Positions 1 through 50,919 of a stretch of DNA of 50,919 nucleotides are shown here, piece by piece. The notes beneath the pieces are model-generated. The model searched no databases. It was not told the DNA's origin and saw nothing but the letters and a program-made list of their open reading frames with translations. The translations under genes and the position numbers were made by a program. The number at the start of each line of letters is the position of its first letter. Position 1 is the stretch's first letter. The DNA comes from Desulfurivibrio sp. (GTDB lineage: Bacteria; Desulfobacterota; Desulfobulbia; Desulfobulbales; SURF-16): NCBI GenBank assembly GCA_003605035.1, contig QZKJ01000092.1:1-50919 (forward strand), read 5' to 3'.

Positions 1-1037
1 CCGGGCCGGAGCAGGGCCGGATCCAGCACATCCGGCCGGTTGGTGGCAGCCATCACCACCACCGATTCTTCCGGGGAAAAGCCGTCCATCAGGGAGAGGA
101 TCTGGTTCAGGGTCTGCTCCCGTTCATCATTGCCGCCCCCCAGGCCGGCTCCGCGGCTGCGGCCCACCGCGTCAATCTCATCGATAAAGATAATGGCCGG
201 AGCACTTTTTTTGGCGTTTTCAAAGAGATCCCGCACCCGCGCCGCACCGACGCCAACGAACATCTCGACAAATTCGGAGCCGCTGATGCTGAAAAACGGC
301 ACTTGCGCCTCGCCGGCCGTGGCCCTGGCCAGCAGCGTCTTGCCGGTGCCGGGCGGCCCCATCATCAGCATGCCCCTGGGCGGTTCGGCCCCGAGATCCC
401 GGAACCGGTCCGGCTCCCGCAGAAAGGCGATGATGTCGCGCAGGTCCGCCTTGGCATTGTCCAGCCCCGCCACCTCAGCAAAGGTGACTTTGGTATCCTT
501 CTCGCTGTAGAGATGGGCCTTGGATTTACCGAAGCCGAAGATACCCGGTCCGCCGGCCAGCCGCTCCTGCATTCTCCTGGAAATAAAGTAAAAAAATCCG
601 AAGATCAGCAGCCAGGGGACAATGCCGGCCAAAAGTTGCAGCCACCAGGAAACACTGGTCGATGCGGCCTGGATGACCACCTTTTTCTCTTCGAGCAGAG
701 GTAGCAACTCCGGGTCGTCGATGGCAGGCAGCACCGTCTTGAACCTGCTGGAAAATCCCGACCTGTCCGGTTTTCCCTGGCCGCTCGCTCCACCTTCGGC
801 CGGGACCCGCAATTCTCCGGTCAATTCATCGCCGCGCAGCGAGACTTTGGCCACACGGTCCTGCCGCACCTCCTGCTTGAATTCACTGTAGGGTATTTCC
901 CTGATCTGCGGTCCGAAAAAAAAGTTGAACCAGTAGAGAATGAGCAGCGATATCGTCATGAACAGGAGAAGATTCAGCCATTCCGATTGTGAAGACTTCG
1001 GCGCCGGAGGAGGCATGCCTGGCGGTTGCTGCTTCAT
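1..1037 (-). CDS. ftsH: ATP-dependent zinc metalloprotease FtsH (N-terminal part, runs off window)
   Basis: Membrane-anchored AAA+ protease that extracts and degrades membrane and cytosolic proteins. About 345 codons are present; the gene continues beyond base 1. Two membrane segments (about residues 21-41 and 131-153) flank a periplasmic domain. The AAA module follows, with Walker A GPPGTGKT at about 227-234, Walker B IIFIDEID near 281-288, and the start of the second region of homology ([16 protein letters not shown]) at the window edge. The zinc site (HEAGH) lies outside the window. The start ATG overlaps the stop of the upstream PRC-barrel gene by four bases (ATGA), so the two are translationally coupled. 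A proline/glutamine-rich tail precedes the first membrane segment. Identity is very secure. Confidence 0.96.
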
Positions 1038-1789
1038 TGTTCATCCTCGTCTTTGTTTCTACCGCCTGTTCCGCAGTAATGCTTGTAAACCTGCAGCTCG
1101 AAATCCTTGCTGATCAGCTGGGATGGCTCATATGCCGGCGCGCTTCGTATCACCTGGCGGGTCAGCTTCACCGAAACCTCCCGGCGCTGCGGGTTCACCG
1201 CCGTTATCCAGGTGGGCGACACCACCACCTTTCTGCCGGTCAGCCAGCTGCCGATATCAACTTCCAGGTAACGGATCACCCACTCCTTATCACCCACGAT
1301 GAAATCCTTCACATGGCCGATTTCACCATCCACGGCAAGCAGCGTACAGCCCGTCACCTCTTTGCTGCTGCGCAGGCGGGTATCCGGCGGTTCCGGGGTT
1401 TGCTCTTCAGCAGGGGCCGGGAAAACCGGCCGCACTTCGGGCGTCAGCAATAAATCGTTTGTCCAGTACGGCTGCCAGCCGTAATACTGGTAGTACTGCT
1501 CCTCGTAATAACGCGATGCCGGCCGGATTGTTTCAAGCGGCGGGCTTTTCTCCACCTGGGCGAGGGTAAGATCAACCCCCACTGTTTTTTTCTTGTCGTT
1601 TACTCCGGCAAGCATCCCGGGGGCAATCAATACCTCCCTGCCGAACAGCCAGTTGCCGGTCTGGACGACCAGGTAGCGGACCAGCCAGTGCCGGTCATCA
1701 AAATAAAATTCATCCGGCCTGCCGATCTTGCCATCCCGGGCCTCGAGGTGAAATTTTTTCAAGTCGGCAAAAGGTCGATATATCTGCAT
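1034..1789 (-). CDS. Two-repeat PRC-barrel domain protein
   Basis: A 251-residue soluble protein with two PRC-barrel-like repeats, at about residues 8-75 and 140-215. Each carries the same pattern: a short basic/acidic turn ([28 protein letters not shown]), then W-(L/V)-(V/I)-RYL, then G-(N/S)-WL-x-GR-(E/K)-V. A Tyr-rich linker ([10 protein letters not shown]) joins them. PRC barrels occur in RimM and photosynthetic reaction-centre H subunits and mediate protein or RNA contacts; bacterial stand-alone versions are mostly uncharacterised. The gene is the first of an operon with ftsH, so a role near membrane protein quality control is an inference from context. A GGAG Shine-Dalgarno lies 10 bases before the ATG, just inside the mini-element insertion boundary. 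Confidence 0.85.
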
Positions 1790-1812
1790 CCGGAATTTTT
1801 CTCCATGCTATT

Positions 1813-1989
1813 GAGCCTCTTGCAAAATGAACATCTACTCCGATCGGCTAAAAATATCCCGGGCGGCGTCTTCCTGGTGAAATCGTCCTCAACGTAGCAC
1901 TGCTAAGCTTCCGGGCGATTTCACCACTCATCCTTGCCCAGAATATTTTTCTCTCGATCTCGCTACGACGTTCATTTTGCAAGAGGCTC
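1813..1989. repeat. 177-bp palindromic mini-element (MITE-like)
   Basis: Perfect 20-bp terminal inverted repeats lie at 1813-1832 and 1970-1989 (outer ends GAGCCTCTTGC...). The element is an imperfect palindrome throughout: the near-perfect centre TAGCACTGCTA (1895-1905) sits at its geometric middle, and inner arms such as aaaaatat/atattttt and gaaatcg/cgatttc pair at matching distances. TATT flanks both ends and could be a 4-bp target duplication. No coding potential is apparent. It sits 24 bases upstream of the PRC-barrel/ftsH operon start codon, so it separates that operon from its original promoter or supplies one. Confidence 0.8.
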
Positions 1990-2104
1990 TATTGAGATTA
2001 TGCATCATTCCAAAGGAGAACCAGCAGGACCGAAACCGTCCTCTTTCACAGGACAAATCCCATGGGGCAAGACACCCTAACAGACTGAAAGACCTGAACA
2101 GGGA

Positions 2105-2440
2105 TCAGATTTCTTCCACCAGATAGGGATTCTGCCCCGACTTTACCGACATCATCTGGTCAATCCAGGCAATGATCTTCTCGGCGGCGGAACTTGCCGG
2201 GCCCACATTCCACTCCCCTTTCTTCTGATTAATGCCCCGGGCATCAGAAACCTTGCGGAAGGCCACGGTCATTTCGGCGGGATCGAGCAGGACAATCTCC
2301 AGGCTGGGCGGCAGGCTTTCCGGGAATAGCCCTTCACCCACCGGGATGGAAACGGCAAAGCCCTGTTTTTTGTCCTTCAGCTGATCCTGCAACTCGCCAT
2401 GAATGGTGAAAAAGCTTTTTTTAATAAATTTTTCAGGCAT
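2105..2440 (-). CDS. Hypothetical protein, 111 aa
   Basis: I do not recognise this family. The start chosen (MPEKFIKK) has a good Shine-Dalgarno (GGGAGAGG) close upstream. A longer in-frame reading to 2593 exists, but that extension is Gly/Arg/Ser-rich and looks non-coding. The protein is soluble, with no signal peptide or membrane segment. The order is an N-terminal basic stretch, a mid-region with mixed acidic/hydrophobic strands (EIVLLDPAEMTVAF), and a C-terminal helix (AAEKIIAWIDQMMSV). It is monocistronic between the mini-element and the NlpC/P60-like gene. Confidence 0.6.
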   Translation of the reverse strand: MPEKFIKKSFFTIHGELQDQLKDKKQGFAVSIPVGEGLFPESLPPSLEIVLLDPAEMTVAFRKVSDARGINQKKGEWNVGPASSAAEKIIAWIDQMMSVKSGQNPYLVEEI

Positions 2441-2656
2441 GTATCCTCTCCCTTTCCTCCCCTTTTCATGAGCAGCCGGAAGCCGGCTACCCTGCCCGGA
2501 ACCGCTCCGTGCGGACTCCCCTGGACAAAAAACATCGTAACTAAAATACCTAACAAAATCCATGCCAGGAAAAAAACAGGCCAGGCGAGGCATGATCTTC
2601 GTATGCCCCCTGGAGAAAGGGAGGGATTAAGGAAAAGGAATCAGGAGGCAATCGGT

Positions 2657-4054
2657 CTAGAGGACCTTCTGCAGGGATGGGGTGTCCTCGCGCCGGGCGG
2701 TGCGCAGCTTTTCCTCCTGCAGCCGGCCGAGGGTAATCTGCAGGGACTCGCCGCGTCTGGCCGCGACCCGGCACCAGTTTCTGATCTCACTGGCCAGGTC
2801 CTCTTCGCCGACGCCCTTTGAGCTGCGGATCTTGTTCACCTGGTTGTCCAAGTGGCCGGAGTTGATGAAGGTCCAGGTGCGCTCATGCCGGGAGATGACG
2901 CCGGTGTGGCCCCGGGTGGGGGTGGAAAAGGAGAGGATGTAGCCCTTCTGCAGATAGGGGGTCATCTCGTCAAAGATTCTGTCAGCGGTTTTGTCGACGT
3001 TTCCCGCCGGGTTGACAACCTTGCCAAAGACCTTCGACCCTGACACCTCGATCAGGCCTTCGCCGGTCATATAGGCGTTTTCCGGCAGCCCCTTGCTTCT
3101 GGCCATCTGCACCAGCTGGTTCTGCAGACCGCCGCGGCCGCCGTACTTGATGCCCATGCGGCTCAGACCGCGCACCACCAGGCCGTAGCAGTTGATTTCC
3201 CGGTAGGATCTGCCCAGATAAGTCTGCACCGCCTGCACCAGACCGGAGGACAAGGGATCAGACTGCACCTGCCCGGCTGCCGCCAACTCCTCTGCAGCAG
3301 GAACAGGTACGCTGACTGATTCCTCCGCTGCCGCAGACTGCGCAGGGCCTGCGGTCGCCTGGAGCGGTGCAGCCTGCCGCCAGCTCAGCTCCATGGTCCG
3401 CGGATCAAGGAAGATCTCATCACCTTTGCGAATCTGGGTAAAGGCCTTGTCGCGATTGCTGTCCGCCTGGATTATCCGCCAGGCATCCCTGGCATATCGG
3501 GGGTTCTGCAGGAGCAGATGGGAAACCGTGGAATTTTCCCGGTCAAGACGGCCGAGGGAAATCTTTGCCGCGCCCGCCCCGCCTTGCTCTTTCTCGGTCG
3601 ATATGGCAGGCAGGACCGCGGGGGGAGCGCCGGCAGCAGCAGTAACAGGGCTCACGGTCTGCGGCGTGGCAGCCTGCCCGGCAGAATCCGCCGGGCGGGT
3701 GGCCGTAGAGCAGGCGCCCGCAGTCCAGTGCAGCTCCAGGGTGTTCTTGTCGATGTAGACTTTGGTGCCGGGCGGCATGCCGGCATAGTCTTTCACCGCA
3801 TTTTTATCTGAGGAAATGATCGACCAGGTATCGTGGCGGAACTGCTCGTTGTTGATCAGGATGTCTGAGACCGTGGGCTGCTGCGCTGAAATGACTCCCA
3901 GCGGCAGCATTTCTCTGGCGGGTGCGGCTCCGGAATTGCTGGAGGTATTGGCCGCCAGAACTCCCGCAAAGGAGGCGGGGGCTGCTGATTTGTCTGCAGA
4001 GTGCTTATGGACCGATGCCACGATTTTTGCGGACTGGACTCTCATGGCATTCAC
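2657..4054 (-). CDS. Putative NlpC/P60-like cell-wall hydrolase with two N-terminal LysM-like repeats
   Basis: A 465-residue protein. Two homologous repeats (about residues 60-110 and 179-229) share VS-(D/H)-(I/L)-L, W-(S/R)-II, a basic turn, (V/I)-(Y/F)-(I/L)-D and EL-x-W; they resemble LysM-type wall-binding units, separated by Ala/Pro-rich linkers. The C-terminal half looks like a papain-fold NlpC/P60 amidase: the nucleophile is probably Cys at about 288 (INCYGLVVRGL) and the base His at about 382 (GHTGVISRH), with a further His in SGHLDN. No classical signal peptide is visible. The start is uncertain: GTG at 4054 or ATG at 4045. The only good Shine-Dalgarno (GAGGTGAC) precedes an ATG at 4083 in another frame that gives a 10-codon peptide ending at the GTG (GTGA overlap). 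It is either a leader peptide or a frameshifted true N-terminus. Confidence 0.65.
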   Translation of the reverse strand: MNAMRVQSAKIVASVHKHSADKSAAPASFAGVLAANTSSNSGAAPAREMLPLGVISAQQPTVSDILINNEQFRHDTWSIISSDKNAVKDYAGMPPGTKVYIDKNTLELHWTAGACSTATRPADSAGQAATPQTVSPVTAAAGAPPAVLPAISTEKEQGGAGAAKISLGRLDRENSTVSHLLLQNPRYARDAWRIIQADSNRDKAFTQIRKGDEIFLDPRTMELSWRQAAPLQATAGPAQSAAAEESVSVPVPAAEELAAAGQVQSDPLSSGLVQAVQTYLGRSYREINCYGLVVRGLSRMGIKYGGRGGLQNQLVQMARSKGLPENAYMTGEGLIEVSGSKVFGKVVNPAGNVDKTADRIFDEMTPYLQKGYILSFSTPTRGHTGVISRHERTWTFINSGHLDNQVNKIRSSKGVGEEDLASEIRNWCRVAARRGESLQITLGRLQEEKLRTARREDTPSLQKVL

Positions 4055-4083
4055 CCGGTAAGTGAGGTTGCGGCGGCGATCAT

Positions 4084-4553
4084 CTGGTTGTCACCTCTTC
4101 TTGTTAACGATAGCACGGATACAGGGCCAGGGCTGAATCTGCCAGCTGGACGTGCCGTACCCGGAGATAAGGCAGATTCCGTGCCATCTCCCCGCCCTGC
4201 CGGGAACCCGTGCCGCCTTTTTGCGCGGCACTGATTATTTCCCCAATAATTCTCCCATGTTGGCAGGACAGGCTGCCGGCAGGACGGACGGCAAACAAGC
4301 AATCCGGGGGCAATCACATCGTGCTGCCGGATGGATGAAGCGGCAGATTTTTCCCTCTGCCCCCCCGGCTCCGCCTCCCCAGAGGGGCCAATAATACCCT
4401 TGCCATGCACCATGGGCTTATGCTAGGAATAGGCTGCAGCGGCGCAGAGGTCAGGGCAAGTGAGCATCCCGGCCTCTGCCATGCGCCGGGGAAGCGGCCA
4501 GGGGCCCGGCCCGCCTGCACTCACTCTACAATCAGCCACGGAGAGTATTCGGT
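4084..4553. other. 470-bp intergenic region
   Basis: I see no convincing gene. A strong hairpin, GTGCCGC...GCGGCAC, lies near 4208-4232 without a following T-run. The short readings on both strands are rich in Arg/Pro/Gly and have no Shine-Dalgarno. The region should hold divergent promoters for the NlpC/P60-like gene and lemA, but no clear -35/-10 pair stands out. Confidence 0.4.
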
Positions 4554-5147
4554 ATGCGGCCGGAGGTTATTATCATTCCTTTGTGTTTTGTTGTTTTCGT
4601 GCTTGTTGCCTGGACGATCAACACCTACAACAGCTTTGTCAGATACCGCAACAAGATCGAAGAGGCCTGGAGCGCCATTGATGTGGCCCTGAAACGCCGG
4701 GCCAATCTCATCCCCAATCTGATCCGGGTCATTGAGGGCTACAGCAACCATGAGGCCAGAATTTTTCAGGATAAAGCCGAACAGCTGGCCGGCAAGTCAA
4801 AAAGCGCGGAGCGCATGGCCAGGGAAAGCCACATTTCCGAGTCCCTCGGCGGCTTGATGGCCCTGGCCGAGGCATACCCGGACCTGAAGGCCAGCGGCAA
4901 TTTTCTCGATCTGCAGAACAGTCTTGACGAGATTGAACAGGAGGTGCAGCGGGCCCGGGACAGGTACAACAGCTATATCGGCCGCTTGAACACCCTGGTG
5001 GAATCCTTCCCCTCCAGCCTCATTGCCAGGCGGTTCGGCTTCAGCAAACAGAGCTACCTGGCCCTGGAACTCGCCACCCAGCGGGAAATGCCGGCAGTGG
5101 ACTTTTCCGCGGCCCCGCAACAGAAAATCAAAGGCGGTTCCCTTTAA
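4554..5147 (+). CDS. lemA: LemA family protein
   Basis: LemA proteins are membrane-tethered helical proteins of unclear biochemical role. The 197 residues match the family length. An N-terminal membrane segment (about 4-22) leads into the signature: YN-x-(F/L)-V-x-x-RN-K-(I/V)-EEAW-(S/A)-x-IDV-x-LKRR-x-NLIPNL at residues 24-56. Long amphipathic helices follow, with the late signature (A)-x-x-RYNSYI-(G)-x-(L)-N at about 141-150 and a F-P-S-(S)-x-(I)-A-x-x-FGF segment after it. A GGAG Shine-Dalgarno precedes the ATG. The usual TPM-domain or DUF3137 partner is absent; downstream genes are unrelated. Confidence 0.93.
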   Translation: MRPEVIIIPLCFVVFVLVAWTINTYNSFVRYRNKIEEAWSAIDVALKRRANLIPNLIRVIEGYSNHEARIFQDKAEQLAGKSKSAERMARESHISESLGGLMALAEAYPDLKASGNFLDLQNSLDEIEQEVQRARDRYNSYIGRLNTLVESFPSSLIARRFGFSKQSYLALELATQREMPAVDFSAAPQQKIKGGSL

Positions 5148-5149
5148 TT

Positions 5150-5290
5150 CACCAAGCTGGGCAAGCAGCGAAAAGGGCTTGTCCGGCAGGGCCAGGGTCT
5201 GCCCCCAGCGGCGCACCAGCTCCAAGCGTGAATAGCGTTCCGCCGATTCACCCGCCTGCCTGACGTTCGCCTTGACATCCTTCCATCCCT
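5150..5290 (-). pseudogene. Possible orphan coding fragment
   Basis: Read on the minus strand, this stretch gives about 47 codons of protein-like composition with strongly G/C third positions (for example GWKDVKANVRQAG, ERYSRLELVRRWG, LPDKPFSLLAQLGEL). It has no start codon (a stop lies directly upstream) and runs without a stop into lemA antisense. I do not recognise the family. It may be a leftover of a gene cut by the lemA rearrangement, or chance. Confidence 0.25.
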
Positions 5291-5298
5291 TGTATTAT
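5272..5298 (+). promoter_or_regulatory. Probable sigma-70-type promoter for the DUF2914-like gene
   Basis: A perfect -35 TTGACA (5272-5277) and a -10 TATTAT (5293-5298) are separated by 15 bases, about 135 bases before the gene. The same arrangement (CTTGAC...CCTTGTATTA) recurs before the ferritin-like gene. Confidence 0.45.
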
Positions 5299-5434
5299 GG
5301 TCGAATAAATAACTGACAAGAACTAACACCCTGATTTTACACATCCTGCCGCCCGACAACCGCCATCCGCCATCACCTGCCGGGCAGCTGGCGCCTCTGC
5401 CGTACTCCGGGGCGCAGGATCAAGGAGATGAAAA

Positions 5435-5974
5435 ATGTCACGAATCCGGCGGCACTTCCTCACCATGCTGTTTTTCGCCCTGTCATTCCCTTCCCTGACC
5501 ATACCCCATTGCCGCTGCGCCCTGGCCGAGGAGGCCCGGCTGACGGTGGAGGAGGCGGTGTGGACCAGCGTCATTAATGACCTGGATCATGGCGCGGCAT
5601 ACGACCAGACCGCCCCGGTCGGCCCCCTCTATCTCTGGATGAAGGTCAAGGGTTCGAACTGGGCATTGCAGCGGCTGCAGGAGGCCGGCAAACTGCCCAT
5701 TTACCACCAGTGGTTCCGACATTCCATCATCGGCGTCTCGGCAGAAGGCGTCACCACCATGATTGACAACATCATGATCCCTGCCGGTGACCCTGCCCTG
5801 GCCGGCCAGCTGGAAACGGAAATCTCCAGCCGCGGCTTCTTTGACTGGCGCACCTGGAGCATGAAGGATCATATCAGGCAGGGCAAGTGGGTAGTCAAAG
5901 TGGTCTATGCCGATGGCACCCCAGTGCTCTGCGAGGGTAACAAGGCCTGCGAATATGCCATCTCAGTCAGGTAA
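5435..5974 (+). CDS. Secreted DUF2914-like protein
   Basis: 179 residues with a signal peptide (basic MSRIRRHFL, hydrophobic core, probable cleavage after ALA near residue 32). The mature part has the DUF2914-type pattern: a surface stretch LYLWMKVKGS, a W-(F)-R-H segment, a variable loop, R-(T)-WS-(M)-K-(D)-H, then W-V-VKV-x-Y-A-DG-x-x-L and a terminal strand. DUF2914 domains have no assigned biochemistry. An AGGAG Shine-Dalgarno sits seven bases before the ATG. The next gene starts 20 bases after the stop, so the two probably form an operon. Confidence 0.65.
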   Translation: MSRIRRHFLTMLFFALSFPSLTIPHCRCALAEEARLTVEEAVWTSVINDLDHGAAYDQTAPVGPLYLWMKVKGSNWALQRLQEAGKLPIYHQWFRHSIIGVSAEGVTTMIDNIMIPAGDPALAGQLETEISSRGFFDWRTWSMKDHIRQGKWVVKVVYADGTPVLCEGNKACEYAISVR

Positions 5975-5994
5975 TGGCCTGAAAAGCAAAATCC

Positions 5995-7164
5995 ATGGCA
6001 GACGTTAACGCGGCACAGGAAAACATTGCCAGCCGGATCAGCACCGAGCAGCTCCGCAACGCCGAGCTTCTGCTGGCCTATGCCTCGGAAACAGGGATCA
6101 CCCTGCCCAGGGAAACCATCGAAAACATCATCCGGCTGAAACACTTCTCCGACAGCGGCCAGCCTGCCCCTGACCCGGTGGCAATGGAAACCAGCTTTCT
6201 GCAGGCCACCGAGGCCCTGGCCAAGGCGGTGAGCCCGGTTACCGTGGCCAGCCTGCGCGCCAGTTACGATAAACAGGACGATACCTCGCTGACCGGCCAT
6301 TTCAGAAGCAAAATTCTGCGTTCCCCCCGGCTCGTCTCCCAGGCCGCCCTGTCGGTCCGCCGCTTCCGGTTCTGGGCACTGGGCACCCTTATCCTTTTGC
6401 TCGTGGTGCAAACCTACTGGGTGGTGGGTTCTTCGGTAACCACAGATGTCACCACCACCCTTGACCAGGTGGAAAAGGACAGAAGCCAGCAGGCCCTGCT
6501 GCGGCGGGAGTCAGAGGCCATCGAGGAAAAGATCAGGGAATACCAGGGAGGGAGGAGCGGCCGGGCCACGGCCCCTGCGGTCGACGTCGGGCAGTTGGAG
6601 GCCGAACATGCCAGGAAACTCAACGAGCTCACCACGGTTGACGCCCGCCTGAAGAATTACGAGCAATCGACCGAACTCAATTTCGAGATCCTCAACAACT
6701 GGAACGAGTACTGGCGCAGGCCGATCCGGTTTTTCGGCCGCTTGATCGGCAGCAGGCCGCTGGAAGACTCCGGAAATGAAGGGGCGGACGATCCCTACCT
6801 GCCGCTGCTCAAATCCTTGAAAACCGCCCAGTTCGCCATCTATAGCCTGCAGATTTATCTGCTGCCTATCCTCTATGGACTGCTGGGCGCCATTACTTAT
6901 GTGCTGCGCACCCTGGCGGTGCAGATCAGAAGCCTCACCTATACCCCGGAATCGGATATCTGTTTACGGCTGCGCATGAACCTGGGAGCCTTGTCCGGCC
7001 TGGCCATCGTCTGGTTTATCAAGGAAGGGGACAGCCAGTTGCCCTTTGCCTCCCTGTCGCAGTTCGCCATCGCCTTTATTGCCGGCTACAGTGTCGAGCT
7101 GCTCTTTGCCGCCATGGATCGCTTCATCTCCGCCTTTTCCGACAGCAGCAAGGAGACAGGTTAG
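5995..7164 (+). CDS. Membrane protein with central coiled coil, function unknown
   Basis: 389 residues, family not recognised. A cytosolic helical N-terminal region (1-120) is followed by a membrane segment at about 126-145, a charged probable coiled coil at about 150-225 (QVEKDRSQQALLRRESEAIE), then three more hydrophobic segments at about 281-305, 328-343 and 353-374. The layout suggests an inner-membrane scaffold or sensor with a periplasmic or cytoplasmic coiled coil. The Shine-Dalgarno is weak. It directly follows the secreted DUF2914-like gene, so the two may function together at the envelope. It converges with the Fe-S gene, 24 bases apart. Confidence 0.7.
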   Translation: MADVNAAQENIASRISTEQLRNAELLLAYASETGITLPRETIENIIRLKHFSDSGQPAPDPVAMETSFLQATEALAKAVSPVTVASLRASYDKQDDTSLTGHFRSKILRSPRLVSQAALSVRRFRFWALGTLILLLVVQTYWVVGSSVTTDVTTTLDQVEKDRSQQALLRRESEAIEEKIREYQGGRSGRATAPAVDVGQLEAEHARKLNELTTVDARLKNYEQSTELNFEILNNWNEYWRRPIRFFGRLIGSRPLEDSGNEGADDPYLPLLKSLKTAQFAIYSLQIYLLPILYGLLGAITYVLRTLAVQIRSLTYTPESDICLRLRMNLGALSGLAIVWFIKEGDSQLPFASLSQFAIAFIAGYSVELLFAAMDRFISAFSDSSKETG

Positions 7165-7188
7165 CGAAAACCCAGGAGGGTTAGCCGT

Positions 7189-8436
7189 TCAGCGCACGGC
7201 CACAAAAACCGCGACCGCAGCCAGGGCGAGCAGCAGGAAAAGACGTTTCAGCATGCCGCCCCTGGCCGCATTTTTGTCCATGAAAGCCCTTTCCCGGGAT
7301 GCCGCGGCATTGATCTGCTTTTTGAAATAACTCTTGAGCAGCAGCCGGTTGAGGTAGGTCCAGGGTGCCCTGGAAATTTTCACCTTTCCCGCCAGCGTCG
7401 CCCCGGGTTCAAAGAGCAGGTCCAGGATATGGCTGGTGGGATTGAGCCTCCCCAGGAAACTGGCGCAGCCGGCGCAATAGGTGAGAATTCGCTCCCCGCC
7501 CGCCTCCTCCTGGCGCCGCTTGCCCCAGCCTCTGGAAAAATCGGCATTGACGCAGCCCACCGACCCGCCCTCCCCGCAGCAGAGGGTTCTTACGCCATGG
7601 TGCTTCATTTCCTGGATGGTGAGTGATTTCGCCGCGGCCAGCCGGCGGATGACCGCGTGGATCTGCTCATCATTTCTGGTACTGCAGGGATCATGGACCG
7701 TGACGGTAGCGGCGATGTCCGCCGTCTCCGGCAGGGAGGTCGCGGCCAGGAATTCATAGACGGTCTCGACCTGCAGGGGCTCGCCATACTGCTTGAACAC
7801 CCGGTAGCAGTTCGGGCAGGCCACCAGCACCTTTTTCACCCCGTGTTGCAGGAGATATTCCCGCATCTCGCCGAACATGGCCTGGAAATGACTTTCCCGG
7901 CCCAGATCATGGGAGGGTTTGGTGCAGCAGTCGAGCACGATGCCGAGGCGGGGAATGGTCTGGCGCAGATGGGCAAAAAGGGCCTTGACCTTGTCAGGTC
8001 TGGTGCCGGGGAGCGCGCAGCCGGGAAACAGGATGGTGTCGCACTCTGCCGGCAGGCCGTAGTGGGAATAGCGTCTGGAGGTCCCCCGCTTTTCGTAATT
8101 GAGGATCACCCCGTAGCCGGCGAAATCCTGGACCCCGCGGGAGACCGCCTCCCGCCGCATCTCCAGGAACATGGCGGCGGGATTGATCTTGACCGGGCAG
8201 ACCGCGGCGCAGAGCTGGCAGAGGCTGCACTCAAAGGCCATCAGCTGGTCACGGGGCGAGTCCGGATCATAGGTCGCGGCAATCTGCCGGGGCGAGCCGT
8301 ACTTCTGCAGAAAAAGACATTCCCGGCGGCACAGCTTGCACTCAATGCATTTTTCCGACTGAAGGGTCAACTCCTGCCGGAGCTGCGGCCTGACCGTTGA
8401 TTTTCCCGCAGCAGCAGCGGGAGGGATTTTATGCAT
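7189..8436 (-). CDS. Membrane-anchored (Fe-S)-binding CCG-domain protein, HdrD/GlpC-like
   Basis: A 415-residue electron-transfer protein. Two [4Fe-4S] ferredoxin motifs lie at residues 30-40 (CIECKLCRREC) and 70-80 (CSLCQLCAAVC; both CxxCxxCxxxC). Two CCG cysteine-rich domains follow: C140...CC170-171...C207PNC, and C251...CC286-287...C321AGC, as in heterodisulfide reductase HdrD, GlpC and LutA. A C-terminal hydrophobic segment (about 395-413) looks like a membrane tail anchor, which is unusual for the family. The proposed role is passing electrons between a cytosolic dehydrogenase and the quinone pool or a disulfide; the partner is not adjacent. It is monocistronic and convergent with the preceding gene. 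Confidence 0.85.
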   Translation of the reverse strand: MHKIPPAAAAGKSTVRPQLRQELTLQSEKCIECKLCRRECLFLQKYGSPRQIAATYDPDSPRDQLMAFECSLCQLCAAVCPVKINPAAMFLEMRREAVSRGVQDFAGYGVILNYEKRGTSRRYSHYGLPAECDTILFPGCALPGTRPDKVKALFAHLRQTIPRLGIVLDCCTKPSHDLGRESHFQAMFGEMREYLLQHGVKKVLVACPNCYRVFKQYGEPLQVETVYEFLAATSLPETADIAATVTVHDPCSTRNDEQIHAVIRRLAAAKSLTIQEMKHHGVRTLCCGEGGSVGCVNADFSRGWGKRRQEEAGGERILTYCAGCASFLGRLNPTSHILDLLFEPGATLAGKVKISRAPWTYLNRLLLKSYFKKQINAAASRERAFMDKNAARGGMLKRLFLLLALAAVAVFVAVR

Positions 8437-8512
8437 ACATCCATCTCATTTAAAGGAAAAGCACCCCTGCCCTGTCAAAAAACTGGTAATCAGAACCGGA
8501 TACACGAATTAT

Positions 8513-8626
8513 ATGAATAAAGCAGGCGCCGCAGTTTGTCCAATAGGTAATCCAAAAAAAGCGGCATGCACAATAGGCAAAGACGATGGAAAAACTATCA
8601 TACTCCATCCTGACATTTCATCTTGA
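8513..8626 (+). other. Short open frame, 37 codons, uncertain
   Basis: The frame has a moderately protein-like sequence with two Cys (AVCPIGNPKKAACTIG) and is open upstream of the ATG, but there is no Shine-Dalgarno and it overlaps the promoter of the ferritin-like gene. It is listed because this 285-bp gap is otherwise empty apart from that promoter. Confidence 0.15.
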
Positions 8627-8649
8627 CCTGTTTCGGAACCTTGTATTAA
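8623..8649 (+). promoter_or_regulatory. Probable promoter for the ferritin-like gene
   Basis: -35 TTGACC (8623-8628) and -10 TATTAA (8644-8649) with a 15-base spacer, about 73 bases before the ATG. It closely resembles the promoter at 5272-5298, including the CCTTG just before the -10. Confidence 0.45.
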
Positions 8650-8721
8650 GCTTTAGCCAATTTTCCCCGCCAGCATGTTCCTGCCACGTTACTAACTTTA
8701 TACATAAAAAGGAGAATCATC

Positions 8722-9033
8722 ATGCCCGATTTCGGAAATCCCTTCGCAGGTCTTGCCCATGACCGCAAGCTCACCAAGGAAGAACTGGTTCGCGCCATCC
8801 GTTTCATGGTGTCTGCCGAGTATGAGGCCATCCAGCTTTACATGCAGCTCGCCGAAAGCACGGACAACGCCTTAGCCCAGGCGGTGCTCAAGGACATCGC
8901 CGATGAGGAGCGGGAGCACGCCGGCGAATTCCTCAGGCTGCTCCATCATCTGGAACCCGATGAACAGGGCTTTTACGCGCACGGCGCCGGCGAGGTGGAA
9001 GAGATCATGGCGAAAATGGGGATCAAGAAGTAG
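8722..9033 (+). CDS. Ferritin-like diiron protein of the encapsulin-cargo type
   Basis: 103 residues, all helical. The pattern LTKEELVRAIRF...E-YEAI-x-LY...DIADEEREHAGEF places Glu-x-x-x-Ala and EExxH metal ligands as in the short ferritin-like or rubrerythrin-like proteins that are packaged in, or fused to, encapsulin shells in archaea and bacteria. It then has the EPDEQGFY...G-x-EVEEIMAK tail of that group. A single ExxH-type helix pair implies a dimer or higher oligomer to build the iron site. It probably handles iron or peroxide. No encapsulin shell gene lies on either side here. A strong AAGGAG Shine-Dalgarno is present. Confidence 0.75.
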   Translation: MPDFGNPFAGLAHDRKLTKEELVRAIRFMVSAEYEAIQLYMQLAESTDNALAQAVLKDIADEEREHAGEFLRLLHHLEPDEQGFYAHGAGEVEEIMAKMGIKK

Positions 9034-9108
9034 AGGGGCCGCACTGTCAGGGAGACAGGCCGGGAATCCGGATGGGCAGTGAGGCGGGGTTCCGAATGAG
9101 TGCCGAGG

Positions 9109-10530
9109 TCAGGCCCCCTTGTCCGCTTTGTCAGCGACCCTGGCGGATCGCATCTGGCAATAAAGACTGTAGGCCATGCCGCCGATCAGCAGCACCCCGC
9201 TGATCAACACTCCCCAGAGAAGCCATTTTTTCCAGGGTGGTGGCGGTGGCAGAGCAATAAGCATCTGCGGGCCGCCCAGCGTAATTTCTTTGCCGATCAG
9301 GGCCGTCTGGATGATTGTCTTTTGCTGAGCGATGTCTTGCAGCAGGTCTTTCAGTCCGTTTTCCGGACTTCCACTGACCGATCCCATGCGCCCATTGCCA
9401 AAGGCAAGAATGTAGGGCCCCTCGCCCTGGTCCAGGAAATAGAGTGTATGGGGACGCCAGCCCAGCTCGAGCTGCGGCAGTACATCCCGGGAAAACGCGC
9501 CATCCTCCGCCGCAATCTCCAGCTGCCAGTAACGGTCCGTGGTCATGGGCACGGAGAGGGTATCATGGCGCAGGGCCACCCCCTGCTGCTGCAGACGATA
9601 AAAGGTCCCCTGCCCGCGGATGCGCCAGCCGGCCTCGCGGTCAGGGCGGGATTTTATCACCCCCTGGATCAGGTTATTGCCCCCGGCCAAGCCAACCCGG
9701 ATGGTATCCACCTGCAGGAAACCTTTGCTGTCATACTCCAGCACAATCCTCCCGGCCGCCAGCTGTTTTTCGGGCAAAACCGGCGGCAGTGCGGTCCAGT
9801 TGCGGACCGGCGGCTGGACACTGCTGTATGATACGGCCCGGATTCCGTCAATACGCAGGCTTTGCGTCCCAGCCGGCCAGCTGAGTCTGATATACCTTTT
9901 CCCCCCCCGGATGAGGATTTCTGCGTTTTTCTCAAGCCGATGGCCCTGGTAGTTGAGCCGCGCCAGAGTCTCCCGATTGATATATGACCAATCGGTGAGA
10001 TCGTCACTGCCCTCCAGGGTTACGGTGGCCAGGAAATCGCTCTCCCCTCCCACCTTGAACTGCAGGCGGAAAGGGTCGACGGTGATGGCTGACATATCAA
10101 GCAGATAGCCGCTCAGCTGCCGGGTTGCCTCCTTTTTGTCCCGGATCGACTGTGTGATGGCGACAGGCGCTTTGCCTGCTCCTTCTGCGCCTCTGGCGAT
10201 CCTGGTTTCGATCTGACGCACCGTACCGCCCGGCACCGGATCATAGAGAGGGGAAAAAGGGACATCGTCTTGCCGGACGATCTGCGGCGGCTCCTGCTGT
10301 TCAATCCTGAGCAGGTGGGGAACCACGTTGCCGTCGCCGTTGAAGACCCGGACATCGGCCAGATCGGCATGGACCACCGTGGTATAGATCTTCTCCGGCA
10401 GCAGCAGGCCATGGACCGCGCCCGCGGGCTGGAACTGCAGGGCAAAGCCCGCGGCAAAATCCTCCCTGGTCAAGGCCCCGGCGGTCTGCCCCAGCAACAG
10501 CAGAATGATCAGCACCACTGAGATCCTCAT
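9109..10530 (-). CDS. DUF3999-like exported, C-terminally anchored protein
   Basis: 473 residues. A signal peptide (MRISVVLIILLLLGQTAGA) precedes a large beta-rich ectodomain; a C-terminal membrane segment (about 436-458, WLLWGVLISGVLLIGGMAYS) is followed by a short basic tail. It resembles DUF3999 proteins, which sit next to DUF2339 membrane proteins; neither has an established function. The start ATG overlaps the stop of the upstream DUF2339 gene by four bases (ATGA). Motifs near the N-terminus, such as the LPEKIYTTVVHADLADVRVF region, fit the family start. The gene is the second of a two-gene operon. Confidence 0.75.
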   Translation of the reverse strand: MRISVVLIILLLLGQTAGALTREDFAAGFALQFQPAGAVHGLLLPEKIYTTVVHADLADVRVFNGDGNVVPHLLRIEQQEPPQIVRQDDVPFSPLYDPVPGGTVRQIETRIARGAEGAGKAPVAITQSIRDKKEATRQLSGYLLDMSAITVDPFRLQFKVGGESDFLATVTLEGSDDLTDWSYINRETLARLNYQGHRLEKNAEILIRGGKRYIRLSWPAGTQSLRIDGIRAVSYSSVQPPVRNWTALPPVLPEKQLAAGRIVLEYDSKGFLQVDTIRVGLAGGNNLIQGVIKSRPDREAGWRIRGQGTFYRLQQQGVALRHDTLSVPMTTDRYWQLEIAAEDGAFSRDVLPQLELGWRPHTLYFLDQGEGPYILAFGNGRMGSVSGSPENGLKDLLQDIAQQKTIIQTALIGKEITLGGPQMLIALPPPPPWKKWLLWGVLISGVLLIGGMAYSLYCQMRSARVADKADKGA

Positions 10531-13247
10531 GCGCTCTGCTCCTGTTTTGGCGGCAGGGGAGAAAAATAGCCGATCAGCAGCATCAGCAGGCCAACCACCA
10601 GAAATGAGACGATTCTGCCGATGGTGCCGGTGCCGGAAAGATCGACCAGGAAAAGCTTGACAACCACCAGTCCCAGCAGCCCGCCTCCCAGCATCCAGAT
10701 ATGCCGGTTCATTTTTCTGGTGGACAAAACCATGATGGAAAGAGCGGATAGGCCCCAGAGAATGGAGATCGCGGCCTGAAAGACGGTGGAATGAAAAAGA
10801 TCAACAGCCAGATAGGGAACCCCCGCAAAAAAATGAACCGTGCGCGCCACCGCCGCATTAAGCCCGAGAAAAATGATGATGCCGGCCACATAAACAAGCA
10901 GCTCCACCCTGCCGCCCAGCTGATCCGCCAGCCAGCGGCGATGCTGCACGGCCCAATGCAGACTGACCAGCAGCACGACAAGCTCAAAGACCTCCAGCGG
11001 GTTGATCAGCGGCAGAAAGGGAAGCGGAGCCGGATCACCGGATTGCAGCAGGCTGGCCAGGCACCAGCAGCAGAGATAGGCGGCCACAACGGCGGAGCCG
11101 GTAACCAGGTATGCTTGCTCGAAACGGCGGACCGGCCAGGCAAGCTTTCTTCCCACCCCTCCCAGCAGCAGGATGCCGGCGGCCGGCACCACCCCCCAGC
11201 AGAGAAAGGACCAGACCCTGCTGTCCAGGCTTTGCCCGACAAACCAGGCGCTCTCCGCGCTCAGGATATAAAGAATGAGCCAGAGGGAGAGCTGGTGGTA
11301 AAAATTCACCACATTCAGCGGCCATTTGTTTCCCGAAATGCGCAGCAGCATATACTGCCCGGCAAGGGCAACCGTCCAGGCCAGGGCACCCCAGCCGGCA
11401 AAGAGATGGGGGAGGATGACCTCCCCAAAAGGGGAATTAAAACTGAGAACGGTCAGCAGCGGCAGCAGAGCGACGGGTGGATAATCCAGCAGGCGCCAGG
11501 CCAGTTTGCGGGCGGTAAAGCCCATCAGCAGAGAGCTGGCGCAGATAAACAGCAGAAAAATGTGCATCCTGTCGCCTGGCCGGGCAAAATGATCGATTTC
11601 CCTGGTTCCTCCGCCGAACCACCAGCATAAACCCCAGAGCAGCAGGGGAATGACCAGCTGCCTCTCCCAGGACCGGATGTTCTTCGCCTTGATGTCCAGA
11701 TAGTAAGAGGAAAAAAGACCGGCCATGGCAAGCAGCAGGCTGCTCAGGAAAATGCCGTTTAACACCGGCAGGGTTCCCGCCTGGCCGTTGAGGGCTTCGA
11801 GAAAACCGAGGCCCGCGCCAAGCTGCAGCAGGACGCCGAAGATCCTCGCCCGCAACCGGTTCTGCCGGACGCCCACCCAGATCAGGGCCGCACCCTCAAG
11901 GGCCCAGGCCGCGGTAATCCAGTAGCCGTCCAGGGCCAGGGGAATCGCCAGACTGCCGAAGACCACGCCAAAGGAGAGATAGATCTCCACCAGCATGCCC
12001 ATGGCCTGATAGCGGCGCCAGAGCGGCAGGGCGCAGAGCAGGTAAAAGATGCCGAACCCCACGGCGCTGAGCGCCAGACCAAATTCCGTATCATGCACCA
12101 GGCCGTATTGCATGGCAAAGGTGATGATGGGCAGACCGAAGACCAGCGGCGGGTCGATATAACCTTTGAGCTCCACCGGCTGTTTCAGGGCAAAAAGGAT
12201 CGATACCCCGGCATAGAGCAGAAAGGAGACAAGCAGAAAGGGTTCCACTGAAGCGAAATAGGCCGGTTGATAAAATCGTGCGCCCCACATGGAGCCGATG
12301 ACATAGGTGAAGACAAAGCCGAGCAGGTTGAGCAGCCGCCAGCTCCTGAACCAGGCGATGCCGAGAATGCCCAGGTTGAGCAGCAGGTAATAGGAAAAGA
12401 GCGCCACATGGCTGCCGCCGCCGGTGGAAAGCAGAACCGGGGCGAGAAAGCCGCCGCTTGAGCCGGCCACGGCCAGCCATTTTTCATCCTGCAGCACGGC
12501 CAGGGCGCCGGCCAGCAGGACGATGGCCAGCATGACGCCAAAGGCCAGGGCAAAGGGTAGCAGATGATAGAGCTTGGCCGCGGCAAACACGGTGAGATAG
12601 AGGATGCCGACCCCGCCGCCCTGCAGCAGCAGCCCGTATAACCGGCGTTGCAGGCGGAGACGCCAGCCGATGGCCAGCATGGCAATCCCGCCCAGACAGA
12701 CCGCGGTCAGGCGCAGCTCGATGGGCACCAGATTTCTCTGGGCCGCATATTTCAATAGAAAGGAGACCCCGAAGAACAGGATGATCAGACCGATCTTGAG
12801 AATGATATTCCCGGTGGTGAAAAAATTTTTCAGTGCGGCAAACATTCTATGAAAAATTTCCGCGACCCTGCCGCTTTCCGGAGAGGCAGCCTGGGAAAAC
12901 GACTGCCCGGCTTCCCCGCCTGGCGGAGAACTGGTGGAGTAAAGCCCGCCAAGGGCTCCCCTGCCCGGTGAGGCGGCAGCTGCCAGGGGCACGGCCTCCG
13001 CCGCAGCCGGTGGCGGAACTGCTGCATCAGCAGAAAAATCGGCAGGGGCTGCTGCTTTGGCCCTCTGGGGAAAAATGGTCCGTTCCAGCCCTGCCAGCCG
13101 TTTTTTGAGCCATATATTGTCGGCCAGCAGGTAGCCGACAATTGCGCCGAAAACCGGGGTAAAGGAGTCTCCGGCAACCGCCCCGAAAAAAAAGCCGCTG
13201 ATAATCAGAACTATATAAGGAGCAAGGACATGGCGACTGTTCTGCAT
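10527..13247 (-). CDS. DUF2339-like polytopic membrane protein
   Basis: About 906 residues from the chosen start (MQNSRHVLAP); longer in-frame starts up to 13349 exist but add Gly/Ser/Pro-rich sequence. An N-terminal pair of short hydrophobic helices and a basic/coiled segment (WLKKRLAGLERTIF) precede an Ala/Pro-rich linker, then some two dozen membrane helices to the C-terminus. That layout, with a cytosolic linker and a very large number of helices, is typical of DUF2339. The function is unknown. A GGAGG lies 13 bases before the ATG, rather far. It is first in an operon with the DUF3999-like gene. Confidence 0.78.
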   Translation of the reverse strand: MQNSRHVLAPYIVLIISGFFFGAVAGDSFTPVFGAIVGYLLADNIWLKKRLAGLERTIFPQRAKAAAPADFSADAAVPPPAAAEAVPLAAAASPGRGALGGLYSTSSPPGGEAGQSFSQAASPESGRVAEIFHRMFAALKNFFTTGNIILKIGLIILFFGVSFLLKYAAQRNLVPIELRLTAVCLGGIAMLAIGWRLRLQRRLYGLLLQGGGVGILYLTVFAAAKLYHLLPFALAFGVMLAIVLLAGALAVLQDEKWLAVAGSSGGFLAPVLLSTGGGSHVALFSYYLLLNLGILGIAWFRSWRLLNLLGFVFTYVIGSMWGARFYQPAYFASVEPFLLVSFLLYAGVSILFALKQPVELKGYIDPPLVFGLPIITFAMQYGLVHDTEFGLALSAVGFGIFYLLCALPLWRRYQAMGMLVEIYLSFGVVFGSLAIPLALDGYWITAAWALEGAALIWVGVRQNRLRARIFGVLLQLGAGLGFLEALNGQAGTLPVLNGIFLSSLLLAMAGLFSSYYLDIKAKNIRSWERQLVIPLLLWGLCWWFGGGTREIDHFARPGDRMHIFLLFICASSLLMGFTARKLAWRLLDYPPVALLPLLTVLSFNSPFGEVILPHLFAGWGALAWTVALAGQYMLLRISGNKWPLNVVNFYHQLSLWLILYILSAESAWFVGQSLDSRVWSFLCWGVVPAAGILLLGGVGRKLAWPVRRFEQAYLVTGSAVVAAYLCCWCLASLLQSGDPAPLPFLPLINPLEVFELVVLLVSLHWAVQHRRWLADQLGGRVELLVYVAGIIIFLGLNAAVARTVHFFAGVPYLAVDLFHSTVFQAAISILWGLSALSIMVLSTRKMNRHIWMLGGGLLGLVVVKLFLVDLSGTGTIGRIVSFLVVGLLMLLIGYFSPLPPKQEQSA

Positions 13248-13550
13248 AGGTGCTGAAAAACCTCCGGCCAGGAAAAGGGGAGATGCCGGGCGCCATTGCC
13301 CGGAACACCTCCCGCCGTTGTCACAAAATGCCATCATCTGGATGGTCAAAACGGCATAAAGGGCCGTAACGAAAAAGTCAAGAAAGCAGCGGTTATTTCG
13401 TACCGGCTCCTAATCTTTTAAGCCTGCCACGCTTCTTGTGTCAAAATATAATTTTCCTCCTGTTCTTTTTCCGTTGCACTAATCAATCGCAGCTGCAAAG
13501 ATAATCCGCTGCCAGGGCGGCCCGCAACCGGGACGTCAGGAGGTATCCCA

Positions 13551-13589
13551 CAAAAAAAATCAGGCGCGCAATCCCGGGATTGCGCGCCT
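13551..13589 (-). terminator. Rho-independent terminator of the subtilase gene
   Basis: A perfect 28-bp palindrome (13562-13589, arms AGGCGCGCAATCCC) is followed on the minus strand by GA and eight T. It sits 28 bases after the subtilase stop. Confidence 0.9.
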
Positions 13590-13617
13590 AAAAAAAGGGT
13601 ACAGGTTTTTTTATATT

Positions 13618-15273
13618 CTACCGGTCCACAACCCCGTCGCAGTCGTTGTCAACGCCATCCCTGTCCCAACGTCTGGCCGAATCCGGTTGGCCTGGATTGA
13701 CAAAGTAGTCGTCATCTTTGCAGTCGCCTTCACATTCGGTCCAGCCGTCTCCGTCATTGTCAGCGTCACTGCACACCTCCACGCAGCCCTCGTCAACAGT
13801 GCCGTCGCAGTTGTTGTCAATGCCGTCGCAGAGTTCAGGGGCGCCCGGATAGACGGTGCTGTCGCCATCCTTGCAGTCGCCGTCGCAGTCGGTCACGCCG
13901 TCTCCGTCGTTGTCGGCGTCGGAACACACTTCACAGCCTTCGTCAACGCTGCCGTCGCAGTTGTTGTCGATGCCGTCGTCGCATACCTCGGAGGCTGCCG
14001 GATTGACGGCGCTGCTGCTGTCGTTACAATCGCCGGCGCAGGTGGTCACGCCGTCATTGTCTGCATCGAGACACTCGCCGACCGAGAGCAGCGCATCAGC
14101 CACCTGCAGCAGTCCGTGGCCGTAATCGCCGTCCTCACCGACAGGGCCGAGGTCTTTGGCGGTTGCGGTAAGTGCGGTACGCACCTCTTCCGGGGTGATG
14201 GAGGAATCTACCGCATAGAGCATGGCCGCGGCCGCGGCCACATGGGGAGTGGCCATGGAGGTGCCGATGAAGTAGAAATAGTTCCACTCGCCGTCTTCAA
14301 AGGTTTCCTGCAGGATGCCGTCGCCGGCCTCTGTGTTGCCGCCGCCCGGGGCCACCAGGTCAAGTCCGGTGCCGCCGTTGGAGTAGGAGGCCACCGTGGC
14401 GTTGATGTCAACCGCGCCCACGGCGATGGTGTAGGGGGAAATGGCCGGATAACTGACGTTCTTGCTCCATCCCTCATTACCAGAGGCGCAGACAATGGTG
14501 ACGCCTTTTGCATGGGCGGCGGCCAGGGCCGGATCAAGGACCGGGTCCGAGGTGATCGGCGACTTGGCGCTCCAGCCCAGGCTCATGTTGATGACCGAGG
14601 CCCCGTTCTTCTCGGCAAAGGCAACGCCCTCGGCCAGATCCGCCGAGGTGCCGGAGCCGCTGTCATCGAGCACCTTGACCGGCATGACGCAGGCCCCATG
14701 GGCCAGACCGACCACGCCGAGGCCGTTGTCCGTCTTCTGGGCAATGGTGCCGGACACATGGGTGCCGTGGCCGGCCCCGTCCACCGGGTCATTGTCGTTG
14801 TTGACAATATCCGTCCCGGCCGCCACGCAGCCGATGCCGTCTTCAGCCCCGGCCGTCTTCAGACCGGTGTCGAGCACCGCCACGATGACGCTTTCCCCGG
14901 TGGTGATAGTCCAGGCCGCTTCGCTCTGTACCATGGGCATATTCCACTGTTTGCTGTACAGAGGGTCATTCGGGTCGGCAAAGGCCTGATATTTGAGGTT
15001 CAGGCCGCATTTTTTCCCCTTGCCCTGCAATAAGGCGACATGCCGCGCCTCCTGCCCTTTCGCCACCGCCAGCACCAGCAGCCCGGCATTGGGCAGCACC
15101 TTTTTAACGGTATAGCCAGCCGGCACCTGCGCCGGGGTACCGGCCATGACGATCTCCCCGGCCCTGAACATTTCCGCGGGCACGGCCTGATTCGCCGCGC
15201 CACAGGTGCCGTGGATGGCCACCACCCCGCAGACTGTCGTCACCATAAGACACTTCGACCATAACCTCTTCAT
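13618..15273 (-). CDS. Secreted S8 subtilisin-like protease with C-terminal MopE-type calcium/metal-binding repeats
   Basis: 551 residues. A signal peptide (about 1-26) and a propeptide precede the S8 catalytic domain: Asp135 (AVLDTG), His169 (GHGTHVSG), oxyanion Asn265 (ASGNEG) and Ser339 (GTSMATPHVA). All four key residues are present, so it should be active. The last about 150 residues (400-551) hold three copies of an Asp/Cys-rich repeat with DADNDG...C-x-GDC-(N/K)-D...C-DG-IDNNCDG-x-VDEGC, the MopE-type motif found in delta-proteobacterial exoproteins. Paired Cys suggest disulfides and Asp-rich loops suggest calcium binding. The last copy is altered (SARRWDRDGVDNDCDG). A GGAGGAG Shine-Dalgarno is present. 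It is divergent from the cpxR-like gene and shares its 405-bp upstream region. Confidence 0.9.
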   Translation of the reverse strand: MKRLWSKCLMVTTVCGVVAIHGTCGAANQAVPAEMFRAGEIVMAGTPAQVPAGYTVKKVLPNAGLLVLAVAKGQEARHVALLQGKGKKCGLNLKYQAFADPNDPLYSKQWNMPMVQSEAAWTITTGESVIVAVLDTGLKTAGAEDGIGCVAAGTDIVNNDNDPVDGAGHGTHVSGTIAQKTDNGLGVVGLAHGACVMPVKVLDDSGSGTSADLAEGVAFAEKNGASVINMSLGWSAKSPITSDPVLDPALAAAHAKGVTIVCASGNEGWSKNVSYPAISPYTIAVGAVDINATVASYSNGGTGLDLVAPGGGNTEAGDGILQETFEDGEWNYFYFIGTSMATPHVAAAAAMLYAVDSSITPEEVRTALTATAKDLGPVGEDGDYGHGLLQVADALLSVGECLDADNDGVTTCAGDCNDSSSAVNPAASEVCDDGIDNNCDGSVDEGCEVCSDADNDGDGVTDCDGDCKDGDSTVYPGAPELCDGIDNNCDGTVDEGCVEVCSDADNDGDGWTECEGDCKDDDYFVNPGQPDSARRWDRDGVDNDCDGVVDR

Positions 15274-15508
15274 TCTTCTCCTCCTTTTGCGTGTTGCCTG
15301 AAATTACGGAGCCTGCTGAAATCAGAGCAGAAACTCCTTCTCCTTGTTGTGTGGATCCCTCCTGCCTCCTATCATAACCGCATAATCCTGCAAACTCACA
15401 GCAATTTTCCTGCCAGAAAATCATTTTACCTGACAGGAATATGAAAAAGCTGTTGCCACCCTGCCTTGAATTCTCGCAGCCCCAGGCGATGTTGGGAATT
15501 CCATGGCC

Positions 15509-15545
15509 TTTACCTGTAAAAAAATTTACAATTCTTAACAGTAAA
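15509..15545. promoter_or_regulatory. Cluster of CpxR-like half-sites in the subtilase/cpxR intergenic region
   Basis: Four GTAAA/TTTAC half-sites occur in 37 bases: TTTAC 15509, GTAAA 15516, TTTAC 15525, GTAAA 15541. None has the canonical 5-base direct-repeat spacing; one pair is GTAAA-N4-TTTAC inverted and one is TTTAC-N11-TTTAC. The tract is AT-rich and lies 236 bases from the subtilase start and 134 from the regulator start. Autoregulation is an inference. I see nothing else in the 15274-15678 gap. Confidence 0.4.
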
Positions 15546-15678
15546 TTACAGCATACCTCGTTAGAATATTCTATTCAGGGCAGTTGCGGAATGGCCGTTA
15601 CATCTCCGGCCATTTCGTTCACTGTATTGTGATTACTTATTTTTATAAAATCTTACTGCGTTAATGGGTGGATGACAG

Positions 15679-16389
15679 ATGCCGACCATGAACCGGATAC
15701 TGGTCATTGATGATGACACCGAGCTGTGCGAGCTGCTCATTGATTATCTGCAGCCGGAAGGCTTTGCCGTGTCGGCGCTGCACCAGGGACAGCAGGGGCT
15801 GGCCCTTGCCCTGGCAGGCCGGCACGACCTGGTGGTGCTTGACGTGATGCTGCCCGGCATGAACGGCTTTGAGGTCCTGCGCCAGATCCGGGCCGGCTCC
15901 ACGGTGCCGGTGCTCATGCTCACTGCCCGCGGCGAGGAGATTGACCGCATCATCGGCCTGGAAATGGGGGCTGACGATTATCTGCCCAAGCCCTTCAACC
16001 CCCGGGAGCTGCTGGCCAGGATCCGGGCCATCCAGCGCCGCAGCAAGGCCCGACGGCAGGCGGCAGGGCAGCCGCGGCCGGAGAAGCTGACCGTCGGCGA
16101 CATCAGTCTTGATCCCGGCGCCAGATCGGTTCTCCGCCACGGCGCAGCCGTCGCACTGACAGCCGTCGAATTTTCCCTACTGGCCGAACTGCTGAAGACG
16201 GCCGGCCAGGTAGTCAGCCGCGAGGAGCTCACCGAAAAGGTGCTGGACCGCAAACTTTCCACCTTTGACCGCAGCATCGACGTGCATGTCAGCAGCCTGC
16301 GCAAAAAGCTTGGTCATGAGGTGAGGGGCCGGGAAAGGATCAAGACCATCCGCGGCGTGGGCTACCTCTATACGCGGTCAACCCCCTGA
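15679..16389 (+). CDS. cpxR: CpxR-like response regulator (OmpR family)
   Basis: 236 residues. The receiver domain has an acidic pocket at Asp11-13, phosphoacceptor Asp55 (VVLDVMLPG), Thr82 and Lys104 (YLPKPF). The C-terminal winged helix (about 140-235) closely follows enteric CpxR: ALTAVEFSLL, VVSREELTEKVL, FDRSIDVHVSSLRKKLG, and the final IRGVGYLY. In enteric bacteria CpxR activates envelope-stress genes at GTAAA-N5-GTAAA boxes. An ATG at 15688 is an alternative start. It forms an operon with the kinase 31 bases downstream. Orthology to enteric CpxR is likely by similarity, not proven. Confidence 0.85.
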   Translation: MPTMNRILVIDDDTELCELLIDYLQPEGFAVSALHQGQQGLALALAGRHDLVVLDVMLPGMNGFEVLRQIRAGSTVPVLMLTARGEEIDRIIGLEMGADDYLPKPFNPRELLARIRAIQRRSKARRQAAGQPRPEKLTVGDISLDPGARSVLRHGAAVALTAVEFSLLAELLKTAGQVVSREELTEKVLDRKLSTFDRSIDVHVSSLRKKLGHEVRGRERIKTIRGVGYLYTRSTP

Positions 16390-16420
16390 CCCTTCCCCCG
16401 CCTGCCGGATAACGGAAATC

Positions 16421-17839
16421 ATGCGCAGTTTATTTCTGAAAATATTCTTCAGTTTCTGGCTGACCATCGTGCTGATGGGCGTGCCGTTCTATTTCATGGG
16501 CCTGAAAAACCGGCCGGAGCACCCCTTTTCCGGCATGCGCGATTTCAGCAGGCAGGCCCTGGCCGGCTACGGCGGGCAAGCCCTGGCCGCCTGGCGCCAG
16601 GGCGGGCAGGCCGGGCTGCGCGCCTATGTGGAAAATATCGAGCAGCGCTCCGGCATCAGCCTCTATCTCTTTGCCGGCCCCCGGGACCTGCTCGCCGGGC
16701 GGCAGACGCCGGCCCAGGCCGCGGAAACCGCACGCCGCATCCTCACCGGCGCGGAGGAAAACCTGCCGCCGCGGCCGGGGAATAAATGGCTTGGCCAGCG
16801 GCTCGCCCAGGATGCGGGCCAGGACGGGCAGCCGCTGGTCATTGTCCTGCAGATGCCGGAGCCGCCGCCCCATCCGCCCTTCCCCTTCATGCCGCATGGC
16901 CCCTGGGACAAGATCCTGCTGTATTCCCTTGCCGGCGGCCTGGTCTGCTATTTCCTGGCCCGCTCGCTGACCGCCCCCATCCGCAAGCTGCGGCAGGCGA
17001 CCAAGCGCCTGGCCGGCGGCGACTTCTCGGTGCGGGTCGCCAGGGACATGGGCGGCAAAGGCAACGAGCTGGCCGACCTGGGCCGGGACTTCGACACCAT
17101 GGCGGAACGGATCGAGGGGCTGCTGCTGTCCCGGAAACGGCTGCTGCGCGACATCTCCCACGAGCTGCGCTCGCCGCTGGCCCGCCTCAATGTGGCCTTG
17201 GAGCTGGCCCGGCAGCGGGCCGGCGGGCAGGCAGGCCCGCCCCTTGACCGCATCGAAAAGGAGTCGGCCCGTCTCAATGAGCTGATCGGCCATCTCATCA
17301 CCCTCACCGTCCTGGAAAGCGGGGCCCGGGACCTGGAAAAAAGCAGGGTTGACCTGGGGGAACTTCTCCGTGAGATAACCGCTGACGCGGACTTCGAGGC
17401 AGGCAGCCGCAACCGCCGGGTTGCCTTGGCGGCAGGCTGCGCGGCCGGCGCGGTCATGCACGGCTCCCGGGAATTTCTGCGGCGCGCCTTTGAAAATGTC
17501 ATCCGCAACGCGGTGCGCTACACCAGGGCCGACACCGAAGTGGAGATCTCCTGTTCCACCGCCACGGAAGGGGAAACGCGCCTCGCCGTCATCGCGGTGC
17601 GCGACCATGGCCCCGGCGCCCCCCCGTGGTGCCTGCAGCATCTCTTCAAACCCTTTTTCCGGGTGGCCGAATCCCGGGACCGGCAAAGCGGCGGCACCGG
17701 CCTCGGCCTGGCCATTGCTGAACGGGCCGTGCGCCTGCATGGCGGCAGCATGAGCGCCGTCAACGCCGACGGCGGCGGCCTGCTGGTGACCATCGCCCTG
17801 CCGCTGGCCGGCGGACAAGTCGATGAGGAGGGTATTTGA
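16421..17839 (+). CDS. cpxA: CpxA-like sensor histidine kinase
   Basis: 472 residues. Membrane segment one (about 8-26), a periplasmic sensor of about 135 residues with Pro/His-rich end, membrane segment two (about 163-181), then HAMP (APIRKLRQATKRLAGGDFSVR). The dimerisation/phosphotransfer helix carries His247 (RDISHELRSPL). The ATPase has the N box (NVIRNAVRYT), a degenerate G1 (VRDHGPGAP) and G2 (GTGLGLAIA). The APIRKL and RDISHELRSPLARL segments match enteric CpxA closely. The last codons and the stop lie inside the palindromic element beginning at 17833, so the C-terminus may have been trimmed or reshaped by that insertion. Confidence 0.85.
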   Translation: MRSLFLKIFFSFWLTIVLMGVPFYFMGLKNRPEHPFSGMRDFSRQALAGYGGQALAAWRQGGQAGLRAYVENIEQRSGISLYLFAGPRDLLAGRQTPAQAAETARRILTGAEENLPPRPGNKWLGQRLAQDAGQDGQPLVIVLQMPEPPPHPPFPFMPHGPWDKILLYSLAGGLVCYFLARSLTAPIRKLRQATKRLAGGDFSVRVARDMGGKGNELADLGRDFDTMAERIEGLLLSRKRLLRDISHELRSPLARLNVALELARQRAGGQAGPPLDRIEKESARLNELIGHLITLTVLESGARDLEKSRVDLGELLREITADADFEAGSRNRRVALAAGCAAGAVMHGSREFLRRAFENVIRNAVRYTRADTEVEISCSTATEGETRLAVIAVRDHGPGAPPWCLQHLFKPFFRVAESRDRQSGGTGLGLAIAERAVRLHGGSMSAVNADGGGLLVTIALPLAGGQVDEEGI

Positions 17840-17999
17840 AATAAGTTGGACAAAATTGCGCTCAGATTCGGCTCAGATTTGGTCAAGCCGATTGAGCAAA
17901 ACCGAAGGCGTAGTTGCGCTACGTCGAGGATTTTGCGATTGAGGAATTGGCCGAAGATGGCCTGAAGAAAGATGCAAGATATTCAAGGTATTTCAAATA
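17833..17999. repeat. 167-bp palindromic mini-element
   Basis: Terminal inverted repeats TATTTGAAATA/TATTTCAAATA lie at 17833-17843 and 17989-17999. The centre GTAG-TTGCG-CTAC (17910-17922) is exactly mid-way, and intermediate arms pair at equal distances (gcaaaa...ttttgc; caagccgatt...aattggccg). Arms of about 80 bases would fold into one long imperfect hairpin. The central CTACGTCGAGGA resembles CTACGTTGAGGA in the element at 1813-1989 (read on the minus strand), so the two may be related. The left repeat contains the TGA stop of the kinase gene. Confidence 0.75.
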
Positions 18000-18012
18000 G
18001 TCTCCTTAGCAG

Positions 18013-18060
18013 AAAAAAAAACAGGAAACGGCCGTTGCGTCGCGGACGACCGCCTCCTGT
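18013..18060 (-). terminator. Rho-independent terminator of the EF-hand gene
   Basis: Read on the minus strand, a stem with arms ACAGGAGGCGGTCG and CGGCCGTTTCCTGT (18021-18060) is followed by eight T. It lies 20 bases past the stop. Confidence 0.8.
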
Positions 18061-18079
18061 CCAGGCTTGCCGGTTTTCT

Positions 18080-18781
18080 CTACGCCGTGATATTTACCGG
18101 CATATACGTGTAGCCCAGCTCCTCATCACCCGTATCGCCGAAAAGAGACAGCAGCTGGGCAATGGTCTCGCTGCCGCCTGCATCGCTGGCCTGGCTGTAG
18201 GCCGCGATGGCCTGGGGCGGTGGAGGAGGCGGTGGTGGCGGCATGCTGGCGGTCATCATCGTATCCATTTCCTCCCGGGACAAAGCGCCATCCCCATCCG
18301 TGTCGTAAGTGGAAAGAGCGTCTTCCGCGTTGATCTCAATGCCCGTATCCCCGGCAAGCTGTTCAACAAAGGAGGCCAGCTCACTCTCATCAATGGCGCC
18401 GCTGCCGTCCGCATCAAGGCCGGCAAACATCTCCTTCGGCGGCTGCATGGCCCCACGCTGCATGCCGCCCGCCCCTGACTCTTCACCCGCGGCGGGCATA
18501 ACCGGCGGCGGCATATAGGCGCCCATCATCGCCTCCATCTCCTCCTGGGACAGCCCGCCGTCCCCGTCCGCATCAAAGGAGGATAAGGCCTCCTCCGCGT
18601 TGATCTCAATGCCGGTCCGCCCGGAAAGCCCGTCGACAAATGATGTCAACTCGGCCTGACCCACCGTGCCGCTGCCGTCCGTATCAACCCTGCCGAACAT
18701 CTGCTGCTTGTCGGGACGCTGCATGGCCAGGGCATTCATCATCATGGCCGCGGAACTCCCCATACCGCTGATTGTACTCAT
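18080..18781 (-). CDS. EF-hand calcium-binding protein with internal duplication
   Basis: 233 residues with four canonical EF-hand loops at about 33-44 (DTDGSGTVGQAE), 70-81 (DADGDGGLSQEE), 123-134 (DADGSGAIDESE) and 160-171 (DTDGDGALSREE). Two halves (about 24-93 and 114-183) are clear copies of each other, each ending in a Met-Pro-rich motif; the second runs into nine consecutive prolines. There is no signal peptide; the N-terminus is Met/Ser/Ala-rich. The C-terminal tail (SETIAQLLSLFGD) resembles other small bacterial EF-hand proteins. A CpxR-type box lies about 150 bases upstream, so it may be an envelope-stress target. A calcium buffer or sensor role is inferred. Confidence 0.88.
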   Translation of the reverse strand: MSTISGMGSSAAMMMNALAMQRPDKQQMFGRVDTDGSGTVGQAELTSFVDGLSGRTGIEINAEEALSSFDADGDGGLSQEEMEAMMGAYMPPPVMPAAGEESGAGGMQRGAMQPPKEMFAGLDADGSGAIDESELASFVEQLAGDTGIEINAEDALSTYDTDGDGALSREEMDTMMTASMPPPPPPPPPQAIAAYSQASDAGGSETIAQLLSLFGDTGDEELGYTYMPVNITA

Positions 18782-18929
18782 GTGCTGCCTCCTTGTGGTG
18801 TCCGTGTTGAAAAATTAACCGACCCGGCGAGCCTCCACCCCTGCGGCGGGCCTGCGGGCCGTTTCCCTTCATCATCGGTCCGCGGCCGGCAAAACTCATG
18901 TTAAGTTATGTAAAATGAGCAGCGCCCTG

Positions 18930-18944
18930 TTTACAAAACTTTAC
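18930..18944 (-). promoter_or_regulatory. Exact CpxR-type box upstream of the EF-hand gene
   Basis: On the minus strand it reads GTAAAGTTTTGTAAA, which is GTAAA-N5-GTAAA, the enteric CpxR consensus with canonical spacing. The cpxRA-like genes are adjacent. It lies 149 bases from the EF-hand ATG and 337 from the divergent flavin oxidase ATG. The rest of the 18782-19280 gap has no other gene or site I can support. Confidence 0.55.
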
Positions 18945-19280
18945 AATCCCCGACCCGTCCGCTGATGTCCCTTCCAGCCGTCACGATCCGCCGTTTCGCC
19001 GACAAGGTGGCAGGAGCGGGCCAGGCCGTACTAATCCGATCCCACGCTGAAAAGCAGAACCCGCTCCTGCCCTGCAGACGGCTGCAATGGACAGCGAGGG
19101 ACAACACCTGGCACAAAGTGAGGATACAAATCTCACCTGCCGATGCCCTCGAAAGAAACATTTTTGCCGGCAAAAAAGCTGGATAAAAACCATTTGAATG
19201 ATAATATATGTTAGAAAAGCCGGGGTCTCTTCCGACGCATATTCGATATTGAACCAAACAACAAAGAAAGGAGGACCATC

Positions 19281-20669
19281 ATGCTGAGCGAAGCAAGCAT
19301 AAGAGAATTGACGACGAGCCTGCGTGGTGCGCTGATCCAGCGTAGCGATCCGCGCTACGACGAGGCCCGCAGACTGTACAATGGCATGATCGATAAGCGG
19401 CCGCTCCTGATTGCGCGCTGCGTGGACGTCGCCGATGTCATCACGGCGGTGAACTTCGGCCGCGATCAGGGTCTGCTCATCGCGATCCGCGGCGGCGGCC
19501 ACAATGGCCCCGGGCTCGGCAGTTGCAACGATGGTCTGGTGATCGACCTTTCGATGATGAAGAGCATCCGCGTGGATCCGGCAGGCCGAACCGTCCGGGT
19601 TGACGCGGGCTGCACGTCGGGTGATGTCGATCACGCCACCCACCCCTTCGGGCTGGCTGTACCCTTCGGCCTCGTCTCGACCACCGGTGTCGCCGGTCTC
19701 ACCCTCGGCGGGGGCACCGGCTATCTGACGCGCCAGTACGGCCTTACCATCGACAACCTCCTCGAAGCGGACGTCGTCCTGGCCGACGGCAGTTTTGTTA
19801 CCGCAAGCTCAACCCGCCACCCGGATCTGTTCTGGGCCCTCCGCGGCGGGGGCGGCAATTTCGGGGTGGTCACGAGTTTTCTGTTCCAGGCCCATCCGGT
19901 GCACACGGTCTACGCGGGGCCGATCTTCTGGGAAGCCACCCACGCCAAGGCGGTGATGCGCGCCTATCGCGATTTCCTGCCGACCGCGCCGGAAGAGCTG
20001 GGCGCCTTCGTCGGCCTCAAAACCGTCCCGTCCATGGACCCGTTCCCGAAACAATGCCGGGGCAGGCGCGCATGTGCCGTCATCTCCAGCTACAACGGCT
20101 CAGCGGGCGATGGCGAAAAGGTCCTGGCGCCACTTCTCAAGTCGGTGCCGCCGCCTCTTTTCAACTGGATGAGCGCAAAGCCGTTTCCGGCGCTGCAGGC
20201 GCTGTTTGACCCATTCTTTCCCAAAGGCCTGCAATGGTATTGGAAAGGCGACTTCGTGAAGTCCCTGCCGGACGAGGCGATCGACACGCACATCGCCCAG
20301 GCTGCCAGGGCACCGAGCGAGCTGTCGCTCATGCACCTCTACCCCATCGACGGCGCCGTTCACCGCATGCCGAAGGAGGCGACCGCGTGGTACGCCCGCG
20401 AGGCGACCTGGTCCATGGTGATCGCCGGCATCGATGCCGACCCGAAGCGGGCCGAGGCGTTGAAAGCATGGGGGCGCGCCTACTGGAAGGCCGTTCACCC
20501 GTTCAACCTCGAAGGGGGTTACGTCAACTTCATGATGGACGACGAGGTCGACGGTCGGGCCCAGGCGACTTTCGGCGAAAACTACAGGCGGCTCGCCTCG
20601 GTGAAGGCGCGGTACGATCCGGAGAACCTCTTCCGGGTGAACCAGAACATCCTGCCCGCCGCCTCCTGA
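19281..20669 (+). CDS. FAD-linked oxidoreductase, berberine-bridge (BBE) type
   Basis: 462 residues. An N-terminal PCMH-type FAD domain (about 40-215) has IRGGGHNGPG, where the His is the usual site of covalent 8-alpha-histidyl FAD attachment, then VDAGCTSGDV, TGVAGLTLGGGTGYL and LRGGGGNFGVVT. The C-terminal BBE segment (YVNFMMDDEVDGRA...YRRLASVKARYDPENLFRVNQNI) is complete. The family oxidises alcohols, sugars or alkaloid-like substrates with O2 or another acceptor; the substrate here is unknown. A strong AGGAGG Shine-Dalgarno is present. Codon use (GCG, CCG, CGC heavy) looks different from neighbours, suggesting transfer together with the following gene. Confidence 0.88.
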   Translation: MLSEASIRELTTSLRGALIQRSDPRYDEARRLYNGMIDKRPLLIARCVDVADVITAVNFGRDQGLLIAIRGGGHNGPGLGSCNDGLVIDLSMMKSIRVDPAGRTVRVDAGCTSGDVDHATHPFGLAVPFGLVSTTGVAGLTLGGGTGYLTRQYGLTIDNLLEADVVLADGSFVTASSTRHPDLFWALRGGGGNFGVVTSFLFQAHPVHTVYAGPIFWEATHAKAVMRAYRDFLPTAPEELGAFVGLKTVPSMDPFPKQCRGRRACAVISSYNGSAGDGEKVLAPLLKSVPPPLFNWMSAKPFPALQALFDPFFPKGLQWYWKGDFVKSLPDEAIDTHIAQAARAPSELSLMHLYPIDGAVHRMPKEATAWYAREATWSMVIAGIDADPKRAEALKAWGRAYWKAVHPFNLEGGYVNFMMDDEVDGRAQATFGENYRRLASVKARYDPENLFRVNQNILPAAS

Positions 20670-20711
20670 CGGGCGGAGTCTCATTACTATTTCCATTAGG
20701 AGAGGCACCTT

Positions 20712-21719
20712 ATGAAAGGGATAAAACTTAAAGGCTCCAGGGGGCTCGAACGCCTGGCGCTGGTCGAGATGGACGAGCCGGATGCGCCGCGGGAGGGTGA
20801 GATCCTCGTGCGGCTGCACGCCAGCTCGCTGAACTATCATGATTATCTGGTCGCGCTTGGGACGATTCCCACCCCAGACGGGCTCATCCCGTTGACCGAT
20901 GGAGCGGGAATCGTCGAAGAAATCGGGGAAGGCGTCAGCGAGTTTGCCGTGGGCGATCACGTCGTCTCCTGTTTTTTCCCCGAGTGGCAGAACGGCGAAG
21001 CCTTACCAGCCGCGATCGCCAGGACGCCCGGCGACAGCCTGGATGGTTATGCGCGGGAGAGGGTGGTGCGGCCGGCGAACTGGTTCACCCGCGCGCCAAA
21101 AAAATACAGCCATACTGAAGCGGCGACGTTAACCACCGCCGGTCTTACGGCGTGGCGCGCGCTGGTCGGTGATGGTCCTTTGAAGGCCGGCGACACGGTA
21201 TTGACTTTGGGTACGGGCGGCGTGTCGATGTTTGCCCTGCAGTTTTCCAAAATGATGGGTGCATCGACGATTGTCACTTCGTCATCGGATGCAAAACTGG
21301 CTCGCGCCCGTGCGCTGGGCGCCGACCATACGATCAACTACACGCAGTATCCAAACTGGGCGGAGCAGGTTTTGGAGCGGACCGGCGGACGCGGCGTTGA
21401 TCATGTCATCGAAGTGGGCGGTCCGGATACCCTGCCGCAGTCGATCAGCGCGTGCCGCATCGGCGGGCATATCGGCTTCATCGGGGTCTTGACGGGTTTC
21501 TCCGGTCCGATTCCCACCGTGGCGCTGTTGACTCGGCAGGTGAGGCTTCAGGGCCTGCAAGTCGGAAACCGCCAGCAGCAGATCGAGATGATCCGCGCGC
21601 TTGATGCCAATGACATGAAGCCGGTCATCGATAAAACCTTTCCTCTGCAGGACCTGATCGAGGCATTTCGTTACGAGGCGAGCGGTGCGCATTTCGGCAA
21701 AATCTGCATCGAAGTGTGA
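20712..21719 (+). CDS. MDR-superfamily NAD(P)-dependent alcohol dehydrogenase/quinone reductase-like
   Basis: 335 residues. A GroES-like N-terminal domain (about 25-130; SSLNYHDYLVALG, GDHVVSCFFPEW) precedes a Rossmann domain with LGTGGVSMFALQFSK at about 165-180 and a fold-typical R-(A)-LGADHTINY segment. Catalytic and structural zinc Cys ligands are absent, so it belongs with the zinc-independent reductases such as quinone oxidoreductases. The substrate is unknown. It is 42 bases downstream of the flavin oxidase with its own AGGAG; the pair could oxidise and reduce the same small molecule. Confidence 0.87.
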   Translation: MKGIKLKGSRGLERLALVEMDEPDAPREGEILVRLHASSLNYHDYLVALGTIPTPDGLIPLTDGAGIVEEIGEGVSEFAVGDHVVSCFFPEWQNGEALPAAIARTPGDSLDGYARERVVRPANWFTRAPKKYSHTEAATLTTAGLTAWRALVGDGPLKAGDTVLTLGTGGVSMFALQFSKMMGASTIVTSSSDAKLARARALGADHTINYTQYPNWAEQVLERTGGRGVDHVIEVGGPDTLPQSISACRIGGHIGFIGVLTGFSGPIPTVALLTRQVRLQGLQVGNRQQQIEMIRALDANDMKPVIDKTFPLQDLIEAFRYEASGAHFGKICIEV

Positions 21720-21766
21720 AACGGTACAAGTCTTGCGGGCAGGGGAGGCGCCGTTCTTCAGACGGC

Positions 21767-21892
21767 ATGACCCGGGCGGCGGATTGGCCGTATGGGAGCA
21801 TCCACCGGTATATCGAGGCGGGGATAGGCTGGTTTTTCCCGCCCTTACCTATCCGCCCTCCGTTTGACTTTCCAGCGGCAATTCCCGTATAA
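21767..21892 (+). pseudogene. C-terminal remnant of a RAYT (Y1/IS200-like) transposase
   Basis: The frame reads TRAADWPYGSIHRYIEAGI, matching the C-terminal signature of REP-associated tyrosine transposases (usually ...DWPySSfhryv..G.yp..W). The catalytic domain and the start are missing, and the frame drifts after about 25 codons. It is the only content I can identify between the reductase and the next gene. Confidence 0.55.
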
Positions 21893-21996
21893 CGATGGCA
21901 GGGGAATAATCCCGCAACCCGCCGCTTCCGGCATTGCCGGCCGGCTGCAACAGCAGACAGGCGGCCTTCTGCACCCTGCTTGCAGGAAAGACGCGC

Positions 21997-22425
21997 ATGG
22001 CATTGATAGACGAAATCAGGACAATCGTGGCAGCCATTCCGGCTGAACTGTCGGAGAGCAAAGGCGTATTCAGCTTTTCCTGGGTCGTGGCCGAACGAAA
22101 GATGCTTTTCTGCCGGCAGAAGCTGGTCTACTCCGGCAGATTCCGCATCGATGAGGCCAGGAAAGAGTTCACCTTCTCGGAGATGCTCAATGAAACCGGC
22201 TTCGGGCTCGGCGGCGGCCCGGACTCAGGAATGAGCCCGGGCCGGGGCTTCAAGAAGTCCGTCTGCAGAACCGGTTTTGGCCCGCGCCAGGAAACCATCG
22301 AGGAGCGCTCCACCTTTTTGCGGCAGAAATACAGTTATACCTTTGACTTCAGTCACATCAGGGAGCGCATCAAAACCGCCGCGGCCGCTGCCGGCTATCA
22401 GTTCAGCTACAGACTCATCCTGTGA
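21997..22425 (+). CDS. Hypothetical protein, 142 aa
   Basis: Family not recognised. The start MALIDEIRTIV has an AGGAAAG Shine-Dalgarno; the longer in-frame reading from 21934 looks non-coding. It is a soluble alpha/beta protein with a Gly-rich loop (GLGGGPDSGMSPGRG) in the middle and an (R)-x-KYSYTFDFSHIRERI region near the C-terminus. It converges on the coiled-coil protein gene. Confidence 0.6.
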   Translation: MALIDEIRTIVAAIPAELSESKGVFSFSWVVAERKMLFCRQKLVYSGRFRIDEARKEFTFSEMLNETGFGLGGGPDSGMSPGRGFKKSVCRTGFGPRQETIEERSTFLRQKYSYTFDFSHIRERIKTAAAAAGYQFSYRLIL

Positions 22426-22471
22426 GATGAGGCGATGCGGGAACCCTCATCCCGGACCTTGCGTGACGCCA

Positions 22472-24034
22472 TCATAAATCAAAGGCATTGCAGTCAGAGT
22501 CGCCCGGCGCGCAGCAGCGGCACGCTTCCCTGCCGCAGGCGCAATCCAGGCCCGCATCCGCGCAGGCGCTGCAACTCCCCACCACGCTCCCCGCTTTCGT
22601 TTTCGGCTTGGCGGCAGCGGCTTTTGCCGCCGGCTTTTGCCGGGGCTCCTTCTTCGCCTCTTTCTTTTGGGTGGCGGGCTGCTTGGCCGCGGCGGCAGGT
22701 TTTTTCTTTTCCGCCGTCTTCTTCGCCGGTTTGGGGGAGACGGCGGGGTCAGGGACGGCAAAGGCGATCTCTAGCCTGTGCTGCCTGGAGAAATTGCGGA
22801 TAGCGGCCGCCTGGTCCAAGGCGCCCTCGGCGATCAGGCTGTCATGGATGGCCAGCAGGTCGCGGTGCAGTTTCAGGCGGGTATCGGGTCCGTAGACGTA
22901 GAGGGCCTCAAACAGCCGGGGATTGCGCAGGAGCCGGTAGAGCAGGCCGTCACCCTCGCGGCTCACCCTGCTCACCACGTCGGCAAAGGGGCCCTGGCGC
23001 AGGTCGTTGAGCAGGGGCTGCATGGCGCGGGCGGTCTCAAGATGCGGGGCGCCGCTCTCCTGCCAGTGAGACATGAGGAGCTGCAGTTCGGAGGCGGCCA
23101 GACGCTTCTCCACCAGCAGCGACATCTTGAAGATATCCTTGGCCGGCACATCGGCGGGCACGATGAAGAACTGCCGGCTCTCCTCGTCCCACAACACGCT
23201 GTTGCCCTCCCCCACCCCCACGGGTTCATAGAGGTAGGCCGGCACGGAGCGATGATAGACATCGGCGATCAGCTCCGGGTGGCTGCGCTGGAACTCCCGG
23301 AAGATCCTGTTTTTCTCGCTGGTGTCGTGGGTGCCATGGCCGAGCTGGTCCTGGTTGCGGTTGCTGTCGATGGTGACGGCGACCTCCCCGAGCTTGTCGA
23401 CCAGGCCGGTGGTTACCGCGCCGTAGGCCTTGATGGCGTCACCAAGGATGGGCACATACTCGCCGCCCTTTTCCATCAGGGTGCCCAGGGCGCGCAGCTC
23501 GGCAGCCAGGTCGCCCATGGACTGGCGGTCGGCCTCCATCTTGCCCCGCAGCTCCTTGATCTCATCGTAGACGTCGGTCACCGCGGTGATCTTCTCCGAG
23601 TAATCACCGAAGTTGGCCAGCGCGTCCCGGGAGCGCTTGAGCGCCAGGCGTGCATTCCTGAATCTGGCCGCCGCGTTTTTCAGGTTGTCCGGCACCGGCT
23701 GGCCGGCCTTGCGCAGCTGCTGGATCTTCAAGCGGATCTGGGCCTCCACCGCATCGACCGCCTTCTTGGTGTTCTCCACGGTTGACTTGGTGCTGGCGAC
23801 GCTCTCCTGCACGGATTTGAATTCATCCCGGCTCTGCTCATAGGCCTCGCCGTAAGAGGACTGCCCATGGCACGATGCCGCGCGGTACCACCCCAGCATG
23901 GTCAAGGCGGCAAGGGCGAGCAGGAGGACCGGCAGGGATGACGGCAGCCGCAGGGTGAAGGGAAGATGCCGGAATACCTTGCCCGGGATGCTGCCGCTGC
24001 CACAGTCGTGCCGAAATTGCCTTTGCCATGCCAT
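22472..24034 (-). CDS. Large coiled-coil protein with Lys/Ala-rich linker and Cys-rich C-terminus
   Basis: About 520 residues from the start MAWQRQFRHD (GGGAGA Shine-Dalgarno); an upstream in-frame ATG at 24139 lacks one. A single hydrophobic segment (about 32-52) suggests membrane anchoring. A long charged helical region (60-200) with probable coiled coil follows, then a compact middle domain. A Lys/Ala/Pro-rich linker (about 445-485) ends in a 33-residue tail holding eight Cys (CSACADAG, CACGREACRCC). Family not recognised. The tail resembles small metal-binding or disulfide-rich knobs, but I cannot assign a function. Confidence 0.7.
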   Translation of the reverse strand: MAWQRQFRHDCGSGSIPGKVFRHLPFTLRLPSSLPVLLLALAALTMLGWYRAASCHGQSSYGEAYEQSRDEFKSVQESVASTKSTVENTKKAVDAVEAQIRLKIQQLRKAGQPVPDNLKNAAARFRNARLALKRSRDALANFGDYSEKITAVTDVYDEIKELRGKMEADRQSMGDLAAELRALGTLMEKGGEYVPILGDAIKAYGAVTTGLVDKLGEVAVTIDSNRNQDQLGHGTHDTSEKNRIFREFQRSHPELIADVYHRSVPAYLYEPVGVGEGNSVLWDEESRQFFIVPADVPAKDIFKMSLLVEKRLAASELQLLMSHWQESGAPHLETARAMQPLLNDLRQGPFADVVSRVSREGDGLLYRLLRNPRLFEALYVYGPDTRLKLHRDLLAIHDSLIAEGALDQAAAIRNFSRQHRLEIAFAVPDPAVSPKPAKKTAEKKKPAAAAKQPATQKKEAKKEPRQKPAAKAAAAKPKTKAGSVVGSCSACADAGLDCACGREACRCCAPGDSDCNAFDL

Positions 24035-24153
24035 TGTCTTGTTCTCCCTCTGGTTTAAAATTCTGCTGTCATGCCCCTGGGGCGTTCCCCAACGTAACCA
24101 CATCCGGTCAAGCTCTTCCCATTTTATATATATTTTCACCCGGTTGAGAAATA

Positions 24154-24282
24154 CTATTTTTCAGAGGATCCCTCCCTGCCGGCTGAACAGCAAAGCGGCT
24201 TGTCGCAGGCAGCTCCCGGGGCGGCTGCGATATCCTTATTGAAAATTTCTCTTACTTCCGGTAAGCTGACAGCCACTTCCAT
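24154..24282 (-). CDS. Possible small protein, 42 aa
   Basis: It begins MEVAVSLPEVREIFNK and has a good Shine-Dalgarno (GAGAGG, five bases before the ATG). It contains ACDKPLCC near the end. The N-terminus resembles the start of some transposases, so it may be a transposase-start remnant. Nothing else is identifiable in the 24035-24543 gap. Confidence 0.3.
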   Translation of the reverse strand: MEVAVSLPEVREIFNKDIAAAPGAACDKPLCCSAGREGSSEK

Positions 24283-24543
24283 GACACCTCTCTTGCTTTG
24301 CTTTGCCGGCAATGCCCGGACTTCGGGCAGGGAAGGTGCCTTTTTTATCCCCTGTGCAGAATTCTCAAAATAGTATAAACTGCCGGTCAGGAATCCGGAG
24401 AAATTACCGGAGCCGCGGTAATCCAATTGAGAAATTGATGTGATTGAGACTGCTTAATAAAACAAGGGCTTTCAATCTCCCGGAAACGTCATGCATGCCG
24501 GATTGAAACCGCTGTTTGCTTGCTAAGGAGCTTTGCAAAAAAA

Positions 24544-25674
24544 ATGAAACGTCTGACCCTTTGTGTTCTTTTCCTGCTTATGCTGGCGCCTGCCGCCATG
24601 GCTGCCCGCACCTCCCTGAAGGCTATTACTGCTGATCCCTATGTTTCCGCCCTGATGATCGATGCGGCCAGCGGCAAGGTTCTCTTTGAAGAAAACGCCG
24701 ATGCCCCGGTCTATCCGGCCAGCGTGCTCAAGCTGATGAATCTCTATGTCATCCTCGAACGGATCGAACAGGGGGCACTGAAACTCGACGAGATGGTGCA
24801 GGTAACCGCCGAAGCGGCCAAAACCGGGGGCTCCCAGGTCTATCTGGATCCCAAGGAACAGTTTTCCGTGGAGGATCTCCTCTACGCCCTGATGGTGCAG
24901 TCCGCCAACGATGCGGCGGTTGCCCTGGCCACCCACATCGCCGGCTCCAAGGAAGGCTTCATCGCCCTGATGAACCAGAAGGCCCAGCAACTGGGAATGA
25001 AAAACTCCAGCTTTCATTCCGTGCATGGTCTGCCCCCCTCCGAAGGCCAGCAGCCGGACGTCACCACGGCCCGCGATCTCGCCATTCTCTGCCGCGAGCT
25101 GGCCAAACGGCCGGAGGCCCTGAAGTACACCTCCACCCAGACCAGGGGCTTTCGCGATGATAAATTCATCATGCGCACCCACAACAAACTGCTGACCCGG
25201 GTTCCCGGTTGTGACGGTTTCAAGACCGGTTTTTACAATGCGGCCGGCTTTTCCATCGCGGCCACCGCCCAGAGAGCCGGGGTGCGGATCATCGCCCTGG
25301 TCATGGGCAGCAAGGACCGCAAGGTGCGTGATGCCAAGGCTGCGGAATTGCTGGCCAAGGGCTTCATCCTCGTCCCGCCCCAACTGCAGCCGCCTTCTGC
25401 TGCCGCGGCAGCGCAGCCAGTCGCCGCCCAGCAGCAGAGCGCAGCCGTCGCGGTCAACGCCCCTGCTGTCCAGCCCGCACCCGATGCAGCAGCACCCGCC
25501 CCCCCCGATGCACAGCCGGGACCGGCCATGGGTCCCCTGGCAAAGATGCGTGACAGCGGCTGGGGCAAAATATTCATCGGCATCGGCATCGGTTTTCTGC
25601 TCTGCCTGGTCATTTTTGCCGTGGCCGGCATGCGCAGGAAAAACCGCAGCGGCAGCCTGAGAAGCCGCTTCTGA
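24544..25674 (+). CDS. dacA: D-alanyl-D-alanine carboxypeptidase (DacA/PBP5 type, S11)
   Basis: 376 residues. A periplasmic enzyme that trims the terminal D-Ala of peptidoglycan pentapeptides. Signal peptide 1-21 (MLAPAAMAA). The active-site motifs are S60VLK (SxxK), S120AN (SxN) and K227TG. The sequence matches the S11 family throughout, including HSVHGLPPSEGQQPD and the R-(G)-F-(R)-D-D-(K)-F region. After residue 275 a Pro/Ala/Gln-rich linker leads to a C-terminal membrane segment (WGKIFIGIGIGFLLCLVIFA) with a basic end, a transmembrane variant of the usual amphipathic anchor. The AAGGAG Shine-Dalgarno is 13 bases before the ATG. It is monocistronic. Confidence 0.93.
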   Translation: MKRLTLCVLFLLMLAPAAMAARTSLKAITADPYVSALMIDAASGKVLFEENADAPVYPASVLKLMNLYVILERIEQGALKLDEMVQVTAEAAKTGGSQVYLDPKEQFSVEDLLYALMVQSANDAAVALATHIAGSKEGFIALMNQKAQQLGMKNSSFHSVHGLPPSEGQQPDVTTARDLAILCRELAKRPEALKYTSTQTRGFRDDKFIMRTHNKLLTRVPGCDGFKTGFYNAAGFSIAATAQRAGVRIIALVMGSKDRKVRDAKAAELLAKGFILVPPQLQPPSAAAAAQPVAAQQQSAAVAVNAPAVQPAPDAAAPAPPDAQPGPAMGPLAKMRDSGWGKIFIGIGIGFLLCLVIFAVAGMRRKNRSGSLRSRF

Positions 25675-25698
25675 TTCGAAGTTTCTAAAAACAACGCA

Positions 25699-25728
25699 GC
25701 GGCTGGCACAGCATCCTGTGGCAGCCGC
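25699..25728. terminator. Hairpin after dacA, possible terminator
   Basis: GCGGCTGGCACAG and CTGTGGCAGCCGC form a near-perfect stem with a 4-base loop, 24 bases after the dacA stop. There is no T-run on the plus strand; the minus strand has a T-rich tail. The rest of the gap to 26125 contains only a TATAAA near 25876 and no gene I can support. Confidence 0.4.
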
Positions 25729-26125
25729 CGACGAGTTTCAACAGCCCCCCCAAAAAGCTGTCCGTCCTGTCCGGCAGAAATAATCCGGCCTGGCAGGATA
25801 AATCCGGGCTCCCGCCAGGCTGGACAAGGTCACAGCGCCCCTCAATTATCCGTATTTCCTGAAAATCACTCCGTGGTATAAAATTTGCCGTACTCGAATG
25901 ACGGTGCTGCCCCTTTGCGGCGGCACCCGGCTTAACAGGCAAACTGTCCGGCTTACGGAGAAGACGGAACATACGCCACGTGATTGCCTGCAATCCAATC
26001 CCCTGACGCTTGAGGATTTCAGCGAGTATGCCCGGGACACCGCGGCCAGCGGGGTGTGGGACCAGGTCCGGGTTGCCTGACCTGCCGGGCTCGCCGGCCC
26101 GACGGAAAAAACCTTTCCGGTGCCC

Positions 26126-26992
26126 ATGATGAACTTTCACGAGAAATATGTCCGGTTGAACCGGCAGCGGATTTACGCCAGGGAGTACCCCGGCGCGGAG
26201 CCGGCGATTATCCTGCTGCACGGCTTTCCGGATAATCTCCACCTCTATGACCGACTGGTGCCGCGGCTTGCGCCCCGGCGGCTGGTGACCTTCGATTTTC
26301 TCGGCTGGGGCCGCTCCGACAAACCGGCCGCCTATCCTTACAGCGCCGCCAGCCAGCTGCTGGAACTGGCTGAGGTAATCAGGCAGCTGCAGCTTGAGCA
26401 GGTGGTACTGGTGGCCCACGACGCCTCCGGACCGCCGGCCATTGACTGGGCCCTGGCCCAGCCCGGGCAGGTGGCCGGGCTGGTGCTGCTGAACACCTAT
26501 TACTGCGCGATGCCGACCCTGCGGGCCCCGGAGGCGATCCGGCTTTTTTCCACCCCGCTCGTGCGAACGGTGGCCCGGCCGGTGTCGCGCCTGTTCGGCA
26601 ATTTCCTCTTCCATCGCATGTTTATCTGGCAGGTGGGGAGATTCTTCCGGGACCCGGAAGTCCGCGAAAAATTTCTCCCCCTGCTCTATCAGCAGTTCGA
26701 GGCCGACCCCAGTACCAGGCCGGCTTTCTTCCGCCTGAACGAAGACCTGCTGCCGACGATACGGTCGCACACCACAATGATCCCGGCCCTCAAGGAGTTC
26801 AAGCGTCCGGTGCGGATCATCTTCGGCAAGGCGGATCCGTATCTCAATGCAGGGGTGGCCCGCAGCTTTCACCGGTTGCTGCCGGCCTCGGAACTGTTTC
26901 TGCTGCCCGGGGCCCGGCATTACGTGCAGATGGATGAACCGGGGGAGGTGGCCCGGCTGATTCTTGCCATGCCCCTGGCCGGTGGACCGTGA
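26126..26992 (+). CDS. Alpha/beta hydrolase with Asp nucleophile (haloalkane dehalogenase/epoxide hydrolase-like)
   Basis: 288 residues. The oxyanion motif HGFPDN is at about 32-37, the strand FDFLGWGRSD at 57-65, and the nucleophile elbow VAHDASGPP places Asp at about 99, where esterases have Ser. This is typical of haloalkane dehalogenases and epoxide hydrolases. The catalytic His is in ARHYVQMDEP near 270, and an Asp/Glu in FGKADPY (about 233) may complete the triad. The two halide-stabilising Trp cannot be assigned: the usual Trp after the nucleophile (HDWG) is replaced by Ala. Dehalogenase and hydrolase activities cannot be told apart here. The Shine-Dalgarno is weak. It ends 25 bases before convergent TatD. 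Confidence 0.75.
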   Translation: MMNFHEKYVRLNRQRIYAREYPGAEPAIILLHGFPDNLHLYDRLVPRLAPRRLVTFDFLGWGRSDKPAAYPYSAASQLLELAEVIRQLQLEQVVLVAHDASGPPAIDWALAQPGQVAGLVLLNTYYCAMPTLRAPEAIRLFSTPLVRTVARPVSRLFGNFLFHRMFIWQVGRFFRDPEVREKFLPLLYQQFEADPSTRPAFFRLNEDLLPTIRSHTTMIPALKEFKRPVRIIFGKADPYLNAGVARSFHRLLPASELFLLPGARHYVQMDEPGEVARLILAMPLAGGP

Positions 26993-27017
26993 GCGGCAGG
27001 CGAGGCGAGCACGGCGA

Positions 27018-27779
27018 TCAGAGATCCCCGTACAATCTGCGGGTGTTTTCCCGCACCGCCTCCGCTACCTCTGCCCGGTTAATACCCTTGATTTCGGCAA
27101 TGGCCTGCACGGCAAGCGCCACGTTGGCCGGTTCGTTGCGCCGGGCCGGATCAGGGCCCAGCACCGGACTGTCGCTTTCCACGAGCAGACAGGCAAGGGG
27201 AAGGAGCTTGACCAGCTTCTGCTTCTGGCGTGAGCGGACGATGGACGGCGGCACCGAAAAGAAATAACCCGCCTCCACCGCCGGCAGAGCGGCGGAGTAT
27301 TTGCCGTCAAAGGCGTGCAGCTGCACCCGCTTTGCCCCGGTTTCCAGCAGCAGGGCCACCGCCTGGCGGCCGGCCGAGCGGGAATGGACGTTGAGCGGCA
27401 GGTTGAGCTCTGCGGCAAGTTCGATAAACCTGCGGAAAACCAGGCGCTGCAGCTCCCGGTCAGCTTCCTCCTGATCGAGGCGGAAATCGAGGCCCACCTC
27501 GCCGATGGCGCACAATCTGTGCTGATGCTCGCGGATGAAAGCGAGCAAGTGCTCCGCCCCCTCCATATCGGCAAACTCAGGGTACAGCCCGGCCGCGGGT
27601 TTGAGACACGGGTGCTCCCCGGCCAGCGCCAGGTTGCGCCGGGCGTCAGCCAGGGTCTCGCCCACCAGCACGATCGTCCCCACCCCCGCCTCCCGGGCCC
27701 GGCGGATCACCTCCGGCCGGTCGGCATCGAAAACAGGGTCGCCGAGGTGGGCGTGGGTGTCAGTGAGCCGCAGATGCAT
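27018..27779 (-). CDS. tatD: TatD-family metal-dependent deoxyribonuclease
   Basis: 253 residues from the start MHLRLTDTHAHL, with GGAGG ten bases upstream; an in-frame ATG at 27807 (MMQSEGG) is an alternative. The metal ligands of the amidohydrolase barrel are in place: His9 and His11 (DTHAHL), Glu in IGEVGLD (about 93), His in NVHSRSAG and HAFDGK, and Asp in ESDSPVLGPDP. TatD enzymes have 3'-5' exonuclease activity and are linked to DNA repair. The length fits the family. The gene is single and divergent from the HEPN/MNT pair. Confidence 0.93.
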   Translation of the reverse strand: MHLRLTDTHAHLGDPVFDADRPEVIRRAREAGVGTIVLVGETLADARRNLALAGEHPCLKPAAGLYPEFADMEGAEHLLAFIREHQHRLCAIGEVGLDFRLDQEEADRELQRLVFRRFIELAAELNLPLNVHSRSAGRQAVALLLETGAKRVQLHAFDGKYSAALPAVEAGYFFSVPPSIVRSRQKQKLVKLLPLACLLVESDSPVLGPDPARRNEPANVALAVQAIAEIKGINRAEVAEAVRENTRRLYGDL

Positions 27780-27921
27780 ATTTTCGACGCCTCCCTCGGA
27801 TTGCATCATAATTTTCCTTTCCCCCTTTTTTGCGGACAATTATTTTACTCTTTGATCAATATCCGGCGTATAGTCAATCAACTGAATCAGTTGATTGTTT
27901 TTTTATTACCGAGGGCTGTCC

Positions 27922-28335
27922 ATGACCGCAACAGACATCAGATGGGAGCAGCGTTTCGCCAATTTCCGCAAGGCACTGAGCAAGTTGCGGAAATTTGTCG
28001 ATAAAGGCGACCTGTCCGAGCTTGAACAGCAGGGCCTGATCAAGGCCTTTGAATACACCTTTGAACTTGCCTGGAACAGCCTGAAGGATTTTCTGGAATA
28101 CCGGGGCCAGAGCGAAATCTTCGGCGCACGGGACGCCATCCGCAAGGCCTTTGCCCTTGGCCTGGTGGAAGACGGCGAAGGCTGGATGGACATGCTGAAA
28201 AACAGGCGCCTCACCTCCCACACCTATAACGAGGAAGTGGCGGAAGCAATATGCCGGGCAGTGCTGCTCAAGTATTTCCTGCTTTTCCTTGCTTTGGAAA
28301 AACGACTGCTGAATCTTCTCGCTGATCAGACATGA
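27922..28335 (+). CDS. HEPN-domain protein of the HI0074 family (putative toxin)
   Basis: 137 residues, all helical; resembles the HI0074-like nucleotidyltransferase-binding proteins. The HEPN RNase motif R-x4-H is at Arg95-His100 (RRLTSH followed by TYNEEV), so it may be an active RNA-cleaving toxin. It lies 16 bases upstream of a minimal nucleotidyltransferase; together they match HEPN/MNT toxin-antitoxin modules, in which the transferase adenylylates the HEPN protein. ATG at 27922 is preferred over an in-frame alternative start at 27895. The Shine-Dalgarno (GAGGG) is close to the ATG. Confidence 0.82.
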   Translation: MTATDIRWEQRFANFRKALSKLRKFVDKGDLSELEQQGLIKAFEYTFELAWNSLKDFLEYRGQSEIFGARDAIRKAFALGLVEDGEGWMDMLKNRRLTSHTYNEEVAEAICRAVLLKYFLLFLALEKRLLNLLADQT

Positions 28336-28351
28336 GTTGAGGAATGGTGGC

Positions 28352-28669
28352 ATGTCTTACGGCTTGAAGGATGAAACAGTAGAAGGAATTAAAGGTGTTT
28401 TTGCCAAATACCCCGAGGTGGATGAAGCGATTCTCTATGGCTCCCGTGCCAAGGGAAATTTCAGGCCCGGTTCTGATATCGACCTGACCTTGAAGGGAGA
28501 ATGGCTGAATCTGCAACTCCTCAATAAAATCAGCCTGGCCATCGACGACCTGCTGCTGCCTTATAATGTCGACCTCTCCATCTATCACCAGATTGATAAT
28601 CCGGACCTGATCGCGCATATTGAGCGGGTTGGCAAGATTTTTTATCAGTCCGGGAACCGAAGCCAGTAA
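28352..28669 (+). CDS. Minimal nucleotidyltransferase (MNT), putative antitoxin
   Basis: 105 residues. The polymerase-beta-type motif G30S31-x10-D42-x-D44 (GSRAKGNFRPGSDIDL) is intact, giving two metal-binding Asp. The C-terminal half (DDLLLPYNVDLSIYHQI) includes the third acidic strand. MNT partners of HEPN proteins transfer AMP to them as a neutralising mark. The start MSYGLKDE has a GAGG ahead; a TTG five codons upstream is less likely. It is the second gene of the pair. Confidence 0.85.
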   Translation: MSYGLKDETVEGIKGVFAKYPEVDEAILYGSRAKGNFRPGSDIDLTLKGEWLNLQLLNKISLAIDDLLLPYNVDLSIYHQIDNPDLIAHIERVGKIFYQSGNRSQ

Positions 28670-28715
28670 TCTCCCGGTATTGTGTTTTGGGTTGCCCCCC
28701 AAAAATGCCCTGTAT

Positions 28716-29378
28716 CTACAACTCCCCGTGTTCCAGCAAACTGTAATGCCCCTGCCGGCTGAAAATAATGTGGTCCAGCACGGCGATGCCGAGGGTTTCC
28801 CCCGCCTCCTTGAGCTGCCGGGTGATCTGCAGATCCTCCTTGCTGGGCGTGAGGTTGCCCGAGGGGTGATTGTGAGCAAGGATAACCGCAGAAGCCCGGT
28901 CGGTGATGGGATCGGCAAAGACTTCACGGGGGTGAACCTGGGTTTTGTTCACCAGACCGACGGAGACGACGCGGGTGGTGATGACCTCATTGGCGCCGTT
29001 TAAGGAAATGCAGAGAAAATGCTCCTGCTTGCGGTCGCCATAATGGCGAACCAGGGGCAGCGCATCAACCGGCGTCTTGATCTTGATGCCCTCCGGCCGG
29101 ATGCGGCGGCGGGCGAATTCCAGGGCCGCGGCAATTAATGTCGCCTTGGCCGGCCCCACTCCTTCCAAGCGCTGGAGATCGGCCAGATCGGGTTTACCGT
29201 GCTGATCGTCCACCAGCCGGACAATCCGTCTGGCCACGGTCATGACATCATGGCCCTTGGTGCCGAAGCCCAGCAGGATGGCCACCAGTTCCTCATCCGT
29301 CAGGGCGCCGGCGCCCTTGCTCTGCATCTTTTCCCTGGGCCGGTCATGTTTGGGCAGGTCGGCTATGCGCTTGGCCAT
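28716..29378 (-). CDS. radC: RadC-family JAMM protein
   Basis: 220 residues. An N-terminal helix-hairpin-helix (LADLQRLEGVGPAKA, about 64-79) and a C-terminal JAMM metal site: His169-x-His171 (HNHPSG) and Asp182 (EDLQIT), preceded by the (E)-x-(H)-(F)-x-(C)-(I)-(S)-LN pattern. RadC proteins carry the deubiquitinase-like JAMM fold; the old repair role is doubtful, and they are frequent in mobile and defence islands, as here. AGGAGG precedes the ATG. It is followed 21 bases upstream on the same strand by hsdR's end. Confidence 0.93.
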   Translation of the reverse strand: MAKRIADLPKHDRPREKMQSKGAGALTDEELVAILLGFGTKGHDVMTVARRIVRLVDDQHGKPDLADLQRLEGVGPAKATLIAAALEFARRRIRPEGIKIKTPVDALPLVRHYGDRKQEHFLCISLNGANEVITTRVVSVGLVNKTQVHPREVFADPITDRASAVILAHNHPSGNLTPSKEDLQITRQLKEAGETLGIAVLDHIIFSRQGHYSLLEHGEL

Positions 29379-29399
29379 AAGGCGTGTTCCTCCTTTTCA

Positions 29400-32300
29400 T
29401 CAGGCGGCCGCCCACTTCTGGCCGCTGTTGGCATACTGCAGCATCATGTCAAAGATGCTGTCGCATTTTTCCTTGAACAGCAGCCGGTCGTAACTGGCGG
29501 GCAGTTGTTCATCCAAAATCTGCTCAACCGTGGAGCGGACAATGGCCCTGGTATGGGTATCCTTGTACCAGTCCTGGATCAGCACCCTGGGATGTTCCTC
29601 CAGCAGCCGGTGCAGCAGGGACTTGGCGGCCAGCTTGACCTTCTGCTCCTCTTCCCTGGTCATTTTCTCCTTTTTCAGCAGATCAAAAAGTTCCAGTTCG
29701 TCTTCGGACAGGCCTTCCCGGATATGCCGCTCCTCCTCGTCCTGCAAGCCCCTGGCAAGGTTCATCAGGTCATCATAATAATTCTCGGTGGACGAGCCGC
29801 CGGCGTTATAGGTATCGATGATCTCCTGCAGCTTGTGGGCAAAATCGGTCCGGGTCATATTCTGCTGCAGCATCTGGGTAATCTTGCCGTCAATGAAGGC
29901 GCGCAGGTCGGCGATTTCGATATTCTTGTAGGCGGCATGCCGAAAATCTTCCTTGAACCTGTCAAAATCGATTTTGCTGAGATCCCAGGTCCTGCCGGTC
30001 TGGACGATCTGAAATGAGGGCGTCTCCTGACCGGCGACCCCTTGTTCCGTCTTATTGACCACCACGCTCTCATCCAGCAGTTCGCTGATGCGCAGGCTCA
30101 CCGCCTCGATATCCTGCCGGTCGATGATGCTGTCGATCACCCCGCGCAGGTACTGGAAAACCGCGACCAGCCGGCTGGTGCCCCGGCCCAGGATTTCCGG
30201 CTTGCAGGCCTCATAGAGCGCCGAGATGGTATTTTCATAGACATTGAAGCTCTTGCGCCATTCGTCATTGCCGAGCAGGGTGTCGGCGTAGGCATTGAAC
30301 AGACCGATGTTTTTAAAGACATTACGATTTTCGAGGATTTCAGGAATGTCGATCCGCCGTTCCCGGCAGAAGGCCAGACCCTGGCCGATGGCGTCCTCCA
30401 GCAGCCGGAACAGCTCCTCCTTGTCCCGGACCGGGGATTCGTCCAGCCCCTCCTCGCCCCGGGCATAGTCCTGCAACGCCTTTTTCATGTTGCGGAAGAC
30501 GTTGTAGTAATCGATGATCTCGCCGTTGCGCTTCACCACCCCGTTGATCGCAAAGGAGGTCACCCGGTTGGCCCGGGCAATGGTCTGCATCAGGGTGTGG
30601 TCCTTCATCGGCTTGTCGAGATACAGGGTGGAGAGGGTGGGAGCGTCAAAGCCGGTGAGCCACATGGCGCAGACAAAAACCAGCTGCAGCGGGTGCTCCG
30701 GGTCCTTGAAGTTGTACTCGATATCATGGCCGTGTTCGTCCAGCTGCTCCAGGCGGGTGCGGTGCGGTTTGATGTCCAGCTTCCGGGCCTTGAATTTCTC
30801 CTCTTCGCCTGCCTCGGGACTCACCACCACCGCCATCTCCACCCGGCGCATGTACTCGACAAGCTTTTTCAGCCGATGCTTTTCCAGATCGTTATCCGAC
30901 TTCTTGATGCGGCCCACCAGGGTTTTGATCTCCTCCTTCCACAACCGCTGCACCTTGTCATGCATCCTGACCGCCGTAAACTTGTCCACCGCGACGACCA
31001 TGGCCTTGCCCAGATAGCCCCGGCGGGGAAAGTGATAGACGATGTCCCGGGCAATGGTCTCCAGCCGGTCGTCGCGCTTGATCACCTCGATCTCGGCGGC
31101 GAATTGTCTCTCCAGCTTGGCCTGCTGGCTCTCGTCCAGGTTCTCCTCCTCCAGGATCTGATAGAACTCCTCGCTCAGCTCCTCGTTCTGAATGCACACC
31201 TCCGGCACCCGTTTGCGGTAGAAGAGCGGCACCGTGGCCCCTTCGTCCATGGACTGCTGGAAGTTGTACTCGCTGACGTAATCGCCGAACCAGGCATTGG
31301 TCTTGCGCTCGCGGCCAAGCAGCGGCGTGCCGGTAAAGGCCAGGTACTGGGCGTTGGGCAGCCCCTGGCGCATGTTTTCGGCCAGGGATTTGTACTGGGT
31401 GCGGTGCGCCTCGTCGACGATAACAACGATGTCGTCCCGGTCGGAGAGCAGCGGGTAGTCCTTGCCCTTGTCATAACGGAACTTCTGGATCAGGGTGAAG
31501 ACGATGCGTTTGTTCCGGCCCAGGAAGCGGCGCATCTCCCCACTGTTCTTGGGCTGGGCCGCCTCGTGTTTTTTGACCGTGCCGGTATTGAGAAAATTGC
31601 GGTAGATCTGGCCGTCCAGGTCCTCGCGGTCGGTGACCACCACAAAGGTAAAGTTGCCGGGGACCTTGCGGAAGATCTTGCGGCTGTAAAAGATCATGGA
31701 AAAGCTCTTGCCCGACCCCTGGGTGTGCCAGAAGACGCCCAGCTTGCCCTGCCGCCCCGCCCGCTCCAGAAAGACCGCATAGGCCCGGTTGACGCCGAGG
31801 AACTGGTGGTTCATGGCGATGATCTTCTGGGTTTCCTTGTGGAAGATGATGAAGTTCTCCACATAGTCAAGCAGCCTGCCCGGCGCGCAGAGCCCGGCCG
31901 CCACGTATTCCAGGCTGGCGCCTTCCCGTCTGACCCGCTCCCGGTCCACCTTCTCCTTTTCATCCGCCACCCGCAGCCAGGGGAAAAAATGCTCCCAGCC
32001 GGCGGTGCAACTGCCCACTTTGGTCTCGATACCGTTGGAGAGGATGCACAGGGCGTTAGTCAGAAAGAGCTGGGGGATGTCCTTTTTGTAATTGGTGAGG
32101 TTGTCGTCATAGGCGGATTTGAGCTTGACGTTGGAATTCTTCAGCTCGATGAACACCAGGGGGATGCCGTTGACGGAGAGCAGGATGTCCGGCCGCCGAA
32201 AGTGCAATTCACCTCTGATCCAGAGCTGGGACACGGCCAGAAAGTGATTATTCTCCGGCTGGTTGAAGTCGATCACCCGCACCCGTTCCTGCTCTTTTTT

Positions 32301-32630
32301 GCCCTCTGCGTTGTCAAACTCCACCGAAATGCCGTCCCGGAGCAGGGCGTCCAGCTCCCGGTTGGCGGCAATCAGCGACATGGCCTGCCGCCGCTCCTGC
32401 AGCCGGGCCAGGGCCGTGTCGATGGCCGTTTCCGGGATGGCGGGGTTGAGCCGGATGGCCGCCTCCCGCAGCCGGCCGGCAAAGATCACCTCCCGTTTGT
32501 CGCGGCGTCCCGATCCGTCGTGCAGATCAGCCGGATCAACGGTGTGGCAGTTCACCAGCTCAAAACCGAACTGGTGCAGCTTCTCCAGCATGGCCTGCTC
32601 GATCTGCTCTTCGGAGATGAAGTTAGCCAT
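29400..32630 (-). CDS. hsdR: Type I restriction enzyme, R subunit HsdR
   Basis: 1076 residues; the ATP-dependent translocase and nuclease of the type I complex. The N-terminal nuclease has the D...(V/I)-ELK motif (DILLSVNGIPLVFIELKNS, about 148-166). The SF2 helicase has Walker A TQGSGKSFSM (about 305) and DEAH (VIVDEAHRTQY, about 405), then motif III TGTPLLG and a later Q/R-rich motif (QTIARANRV). The C-terminal region is helical and charged. All domains look intact. It lies downstream of hsdM-hsdS but is separated from hsdS by a broken DUF1016 gene and a VapC relic. Confidence 0.96.
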   Translation of the reverse strand: MANFISEEQIEQAMLEKLHQFGFELVNCHTVDPADLHDGSGRRDKREVIFAGRLREAAIRLNPAIPETAIDTALARLQERRQAMSLIAANRELDALLRDGISVEFDNAEGKKEQERVRVIDFNQPENNHFLAVSQLWIRGELHFRRPDILLSVNGIPLVFIELKNSNVKLKSAYDDNLTNYKKDIPQLFLTNALCILSNGIETKVGSCTAGWEHFFPWLRVADEKEKVDRERVRREGASLEYVAAGLCAPGRLLDYVENFIIFHKETQKIIAMNHQFLGVNRAYAVFLERAGRQGKLGVFWHTQGSGKSFSMIFYSRKIFRKVPGNFTFVVVTDREDLDGQIYRNFLNTGTVKKHEAAQPKNSGEMRRFLGRNKRIVFTLIQKFRYDKGKDYPLLSDRDDIVVIVDEAHRTQYKSLAENMRQGLPNAQYLAFTGTPLLGRERKTNAWFGDYVSEYNFQQSMDEGATVPLFYRKRVPEVCIQNEELSEEFYQILEEENLDESQQAKLERQFAAEIEVIKRDDRLETIARDIVYHFPRRGYLGKAMVVAVDKFTAVRMHDKVQRLWKEEIKTLVGRIKKSDNDLEKHRLKKLVEYMRRVEMAVVVSPEAGEEEKFKARKLDIKPHRTRLEQLDEHGHDIEYNFKDPEHPLQLVFVCAMWLTGFDAPTLSTLYLDKPMKDHTLMQTIARANRVTSFAINGVVKRNGEIIDYYNVFRNMKKALQDYARGEEGLDESPVRDKEELFRLLEDAIGQGLAFCRERRIDIPEILENRNVFKNIGLFNAYADTLLGNDEWRKSFNVYENTISALYEACKPEILGRGTSRLVAVFQYLRGVIDSIIDRQDIEAVSLRISELLDESVVVNKTEQGVAGQETPSFQIVQTGRTWDLSKIDFDRFKEDFRHAAYKNIEIADLRAFIDGKITQMLQQNMTRTDFAHKLQEIIDTYNAGGSSTENYYDDLMNLARGLQDEEERHIREGLSEDELELFDLLKKEKMTREEEQKVKLAAKSLLHRLLEEHPRVLIQDWYKDTHTRAIVRSTVEQILDEQLPASYDRLLFKEKCDSIFDMMLQYANSGQKWAAA

Positions 32631-32703
32631 GGCGCACCTGCCGGATTGATGCTACATTCTGACCAGACAGACCAGAGTATGGAGGAGAGAACATGCACAG
32701 CGA

Positions 32704-32799
32704 ATGGCCACAGCCCAATACCACGGCTTCACCATCGTCACCCGCAACGAAAAGGACTTCACCCCTGCCCCGCGGGTTTGCAAGCCTTGGGCGCTGTAA
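32704..32799 (+). pseudogene. VapC PIN-domain toxin, C-terminal remnant
   Basis: The frame reads MATAQYHGFTIVTRNEKDF then ends after about 31 codons (PWAL-stop). IAATA..hgltlvTRN..DF is the C-terminal block of VapC PIN-domain RNases, containing the last conserved Asp. The first three catalytic acidic residues and the start are missing. It lies on the strand opposite to hsdR and hsdS. Confidence 0.65.
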
Positions 32800-32816
32800 G
32801 GGTTTAGCCCAGGGCT

Positions 32817-33335
32817 TCAAGGCCTGGTCCTCCCGCACGCTTTCCCTTCCTCCAGCCTGGCTTCGATAAGCTTGCGCTCCTTTTCGACCTCCAGCCTCAG
32901 CTCCTGCTCACTGGGAAGGAACTGCAGGTATTTCGAAAGGATCAATCCTTCGTTCGATTCTCCACCCGCCGGGCGGACTTTTTCGGTGCTGACGGATTCT
33001 CCGCCCGCCGGGTGGAGAATCTTCAGGCGATCGGCATATGCCTGATAAAACTGCCTGAAATCCCACAGGTTGGTGGTTGAAAAACCCTTCCCGTATCGAT
33101 CCGTCAATTGGGTGGAGAGATTTTCGACAATCTGCTTGCCGTATTCAGCCCGTTCCTCGCCGCCCTGGGCCTCCTGAACGATCTCCCGGCCGATCAACCA
33201 GTAGGCCAGCACCATGTTGCTGTTGACCGAACGGACGACATTGCCCCGCGCCTGTTCGAGGATGGAGATAACCCGGTCAAAAAGGGATTCCCCCTCGGCG
33301 TGGATCATGCCGTCCTTTTCGTGATCGTTCATCAT
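32817..33335 (-). CDS. DUF1016/YhcG-family protein with internal deletion
   Basis: 172 residues; full-length relatives are about 340-370. The N-terminal DUF1016 domain is clear (VVRSVNSNMVLAYWLIGREIV, then EYGKQIVENLSTQLT and FSTTNLWDFRQFY). The C-terminal end (KYLQFLPSEQELRLEVEKERKLIEARL, residues about 135-161) is also family-like. The nuclease-fold middle between them is missing and replaced by a short HPAGGES...RPAGGES repeat. The protein is probably non-functional as a nuclease. A GGAGG Shine-Dalgarno is present. The 78-base gap to hsdS contains a 25-codon frame that overlaps this start. Confidence 0.75.
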   Translation of the reverse strand: MMNDHEKDGMIHAEGESLFDRVISILEQARGNVVRSVNSNMVLAYWLIGREIVQEAQGGEERAEYGKQIVENLSTQLTDRYGKGFSTTNLWDFRQFYQAYADRLKILHPAGGESVSTEKVRPAGGESNEGLILSKYLQFLPSEQELRLEVEKERKLIEARLEEGKACGRTRP

Positions 33336-33413
33336 GATTCGCCTCCAATACGACCCACATTCCCCGGCTTGGTTGAGGAGAGAGTCTCGATCAGCCCCCG
33401 CTGCGACATGATC

Positions 33414-34643
33414 TCACGCTTCATGGGCCAACGCCTCCATGCCGGGCGGGAAATGGATGTCAAGGTTTTCCACCGGGAGTTTGCCGGAGATGAGGCGGGG
33501 AAGGAGGAGGTCTCTGGTTTTTTTTAGATTATCCATTTTCCCTAACAGCAATTCAATCTGCTTGAACAGCGGCAAGACTCTATTCTCGTAATCCGTTACC
33601 AACGATTTTGGCGGCGTCAGTATCTCGATTCTCTTGAAGGTGCCTTTGGTTAATTCGGCAAAGGTCGCGCCGCCGGAAAGCAGCTCGAAATGCGGTTTGC
33701 TGAGTTTCAGCCAATGGTACAGAAATGTCAGGGGATAACGCTCATTCGGAATGCAGGTTATGAAGCCCTGGTTGGTGCAGGCCGGGGTGGTGTTGATGCC
33801 AATTGCCCCGATAGTTGCCCGGCTGGTCATCATGATCGAATAGGCCGGAAACAATCGGGCGGAACTGCGGTTCAACCCTTCTTCCGTGCATTGATCGGCG
33901 GACCGGCTGAGGAAAACACCTTGTGACGCTGTTATGTCCGACGGCGTGTACCAGTTGACATCACCGTCCTTCCAAAACCGCTCCACTTCTTTTGGCGGCG
34001 TGCCGCCCCCGGTGTAGATGAAAGCTTTTTCAAGAGGAACCTTTTCCCACCCACCCGGCACGCCCTTCACCATCTTCACCTGCTCATGGCCGGGGAAACG
34101 GAAGCGCACAAACCACTCGCAATAGATCTCCTCGGCCATCTTTTCCAGCAGTCCGATGCGGCGTTTGTTGTTTTCAATCAGGTCGTCGTAGGCGGAGAGG
34201 ATGGCGGCGATTTTTTTCTGAAAATCCATCTTTGGGAATAGCACCTTAATCTTGTGGATATGGTTTCTATTCAAGGTAGGGTTTGATGAACCTGTATCAA
34301 AATTTTCCAGATGCAAAGTCTGCACAAAGTAGTAAATCAAACGCGGATCGTTACCTTTGAAGTCTTTCACCCAAAGTGTTGTGTCATGCGGCCAAAAGTT
34401 GTCCTTCAGGTAATGAACGGTACCAAGCGTTCCCTTGCGTCCGATTACTACGCCAGGCCCCTTAGCCTTGAATTGATTGTGGAAGCTTGAGATCCCCGAT
34501 GAAGAAACAATTGGGATCTCACCTTCCGCCTGTTCCTTCTTAGTTATGTCAAATCCTCTTTGAAAGGTGACCACATCACCAAGCATAATCTCATCAAGGT
34601 AAATTTTATGAGACTGGACAAAATTGTTTTCACCAATACTCAT
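33414..34643 (-). CDS. hsdS: Type I restriction specificity subunit HsdS
   Basis: 409 residues, the DNA-recognition subunit. Two target-recognition domains are present, each followed by a conserved spacer helix: the first ends in QKKIAAILSAYDDLIENNKRRI, the second in LFKQIELLLGKMDNLKKTRD and LLLPRLISGKL. The second TRD starts near KVPLEKAFIYTGGGTPP. The first TRD (34240-34640) is visibly poorer in GC than the rest. The start overlaps the hsdM stop by four bases (ATGA). It is the second gene of the restriction operon. Confidence 0.94.
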   Translation of the reverse strand: MSIGENNFVQSHKIYLDEIMLGDVVTFQRGFDITKKEQAEGEIPIVSSSGISSFHNQFKAKGPGVVIGRKGTLGTVHYLKDNFWPHDTTLWVKDFKGNDPRLIYYFVQTLHLENFDTGSSNPTLNRNHIHKIKVLFPKMDFQKKIAAILSAYDDLIENNKRRIGLLEKMAEEIYCEWFVRFRFPGHEQVKMVKGVPGGWEKVPLEKAFIYTGGGTPPKEVERFWKDGDVNWYTPSDITASQGVFLSRSADQCTEEGLNRSSARLFPAYSIMMTSRATIGAIGINTTPACTNQGFITCIPNERYPLTFLYHWLKLSKPHFELLSGGATFAELTKGTFKRIEILTPPKSLVTDYENRVLPLFKQIELLLGKMDNLKKTRDLLLPRLISGKLPVENLDIHFPPGMEALAHEA

Positions 34644-36712
34644 GTTTCTCCGCCAATCAGCCGAATATTGTTGTCAATCACCGCCTCCAACCCCCTCGCC
34701 TCCTCATTGAGCCGCGTCAGCTCCTCATTCATCCCCAGCAACTCCGCCACAAACTCCTCCTCGCTCTTGCCGTCCTCCTCGATCACCACCCCCACATAGC
34801 GGCCCGGATTGAGGGAATAATCCTGCTCCCTGACCTCCTCCGGGGTGGCCAGCCTGCACAGGCCGGTGACATCCGCATATTCCGCCTGGGGAAAGCGCTC
34901 CTGCAGCCAGTGGATATGCCGGAAAAAACTCTCGGCGGTTTTCACCTCGGCCTGCAGTTCCTCCAAAGCACCCTTCAGGGTCTTGATCCTGCGGTCCACG
35001 GCCTGCCGTTTGTTGGCCTTATTGGCAGCCTCGGCCTGTTCCTTTTCATGGCCCCGGATGACCCTGGCGAGCTGTTTCAACCCCTCATGCAGGGCAGCAA
35101 AGAAGGGGTCAAAGGCCTGACGCAGCACCTGCTGGGCCGCATTCTTTTTGCTGACCGATGTTTCGCCGCCATCCCCGGCGAGATACTGGTGATACAGGTT
35201 TTGCAGTACCGTGAGCCCGCTCCACTGTCCCAGCAGACCGGCCACCGCCTGTTTGCCGCCGTTGTTGTCCAGCACCGCCAGCAGCTGCTCGGCCACCGGG
35301 CCGACCTGCGCCTTGTTTTCCGCCAGCTTTTCCATGCCCTGCGCAAAATAGCGGTCGATGAGCCGGACGAACTTCTCCCGCTTGCCCCTCCGCAGGTGAC
35401 TGATCACGGCGATGTTATTGATCTGCTCCTCGGAAAACTCCCGGTGGGCCCGGTCGATCTGGGTGAAGATATTGCGGCTGTCGATGAACAGGATGCGCTC
35501 ATCCTGCTTGGCCTTGTCAAAAAACCACAGGGTGGCCGGCAGGGTAACGGTGTAGAACATGTTGGAGGGCAGGGTCAGCATGGTGGAGATCAGGTTGCTC
35601 TCGATCAGGGTGCGGCGGATATCGGCCTCGGAGTGGCGGGCGTCGGAGGCCGAATTGGCCATGACCAGGGCGGCCCGCCCCTTGTCATTGAGCGAGGTGG
35701 CGAAGAGGTTGATCCACAGGTAGTTGGCGTTGGGCACCGTCTCCTTGCCCTGCTCGCCCTTCTTGACCTTGCTCTTGTTGCGCGGGATGCCGTAGGTGTT
35801 GAAGCGCCGGTCTTTTTCCACGCTGGAAAGGCTCACGTCATCGACATTGAAGGGCGGATTGGTCAGCACATAGTCAAAGCGGCCGAAGCTGTCGTGCGGA
35901 TTTTCATAGTAGGTGTTGGCCTGCTTGACGTCACCGCGCAGGCCGTTGACCGCCAGGTTCATCTTGGCCAGCTTCACGGTTTCCAGGGTCTTTTCCTGGC
36001 CGTAGACATAGATATCGCCGCCGTCGCCGTTTTTCAGTTCGTCCCGGTGGCGGTCGATGAACTTGGCCGACTGGACGAACATGCCGCCGGAGCCGCAGGC
36101 CGGGTCAAAGACCGCGCCGCCGAAGGGTTCGATGATCTCCACCATCAGCCGCACCACCGAGCGGGGCGTAAAGAACTCGCCGCCGCCCTGGCCCTCGGCC
36201 ATGGCGAAGTTGCCCAGAAAATATTCATAGATCTGGCCGAAGATGTCGCCCTCGGCATCGGCCGGGATATTGGCGAAGTTCTTCAGCAATTGGCCGGGGA
36301 TGGTCGGGTCGGTGCGGGTCAGCCGGAAATATTCGTTCTGGGGCAGCACGCCGCGCAGCTCCTGCTTGTACTCTTCGATGGCCTCCATGGCCTTTTTGAT
36401 GGCCTTGGCAATGTCCTGTTCTTCCGGCAGGTTGAGCAGATAGTCATAGCGGGCGTGATCCGGCAAATAAAAGCCGCTCTTCTCGACGGCGATGTCGCTG
36501 AGGGGTTTTTCCCGCCGGGTGCCTTTGAGTTTTGCGTATTCCTTGAGAATCTCCTTCTCATACCGGCGGTAGCGGTTATCGGCGAATTTCAGAAAGATCA
36601 GCCCCAGCACCGGGGTGGAATACTCGCTGGCTTTGAGGTCCGAGTTGGCCCGCAGGGTGTCGGCGCTGCGCCAGAGGTCGTTTTCAAGCTGTTTCAGTTC
36701 TTCGGAGTTCAT
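34640..36712 (-). CDS. hsdM: Type I restriction DNA methyltransferase subunit HsdM
   Basis: 690 residues, an N6-adenine methyltransferase. The N-terminal helical domain has WRSADTLRANSDLKASEY. The SAM-binding motif FDPACGSGGMF is at about 204 and the catalytic NPPF at about 284. Beyond the methylase core, a long charged C-terminal region (about 490-690) with coiled-coil content is present, as in the longer HsdM subgroup. There is no Shine-Dalgarno before the ATG, which may be leaderless. It is the first gene of the hsdM-hsdS-(remnant)-hsdR operon. Confidence 0.96.
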   Translation of the reverse strand: MNSEELKQLENDLWRSADTLRANSDLKASEYSTPVLGLIFLKFADNRYRRYEKEILKEYAKLKGTRREKPLSDIAVEKSGFYLPDHARYDYLLNLPEEQDIAKAIKKAMEAIEEYKQELRGVLPQNEYFRLTRTDPTIPGQLLKNFANIPADAEGDIFGQIYEYFLGNFAMAEGQGGGEFFTPRSVVRLMVEIIEPFGGAVFDPACGSGGMFVQSAKFIDRHRDELKNGDGGDIYVYGQEKTLETVKLAKMNLAVNGLRGDVKQANTYYENPHDSFGRFDYVLTNPPFNVDDVSLSSVEKDRRFNTYGIPRNKSKVKKGEQGKETVPNANYLWINLFATSLNDKGRAALVMANSASDARHSEADIRRTLIESNLISTMLTLPSNMFYTVTLPATLWFFDKAKQDERILFIDSRNIFTQIDRAHREFSEEQINNIAVISHLRRGKREKFVRLIDRYFAQGMEKLAENKAQVGPVAEQLLAVLDNNGGKQAVAGLLGQWSGLTVLQNLYHQYLAGDGGETSVSKKNAAQQVLRQAFDPFFAALHEGLKQLARVIRGHEKEQAEAANKANKRQAVDRRIKTLKGALEELQAEVKTAESFFRHIHWLQERFPQAEYADVTGLCRLATPEEVREQDYSLNPGRYVGVVIEEDGKSEEEFVAELLGMNEELTRLNEEARGLEAVIDNNIRLIGGET

Positions 36713-36730
36713 GTGCCAAACACTATGACG

Positions 36731-36799
36731 TTAAATGGGGTGGATCGCCACAATTTTTCTGATCCGATCCACCAGTTCAGGGAGCACAATCCTCAGCAT
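36731..36799 (-). pseudogene. N-terminal scrap of a nucleotidyltransferase
   Basis: 22 codons (LPELVDRIRKIVAIHPI) with a GGGGAG Shine-Dalgarno. The pattern resembles the N-terminus of MNT-type nucleotidyltransferases, just before their FGSRARG motif, and then stops. It is 18 bases upstream of hsdM. The rest of the 36713-37172 gap holds the promoter below. Confidence 0.35.
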
Positions 36800-37073
36800 G
36801 TCGATCTCCCCTTCGCTATCTCGCGCTCTTCACATGAGTTTATCTCAGGCAACCGGCCAGTCATGCCGGAGCCGGCTTGAGCAGCGCGAAAATATCCCGT
36901 GACTTCAACAAATTTTCACCTGGAAATCAAGCGCTAAATGATTTGCCGCCGCATCATTATTGACGAAGACGGGCGGTCAACGCAGTTAAACCCCACCAGC
37001 TGCGGCAAGCATGCAACCTGCTGATATAAAATAATTTTGCCGCCAAGGCCCAGGCCGCCGGACCAATAAACCC

Positions 37074-37101
37074 TTGACAATTTCAGCAGGAGCGTTAAAA
37101 A
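37074..37101 (+). promoter_or_regulatory. Probable promoter of the outer-membrane protein gene
   Basis: TTGACA (37074-37079) and TAAAAA (37096-37101) are separated by 16 bases, 71 bases before the ATG. Confidence 0.45.
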
Positions 37102-37172
37102 AATCCTGACAATGCTCATTGGTGGCTTGCCAGGCAGGCCGCCTTACCACGAAAACGACAAGGAGGAAGGAA

Positions 37173-37808
37173 ATGATGAGAGGAAAAAAAATGTTGACCG
37201 CCATGGGGGCATGCGCTTCCCTGTGTTACGGAGCAACAGCATTTGCTGCCGACGGGTCATATTTCTCGGCCATGATCGGCACCGCGCTGCTCAGTGACTC
37301 GACGATTACCGATGCGGTCGGTGATTCGGTTGATCTTGAATTTGATCCGGGCTGGAATTTTGCCGCCGCTGTAGGCTGCAAAGTCGGCATGGTAAGGATG
37401 GAAGGCGAAATAGGTTACCAGATCAATGATGCCGACGAGTTCTCCGGCGGTGTCTTAGGTCCGCTGAGCGTGAGCGCCGGCGGCGATACGGACATATGGC
37501 GTTTCATGGTCAACGGGTATTTTGATTTCGATACGGGCACAGCATGGCTTCCCTACATCGGCGCGGGTATCGGCTTTGCCAATGTTTCGGTAAACGATCT
37601 CTCGGTGCTCGGCATCAATATCGGCAGTGACGATGATACCGTGCTGGCCTACCAGGTCGGCGCCGGATTGGGGTATGCCGTCAACCCCACCACCACCGTT
37701 TTTGTGGATTACCGGTATTTTGCCACGGAAGACCCTGAATTTTCCTACAGGCAGGAAGCGGAGATTGATTCCCACAACATTTCACTGGGACTGCGCTACA
37801 GCTTCTGA
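37173..37808 (+). CDS. Outer-membrane beta-barrel protein (OmpW/OmpA-barrel-like)
   Basis: 211 residues. Signal peptide (MMRGKKMLTAMGACASL...AFAADG, cleavage near residue 25). The mature sequence alternates hydrophobic residues in about eight strands and ends in an aromatic strand (LGLRYSF), the classic signal for outer-membrane insertion. Loops are Asp/Gly rich. AGGAGG precedes the ATG and a strong terminator follows. It is monocistronic. The exact family cannot be read by eye. Confidence 0.85.
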   Translation: MMRGKKMLTAMGACASLCYGATAFAADGSYFSAMIGTALLSDSTITDAVGDSVDLEFDPGWNFAAAVGCKVGMVRMEGEIGYQINDADEFSGGVLGPLSVSAGGDTDIWRFMVNGYFDFDTGTAWLPYIGAGIGFANVSVNDLSVLGINIGSDDDTVLAYQVGAGLGYAVNPTTTVFVDYRYFATEDPEFSYRQEAEIDSHNISLGLRYSF

Positions 37809-37837
37809 CAGATATCCGGAAAAACCCGTTGCCATCA

Positions 37838-37873
37838 GGGGCAGGCGTGCTGTCGCGCCTGCCCCCTTTTTTT
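37838..37873 (+). terminator. Rho-independent terminator of the outer-membrane protein gene
   Basis: GGGGCAGGCG...CGCCTGCCCC forms a 10-bp stem with an 8-base loop (37838-37865), followed by C and seven T. Confidence 0.9.
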
Positions 37874-37961
37874 GAATATTCAGAGACGGCCGGCCTCCCT
37901 GCCCCACGCGGGGCAATGATGACGCCATTCCGCTGCCATGAGGTTCCGCTCCCCGCATCCC

Positions 37962-40754
37962 TCATGCAACATGAATCTCCAGGGCGATGCCGCCCATGAC
38001 CTTTTTCGTCTTCACGCTGCGCTTCACCAGGTTGATATGGATGACCTCGCCCTTTTGCGCCTCCTTGGGCACAAAAACGCGCAGGCCCAGGTAGCGGTGC
38101 TGCTGGGGGGCCAGGATCAGCGAGAGGCGGGCGTCCCGGGTCTGGGCAAAGGGCTGGACCTTGTAGCCCGGAAAGAGCAGCTCGAGTTTTTCCGGGCTGG
38201 CCGAGGTGATGATGTCGTGGCGCATACCCGCCGTTACGGTTTTTGCCGCTGCCGTATGCCGTCCGGCCAGCAGCTCTTCAATCTCATGAATTTCCGGTTC
38301 AGGCGCGGGCAGGTTGCTCTTTTTCAGGGCATGCCGGGAGGTGTCCAGGGAGCGGAGGTAGATGAGTTCCCCCCGGAGGGCCGGGTATTTTTTCAGGCGC
38401 ACCAGTTCCAGGGTGTACTTGAGGCTGGCGCTGGACCAGCGGTTGGCCACCACAAAGGGCAGCACCACCCAGGTATCGGGCTGGGCGGCGATGATGGTCA
38501 GATTCTTCTGGGCCAGGCCATTCTGCTCCCAGACATGTTTGTTGGCCAGGGGATGATTGGTGCGGGAGAAAACCGCGGCCAGCAGGCAGGCATGGCTGCC
38601 GGCCGGCGGCACCAGCTCCCCGGGCCAGCGGGCCTTGACGATCACCGAGGCCCCGGGCGCCAGATCAAAGCCTGCGGCGGCGGCGGTGGCGGGCAGAAAA
38701 TCCTGGGGATAGACGAACTCCACCCCGGCATAGGATTTGACGCTGAAGGCCACGGCAAAATGAGCCACCCTGGTGCTGCTGCTCAGATTGCGCACCCGGG
38801 CATAGATCCAGTTGTCCCGGCCGCTGACCGGGCTCTGGTGGCTGAGCAGATCGTCCTCGCTGTTGCGCACCCACAGGTCCGGCGAATTCCAGAAGGAGCC
38901 GGAGGTCCACTGCTCGGTGCCGCTGTGGCTGAAATCGTCGCGCAGCCACACCTCCGGCGCCGGCGAGGGGTCGGCAAAACCGTAGACGAAGCGGTGAAAG
39001 GCATCGACGATCAGCGGGTCGCCCACCCGGCGCAGCAGGTACTCCTCAACCGCGGTGGTCCGCACCGGTTTGCCGTCCCACTCCGCGTAAAAGTCCCGCA
39101 TCAGGCCGTCGAGTGCCGTGGTGCCGACAAAACCGGCCATGCCCTGCCAGAAAGTGGTGCCTTTGGAATAGGACAGCCCGGCGGTCTTGCGCACCCAGGG
39201 GTTCTGCGGGCAGAGCTCCACCGGTGCGGCGGCGAAATCAAAGGGCACGCTCAGCGGCCCGCTGTCGATCTGGTAGGAGGTCCAGGCCTCATCCAGCCAG
39301 GCGTGCGGCTGGCCGGCCGGTTTCAGGCCGCGGCCCCACCAGCTGTGATAGGTCTCGTGGCGCAGGGCCGACTGGCCGGTGGTGGTGGCGCCGTCATATT
39401 CCATGCCGCCCTGGTGGATAAAGGCGACAAAGCGCTCGCCGTGCGGATAGGGGCCGATAGCCGTGGCATTCTCCGCCAGATACGTCTTGAGATTGTTCAC
39501 CTGGATGGCGAGGTTGGCCGGGTTGGCCAGGGTTTTCCAGGCCTCGATGGTGACCGTGGCCCCGGAGCCCGGCAGCACCACCGTATCAAAGAGGGAGGTC
39601 AGCGCATCGGCGGGCCGCAGTTCCACCAGGGGCGAGAAGGCGGCGCCGGCGGCCGGGAAGGCGGCCTGCCAATGGTTGACCCCCAGAGTGGTGACGCTGC
39701 CGTTGGTGATCAGGGTATGGGCGATGGCGGTGTTGACGATCTGCAGGGTGAGGAGCAGCTCGAACTGGTCAAAGACCAGGTTGGCCGGCACCCAGGCCTC
39801 CAGGTAGCGGCCCGGGACCAGATCGGTGAAGCCGAAATTGAAGGTCAGCCGCGGTCCGGCCGCCCAGCTGAGCTGCGGCAGGTAGGAGCCGACCATGGGA
39901 GACTGGGGCAGCCCCAGGCTGTAAGTGATCTGCAGCTCATGGGAGGTGCCGGCCGCCAGCACCCTCTCCAGCACCCGCAGCTCGGCGTTGGGACCGCCGC
40001 CCATATCATGGTGCCCTGCCTGCCCAGGCGGGATGGCATCCCCGTCCAGCCAGAGGCCGGTAATGGTCTGGCGGAGATCAAAGACGGGGTTGCCGCTGTG
40101 CCTGCCCAGCCTGAATTCCAGCAGGGCGCTGCCGGTGCCGGTGGCGGCAGCGGCGTTAAAGGTGAGAGTAGCCGTGATGCGGCTGATGTCCACCGGCACG
40201 GCCCACAGGCCGTCCACCGCCTTGGGCCGGGGGGCCAGCTCCAGATTGGTGCCAGCCACTTCGCCCAGGGCGGGCAGCATGTCCAGCAGACCGGCCAGCC
40301 CCGCGACGCACTCGTTGTCAGCAGGCTGGCAGGACCCGCTGTTGCGTTTCAAGATGGCCCGCCAGCCATAGCTGCGCGCCGCCGCAATATGACTGGCGGT
40401 TTCCGTGACGAAAATGCTCACCTGGCTCGCCTGGCCATGGCCGGCCTTCGTTAGCGCCAGATCAAAAATGGGCTGCGCCGGTTTGCCCAGGTTGCCGGCA
40501 ATCTCGGTGGAGATGGTCACCAGCTCCGGCTCGATGAAGCGGAGCAGGCCGAGGCTGTCCAGCCGGTTTTGCACCTGGCCGACGGTGGCGCCGGCCGGCT
40601 GGTTGGACAGCAGGCCCAGGCGATACCCTCTCTGCTGCAGGATCTGCAGGGTATCAAGACAGTCGCCGTACAGACGGTCCTGGTTGTTCTGGGAATAGAG
40701 CAGGGTATCGCCCAGGTCAAAAAACAGGGTGGCGGGAACAACGGCATTACTCAT
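37962..40754 (-). CDS. HAD-like domain fused to an M1-family-like zinc metallopeptidase
   Basis: 930 residues, no signal peptide. Residues about 1-160 have a HAD fold: motif I FFDLGDTL (Asp13), motif II LLSNQ (Ser50), Lys91 (GKPAQPI). The usual acidic motif IV (GDxxxD) is replaced by TETASH, so phosphatase activity is doubtful. The middle is M1-like: GGMEYDG (GAMEN-like), H466ETYH470 with Glu489 (HExxH-x18-E), and a Tyr-Ser-Lys-Gly segment (YSKGTTFWQ) for the catalytic Tyr. From about 630 on, a beta-rich tail is homologous to that of the next gene (DNW-(I)-YA; FDLAPG; LELVR). The Shine-Dalgarno is AGGAAAA. It lies 151 bases downstream of the M36-like gene; together they look like an operon. 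Confidence 0.8.
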   Translation of the reverse strand: MSNAVVPATLFFDLGDTLLYSQNNQDRLYGDCLDTLQILQQRGYRLGLLSNQPAGATVGQVQNRLDSLGLLRFIEPELVTISTEIAGNLGKPAQPIFDLALTKAGHGQASQVSIFVTETASHIAAARSYGWRAILKRNSGSCQPADNECVAGLAGLLDMLPALGEVAGTNLELAPRPKAVDGLWAVPVDISRITATLTFNAAAATGTGSALLEFRLGRHSGNPVFDLRQTITGLWLDGDAIPPGQAGHHDMGGGPNAELRVLERVLAAGTSHELQITYSLGLPQSPMVGSYLPQLSWAAGPRLTFNFGFTDLVPGRYLEAWVPANLVFDQFELLLTLQIVNTAIAHTLITNGSVTTLGVNHWQAAFPAAGAAFSPLVELRPADALTSLFDTVVLPGSGATVTIEAWKTLANPANLAIQVNNLKTYLAENATAIGPYPHGERFVAFIHQGGMEYDGATTTGQSALRHETYHSWWGRGLKPAGQPHAWLDEAWTSYQIDSGPLSVPFDFAAAPVELCPQNPWVRKTAGLSYSKGTTFWQGMAGFVGTTALDGLMRDFYAEWDGKPVRTTAVEEYLLRRVGDPLIVDAFHRFVYGFADPSPAPEVWLRDDFSHSGTEQWTSGSFWNSPDLWVRNSEDDLLSHQSPVSGRDNWIYARVRNLSSSTRVAHFAVAFSVKSYAGVEFVYPQDFLPATAAAAGFDLAPGASVIVKARWPGELVPPAGSHACLLAAVFSRTNHPLANKHVWEQNGLAQKNLTIIAAQPDTWVVLPFVVANRWSSASLKYTLELVRLKKYPALRGELIYLRSLDTSRHALKKSNLPAPEPEIHEIEELLAGRHTAAAKTVTAGMRHDIITSASPEKLELLFPGYKVQPFAQTRDARLSLILAPQQHRYLGLRVFVPKEAQKGEVIHINLVKRSVKTKKVMGGIALEIHVA

Positions 40755-40780
40755 AATTTTCCTTTCTTTCTCATCATTTT

Positions 40781-40855
40781 CAGGAGACAGGAGACAGAAT
40801 GATTGATGTGATTACGTTTTATTCCGGCTCCTGACTCCTGACTTCTGACTCCTCA
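40781..40855. repeat. Short heptad/direct repeats between the two peptidase genes
   Basis: AGGAGAC is repeated near 40782-40796 and CTCCTGA-type heptads are repeated near 40828-40854. This simple-repeat region can slip. A weak hairpin (AGAGGCCC...GGGGCCTCT) lies next to it near 40865-40893 and could attenuate transcription from the M36-like gene into the HAD-M1 gene. Confidence 0.4.
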
Positions 40856-40905
40856 AACAGACAGAGGCCCGGCCGATCAGGCGGGGCCTCTGCCGTGGCG
40901 GGCTC

Positions 40906-43689
40906 TCACTTGCGAGCTTTGGCCGCCGCCTGCTTCTTCGTGGTCGCGCTGACCTTATTGACGGTCGGCGTGGTCTTCACCTTGACCTCGGCCCGGCTGA
41001 CCGGCGGTTTGACAATGACGGGCGGTTTTTTCCTGTCCACCACCCGAACCCGCACATCAAAGCCGCCGATGAACTCACCCCTGGCATTGCGCTGCACGAA
41101 TTCCACGGTGAACTCCTCGCCCGGTTTGGCACCCGCCGGGGCCTTGACCGTCACCTTCAGGGTCCGGCGCTGGTGCGGTTTCATCATGTAGACGAAACCT
41201 GTGCGGATGCCCGGTTTCAGCCTCAGGGCGCTGCCCTCCTTCTGTTTGGCCAGCACGGCGTCACAACGGGTGAATACGCTTTTGGCCGCGGCAGACTGGG
41301 CGGCGGGTTCGATTTTCCTGAGCATCATGGTGGAATCCGGGGCAAGATTCAGCACAATCTGCTCATCCGCCTTGCCGCCCTCCACCTCGACCCGGGCCGC
41401 GTCCAGGAAGCGCACCGCGGGCTGGCCCTCGACAAGCAGTTCCTGCTGGCCGGCCAGAGGCTTCACCGCCAGCTGCTGGGCCTGCTGCAGCAGTTCCTCG
41501 ATGACCGAGGCGTTATGGTGGGAAAAAGAGACCAGCAGCCCGGGCCAGCGGTCGGGCCGGATTACCTCGAGGCGCACCAGTCGCTCTTTCTTGATATGAA
41601 AATTGCTGATGGTGAACTGAAAATCAGCCGACTCGTCGGGCAGCAGGTCGATAATATCGGTGTTGCACTGGCGCAGCTTGCCGTTGCTGGCGCCGATGCT
41701 GGCCGCCCCGGCCGGCACATGGTCAACCGGATTATAGATCTCCGCCAGGATGCAGCCGTGCAGCTGCGCCTGGCCGGGAGGGATGGCCGGAATCAAATCC
41801 TTGTCCCAGCGGCCCCAGATGGTGCGCGTCTCGCCGGGGGCCAGATCGAACTCCGCCACGGCGCTGATGATATTGTTCCTGAAATCAGCCGGATAGACCG
41901 GGGTGGAAAACGGAGTCTTGAAGCTGAAGTTCACCACCAGCGAGCGGGCGGCCGTGGTGCCCTGGTTGGTGATCACCGCATAGAACCAGTTGTCCTGGCC
42001 AAACTCCACCCGCTCCCAGCTTCTGATGCTGAGGTTATCCTGCTGGGACCACAGGCCGGTCAGCCGGATATTGGAGCCGGTCTGGCACTCCAGGATTTCC
42101 CGGTCGTGAAACTCGTCGAGCATGGGGACGAGCTGCCGGCCGCACTGATCCTCCAGTTCCTCATGGATACTCATCAACGCCTCGGCCGCCTCGGGCATGG
42201 AGGCGCTGGCGGTGAGCAGCCGGTGGCTGGCGATCAGGGCCTTGAGCAGAATGTCCCGCGGCTCCTCCCAGTCGGCCACCATGGGCGAATCGCCGCCCAT
42301 GGCCAGGAAGATATTCCACAGGGCGCCTGCCCAGATTTCGCTGTTGGCGTAAAACGAGGCGCTGGTGGAAAAGGCGGAATAGAGCTTGTCATGGTCGACC
42401 CGGCGCAGCCCGCGCAGGCCGTCGCCCAGATCGTTATGGACAAAAACCCAGTCCTCCATGACCTGCCGCTGGTAGCCGTTGCCGTGCAGGATATTATAGA
42501 GCACCGCCATGATGTCGCCGAAACCTTCACCGATGGCCCGGCTCTCATAACGGCTGGTGCCCGGTACCGGCGTGCCCCAGCCAGGCACCATGTCATCTTC
42601 AATGGCATGGCCGTACTCATGGACCATGCAGTCCGAATCCTCGGCCCGGTCCGGCTGGGTGGGCCCGGAATCGGAAAAGTGCAGGTCCTTGGTGCCGGGC
42701 GAATACCAGGCGGCAGTTATGCTGTTGTCATGGGGGTCGGCGTCGATCGCCCGGTTGTTGGCGTCATTGATGCCCAGGGTGTCCTGGATGTAGCGCTGCA
42801 GGCTGTCGATGTGATAGTAAACATTGACCGCCTCGAAATCATCAGCCGTGCGGTCATAGTTGAAGCCCGTGGCGCTGGCCTCCTGGGGAATGCCGATATT
42901 GGGGTTGGCCAGATTGACGATATTGCAGAATGGCCCGGTGAGGGTGTAGTTGCCCCCCACCGGCCCGGTGATATCCCGCAGGGTGACGGTCTGCCGTTCG
43001 CCATTCAGGGTGGCCTCCGGGGTGGTGCCTTCCCGGATGGTATTGTCGTTCAGGGTGACAACCGGGCTCGGGTTAAAGACCATGCCCTGGCCGTCAATGA
43101 ACATGATGCGGTCCTCCAGGGCCAGCACGGCGCCGTTTTTCGCGTCCACATAGACAAACCAGTCATGGGGCGGCTGCAGGGTGTTGGCCGTGACCAGCCA
43201 GGCCAGCCGCAGGCCGGCCGCCGTGCGGAAATAGACCCTGTCGGTGCTCAGTTTGCCTTTCGGCCTGACGGTGAAATTCTCGCCCACCGCCTCGCGCATG
43301 ATCTTCTCCGCCTCGGCAGCCGAGATCTTCTGGTCCTTGGCCGTGGTAAGCACCGACTCGCGCAGCTGATGGTTGGCGGTGATCCGCCGGGCAAAACCGG
43401 CCCGGTCGGTGTGCACCACCACCTCGCCGCCCACTACCTGCACCCCGTCAATGAACTGCTGGAAGCGGACATAATTGCCGGTGGAGGTCGCCTTGCTCTG
43501 CGTGACCTGCAGATCCTTTTTGTCGGTGGACAGCCGCAGGGTGGCGCCGAGCTCGGTCAGCAACGCCAACGCCGCCTTCTCAGGTGTATCTTTCGGCGAT
43601 ACAGCCACCCGGCAGTCAATTTTCCTGGGGATGGCTGTTTTCGCATCATATTGAATTCTCGCATTTTTCATTATATCGGCTAATTTCAT
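40906..43689 (-). CDS. M36-like metallopeptidase with FTP propeptide domain and shared C-terminal module
   Basis: 927 residues, no signal peptide. The N-terminal region (about 60-200) has FTP/PepSY propeptide features: (G)-NYVRFQQFIDGVQVVGGE and VYFRTAAGLRLAW...VTA. The catalytic domain has His357-EYGH361 and Glu388 in GEGFGD, as in fungalysin (EGWSD), so all zinc ligands are present. After about 550 come two beta-rich domains with DNWFYAVITN, FDLAPGETRTIWGRWD, and LVRLEVIRPDRWPG that parallel the neighbour's. A Lys/Ala-rich end (VSATTKKQAAAKARK) closes the protein. M36 enzymes are normally secreted; here no export signal is visible. An AAAGGAA Shine-Dalgarno is present. Confidence 0.82.
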   Translation of the reverse strand: MKLADIMKNARIQYDAKTAIPRKIDCRVAVSPKDTPEKAALALLTELGATLRLSTDKKDLQVTQSKATSTGNYVRFQQFIDGVQVVGGEVVVHTDRAGFARRITANHQLRESVLTTAKDQKISAAEAEKIMREAVGENFTVRPKGKLSTDRVYFRTAAGLRLAWLVTANTLQPPHDWFVYVDAKNGAVLALEDRIMFIDGQGMVFNPSPVVTLNDNTIREGTTPEATLNGERQTVTLRDITGPVGGNYTLTGPFCNIVNLANPNIGIPQEASATGFNYDRTADDFEAVNVYYHIDSLQRYIQDTLGINDANNRAIDADPHDNSITAAWYSPGTKDLHFSDSGPTQPDRAEDSDCMVHEYGHAIEDDMVPGWGTPVPGTSRYESRAIGEGFGDIMAVLYNILHGNGYQRQVMEDWVFVHNDLGDGLRGLRRVDHDKLYSAFSTSASFYANSEIWAGALWNIFLAMGGDSPMVADWEEPRDILLKALIASHRLLTASASMPEAAEALMSIHEELEDQCGRQLVPMLDEFHDREILECQTGSNIRLTGLWSQQDNLSIRSWERVEFGQDNWFYAVITNQGTTAARSLVVNFSFKTPFSTPVYPADFRNNIISAVAEFDLAPGETRTIWGRWDKDLIPAIPPGQAQLHGCILAEIYNPVDHVPAGAASIGASNGKLRQCNTDIIDLLPDESADFQFTISNFHIKKERLVRLEVIRPDRWPGLLVSFSHHNASVIEELLQQAQQLAVKPLAGQQELLVEGQPAVRFLDAARVEVEGGKADEQIVLNLAPDSTMMLRKIEPAAQSAAAKSVFTRCDAVLAKQKEGSALRLKPGIRTGFVYMMKPHQRRTLKVTVKAPAGAKPGEEFTVEFVQRNARGEFIGGFDVRVRVVDRKKPPVIVKPPVSRAEVKVKTTPTVNKVSATTKKQAAAKARK

Positions 43690-43781
43690 TTATCCAGTTC
43701 CTTTCTTTTCCTGAAGTATGTGACGCCATTCTGCCTTCGAAGCGGACCAGTGGTCCGGCCGCTGCCTTTGCTTGCGGCAAG

Positions 43782-43940
43782 CTAGACCCTGCCGGCCTTT
43801 CTCCGCACCCTGAGCTGCGCCCGCCATTGCGGTCCGCCGCCCGCAAACCCCTGGTACATGTTGGAATTCACCCGGTGGTGCCCTGTGCCTTCTGCAGGAC
43901 CGCCGACCCCGCGGTTCATGTTCCCTCGCCGATTTCGCAT
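43782..43940 (-). CDS. Possible small Gly/Arg-rich protein, 52 aa
   Basis: It starts MRNRRGNMNRGVGGP and is rich in Gly, Arg and Asn, with AGGAGAAAGG just upstream. It is basic throughout, 92 bases upstream of the M36-like gene on the same strand. It may be a small partner or leader of the peptidase operon, or chance in a high-GC gap. Confidence 0.35.
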   Translation of the reverse strand: MRNRRGNMNRGVGGPAEGTGHHRVNSNMYQGFAGGGPQWRAQLRVRRKAGRV

Positions 43941-44446
43941 ACCTTTCTCCTTTTCATTTTTCCTCTCAGCACTTTTTTTCCTCTTGCCGGCCGGACTGCA
44001 GCAAGCCCGGCCCACCTCTGCCCGGAGTATTATCAAGATCCGTACCAGCGGAAAATAATCAGACAATATCATTGATATCAGCTAGTTATAAAAACGAGAT
44101 TGACGTTTTTTTCCCCAGACCAGGGGTGAGCTGTAACAGGCGGCAGCCTTGCGGCCAGCATGAGCAAGGCACAAAGTGGCAGCAGGGTGGGGTGTCCGTG
44201 GCATGTCAGGCAGAAACAGGCCTGGTACAGGATGTTACGCATCCATGTTACCTCTGCCTGTTACAGATGGGGGAAGAGAAGGGGCGACCGATCAGGGAAC
44301 GGCGGAGCTGGCAGTGAATCTGTCCGGGTTTTGCCCGGCAGGCGGTCTTTGCCGGCGGAAAAAAGTCATGACCGCGAAAAACTCTTTTGTTTTAATCGGC
44401 AATGTCTGGTATTCTCAATAGTTAACGACCACAGAGGAATAAGGTA
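43941..44446. other. Mostly non-coding gap
   Basis: This is the divergent upstream region of the peptidase operon and the penicillin-binding protein. There is an AT-rich tract near 44050-44120 and several short open frames without Shine-Dalgarno sequences. I can support no gene or known riboswitch here. Confidence 0.4.
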
Positions 44447-44533
44447 ATGTCAGGTTATCCGCTTGATCTTCTCATGCCGCTCCTGAACAGAACGCTTACC
44501 CCTGCGACTTCTTCACCCGTGCCAACCATTTGA
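44447..44533 (+). CDS. Possible 28-codon leader peptide upstream of the PBP gene
   Basis: MSGYPLDLLMPLLNRTLTP is preceded by GAGGAATAAGGTA, the best Shine-Dalgarno in the region, whereas the PBP start at 44690 has none. It ends 156 bases before the PBP gene. It could be a leader or a decayed start; no attenuator is evident. Confidence 0.3.
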   Translation: MSGYPLDLLMPLLNRTLTPATSSPVPTI

Positions 44534-44689
44534 AGAAAGAACAGCCCAGGGCCGGGGATACGCCAGGTAGCCCCGGCTCCCCTTCACCGCAAGCCCGGAC
44601 CGATGAACAGGACCATCCGGAAAAAATCAACATTCCGCGCAAAGGGCCTGACCCTGTCCGCGTCGCAACATTAACGTAAACAAGCATAA

Positions 44690-47600
44690 ATGGCAGCTCC
44701 CAACCCCTATCAGCAACGCATAAAAAAAAGACCCGTTCTCCGGGCCTTTCTGCTCACCATTCTGATTCTCACCCTGCTCGTCATCGGTTCCATAGCGGCA
44801 TTTCTCGCCGTCGAACTGCCCTCCTCCCGCCTGCAGGCCCGCTATCTGACCCGGCTGGTCAGCGAGCTTACCTTTCAGGTGGAAGAGGGGCCCAGCCCCC
44901 GCACCTGTTATCCGGAGTATGGCATCGCCGACACCCGTACGGGCTACACCCGCATCCCGGAATTCATCAAGTCGCTGACCTCCAGGGGATTTGCCATCGA
45001 AAAGCAGGCGCGGGTTTCGCCGCGCATGATCCAGTTGAGCCGGCAGTGGGGGCTGTTCCCCACCTATCATGAAAAGGTGCGGGCCGGGCTGACCATCCTG
45101 GGCGGCAGCGATGAAACAATCTATGCCGTCCGCTTCCCGGAGCGGGTCTACCAGGATTTCACCGACATTCCGCCGGTGCTGGTCGACAGCCTGCTGTACA
45201 TTGAAAACCGTGAACTTCTCAAAATCCGCCACCCTACCCGCAACCCGGCCATCGAATGGGACCGGCTGGCCAAGGCCGTAACGGATCGCGCCATCCAGGT
45301 TGTCAGGCCGGAACATGATGTGCCCGGCGGCAGCACCCTGGCCACCCAGATTGAGAAATACCGCCACTCCCCGGACGGCATGACCCATAACGTGGCTGAC
45401 AAGCTGCGGCAGATGGCCTCCGCCTCCCTGCGGGTCTATCTGGACGGCGAAAACACGGTCAAGGCGCGCCACCGCATCGTTTACGAATATCTCAACACCG
45501 TGCCGCTGTCCGCGGCCGGCGGGCTGGGGGAGATCAACGGCATAGGCGACGGCATGTGGGCCTGGTACGGGGTGGAATTTGCCGCCTTCAACCAGGCGCT
45601 CAATGCCGTGGAAAGCGGCCAGGAACTGCTGGACAAGGCCTGGATGTTCAAGCACGCCCTGAGCCTGGTTGTCGCCCAGCGCCGGCCCTCCGGCTTTCTG
45701 CTGGCCGATCCCTCCCTGCTGGAAAATCAGACCAACGCCCATCTGCGGCTGTTGGCCAGGGATGGCGTCATCAGCCGGGCCCTGCGGGATGAGGCCCTGA
45801 AGGTCAAACTCCGTTTCGGCGCCGACCGGCCGGTCCAGGATGCCGGTTCGTTCATCAGCCGCAAGGCCTCCAATGCGGTGCGGCTGCAGCTGGCCGATCT
45901 GCTGGGCGTGCAGCGTTTCTATGATCTGGACCGCCTGGATCTGACCGTGGCCAGCACCCTGCACAAACAGACCCAGAAGGCGGTGACCGACCTGCTGCTC
46001 AAGCTGAAGGATCCCGAATTTCTGCAGCAGAACGGTCTCACCGGCCAGCGCCTGCTGTCCAAGGGCGATCCGACCAAGGTCATTTACAGCTTCAACCTGC
46101 ATGAGCTGGGGCCATACGGCGCCATGACCCGGGTGCAGGCGGACAATCTCGACCAGCCCTTTGACATCAACATCGGCACCAAACTGGATCTGGGCTCCAC
46201 AGCCAAACTGCGCACCCTGGTCACCTATCTGGAGATCATTGCCCGGCTGCATGAAAAATATGCCCACCTGGACGCAGGCGGCATGCGCGCTCTGCAGATC
46301 AGCCCCAGCGACCGGCTCTCCCGCTGGGCGATTGACTATCTGCTGACCTCCAGCGACCGCAGCCTGGAAGCCATGCTTGATGCGGCCCTGGAACGCCAGT
46401 ATTCGGCCAGCCCCCAGGAGACCTTCTTCACCGGCGGCGGCAGGCACACCTTCTCAAACTTCAGCAGACTGGATGACCACCGCGTCCTGTCGGTGAAGAT
46501 GGCCATGCGCAATTCGGTCAACCTGGTGTTCATCCGCCTGATGCGCGACATCTCCCATCATTACATGCTGCAGGTGCCGGGTTCTTCCGCCCGCATCCTG
46601 GAAGACATGGACAATCCGACGCGCCGGCAGTATCTGGAACGGTTCGCCGATCAGGAAAGCAAGGTGTTCATGCTCCGTTTCTATCACAAGTACCGGGGCA
46701 AAACGGCACAGCAGATCCTGACGGCCATGCTGGCCGATCTCAGGCCCACACCGCGCCGGCTGGCGGCCATTCACCGCTATCTGGTGCCCGAGGCCACCAT
46801 GGGGGAATTCAACGCCTTCCTGGAAAAGCATCTGCCCGCGGCCAAGGAAATAGGGGCCGAAACCGTCATGAAGTATTACAACCAGTTCGGGCCGGACAAG
46901 TTTTCCCTGGCCGATCAGGGCTATATCGCCCAGGTACATCCCCTGGAACTGTGGCTGGCCAGCTATCTCTCCACCCATCCCCAGACCAACTGGAACGAAA
47001 TCGTGGCAGCCAGTCAAAAAGAACGGCTGGCGGTCTACAGCTGGCTGATGCGCACCAAACGCAAAAACGCCCAGGACCGGCGCATCCGCAATCTGCTGGA
47101 AATGGAGGCCTTTCTGGAGATTCACAAGGACTGGAAGCGGCTGGGCTATCCCTTCAACTCGCTGGTGCCCTCCTATGCCACCTCCATCGGTTCCTCGGCG
47201 GACCGGCCGGCGGCCCTGGCCGAGCTGATGGCCATTCTGGTCAACGACGGGGTGCGGCCGCCGGCGGCCCTGCTGACCTCCCTGCACTTTGCGGCTGGCA
47301 CGCCTTTTGAGGTGCTGCTGCAGCGGCAGCCGGCAATGGGCGAACGGGTCATCCCCAGCGAGGTGGCCCGGGCCGTGCGCGCCGTACTGCGGGACATCGT
47401 GCAGAACGGCACGGCCTCGCGCATCAACGGCGCCCTGCTGGGTAAAGACGGCAACGAGATCCCCATCGGCGGCAAGACCGGCACCGGCGATCACCGCTAT
47501 GTCACCTACCGGGCTGGCGGCGGGGTCAAGGAATCCAAGGTGGTCAACCGCTCCGCCACCTTTGTTTTTTACATCGGCGACCGCTTTTACGGCACCCTCA

Positions 47601-47956
47601 CCGCCTTTGTTCCCGGTTCCGCTGCCGCTCATTTCGAGTTTACCAGCGCCCTGCCGGTGAGCATCCTGCGGCTGCTGCTGCCGAGCCTGGAGCCGCTGGT
47701 GACGGCCCCGGCCATGGAGCCGCCGGTCAGCGCCAGGGTGGTCGAGCCGATCACAGAGGAGAAGGTTCAGACTGCAACACCGGAGCAGGTTGCAACACCT
47801 GAACAGGTTGAAACACCTGAACAGGTTGCTCCCCCTGCGCCGGAAGCAGAGCCTGTGCCAGAGACCCCAGCGGCAGAGGATGCAGCGGAGGAGGCCTTTG
47901 CTCCAGCAGAAGAGGATATACAGGACACGGCACCAGTTCCGTCAACAGCACCGTAA
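44690..47956 (+). CDS. Atypical class A penicillin-binding protein (GT51 + transpeptidase)
   Basis: 1088 residues; builds and cross-links peptidoglycan. Membrane segment about 19-41. The GT51 glycosyltransferase has YIENRELL (catalytic Glu about 172) and GGSTLATQIEKYRHS near 212. The transpeptidase has S-TAK (GSTAKL, about 502), SVN (RNSVNL, about 609) and KTG (GGKTGTGDH, about 928). SxN and KTG are some 320 residues apart, much more than usual, so a large extra domain is inserted. The C-terminus is a long Pro/Glu/Ala-rich tail with TPEQV repeats, probably periplasmic. The genomic neighbours are unrelated. The Shine-Dalgarno is poor; a short open frame with a good one precedes it. Confidence 0.88.
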   Translation: MAAPNPYQQRIKKRPVLRAFLLTILILTLLVIGSIAAFLAVELPSSRLQARYLTRLVSELTFQVEEGPSPRTCYPEYGIADTRTGYTRIPEFIKSLTSRGFAIEKQARVSPRMIQLSRQWGLFPTYHEKVRAGLTILGGSDETIYAVRFPERVYQDFTDIPPVLVDSLLYIENRELLKIRHPTRNPAIEWDRLAKAVTDRAIQVVRPEHDVPGGSTLATQIEKYRHSPDGMTHNVADKLRQMASASLRVYLDGENTVKARHRIVYEYLNTVPLSAAGGLGEINGIGDGMWAWYGVEFAAFNQALNAVESGQELLDKAWMFKHALSLVVAQRRPSGFLLADPSLLENQTNAHLRLLARDGVISRALRDEALKVKLRFGADRPVQDAGSFISRKASNAVRLQLADLLGVQRFYDLDRLDLTVASTLHKQTQKAVTDLLLKLKDPEFLQQNGLTGQRLLSKGDPTKVIYSFNLHELGPYGAMTRVQADNLDQPFDINIGTKLDLGSTAKLRTLVTYLEIIARLHEKYAHLDAGGMRALQISPSDRLSRWAIDYLLTSSDRSLEAMLDAALERQYSASPQETFFTGGGRHTFSNFSRLDDHRVLSVKMAMRNSVNLVFIRLMRDISHHYMLQVPGSSARILEDMDNPTRRQYLERFADQESKVFMLRFYHKYRGKTAQQILTAMLADLRPTPRRLAAIHRYLVPEATMGEFNAFLEKHLPAAKEIGAETVMKYYNQFGPDKFSLADQGYIAQVHPLELWLASYLSTHPQTNWNEIVAASQKERLAVYSWLMRTKRKNAQDRRIRNLLEMEAFLEIHKDWKRLGYPFNSLVPSYATSIGSSADRPAALAELMAILVNDGVRPPAALLTSLHFAAGTPFEVLLQRQPAMGERVIPSEVARAVRAVLRDIVQNGTASRINGALLGKDGNEIPIGGKTGTGDHRYVTYRAGGGVKESKVVNRSATFVFYIGDRFYGTLTAFVPGSAAAHFEFTSALPVSILRLLLPSLEPLVTAPAMEPPVSARVVEPITEEKVQTATPEQVATPEQVETPEQVAPPAPEAEPVPETPAAEDAAEEAFAPAEEDIQDTAPVPSTAP
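47774..47827 (+). repeat. Three 18-bp tandem repeats in the PBP tail
   Basis: In-frame 18-base units encode (A/E)-T-P-E-Q-V three times (47774, 47792, 47810). They are almost identical and may vary in copy number between strains. Confidence 0.85.
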
Positions 47957-47971
47957 GTCTCCGGCCGGCCC

Positions 47972-50131
47972 TTACTTCTTCCGCTCAGCCAGGGCCTCGG
48001 CGATGTGCCGCACCCGCAGACCATCCCCGCGCACCTCGGCCCCGCCGCGCAGCTGCATGACGCAGCCGGGGCAGTCGGTGACCAGCTCCCCTGCCCCGCT
48101 GGCCGCCACATTATCAAGCTTTTTCTTCAGCAGCTCACGGGACTCCTCGGGAAATTTCATGGAAAAGGTGCCGCCGAAACCGCAGCACACATCCTCCTCG
48201 GCCGACGGCACATAGTTCAGTCCCGCCTCTCTGAGCAATCGGCGCGGGGCCTCGGTCACCCCCAGGCCCCGGCAGAGATGGCAGGGGGAGTGGTAGGCGG
48301 TTCCCGTCTGCCCTGGCTGCGGCCTGAAGTCGTTCTTATCCACCCCGAGCACCTCACTGACAAAGGAACTGAAATCAATGACCTTGGCGGCAAAATTTCC
48401 CGCCGCCTCGGTCAGTTGCGGATCATCGGCCAGCATTTTGGGATAGGCGTGCTTGAGGTGCGAGGCGCAGGAGGCGCACAGGGTGACAATATAGTCGCAG
48501 CGGGCCGGGTCCATGGCCTTGACGTTCTGCTCGGCCACATCCCTGGCCGCCCTGCTCTCCCCCATCATCACCAGCGGCAGCCCGCAGCAGGACTGGCCCA
48601 TGGGATACTCCATGGCCACCCCGTGGCCGCTCATCACCTTGACCCCGGCCTTCATCTGCTCAGGATAGACAAAGTCCTGCACGCAGCCGGAAAAAAGCGC
48701 CACCCGCAAGCGGGGCTTATCCACCTGCGGCCTGATCATTGGCCACTCGTCGCGGAAGGCCTGGTCAGCCACCGCGGGCAGGGCGCGGAAATTCTGCTCC
48801 CGGCCGAAGATCATGGGCAGATGGCGCAGGTAGCCGGTAGTGCCCTCCTTCACCGGTTTCTGCCCCCATCTGGCGGTTTTCAGCAGGGTGTGGAACAGCT
48901 TGCGGTTGCTCATCACCTTGGCGAGCAGCACGCTGGGCAGGGGATGGCCTTCCTCGTTCTGGATGCGGGCATGCACCTTCTTGATCAGGCCGGGCAGGTC
49001 GATGCCCGCGGCGCACACCTCCCTGCAGGCCCCGCAGTTGATGCAGTTCTGGATCAGATTTCTGGCCTTGTCGCGGCCGTGGAAGAAATAGGTGAGCAGC
49101 AGGCCGATGGCGCCGATATAGATGTGGCCCATGCGGTGGCCGCCCACCAGCCGGTACACCGGGCAGACATTGGCGCAGGCCCCGCAGCGCACGCAGCGCA
49201 GGATCTGCCGGCAGTCCGGGTCCCGGGCCAGGGCCAGGCGGCCGTTGTCGAGAAAGACGATATGGTACTCCTTTTTGCCTTCCGGTCCGGTGGCGCAGGC
49301 GTTGGCGCCGGTGATCCAGGTGACGTAGGAGGTGATCGCCTGGCCGGTGGCGTTGCGCGGCAGGGCCTTGATGATGCGCAGGGCGTCATGCAGGGTGGGG
49401 GTGAGCTTGTCCACCCCGCACAGGGCCACATGCACCCGGGGCAGGGTCGTCACCAGCCGGGCATTGCCCTCGTTGGTGACAATGCCGATGCTGCCGGTTT
49501 CCACCACGGCGAAGTTGGCGCCGGAAATCCCCATGTCCGCCTCGATGTACTTGCCGCGCAGCTCCCGGCGGGCCACCTTGACCAACTTTTCAATGTCCGA
49601 GTCCTGCTGCTTTCTGGTCACATCGGTGAACAGCTCCGCCACCTGATAGCGGGAGAGATGGATGGCGGGCATGACCATATGTGAGGGTCCCTCATGGCGC
49701 AGCTGGATGATCCATTCCCCCAGGTCGGTCTCGGTGACCGTGAGCCCGTCGGCCTCCAGCCGGTGGTTGAGCAGGGTCTCCTCGGCGGTCATGGATTTGG
49801 ACTTGACGATCCTGCGGCAGCCGTGCTCCTTGGCGATGCGGCAGATGATCTCGTTGGCCTCGGCCGCGGTCCCGGCCAGGTGCACATGCACCCCGGCCTG
49901 CTCAGCCTTGTGCCGGAACTCCTCATAGAGCTCGGGCAGGCGACTGATCGCCGCGTCCTTGGCCGCGGCGATCTCGGCGATCAGCTCCTTCTCATTCATG
50001 CCGGCAAAGGCCTTGACCCGGTTGGCGCGGTAGGCCGTGGCAAAGGAGTCCATGGCCTGGCGCAGAAACTCGTCGTCCAGGGCCTGTTGGCACTGCTGCC
50101 GGTATTCCTTCAGAGTATTGGCGTCCTGCAT
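47972..50131 (-). CDS. ldhH: Lactate-utilization Fe-S protein, LutB-LutA fusion (LdhH-like)
   Basis: 719 residues combining LutB and LutA. The N-terminal LUD domain (about 65-300) contains KSKSMTAEE and (G)-(I)-(S)-GANFAVVETGSI. Two [4Fe-4S] motifs follow: CVRCGACANVCP (about 313) and CINCGACREVCA (about 365). The C-terminal CCG pair has SGC...CCG...CASC and SPCH...CCG...CPGC patterns. This is the large subunit of the quinone-linked L-lactate dehydrogenase known in sulfate reducers; it passes electrons from lactate to menaquinone. It starts two bases after the LutC-like stop, so the two are one operon. Confidence 0.9.
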   Translation of the reverse strand: MQDANTLKEYRQQCQQALDDEFLRQAMDSFATAYRANRVKAFAGMNEKELIAEIAAAKDAAISRLPELYEEFRHKAEQAGVHVHLAGTAAEANEIICRIAKEHGCRRIVKSKSMTAEETLLNHRLEADGLTVTETDLGEWIIQLRHEGPSHMVMPAIHLSRYQVAELFTDVTRKQQDSDIEKLVKVARRELRGKYIEADMGISGANFAVVETGSIGIVTNEGNARLVTTLPRVHVALCGVDKLTPTLHDALRIIKALPRNATGQAITSYVTWITGANACATGPEGKKEYHIVFLDNGRLALARDPDCRQILRCVRCGACANVCPVYRLVGGHRMGHIYIGAIGLLLTYFFHGRDKARNLIQNCINCGACREVCAAGIDLPGLIKKVHARIQNEEGHPLPSVLLAKVMSNRKLFHTLLKTARWGQKPVKEGTTGYLRHLPMIFGREQNFRALPAVADQAFRDEWPMIRPQVDKPRLRVALFSGCVQDFVYPEQMKAGVKVMSGHGVAMEYPMGQSCCGLPLVMMGESRAARDVAEQNVKAMDPARCDYIVTLCASCASHLKHAYPKMLADDPQLTEAAGNFAAKVIDFSSFVSEVLGVDKNDFRPQPGQTGTAYHSPCHLCRGLGVTEAPRRLLREAGLNYVPSAEEDVCCGFGGTFSMKFPEESRELLKKKLDNVAASGAGELVTDCPGCVMQLRGGAEVRGDGLRVRHIAEALAERKK

Positions 50132-50133
50132 GA

Positions 50134-50766
50134 TCAGTTATCCTCCCAGAGCAGAATGTGGAGTTCCAGCGGTCCGTGCACCCCCAGGGCCAGGACCCGT
50201 TCGATGTCCGCGGTGCGGGAGGCGCCGGTAATAAAGGCCAGATAGCTGGGGGTATTTGCCATGAAGCCCAGCAGCTCCGGCTCGGCCTCATAAGAGGTGG
50301 CCCGCAGTTTTGAGAGGGGCAGCACCGCCACATGGGTTTCGCTGACCATGGTGGCCAGCCGCACCTCTTCGCTGGCGGAGTTGAGCACCAGGGTGCCGGT
50401 CTCGGCAATGCCCAGATCGCAGACGGTAAAGCCGATATCAAGCCCGCCCAGGTGGCGGCGCAGGCCGCTGTCAATGAACTCCATTCCCCGGTCGGCGCAC
50501 AGGGCGCGCAGCTCTGCACCCTGCTCCGGGGTGAGATTCGGCGCGGCAATGATCTTGCCGGTCTTTTCCCGGCACAGCTGCAGGGAGGGCTCGGAGAGAC
50601 CCAGTTCGCAGCCTGAGACCAGCAGCGGGCACATCTCTTTGCCGTCGCACAGGACCACGGTGTAGGCAAAGGCCTCAGCCAGGGTCCTGATTCGGGACAC
50701 CCTGGCGGACACCAGTTCCGCCTTGCCGGTGAAGGTATCCATCATTGTTTTGCTGCTTGTTTGCAT
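50134..50766 (-). CDS. lutC: LutC-like LUD-domain protein of lactate utilization
   Basis: 210 residues. A single LUD domain: DIGFTVCDLGIAETGTLVLN, (V)-(S)-ETHVAVLPLS and the end FITGASRTADIERVLALGVHGP, the usual LutC signature. It pairs with the fused Fe-S protein to oxidise L-lactate. Shine-Dalgarno AGAGGAC precedes the ATG. Other lactate genes, such as the permease or a D-lactate dehydrogenase, may lie past the window edge. Confidence 0.9.
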   Translation of the reverse strand: MQTSSKTMMDTFTGKAELVSARVSRIRTLAEAFAYTVVLCDGKEMCPLLVSGCELGLSEPSLQLCREKTGKIIAAPNLTPEQGAELRALCADRGMEFIDSGLRRHLGGLDIGFTVCDLGIAETGTLVLNSASEEVRLATMVSETHVAVLPLSKLRATSYEAEPELLGFMANTPSYLAFITGASRTADIERVLALGVHGPLELHILLWEDN

Positions 50767-50919
50767 GGAAATGTCCTCTTATGTTTCAAAGCCGGGGACA
50801 GAATGATTTTCGCCAGAAACGCGAAGTCGAGTAGACCAGGTCCTTTGGTGAAACTGAGCAGCAGTCCCGCGTGCTCTTTCAATTGACGCCTTGCCGCTCG
50901 CGGCTACTACGTGTCATCG
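50767..50919. other. Window-edge non-coding sequence
   Basis: 153 bases upstream of the lactate operon. No gene is supported. The string GACAGAATGATT occurs here and again near 40793, perhaps part of a dispersed repeat. Promoter elements of the lactate operon may lie here, but none stands out. Confidence 0.3.

Follow-up and report, generated by a model that had tools for sequence, protein, structure and literature searches.

Why do two neighbouring genes of a Desulfurivibrio sp. contig encode zinc peptidases of unrelated catalytic types, neither with a recognisable export signal, that end in similar C-terminal regions? An earlier note on the window (the whole stretch of DNA analysed, 50,919 nucleotides) had placed two open reading frames at 37,962 to 43,689 and proposed a new proteolytic pair. 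Both reading frames were found there, on the minus strand, with the following features.

37962..40754, minus strand: protein A, 930 aa; HAD domain, predicted M1-like zinc aminopeptidase and C-terminal module
40305..40733, minus strand: HAD-like domain of A, residues 8-150 (PF00702, 21.4 bits, cut-off 26.4)
38955..40247, minus strand: M1-like gluzincin domain of A, residues 170-600 (M451-E452-Y453, H466-E467-H470, E489)
39345..39359, minus strand: HETYH zinc-binding motif of A, residues 466-470
37965..38951, minus strand: CARDB/NEW3-like module of A, residues 602-930 (by BLASTP, profile and shuffling)
40906..43689, minus strand: protein B, 927 aa; FTP and PepSY propeptide, M36 peptidase, C-terminal module and basic tail
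43120..43515, minus strand: FTP and PepSY propeptide motifs of B, residues 59-190 (PF07504, 33.9 bits, cut-off 21; PF03413, 20.3 bits, cut-off 24)
42130..43092, minus strand: M36 (fungalysin-type) catalytic domain of B, residues 200-520 (PF02128, 43 bits, cut-off 23.3)
42607..42621, minus strand: HEYGH zinc-binding motif of B, residues 357-361
41038..42129, minus strand: CARDB/NEW3-like module of B, homologous to that of A, residues 521-884

Two peptidases with unrelated catalytic domains

The earlier description of A as a HAD and M1-like protein holds for the zinc site, an HExxH-x18-E signature composed of HETYH (466-470), 18 residues and E489. In Pfam the M1 domain scores 12.9 bits against a cut-off of 27.7, and the catalytic domain is therefore termed M1-like. 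The profile of alignment A5, which comprises the window and 25 of the 31 named A-type loci (all except L038, L052, L053, L055, L064 and L068), matches the M1-like PDB chain 6a8z_A (E=2.9e-4), listed there as a putative zinc metalloprotease and presumably an M1 enzyme. A resembles the M1 aminopeptidases represented by 6a8z in the HExxH-x18-E site, a GGMEY motif and this profile match, and differs from them in its sub-threshold Pfam score, in carrying MEY where the classical M1 motif is MEN, and in its fusion to a HAD domain and the module. The zinc site is present in 26 of 26 rows of A5, across which the active-site residues (MEY, HExxH and Glu) are invariant; four further A-type proteins outside A5 keep HExxH and MEY, and the A protein of L064 does not retain the zinc motif. 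On the basis of family resemblance, A is predicted to be an aminopeptidase.

The HAD domain of A shows motif I in the form DxGDT (DLGDT at D13), S50, K91 and a motif IV with Glu, and scores 21.4 bits compared to 30.5 (congener) and 29.9 for orthologues. As it is variably fused, separate or absent across A-type loci, and is encoded by a gene of its own carrying the module in the three-gene versions L065 and L069, it may be an accessory part, acting as a phosphatase or structurally.

Protein B has the FTP propeptide and the M36 domain above their Pfam cut-offs, as other fungalysin/thermolysin-like peptidases of this family do, with PepSY just under its own; HEYGH at 357 is accompanied by a GEGFGD motif, and the M36 domain also matches PDB 7qp3 (E=5.9e-5). 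B differs from fungalysin-type enzymes, which are usually exported with a signal peptide, in having no export signal that could be seen, a CARDB/NEW3-like tail and an M1-like neighbour. In the M36-like relatives at L042, L047, L051, L056 and L069, HExxxH and HSAGD replace HExxH and GEGFGD.

A homologous C-terminal module

By sequence comparison, the tails of A and B are one homologous CARDB/NEW3-like module. Residues 602-929 of A align with 521-883 of B at 27% identity (BLASTP, E=2e-22), and the alignment score of the tails is 234 against a mean of 35 for shuffled B tails (SD 4.7, maximum 54, 500 shuffles), whereas the catalytic parts, at 33, do not exceed what shuffling gives (mean 38 over 300 shuffles). 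Profile-profile comparison of 26 A-type with 11 B-type and M36-like proteins (alignment A6, 11 proteins) gave a probability of 100 and E=1.6e-57 over 352 columns, confined to the tails. The earlier claim of unrelated catalytic domains with homologous tails is thus borne out, as is the order of its motifs (NW-YA, YP-DF, FDLAPG and RLEVIRP/TLELVR), all of which lie inside the A/B alignment; only the stated length of about 300 residues has to be revised, to about 330-360. Simple tandem duplication of one gene was rejected, as the catalytic domains are unrelated.

Several relatives of the module pass Pfam cut-offs, for CARDB in L080, L076, L084 and L088 and for NEW3 in L036, whereas A and B themselves fall below both: CARDB (PF07705) gave no Pfam line in either protein, and for NEW3/NPCBM_assoc (PF10633), which neither passes, B reaches 16.7 bits against a cut-off of 24.4. 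A search of the PDB with the module profile returned nothing below E=0.12. The module also occurs on subtilases, a C13-like peptidase, separate HAD proteins and an M14 protein, and is a general C-terminal part, not the defining feature of the pair.

The pairing recurs with different zinc endopeptidases

Named genomes were scanned with patterns from two module peptides, none of them from any partner. The scan yielded 59 loci, 31 of which have an A-type M1 domain and, by their record titles, represent seven phyla (Planctomycetota, Cyanobacteriota, Gemmatimonadota and Acidobacteriota through MAGs only). For the 28 loci without an A-type M1 domain, the Pfam scan covered 20 proteins from 19 loci and one further protein. 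A second, unrelated zinc endopeptidase adjoins A in 28 of the 31 A-type loci, on the same strand in 27 of the 28 (L066 is divergent), which rules out a lack of co-occurrence in other genomes, one of the two findings that the earlier note named as fatal to its proposal. Conserved pairing therefore stands, but a shared module as the hallmark of the pair does not, since 21 of the 28 partners are metzincins: the partner is M36 in 2 loci, HExxxH M36-like in 5, a metzincin without signal peptide in 18 and one with a signal peptide in 3. The zinc ligands and the Met are invariant in the 10 of 18 metzincins aligned (alignment A7). Gaps between the M36 and M1 genes are as short as 3 bp (L047) and 2 bp (L065), and in L065 the M1 and HAD genes overlap.

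In the three partnerless loci, L038, L044 and L061, the contig stops no more than about 1.4 kb upstream of A. The contig of L038 is identical to C42 of genome G003, where the start of A also follows directly after B at the end of another contig, indicating a B-A pair; in L044 and L061, the 4-5 kb downstream of A are also without a partner, and the L044 genome has an M36-like gene on another contig, which is without A. Conversely, a B-type M36 protein with the module occurs without A in L079, on a 15.9-kb stretch, and neither the L063 nor the L079 genome, both MAGs, yielded an A-type gene. Metzincins without A were seen in L131 and L132, and the queries used found no exopeptidase in L131. The distant metzincins (24-28% identity) of Halocatena and Methylobacterium have no adjoining annotated exopeptidase of these families.

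The module was considered as the universal glue of the pair and rejected: profile comparison of the signal-less metzincin family with it gave a probability of 3.9, and the ORFs that the module of A or B matched included none of the metzincin partners. Since the module is common to the M36 and HAD versions only, and the signal-less metzincin is without it, a single docking mechanism cannot account for every version.

Apparent replacement of the exopeptidase

The exopeptidase also appears to be exchangeable, with one locus each for M14 and M28 beside a zinc endopeptidase: in Caballeronia an M14+VWA gene adjoins the metzincin, and in Mesorhizobium an M28 gene follows an M36-like module protein. 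An M14 gene lies near a module-bearing subtilase (S8) in 3 of 12 named loci, directly before it and itself with the module in L074, and nearby in L075 and L089; it was found in none of 7 further loci, nor was an M14 gene found elsewhere in the own genome. In Burkholderia stagnalis, an M36-type gene neighbours an M28-like one; each product has a signal-like N-terminus, and a module was found in neither.

Distribution and probable horizontal spread

The cassette is patchily distributed and has probably spread horizontally. In the genus of a Pseudomonas host, the metzincin was detected in two of 199 genomes, one of them the centre genome itself; A was likewise detected in these two alone, adjacent to the metzincin in both. 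The A tree has 30 rows, namely the window and 29 of the 31 loci, leaving aside L038, truncated at the end of its contig, and L064, in which only 39 M1 residues were matched. Partner type changes 6 times on this tree compared to a mean of 10.4 after shuffling, with 0 of 300 shuffles as low (28 rows); when the 10 Pseudomonas-type rows were excluded, the figures were 6 and 9.7, with 1 of 300 as low. Phylum labels require 8 changes, where 6 is the minimum possible and 9.7 the shuffled mean, with 7 of 27 inner branches open. L065 and L069 sit together on long branches, a grouping that may be false according to the tool's own warning. A phage-borne element was dropped as an explanation, A having no match in the phage collection and B none among viral contigs; the metzincin was found in the viral collection, on a single contig. 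A plasmid-borne cassette was likewise dropped: A had no match, and a Massilia M1 protein matched by its module only, in Mesorhizobium.

Export signals

The highest 15-residue hydropathy within the first 60 residues is 1.37 in A and 1.35 in B, so that no signal peptide was seen in either by the Kyte-Doolittle rule, in agreement with the earlier reading. These calls are heuristic, combining that rule with first-in-frame starts, because of which some N-termini may be overlong. By the same measure, a hydrophobic N-terminus is absent from 30 of 30 A-type proteins, 11 of 11 B-type and M36-like proteins and 18 of 18 signal-less metzincins (c1). All three signal-bearing metzincin partners (c17) have a signal peptide by hydropathy, whereas their A proteins are without one; among other module bearers, those of L036, L086 and L088 look exported.

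Proposed function and alternative explanations

A and B appear to form a genuine and conserved proteolytic system, and the recurrence of mostly signal-less pairs in distant bacteria suggests a two-enzyme system for protein digestion. Our preferred reading, with a probability of about 0.6, is that A and B are a patchy, probably horizontally spread cassette of a zinc endopeptidase and a zinc exopeptidase, mostly without a recognisable export signal. B, or a metzincin in its place, would cut proteins internally once its propeptide is removed, and A would trim the N-termini thus exposed, the two perhaps dismantling proteins between them. The CARDB/NEW3-like module may serve as a docking domain through which M36 and HAD/M1 enzymes meet at a common partner or surface; docking in the metzincin versions would depend on something else.

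More tentatively, the loci may belong to an undescribed class of two-enzyme systems, mostly signal-less and horizontally spread, with an endopeptidase slot (M36, HExxxH M36-like, metzincin or subtilase), an exopeptidase slot (M1, M14 or M28), a shared CARDB/NEW3-like or alternative docking module and a HAD accessory, to which the metzincin versions would add a small lipocalin-like protein for immunity or inhibition, the whole acting as a delivered protein-dismantling weapon. A description of the pair was not found in the open-access literature, a search that mostly did not extend to subscription papers, and "M36" does not occur in the main text of PMC8213781 and PMC11297309. Bacterial peptidases have mostly been studied one by one; if such a class exists, a pairing that stays constant while unrelated endo- and exopeptidases are swapped would be a new organising principle of proteolysis. 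Many hypothetical or loosely named genes would gain a function, and how large signal-less peptidases reach their substrates, and how the producer survives, would become testable questions.

It is possible, though somewhat doubtful, that the pair is cargo: signal-less protease effectors that a contractile injection system (eCIS or type VI) would carry or that lysis would set free, the small lipocalin-like c2 protein acting as immunity protein or inhibitor in metzincin versions. The genome does contain an eCIS-like cluster (Pvc16_N, AAA ATPase and Baseplate_J, with CIS_tube just under the cut-off) and two VipB sheath genes, but these are on contigs C62, C87 and C32 and the pair is on C24; eCIS_core (DUF4157) gave no match, with the control equally empty. 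A and B resemble eCIS/T6SS effectors in being signal-less, enzymatic and patchy (as in the 2 of 199 genomes above); they differ in having no Pfam marker domain and in being encoded on another contig than the clusters. Of the 18 loci with a signal-less metzincin, 17 have a c2 gene next to it, but c2 was not found in the window or in the 10 loci with other partners, and 2 of 17 c2 proteins, as well as that of Caballeronia, have a hydrophobic N-terminus, which is odd for a cytosolic immunity protein. The closest precedent is protealysin (M4), an intracellular metallopeptidase with its inhibitor emfourin in one operon, which PMC9505478 suggests to be an interbacterial effector. The two systems share an intracellular metallopeptidase with an operon partner, and c2 resembles the small companion in arrangement; the window, however, has M1-like and M36 enzymes in place of M4, the conserved partner is a second enzyme, and inhibition by c2 is putative.

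Ordinary nutrient scavenging, in which the enzymes would escape by lysis or through an unrecognised route and digest extracellular protein while their module attaches to cell wall or polymer, is rather unlikely. The pairing of endo- and exopeptidase would suit complete digestion, PMC4631099 describes CARDB as a domain related to cell adhesion, and the signal-bearing metzincins, exported-looking module bearers and Burkholderia stagnalis neighbours would all fit, but the consistent absence of hydrophobic N-termini from A-type, B-type/M36-like and c1 proteins would be unusual for classically exported enzymes.

A cytosolic defence or cell-death module, with peptidases inactive until infection or damage, seems improbable. 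One module-bearing subtilase weakly matches the PADLOC subtilase (58.9 bits) and IetS (44.7 bits), another adjoins a caspase-like gene, and the window pair has a type I restriction locus in its vicinity (HsdM/HsdS-like by reading). Against this, one member each of A, B, the metzincin, c2, the module-bearing HAD protein and the HExxxH M36 form had no PADLOC match at E<=0.01, A had no phage-collection match, and no sensor or ATPase was recognised among the partly named gene clusters occurring in at least 3 of 33 loci.

An adjacency without functional meaning, with the module as a widespread Ig-like add-on, is very improbable: the module is indeed found on many unrelated proteins, but adjacency in 28 of 31 loci, 21 of them with module-less partners, goes beyond what module duplication would give. 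In L060, a separate M4 gene adjoins the pair.

Neighbouring metallopeptidases with homologous tails

Two metallopeptidase genes lie head to tail in the window, 151 bases apart:

40906-43689, minus strand: B, upstream of A; FTP, PepSY and M36 peptidase domains
37962-40754, minus strand: A; weak HAD domain, then an M1-like gluzincin

The earlier note had described them as neighbours with unrelated catalytic domains and a common C-terminal module, and this is confirmed. The tails (A 602-930, B 521-884) are homologous by BLASTP (E=2e-22) and by profile comparison (probability 100, E=1.6e-57), with an alignment score of 234 against a mean of 35 and a maximum of 54 in 500 shuffles, and similarity between the catalytic parts is not above that of shuffled sequence. 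Both tails fall below the Pfam cut-offs for CARDB and NEW3/NPCBM_assoc, which related modules in other proteins do reach; no solved structure matched the module below E=0.12. The claim that A and B lack signal peptides also held, as neither has a hydrophobic N-terminus. The further interpretation, a proteolytic system with a module for secretion, targeting or dimerisation, was right that a system exists and too narrow on the module. The most likely account (probability roughly 0.6) is that the pair is a cassette of endopeptidase and exopeptidase with a patchy distribution, in most versions lacking classical export signals.

Pairing with a second zinc peptidase

Two peptides of the module, chosen with no partner in view, were used to scan named genomes. 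This gave 59 loci (L-numbers), 31 of which encode an A-type M1 domain by tblastn; in one of them, L064, the match covers 39 residues only and lacks a zinc motif. Next to A, or one gene away from it, 28 of the 31 carry another zinc peptidase that is unrelated to A:

L039, L065: B-type M36 with module
L042:3526-6675, L047:3696-6707, L051:3591-6674, L056:3629-6634, L069:10666-13725: M36-like form with module
18 loci: c1, a signal-less metzincin of about 700 residues
3 loci: c17, a metzincin with a signal-like N-terminus

At the partnerless loci L038, L044 and L061 the contig ends within about 1.4 kb upstream of A, and in the latter two the downstream 4-5 kb also lack a partner. L038 is contig C42 of the congener genome G003, in which the pair is present; the genome of L044 has an M36-like gene with the module on another contig, with no A beside it.

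Bin contamination as the cause of the pairing is ruled out by the hosts not labelled as MAGs, which include Massilia, Pseudomonas, Hymenobacter, Dyadobacter, Paractinoplanes, Amycolatopsis, Variovorax and Ruegeria. By record titles the hosts span seven phyla: Pseudomonadota, Bacteroidota, Actinomycetota and, represented by MAGs only, Acidobacteriota, Planctomycetota, Cyanobacteriota and Gemmatimonadota. Of 199 genomes from the genus to which one Pseudomonas host belongs, two have the metzincin and the same two have A (E<=1e-20), side by side, and neither occurs alone in any; since one of the two is the centre genome, the independent co-occurrence is 1 in 198. Open-access literature searches listed no description of the pair. 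An M4 peptidase recalling protealysin, with no signal by eye, adjoins the Dyadobacter metzincin-A pair (L060:9117-10223).

Replacement of the exopeptidase

In Caballeronia insecticola, a metzincin and c2 (a small companion protein) adjoin a divergent M14 carboxypeptidase with a VWA domain in A's place, and in Mesorhizobium the genes after that of an M36-like module protein encode first a histidine-phosphatase-like protein and then an M28 peptidase; neither this M14 nor this M28 protein has a hydrophobic N-terminus. An M14 protein and a subtilase, both module-bearing, are direct neighbours in L074, the M14 gene coming first. L075 and L089 also have M14 near the subtilase, which makes 3 of 12 named S8-module loci; seven further such loci have none. 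The distant metzincins of Halocatena and Methylobacterium have no exopeptidase of these families annotated nearby. The most economical common scheme is the pairing of an endopeptidase with an exopeptidase. In Burkholderia stagnalis (L029:5461-8586) an M36-type protein (HELGH) neighbours an M28-like protein, both with a signal-like N-terminus, perhaps an exported counterpart of this pairing.

Active sites, export signals and possible delivery

In an alignment of 26 A-type rows (the window and 25 named loci), M451-E452-Y453, H466-E467-H470 and E489 are invariant, and HExxH and MEY are also present in four A-type proteins outside it. In the M36-like form (five loci), HExxxH and HSAGD stand instead of HExxH and GEGFGD. 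The three scanned (L042, L047, L069) had no Pfam match at E<=0.01, and the form may be a new variant of the zinc site; dipeptidyl peptidase III is a known bearer of HExxxH. Among the c1 proteins, the 10 of 18 that were aligned share HExxHxxxxxH and a conserved Met.

By a hydropathy rule, a hydrophobic N-terminus is absent from all 30 A-type proteins tested, all 11 B-type and M36-like proteins and all 18 c1 proteins, and present in 3 of 3 c17. The window's own genome has an eCIS-like cluster on another contig:

L141:1145-15784 (contig C62): Pvc16_N (133 bits), AAA ATPase, CIS_tube (26.1 of 27 bits) and Baseplate_J (49.7 bits)

It also has two VipB genes (contigs C87 and C32), again on contigs other than the window's. 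A search for the eCIS marker DUF4157 gave no match, its control search being empty too. These genes permit delivery of A and B as cargo and do not show it.

The small companion protein

Of the 18 c1 loci, 17 have c2 (99-134 residues; e.g. L040:5805-6200) beside c1; the 10 loci in which A has another partner yielded none. One of three scanned is weakly like Lipocalin_4 (17.8 of 22.4 bits), and three c2 proteins (L040, L059, L132) have a hydrophobic N-terminus. c2 is a candidate that may act as an inhibitor or immunity protein, by analogy with protealysin and emfourin (PMC9505478). It also adjoins c1 in L131 and L132; L131:1815-4346 is a metzincin with c2 on a viral-collection contig, with no A within the fetched stretch.

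HAD fusion and descent

The window has HAD and M1 in one protein; L065 (Gammaproteobacteria) has successive genes for M36, M1 and HAD, each with the module, and L069 (Ruegeria) has them in the order M1, HAD, M36. Separate genes there versus fusion here suggest joint action of the three domains. A fused HAD occurs in the window and 14 named loci and a separate HAD gene in two; in 13 no HAD was found near A, and L038 and L064 are not decidable.

The tree of A-type M1 domains (30 rows, 7 of 27 inner branches open) mixes the phyla in part: Burkholderiales are joined by a planctomycete row (support 100/89) and Pseudomonas by the cyanobacterial one (100/99), both rows being from MAGs. Phylum labels change 8 times, where 6 would be the minimum and shuffles average 9.7; 7 of 200 shuffles reach so few. 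Because of the patchy distribution, horizontal transfer of the cassette is likely rather than proved. For partner type (28 rows) the tree needs 6 changes, fewer than in any of 300 shuffles (mean 10.4); with ten Pseudomonas-type rows removed the count is still 6, against 9.7, and 1 of 300 shuffles goes as low. For HAD fusion it needs 3, against 10.3 in shuffles (0 of 300); without the same ten rows the figures, 3 against 4.5 (18 of 300), are not convincing.

Distribution and mobility of the module

The module was detected in 4 of 58 related genomes: the window's own, where only A and B carry it, and three congeners, of which two have the B-A pair and one a module-bearing subtilase. The two genes are neighbours in G001, next to what reads in sequence as the same penicillin-binding-protein-like gene as in the window; in G003 the start of A comes after B and is cut off by the contig end, and A's end is on a second contig. 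Counting the own genome, matches occur in 7 of 242 genomes of the class sample (E<=0.01) and 9 of 395 of the phylum sample (E<=0.001).

The module is a movable part, found C-terminally also on subtilases, a C13-like peptidase, a stand-alone protein and exported-looking proteins. The clearest case is two proteins that differ in catalytic type, one C13-like and one S8, whose tails are 35.5% identical over 363 residues. That C13-like peptidase (L034:6874-9306; 20.8 of 22.8 bits) also has a Cys-containing tail. Other observations concern neighbouring genes: a module-bearing subtilase with no signal by eye precedes a caspase-like gene (L018:647-4412), another adjoins a DUF2278 protein with a lamin-tail-like domain (L014:4255-8847), and in G003 the gene after A resembles, by eye, a leucine-rich-repeat, GTPase and TIR-like protein (L013:1117-4296). 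The window itself encodes a 551-residue subtilase with MopE-type metal-binding motifs (13618-15273, minus strand), which the own-genome module search did not pick.
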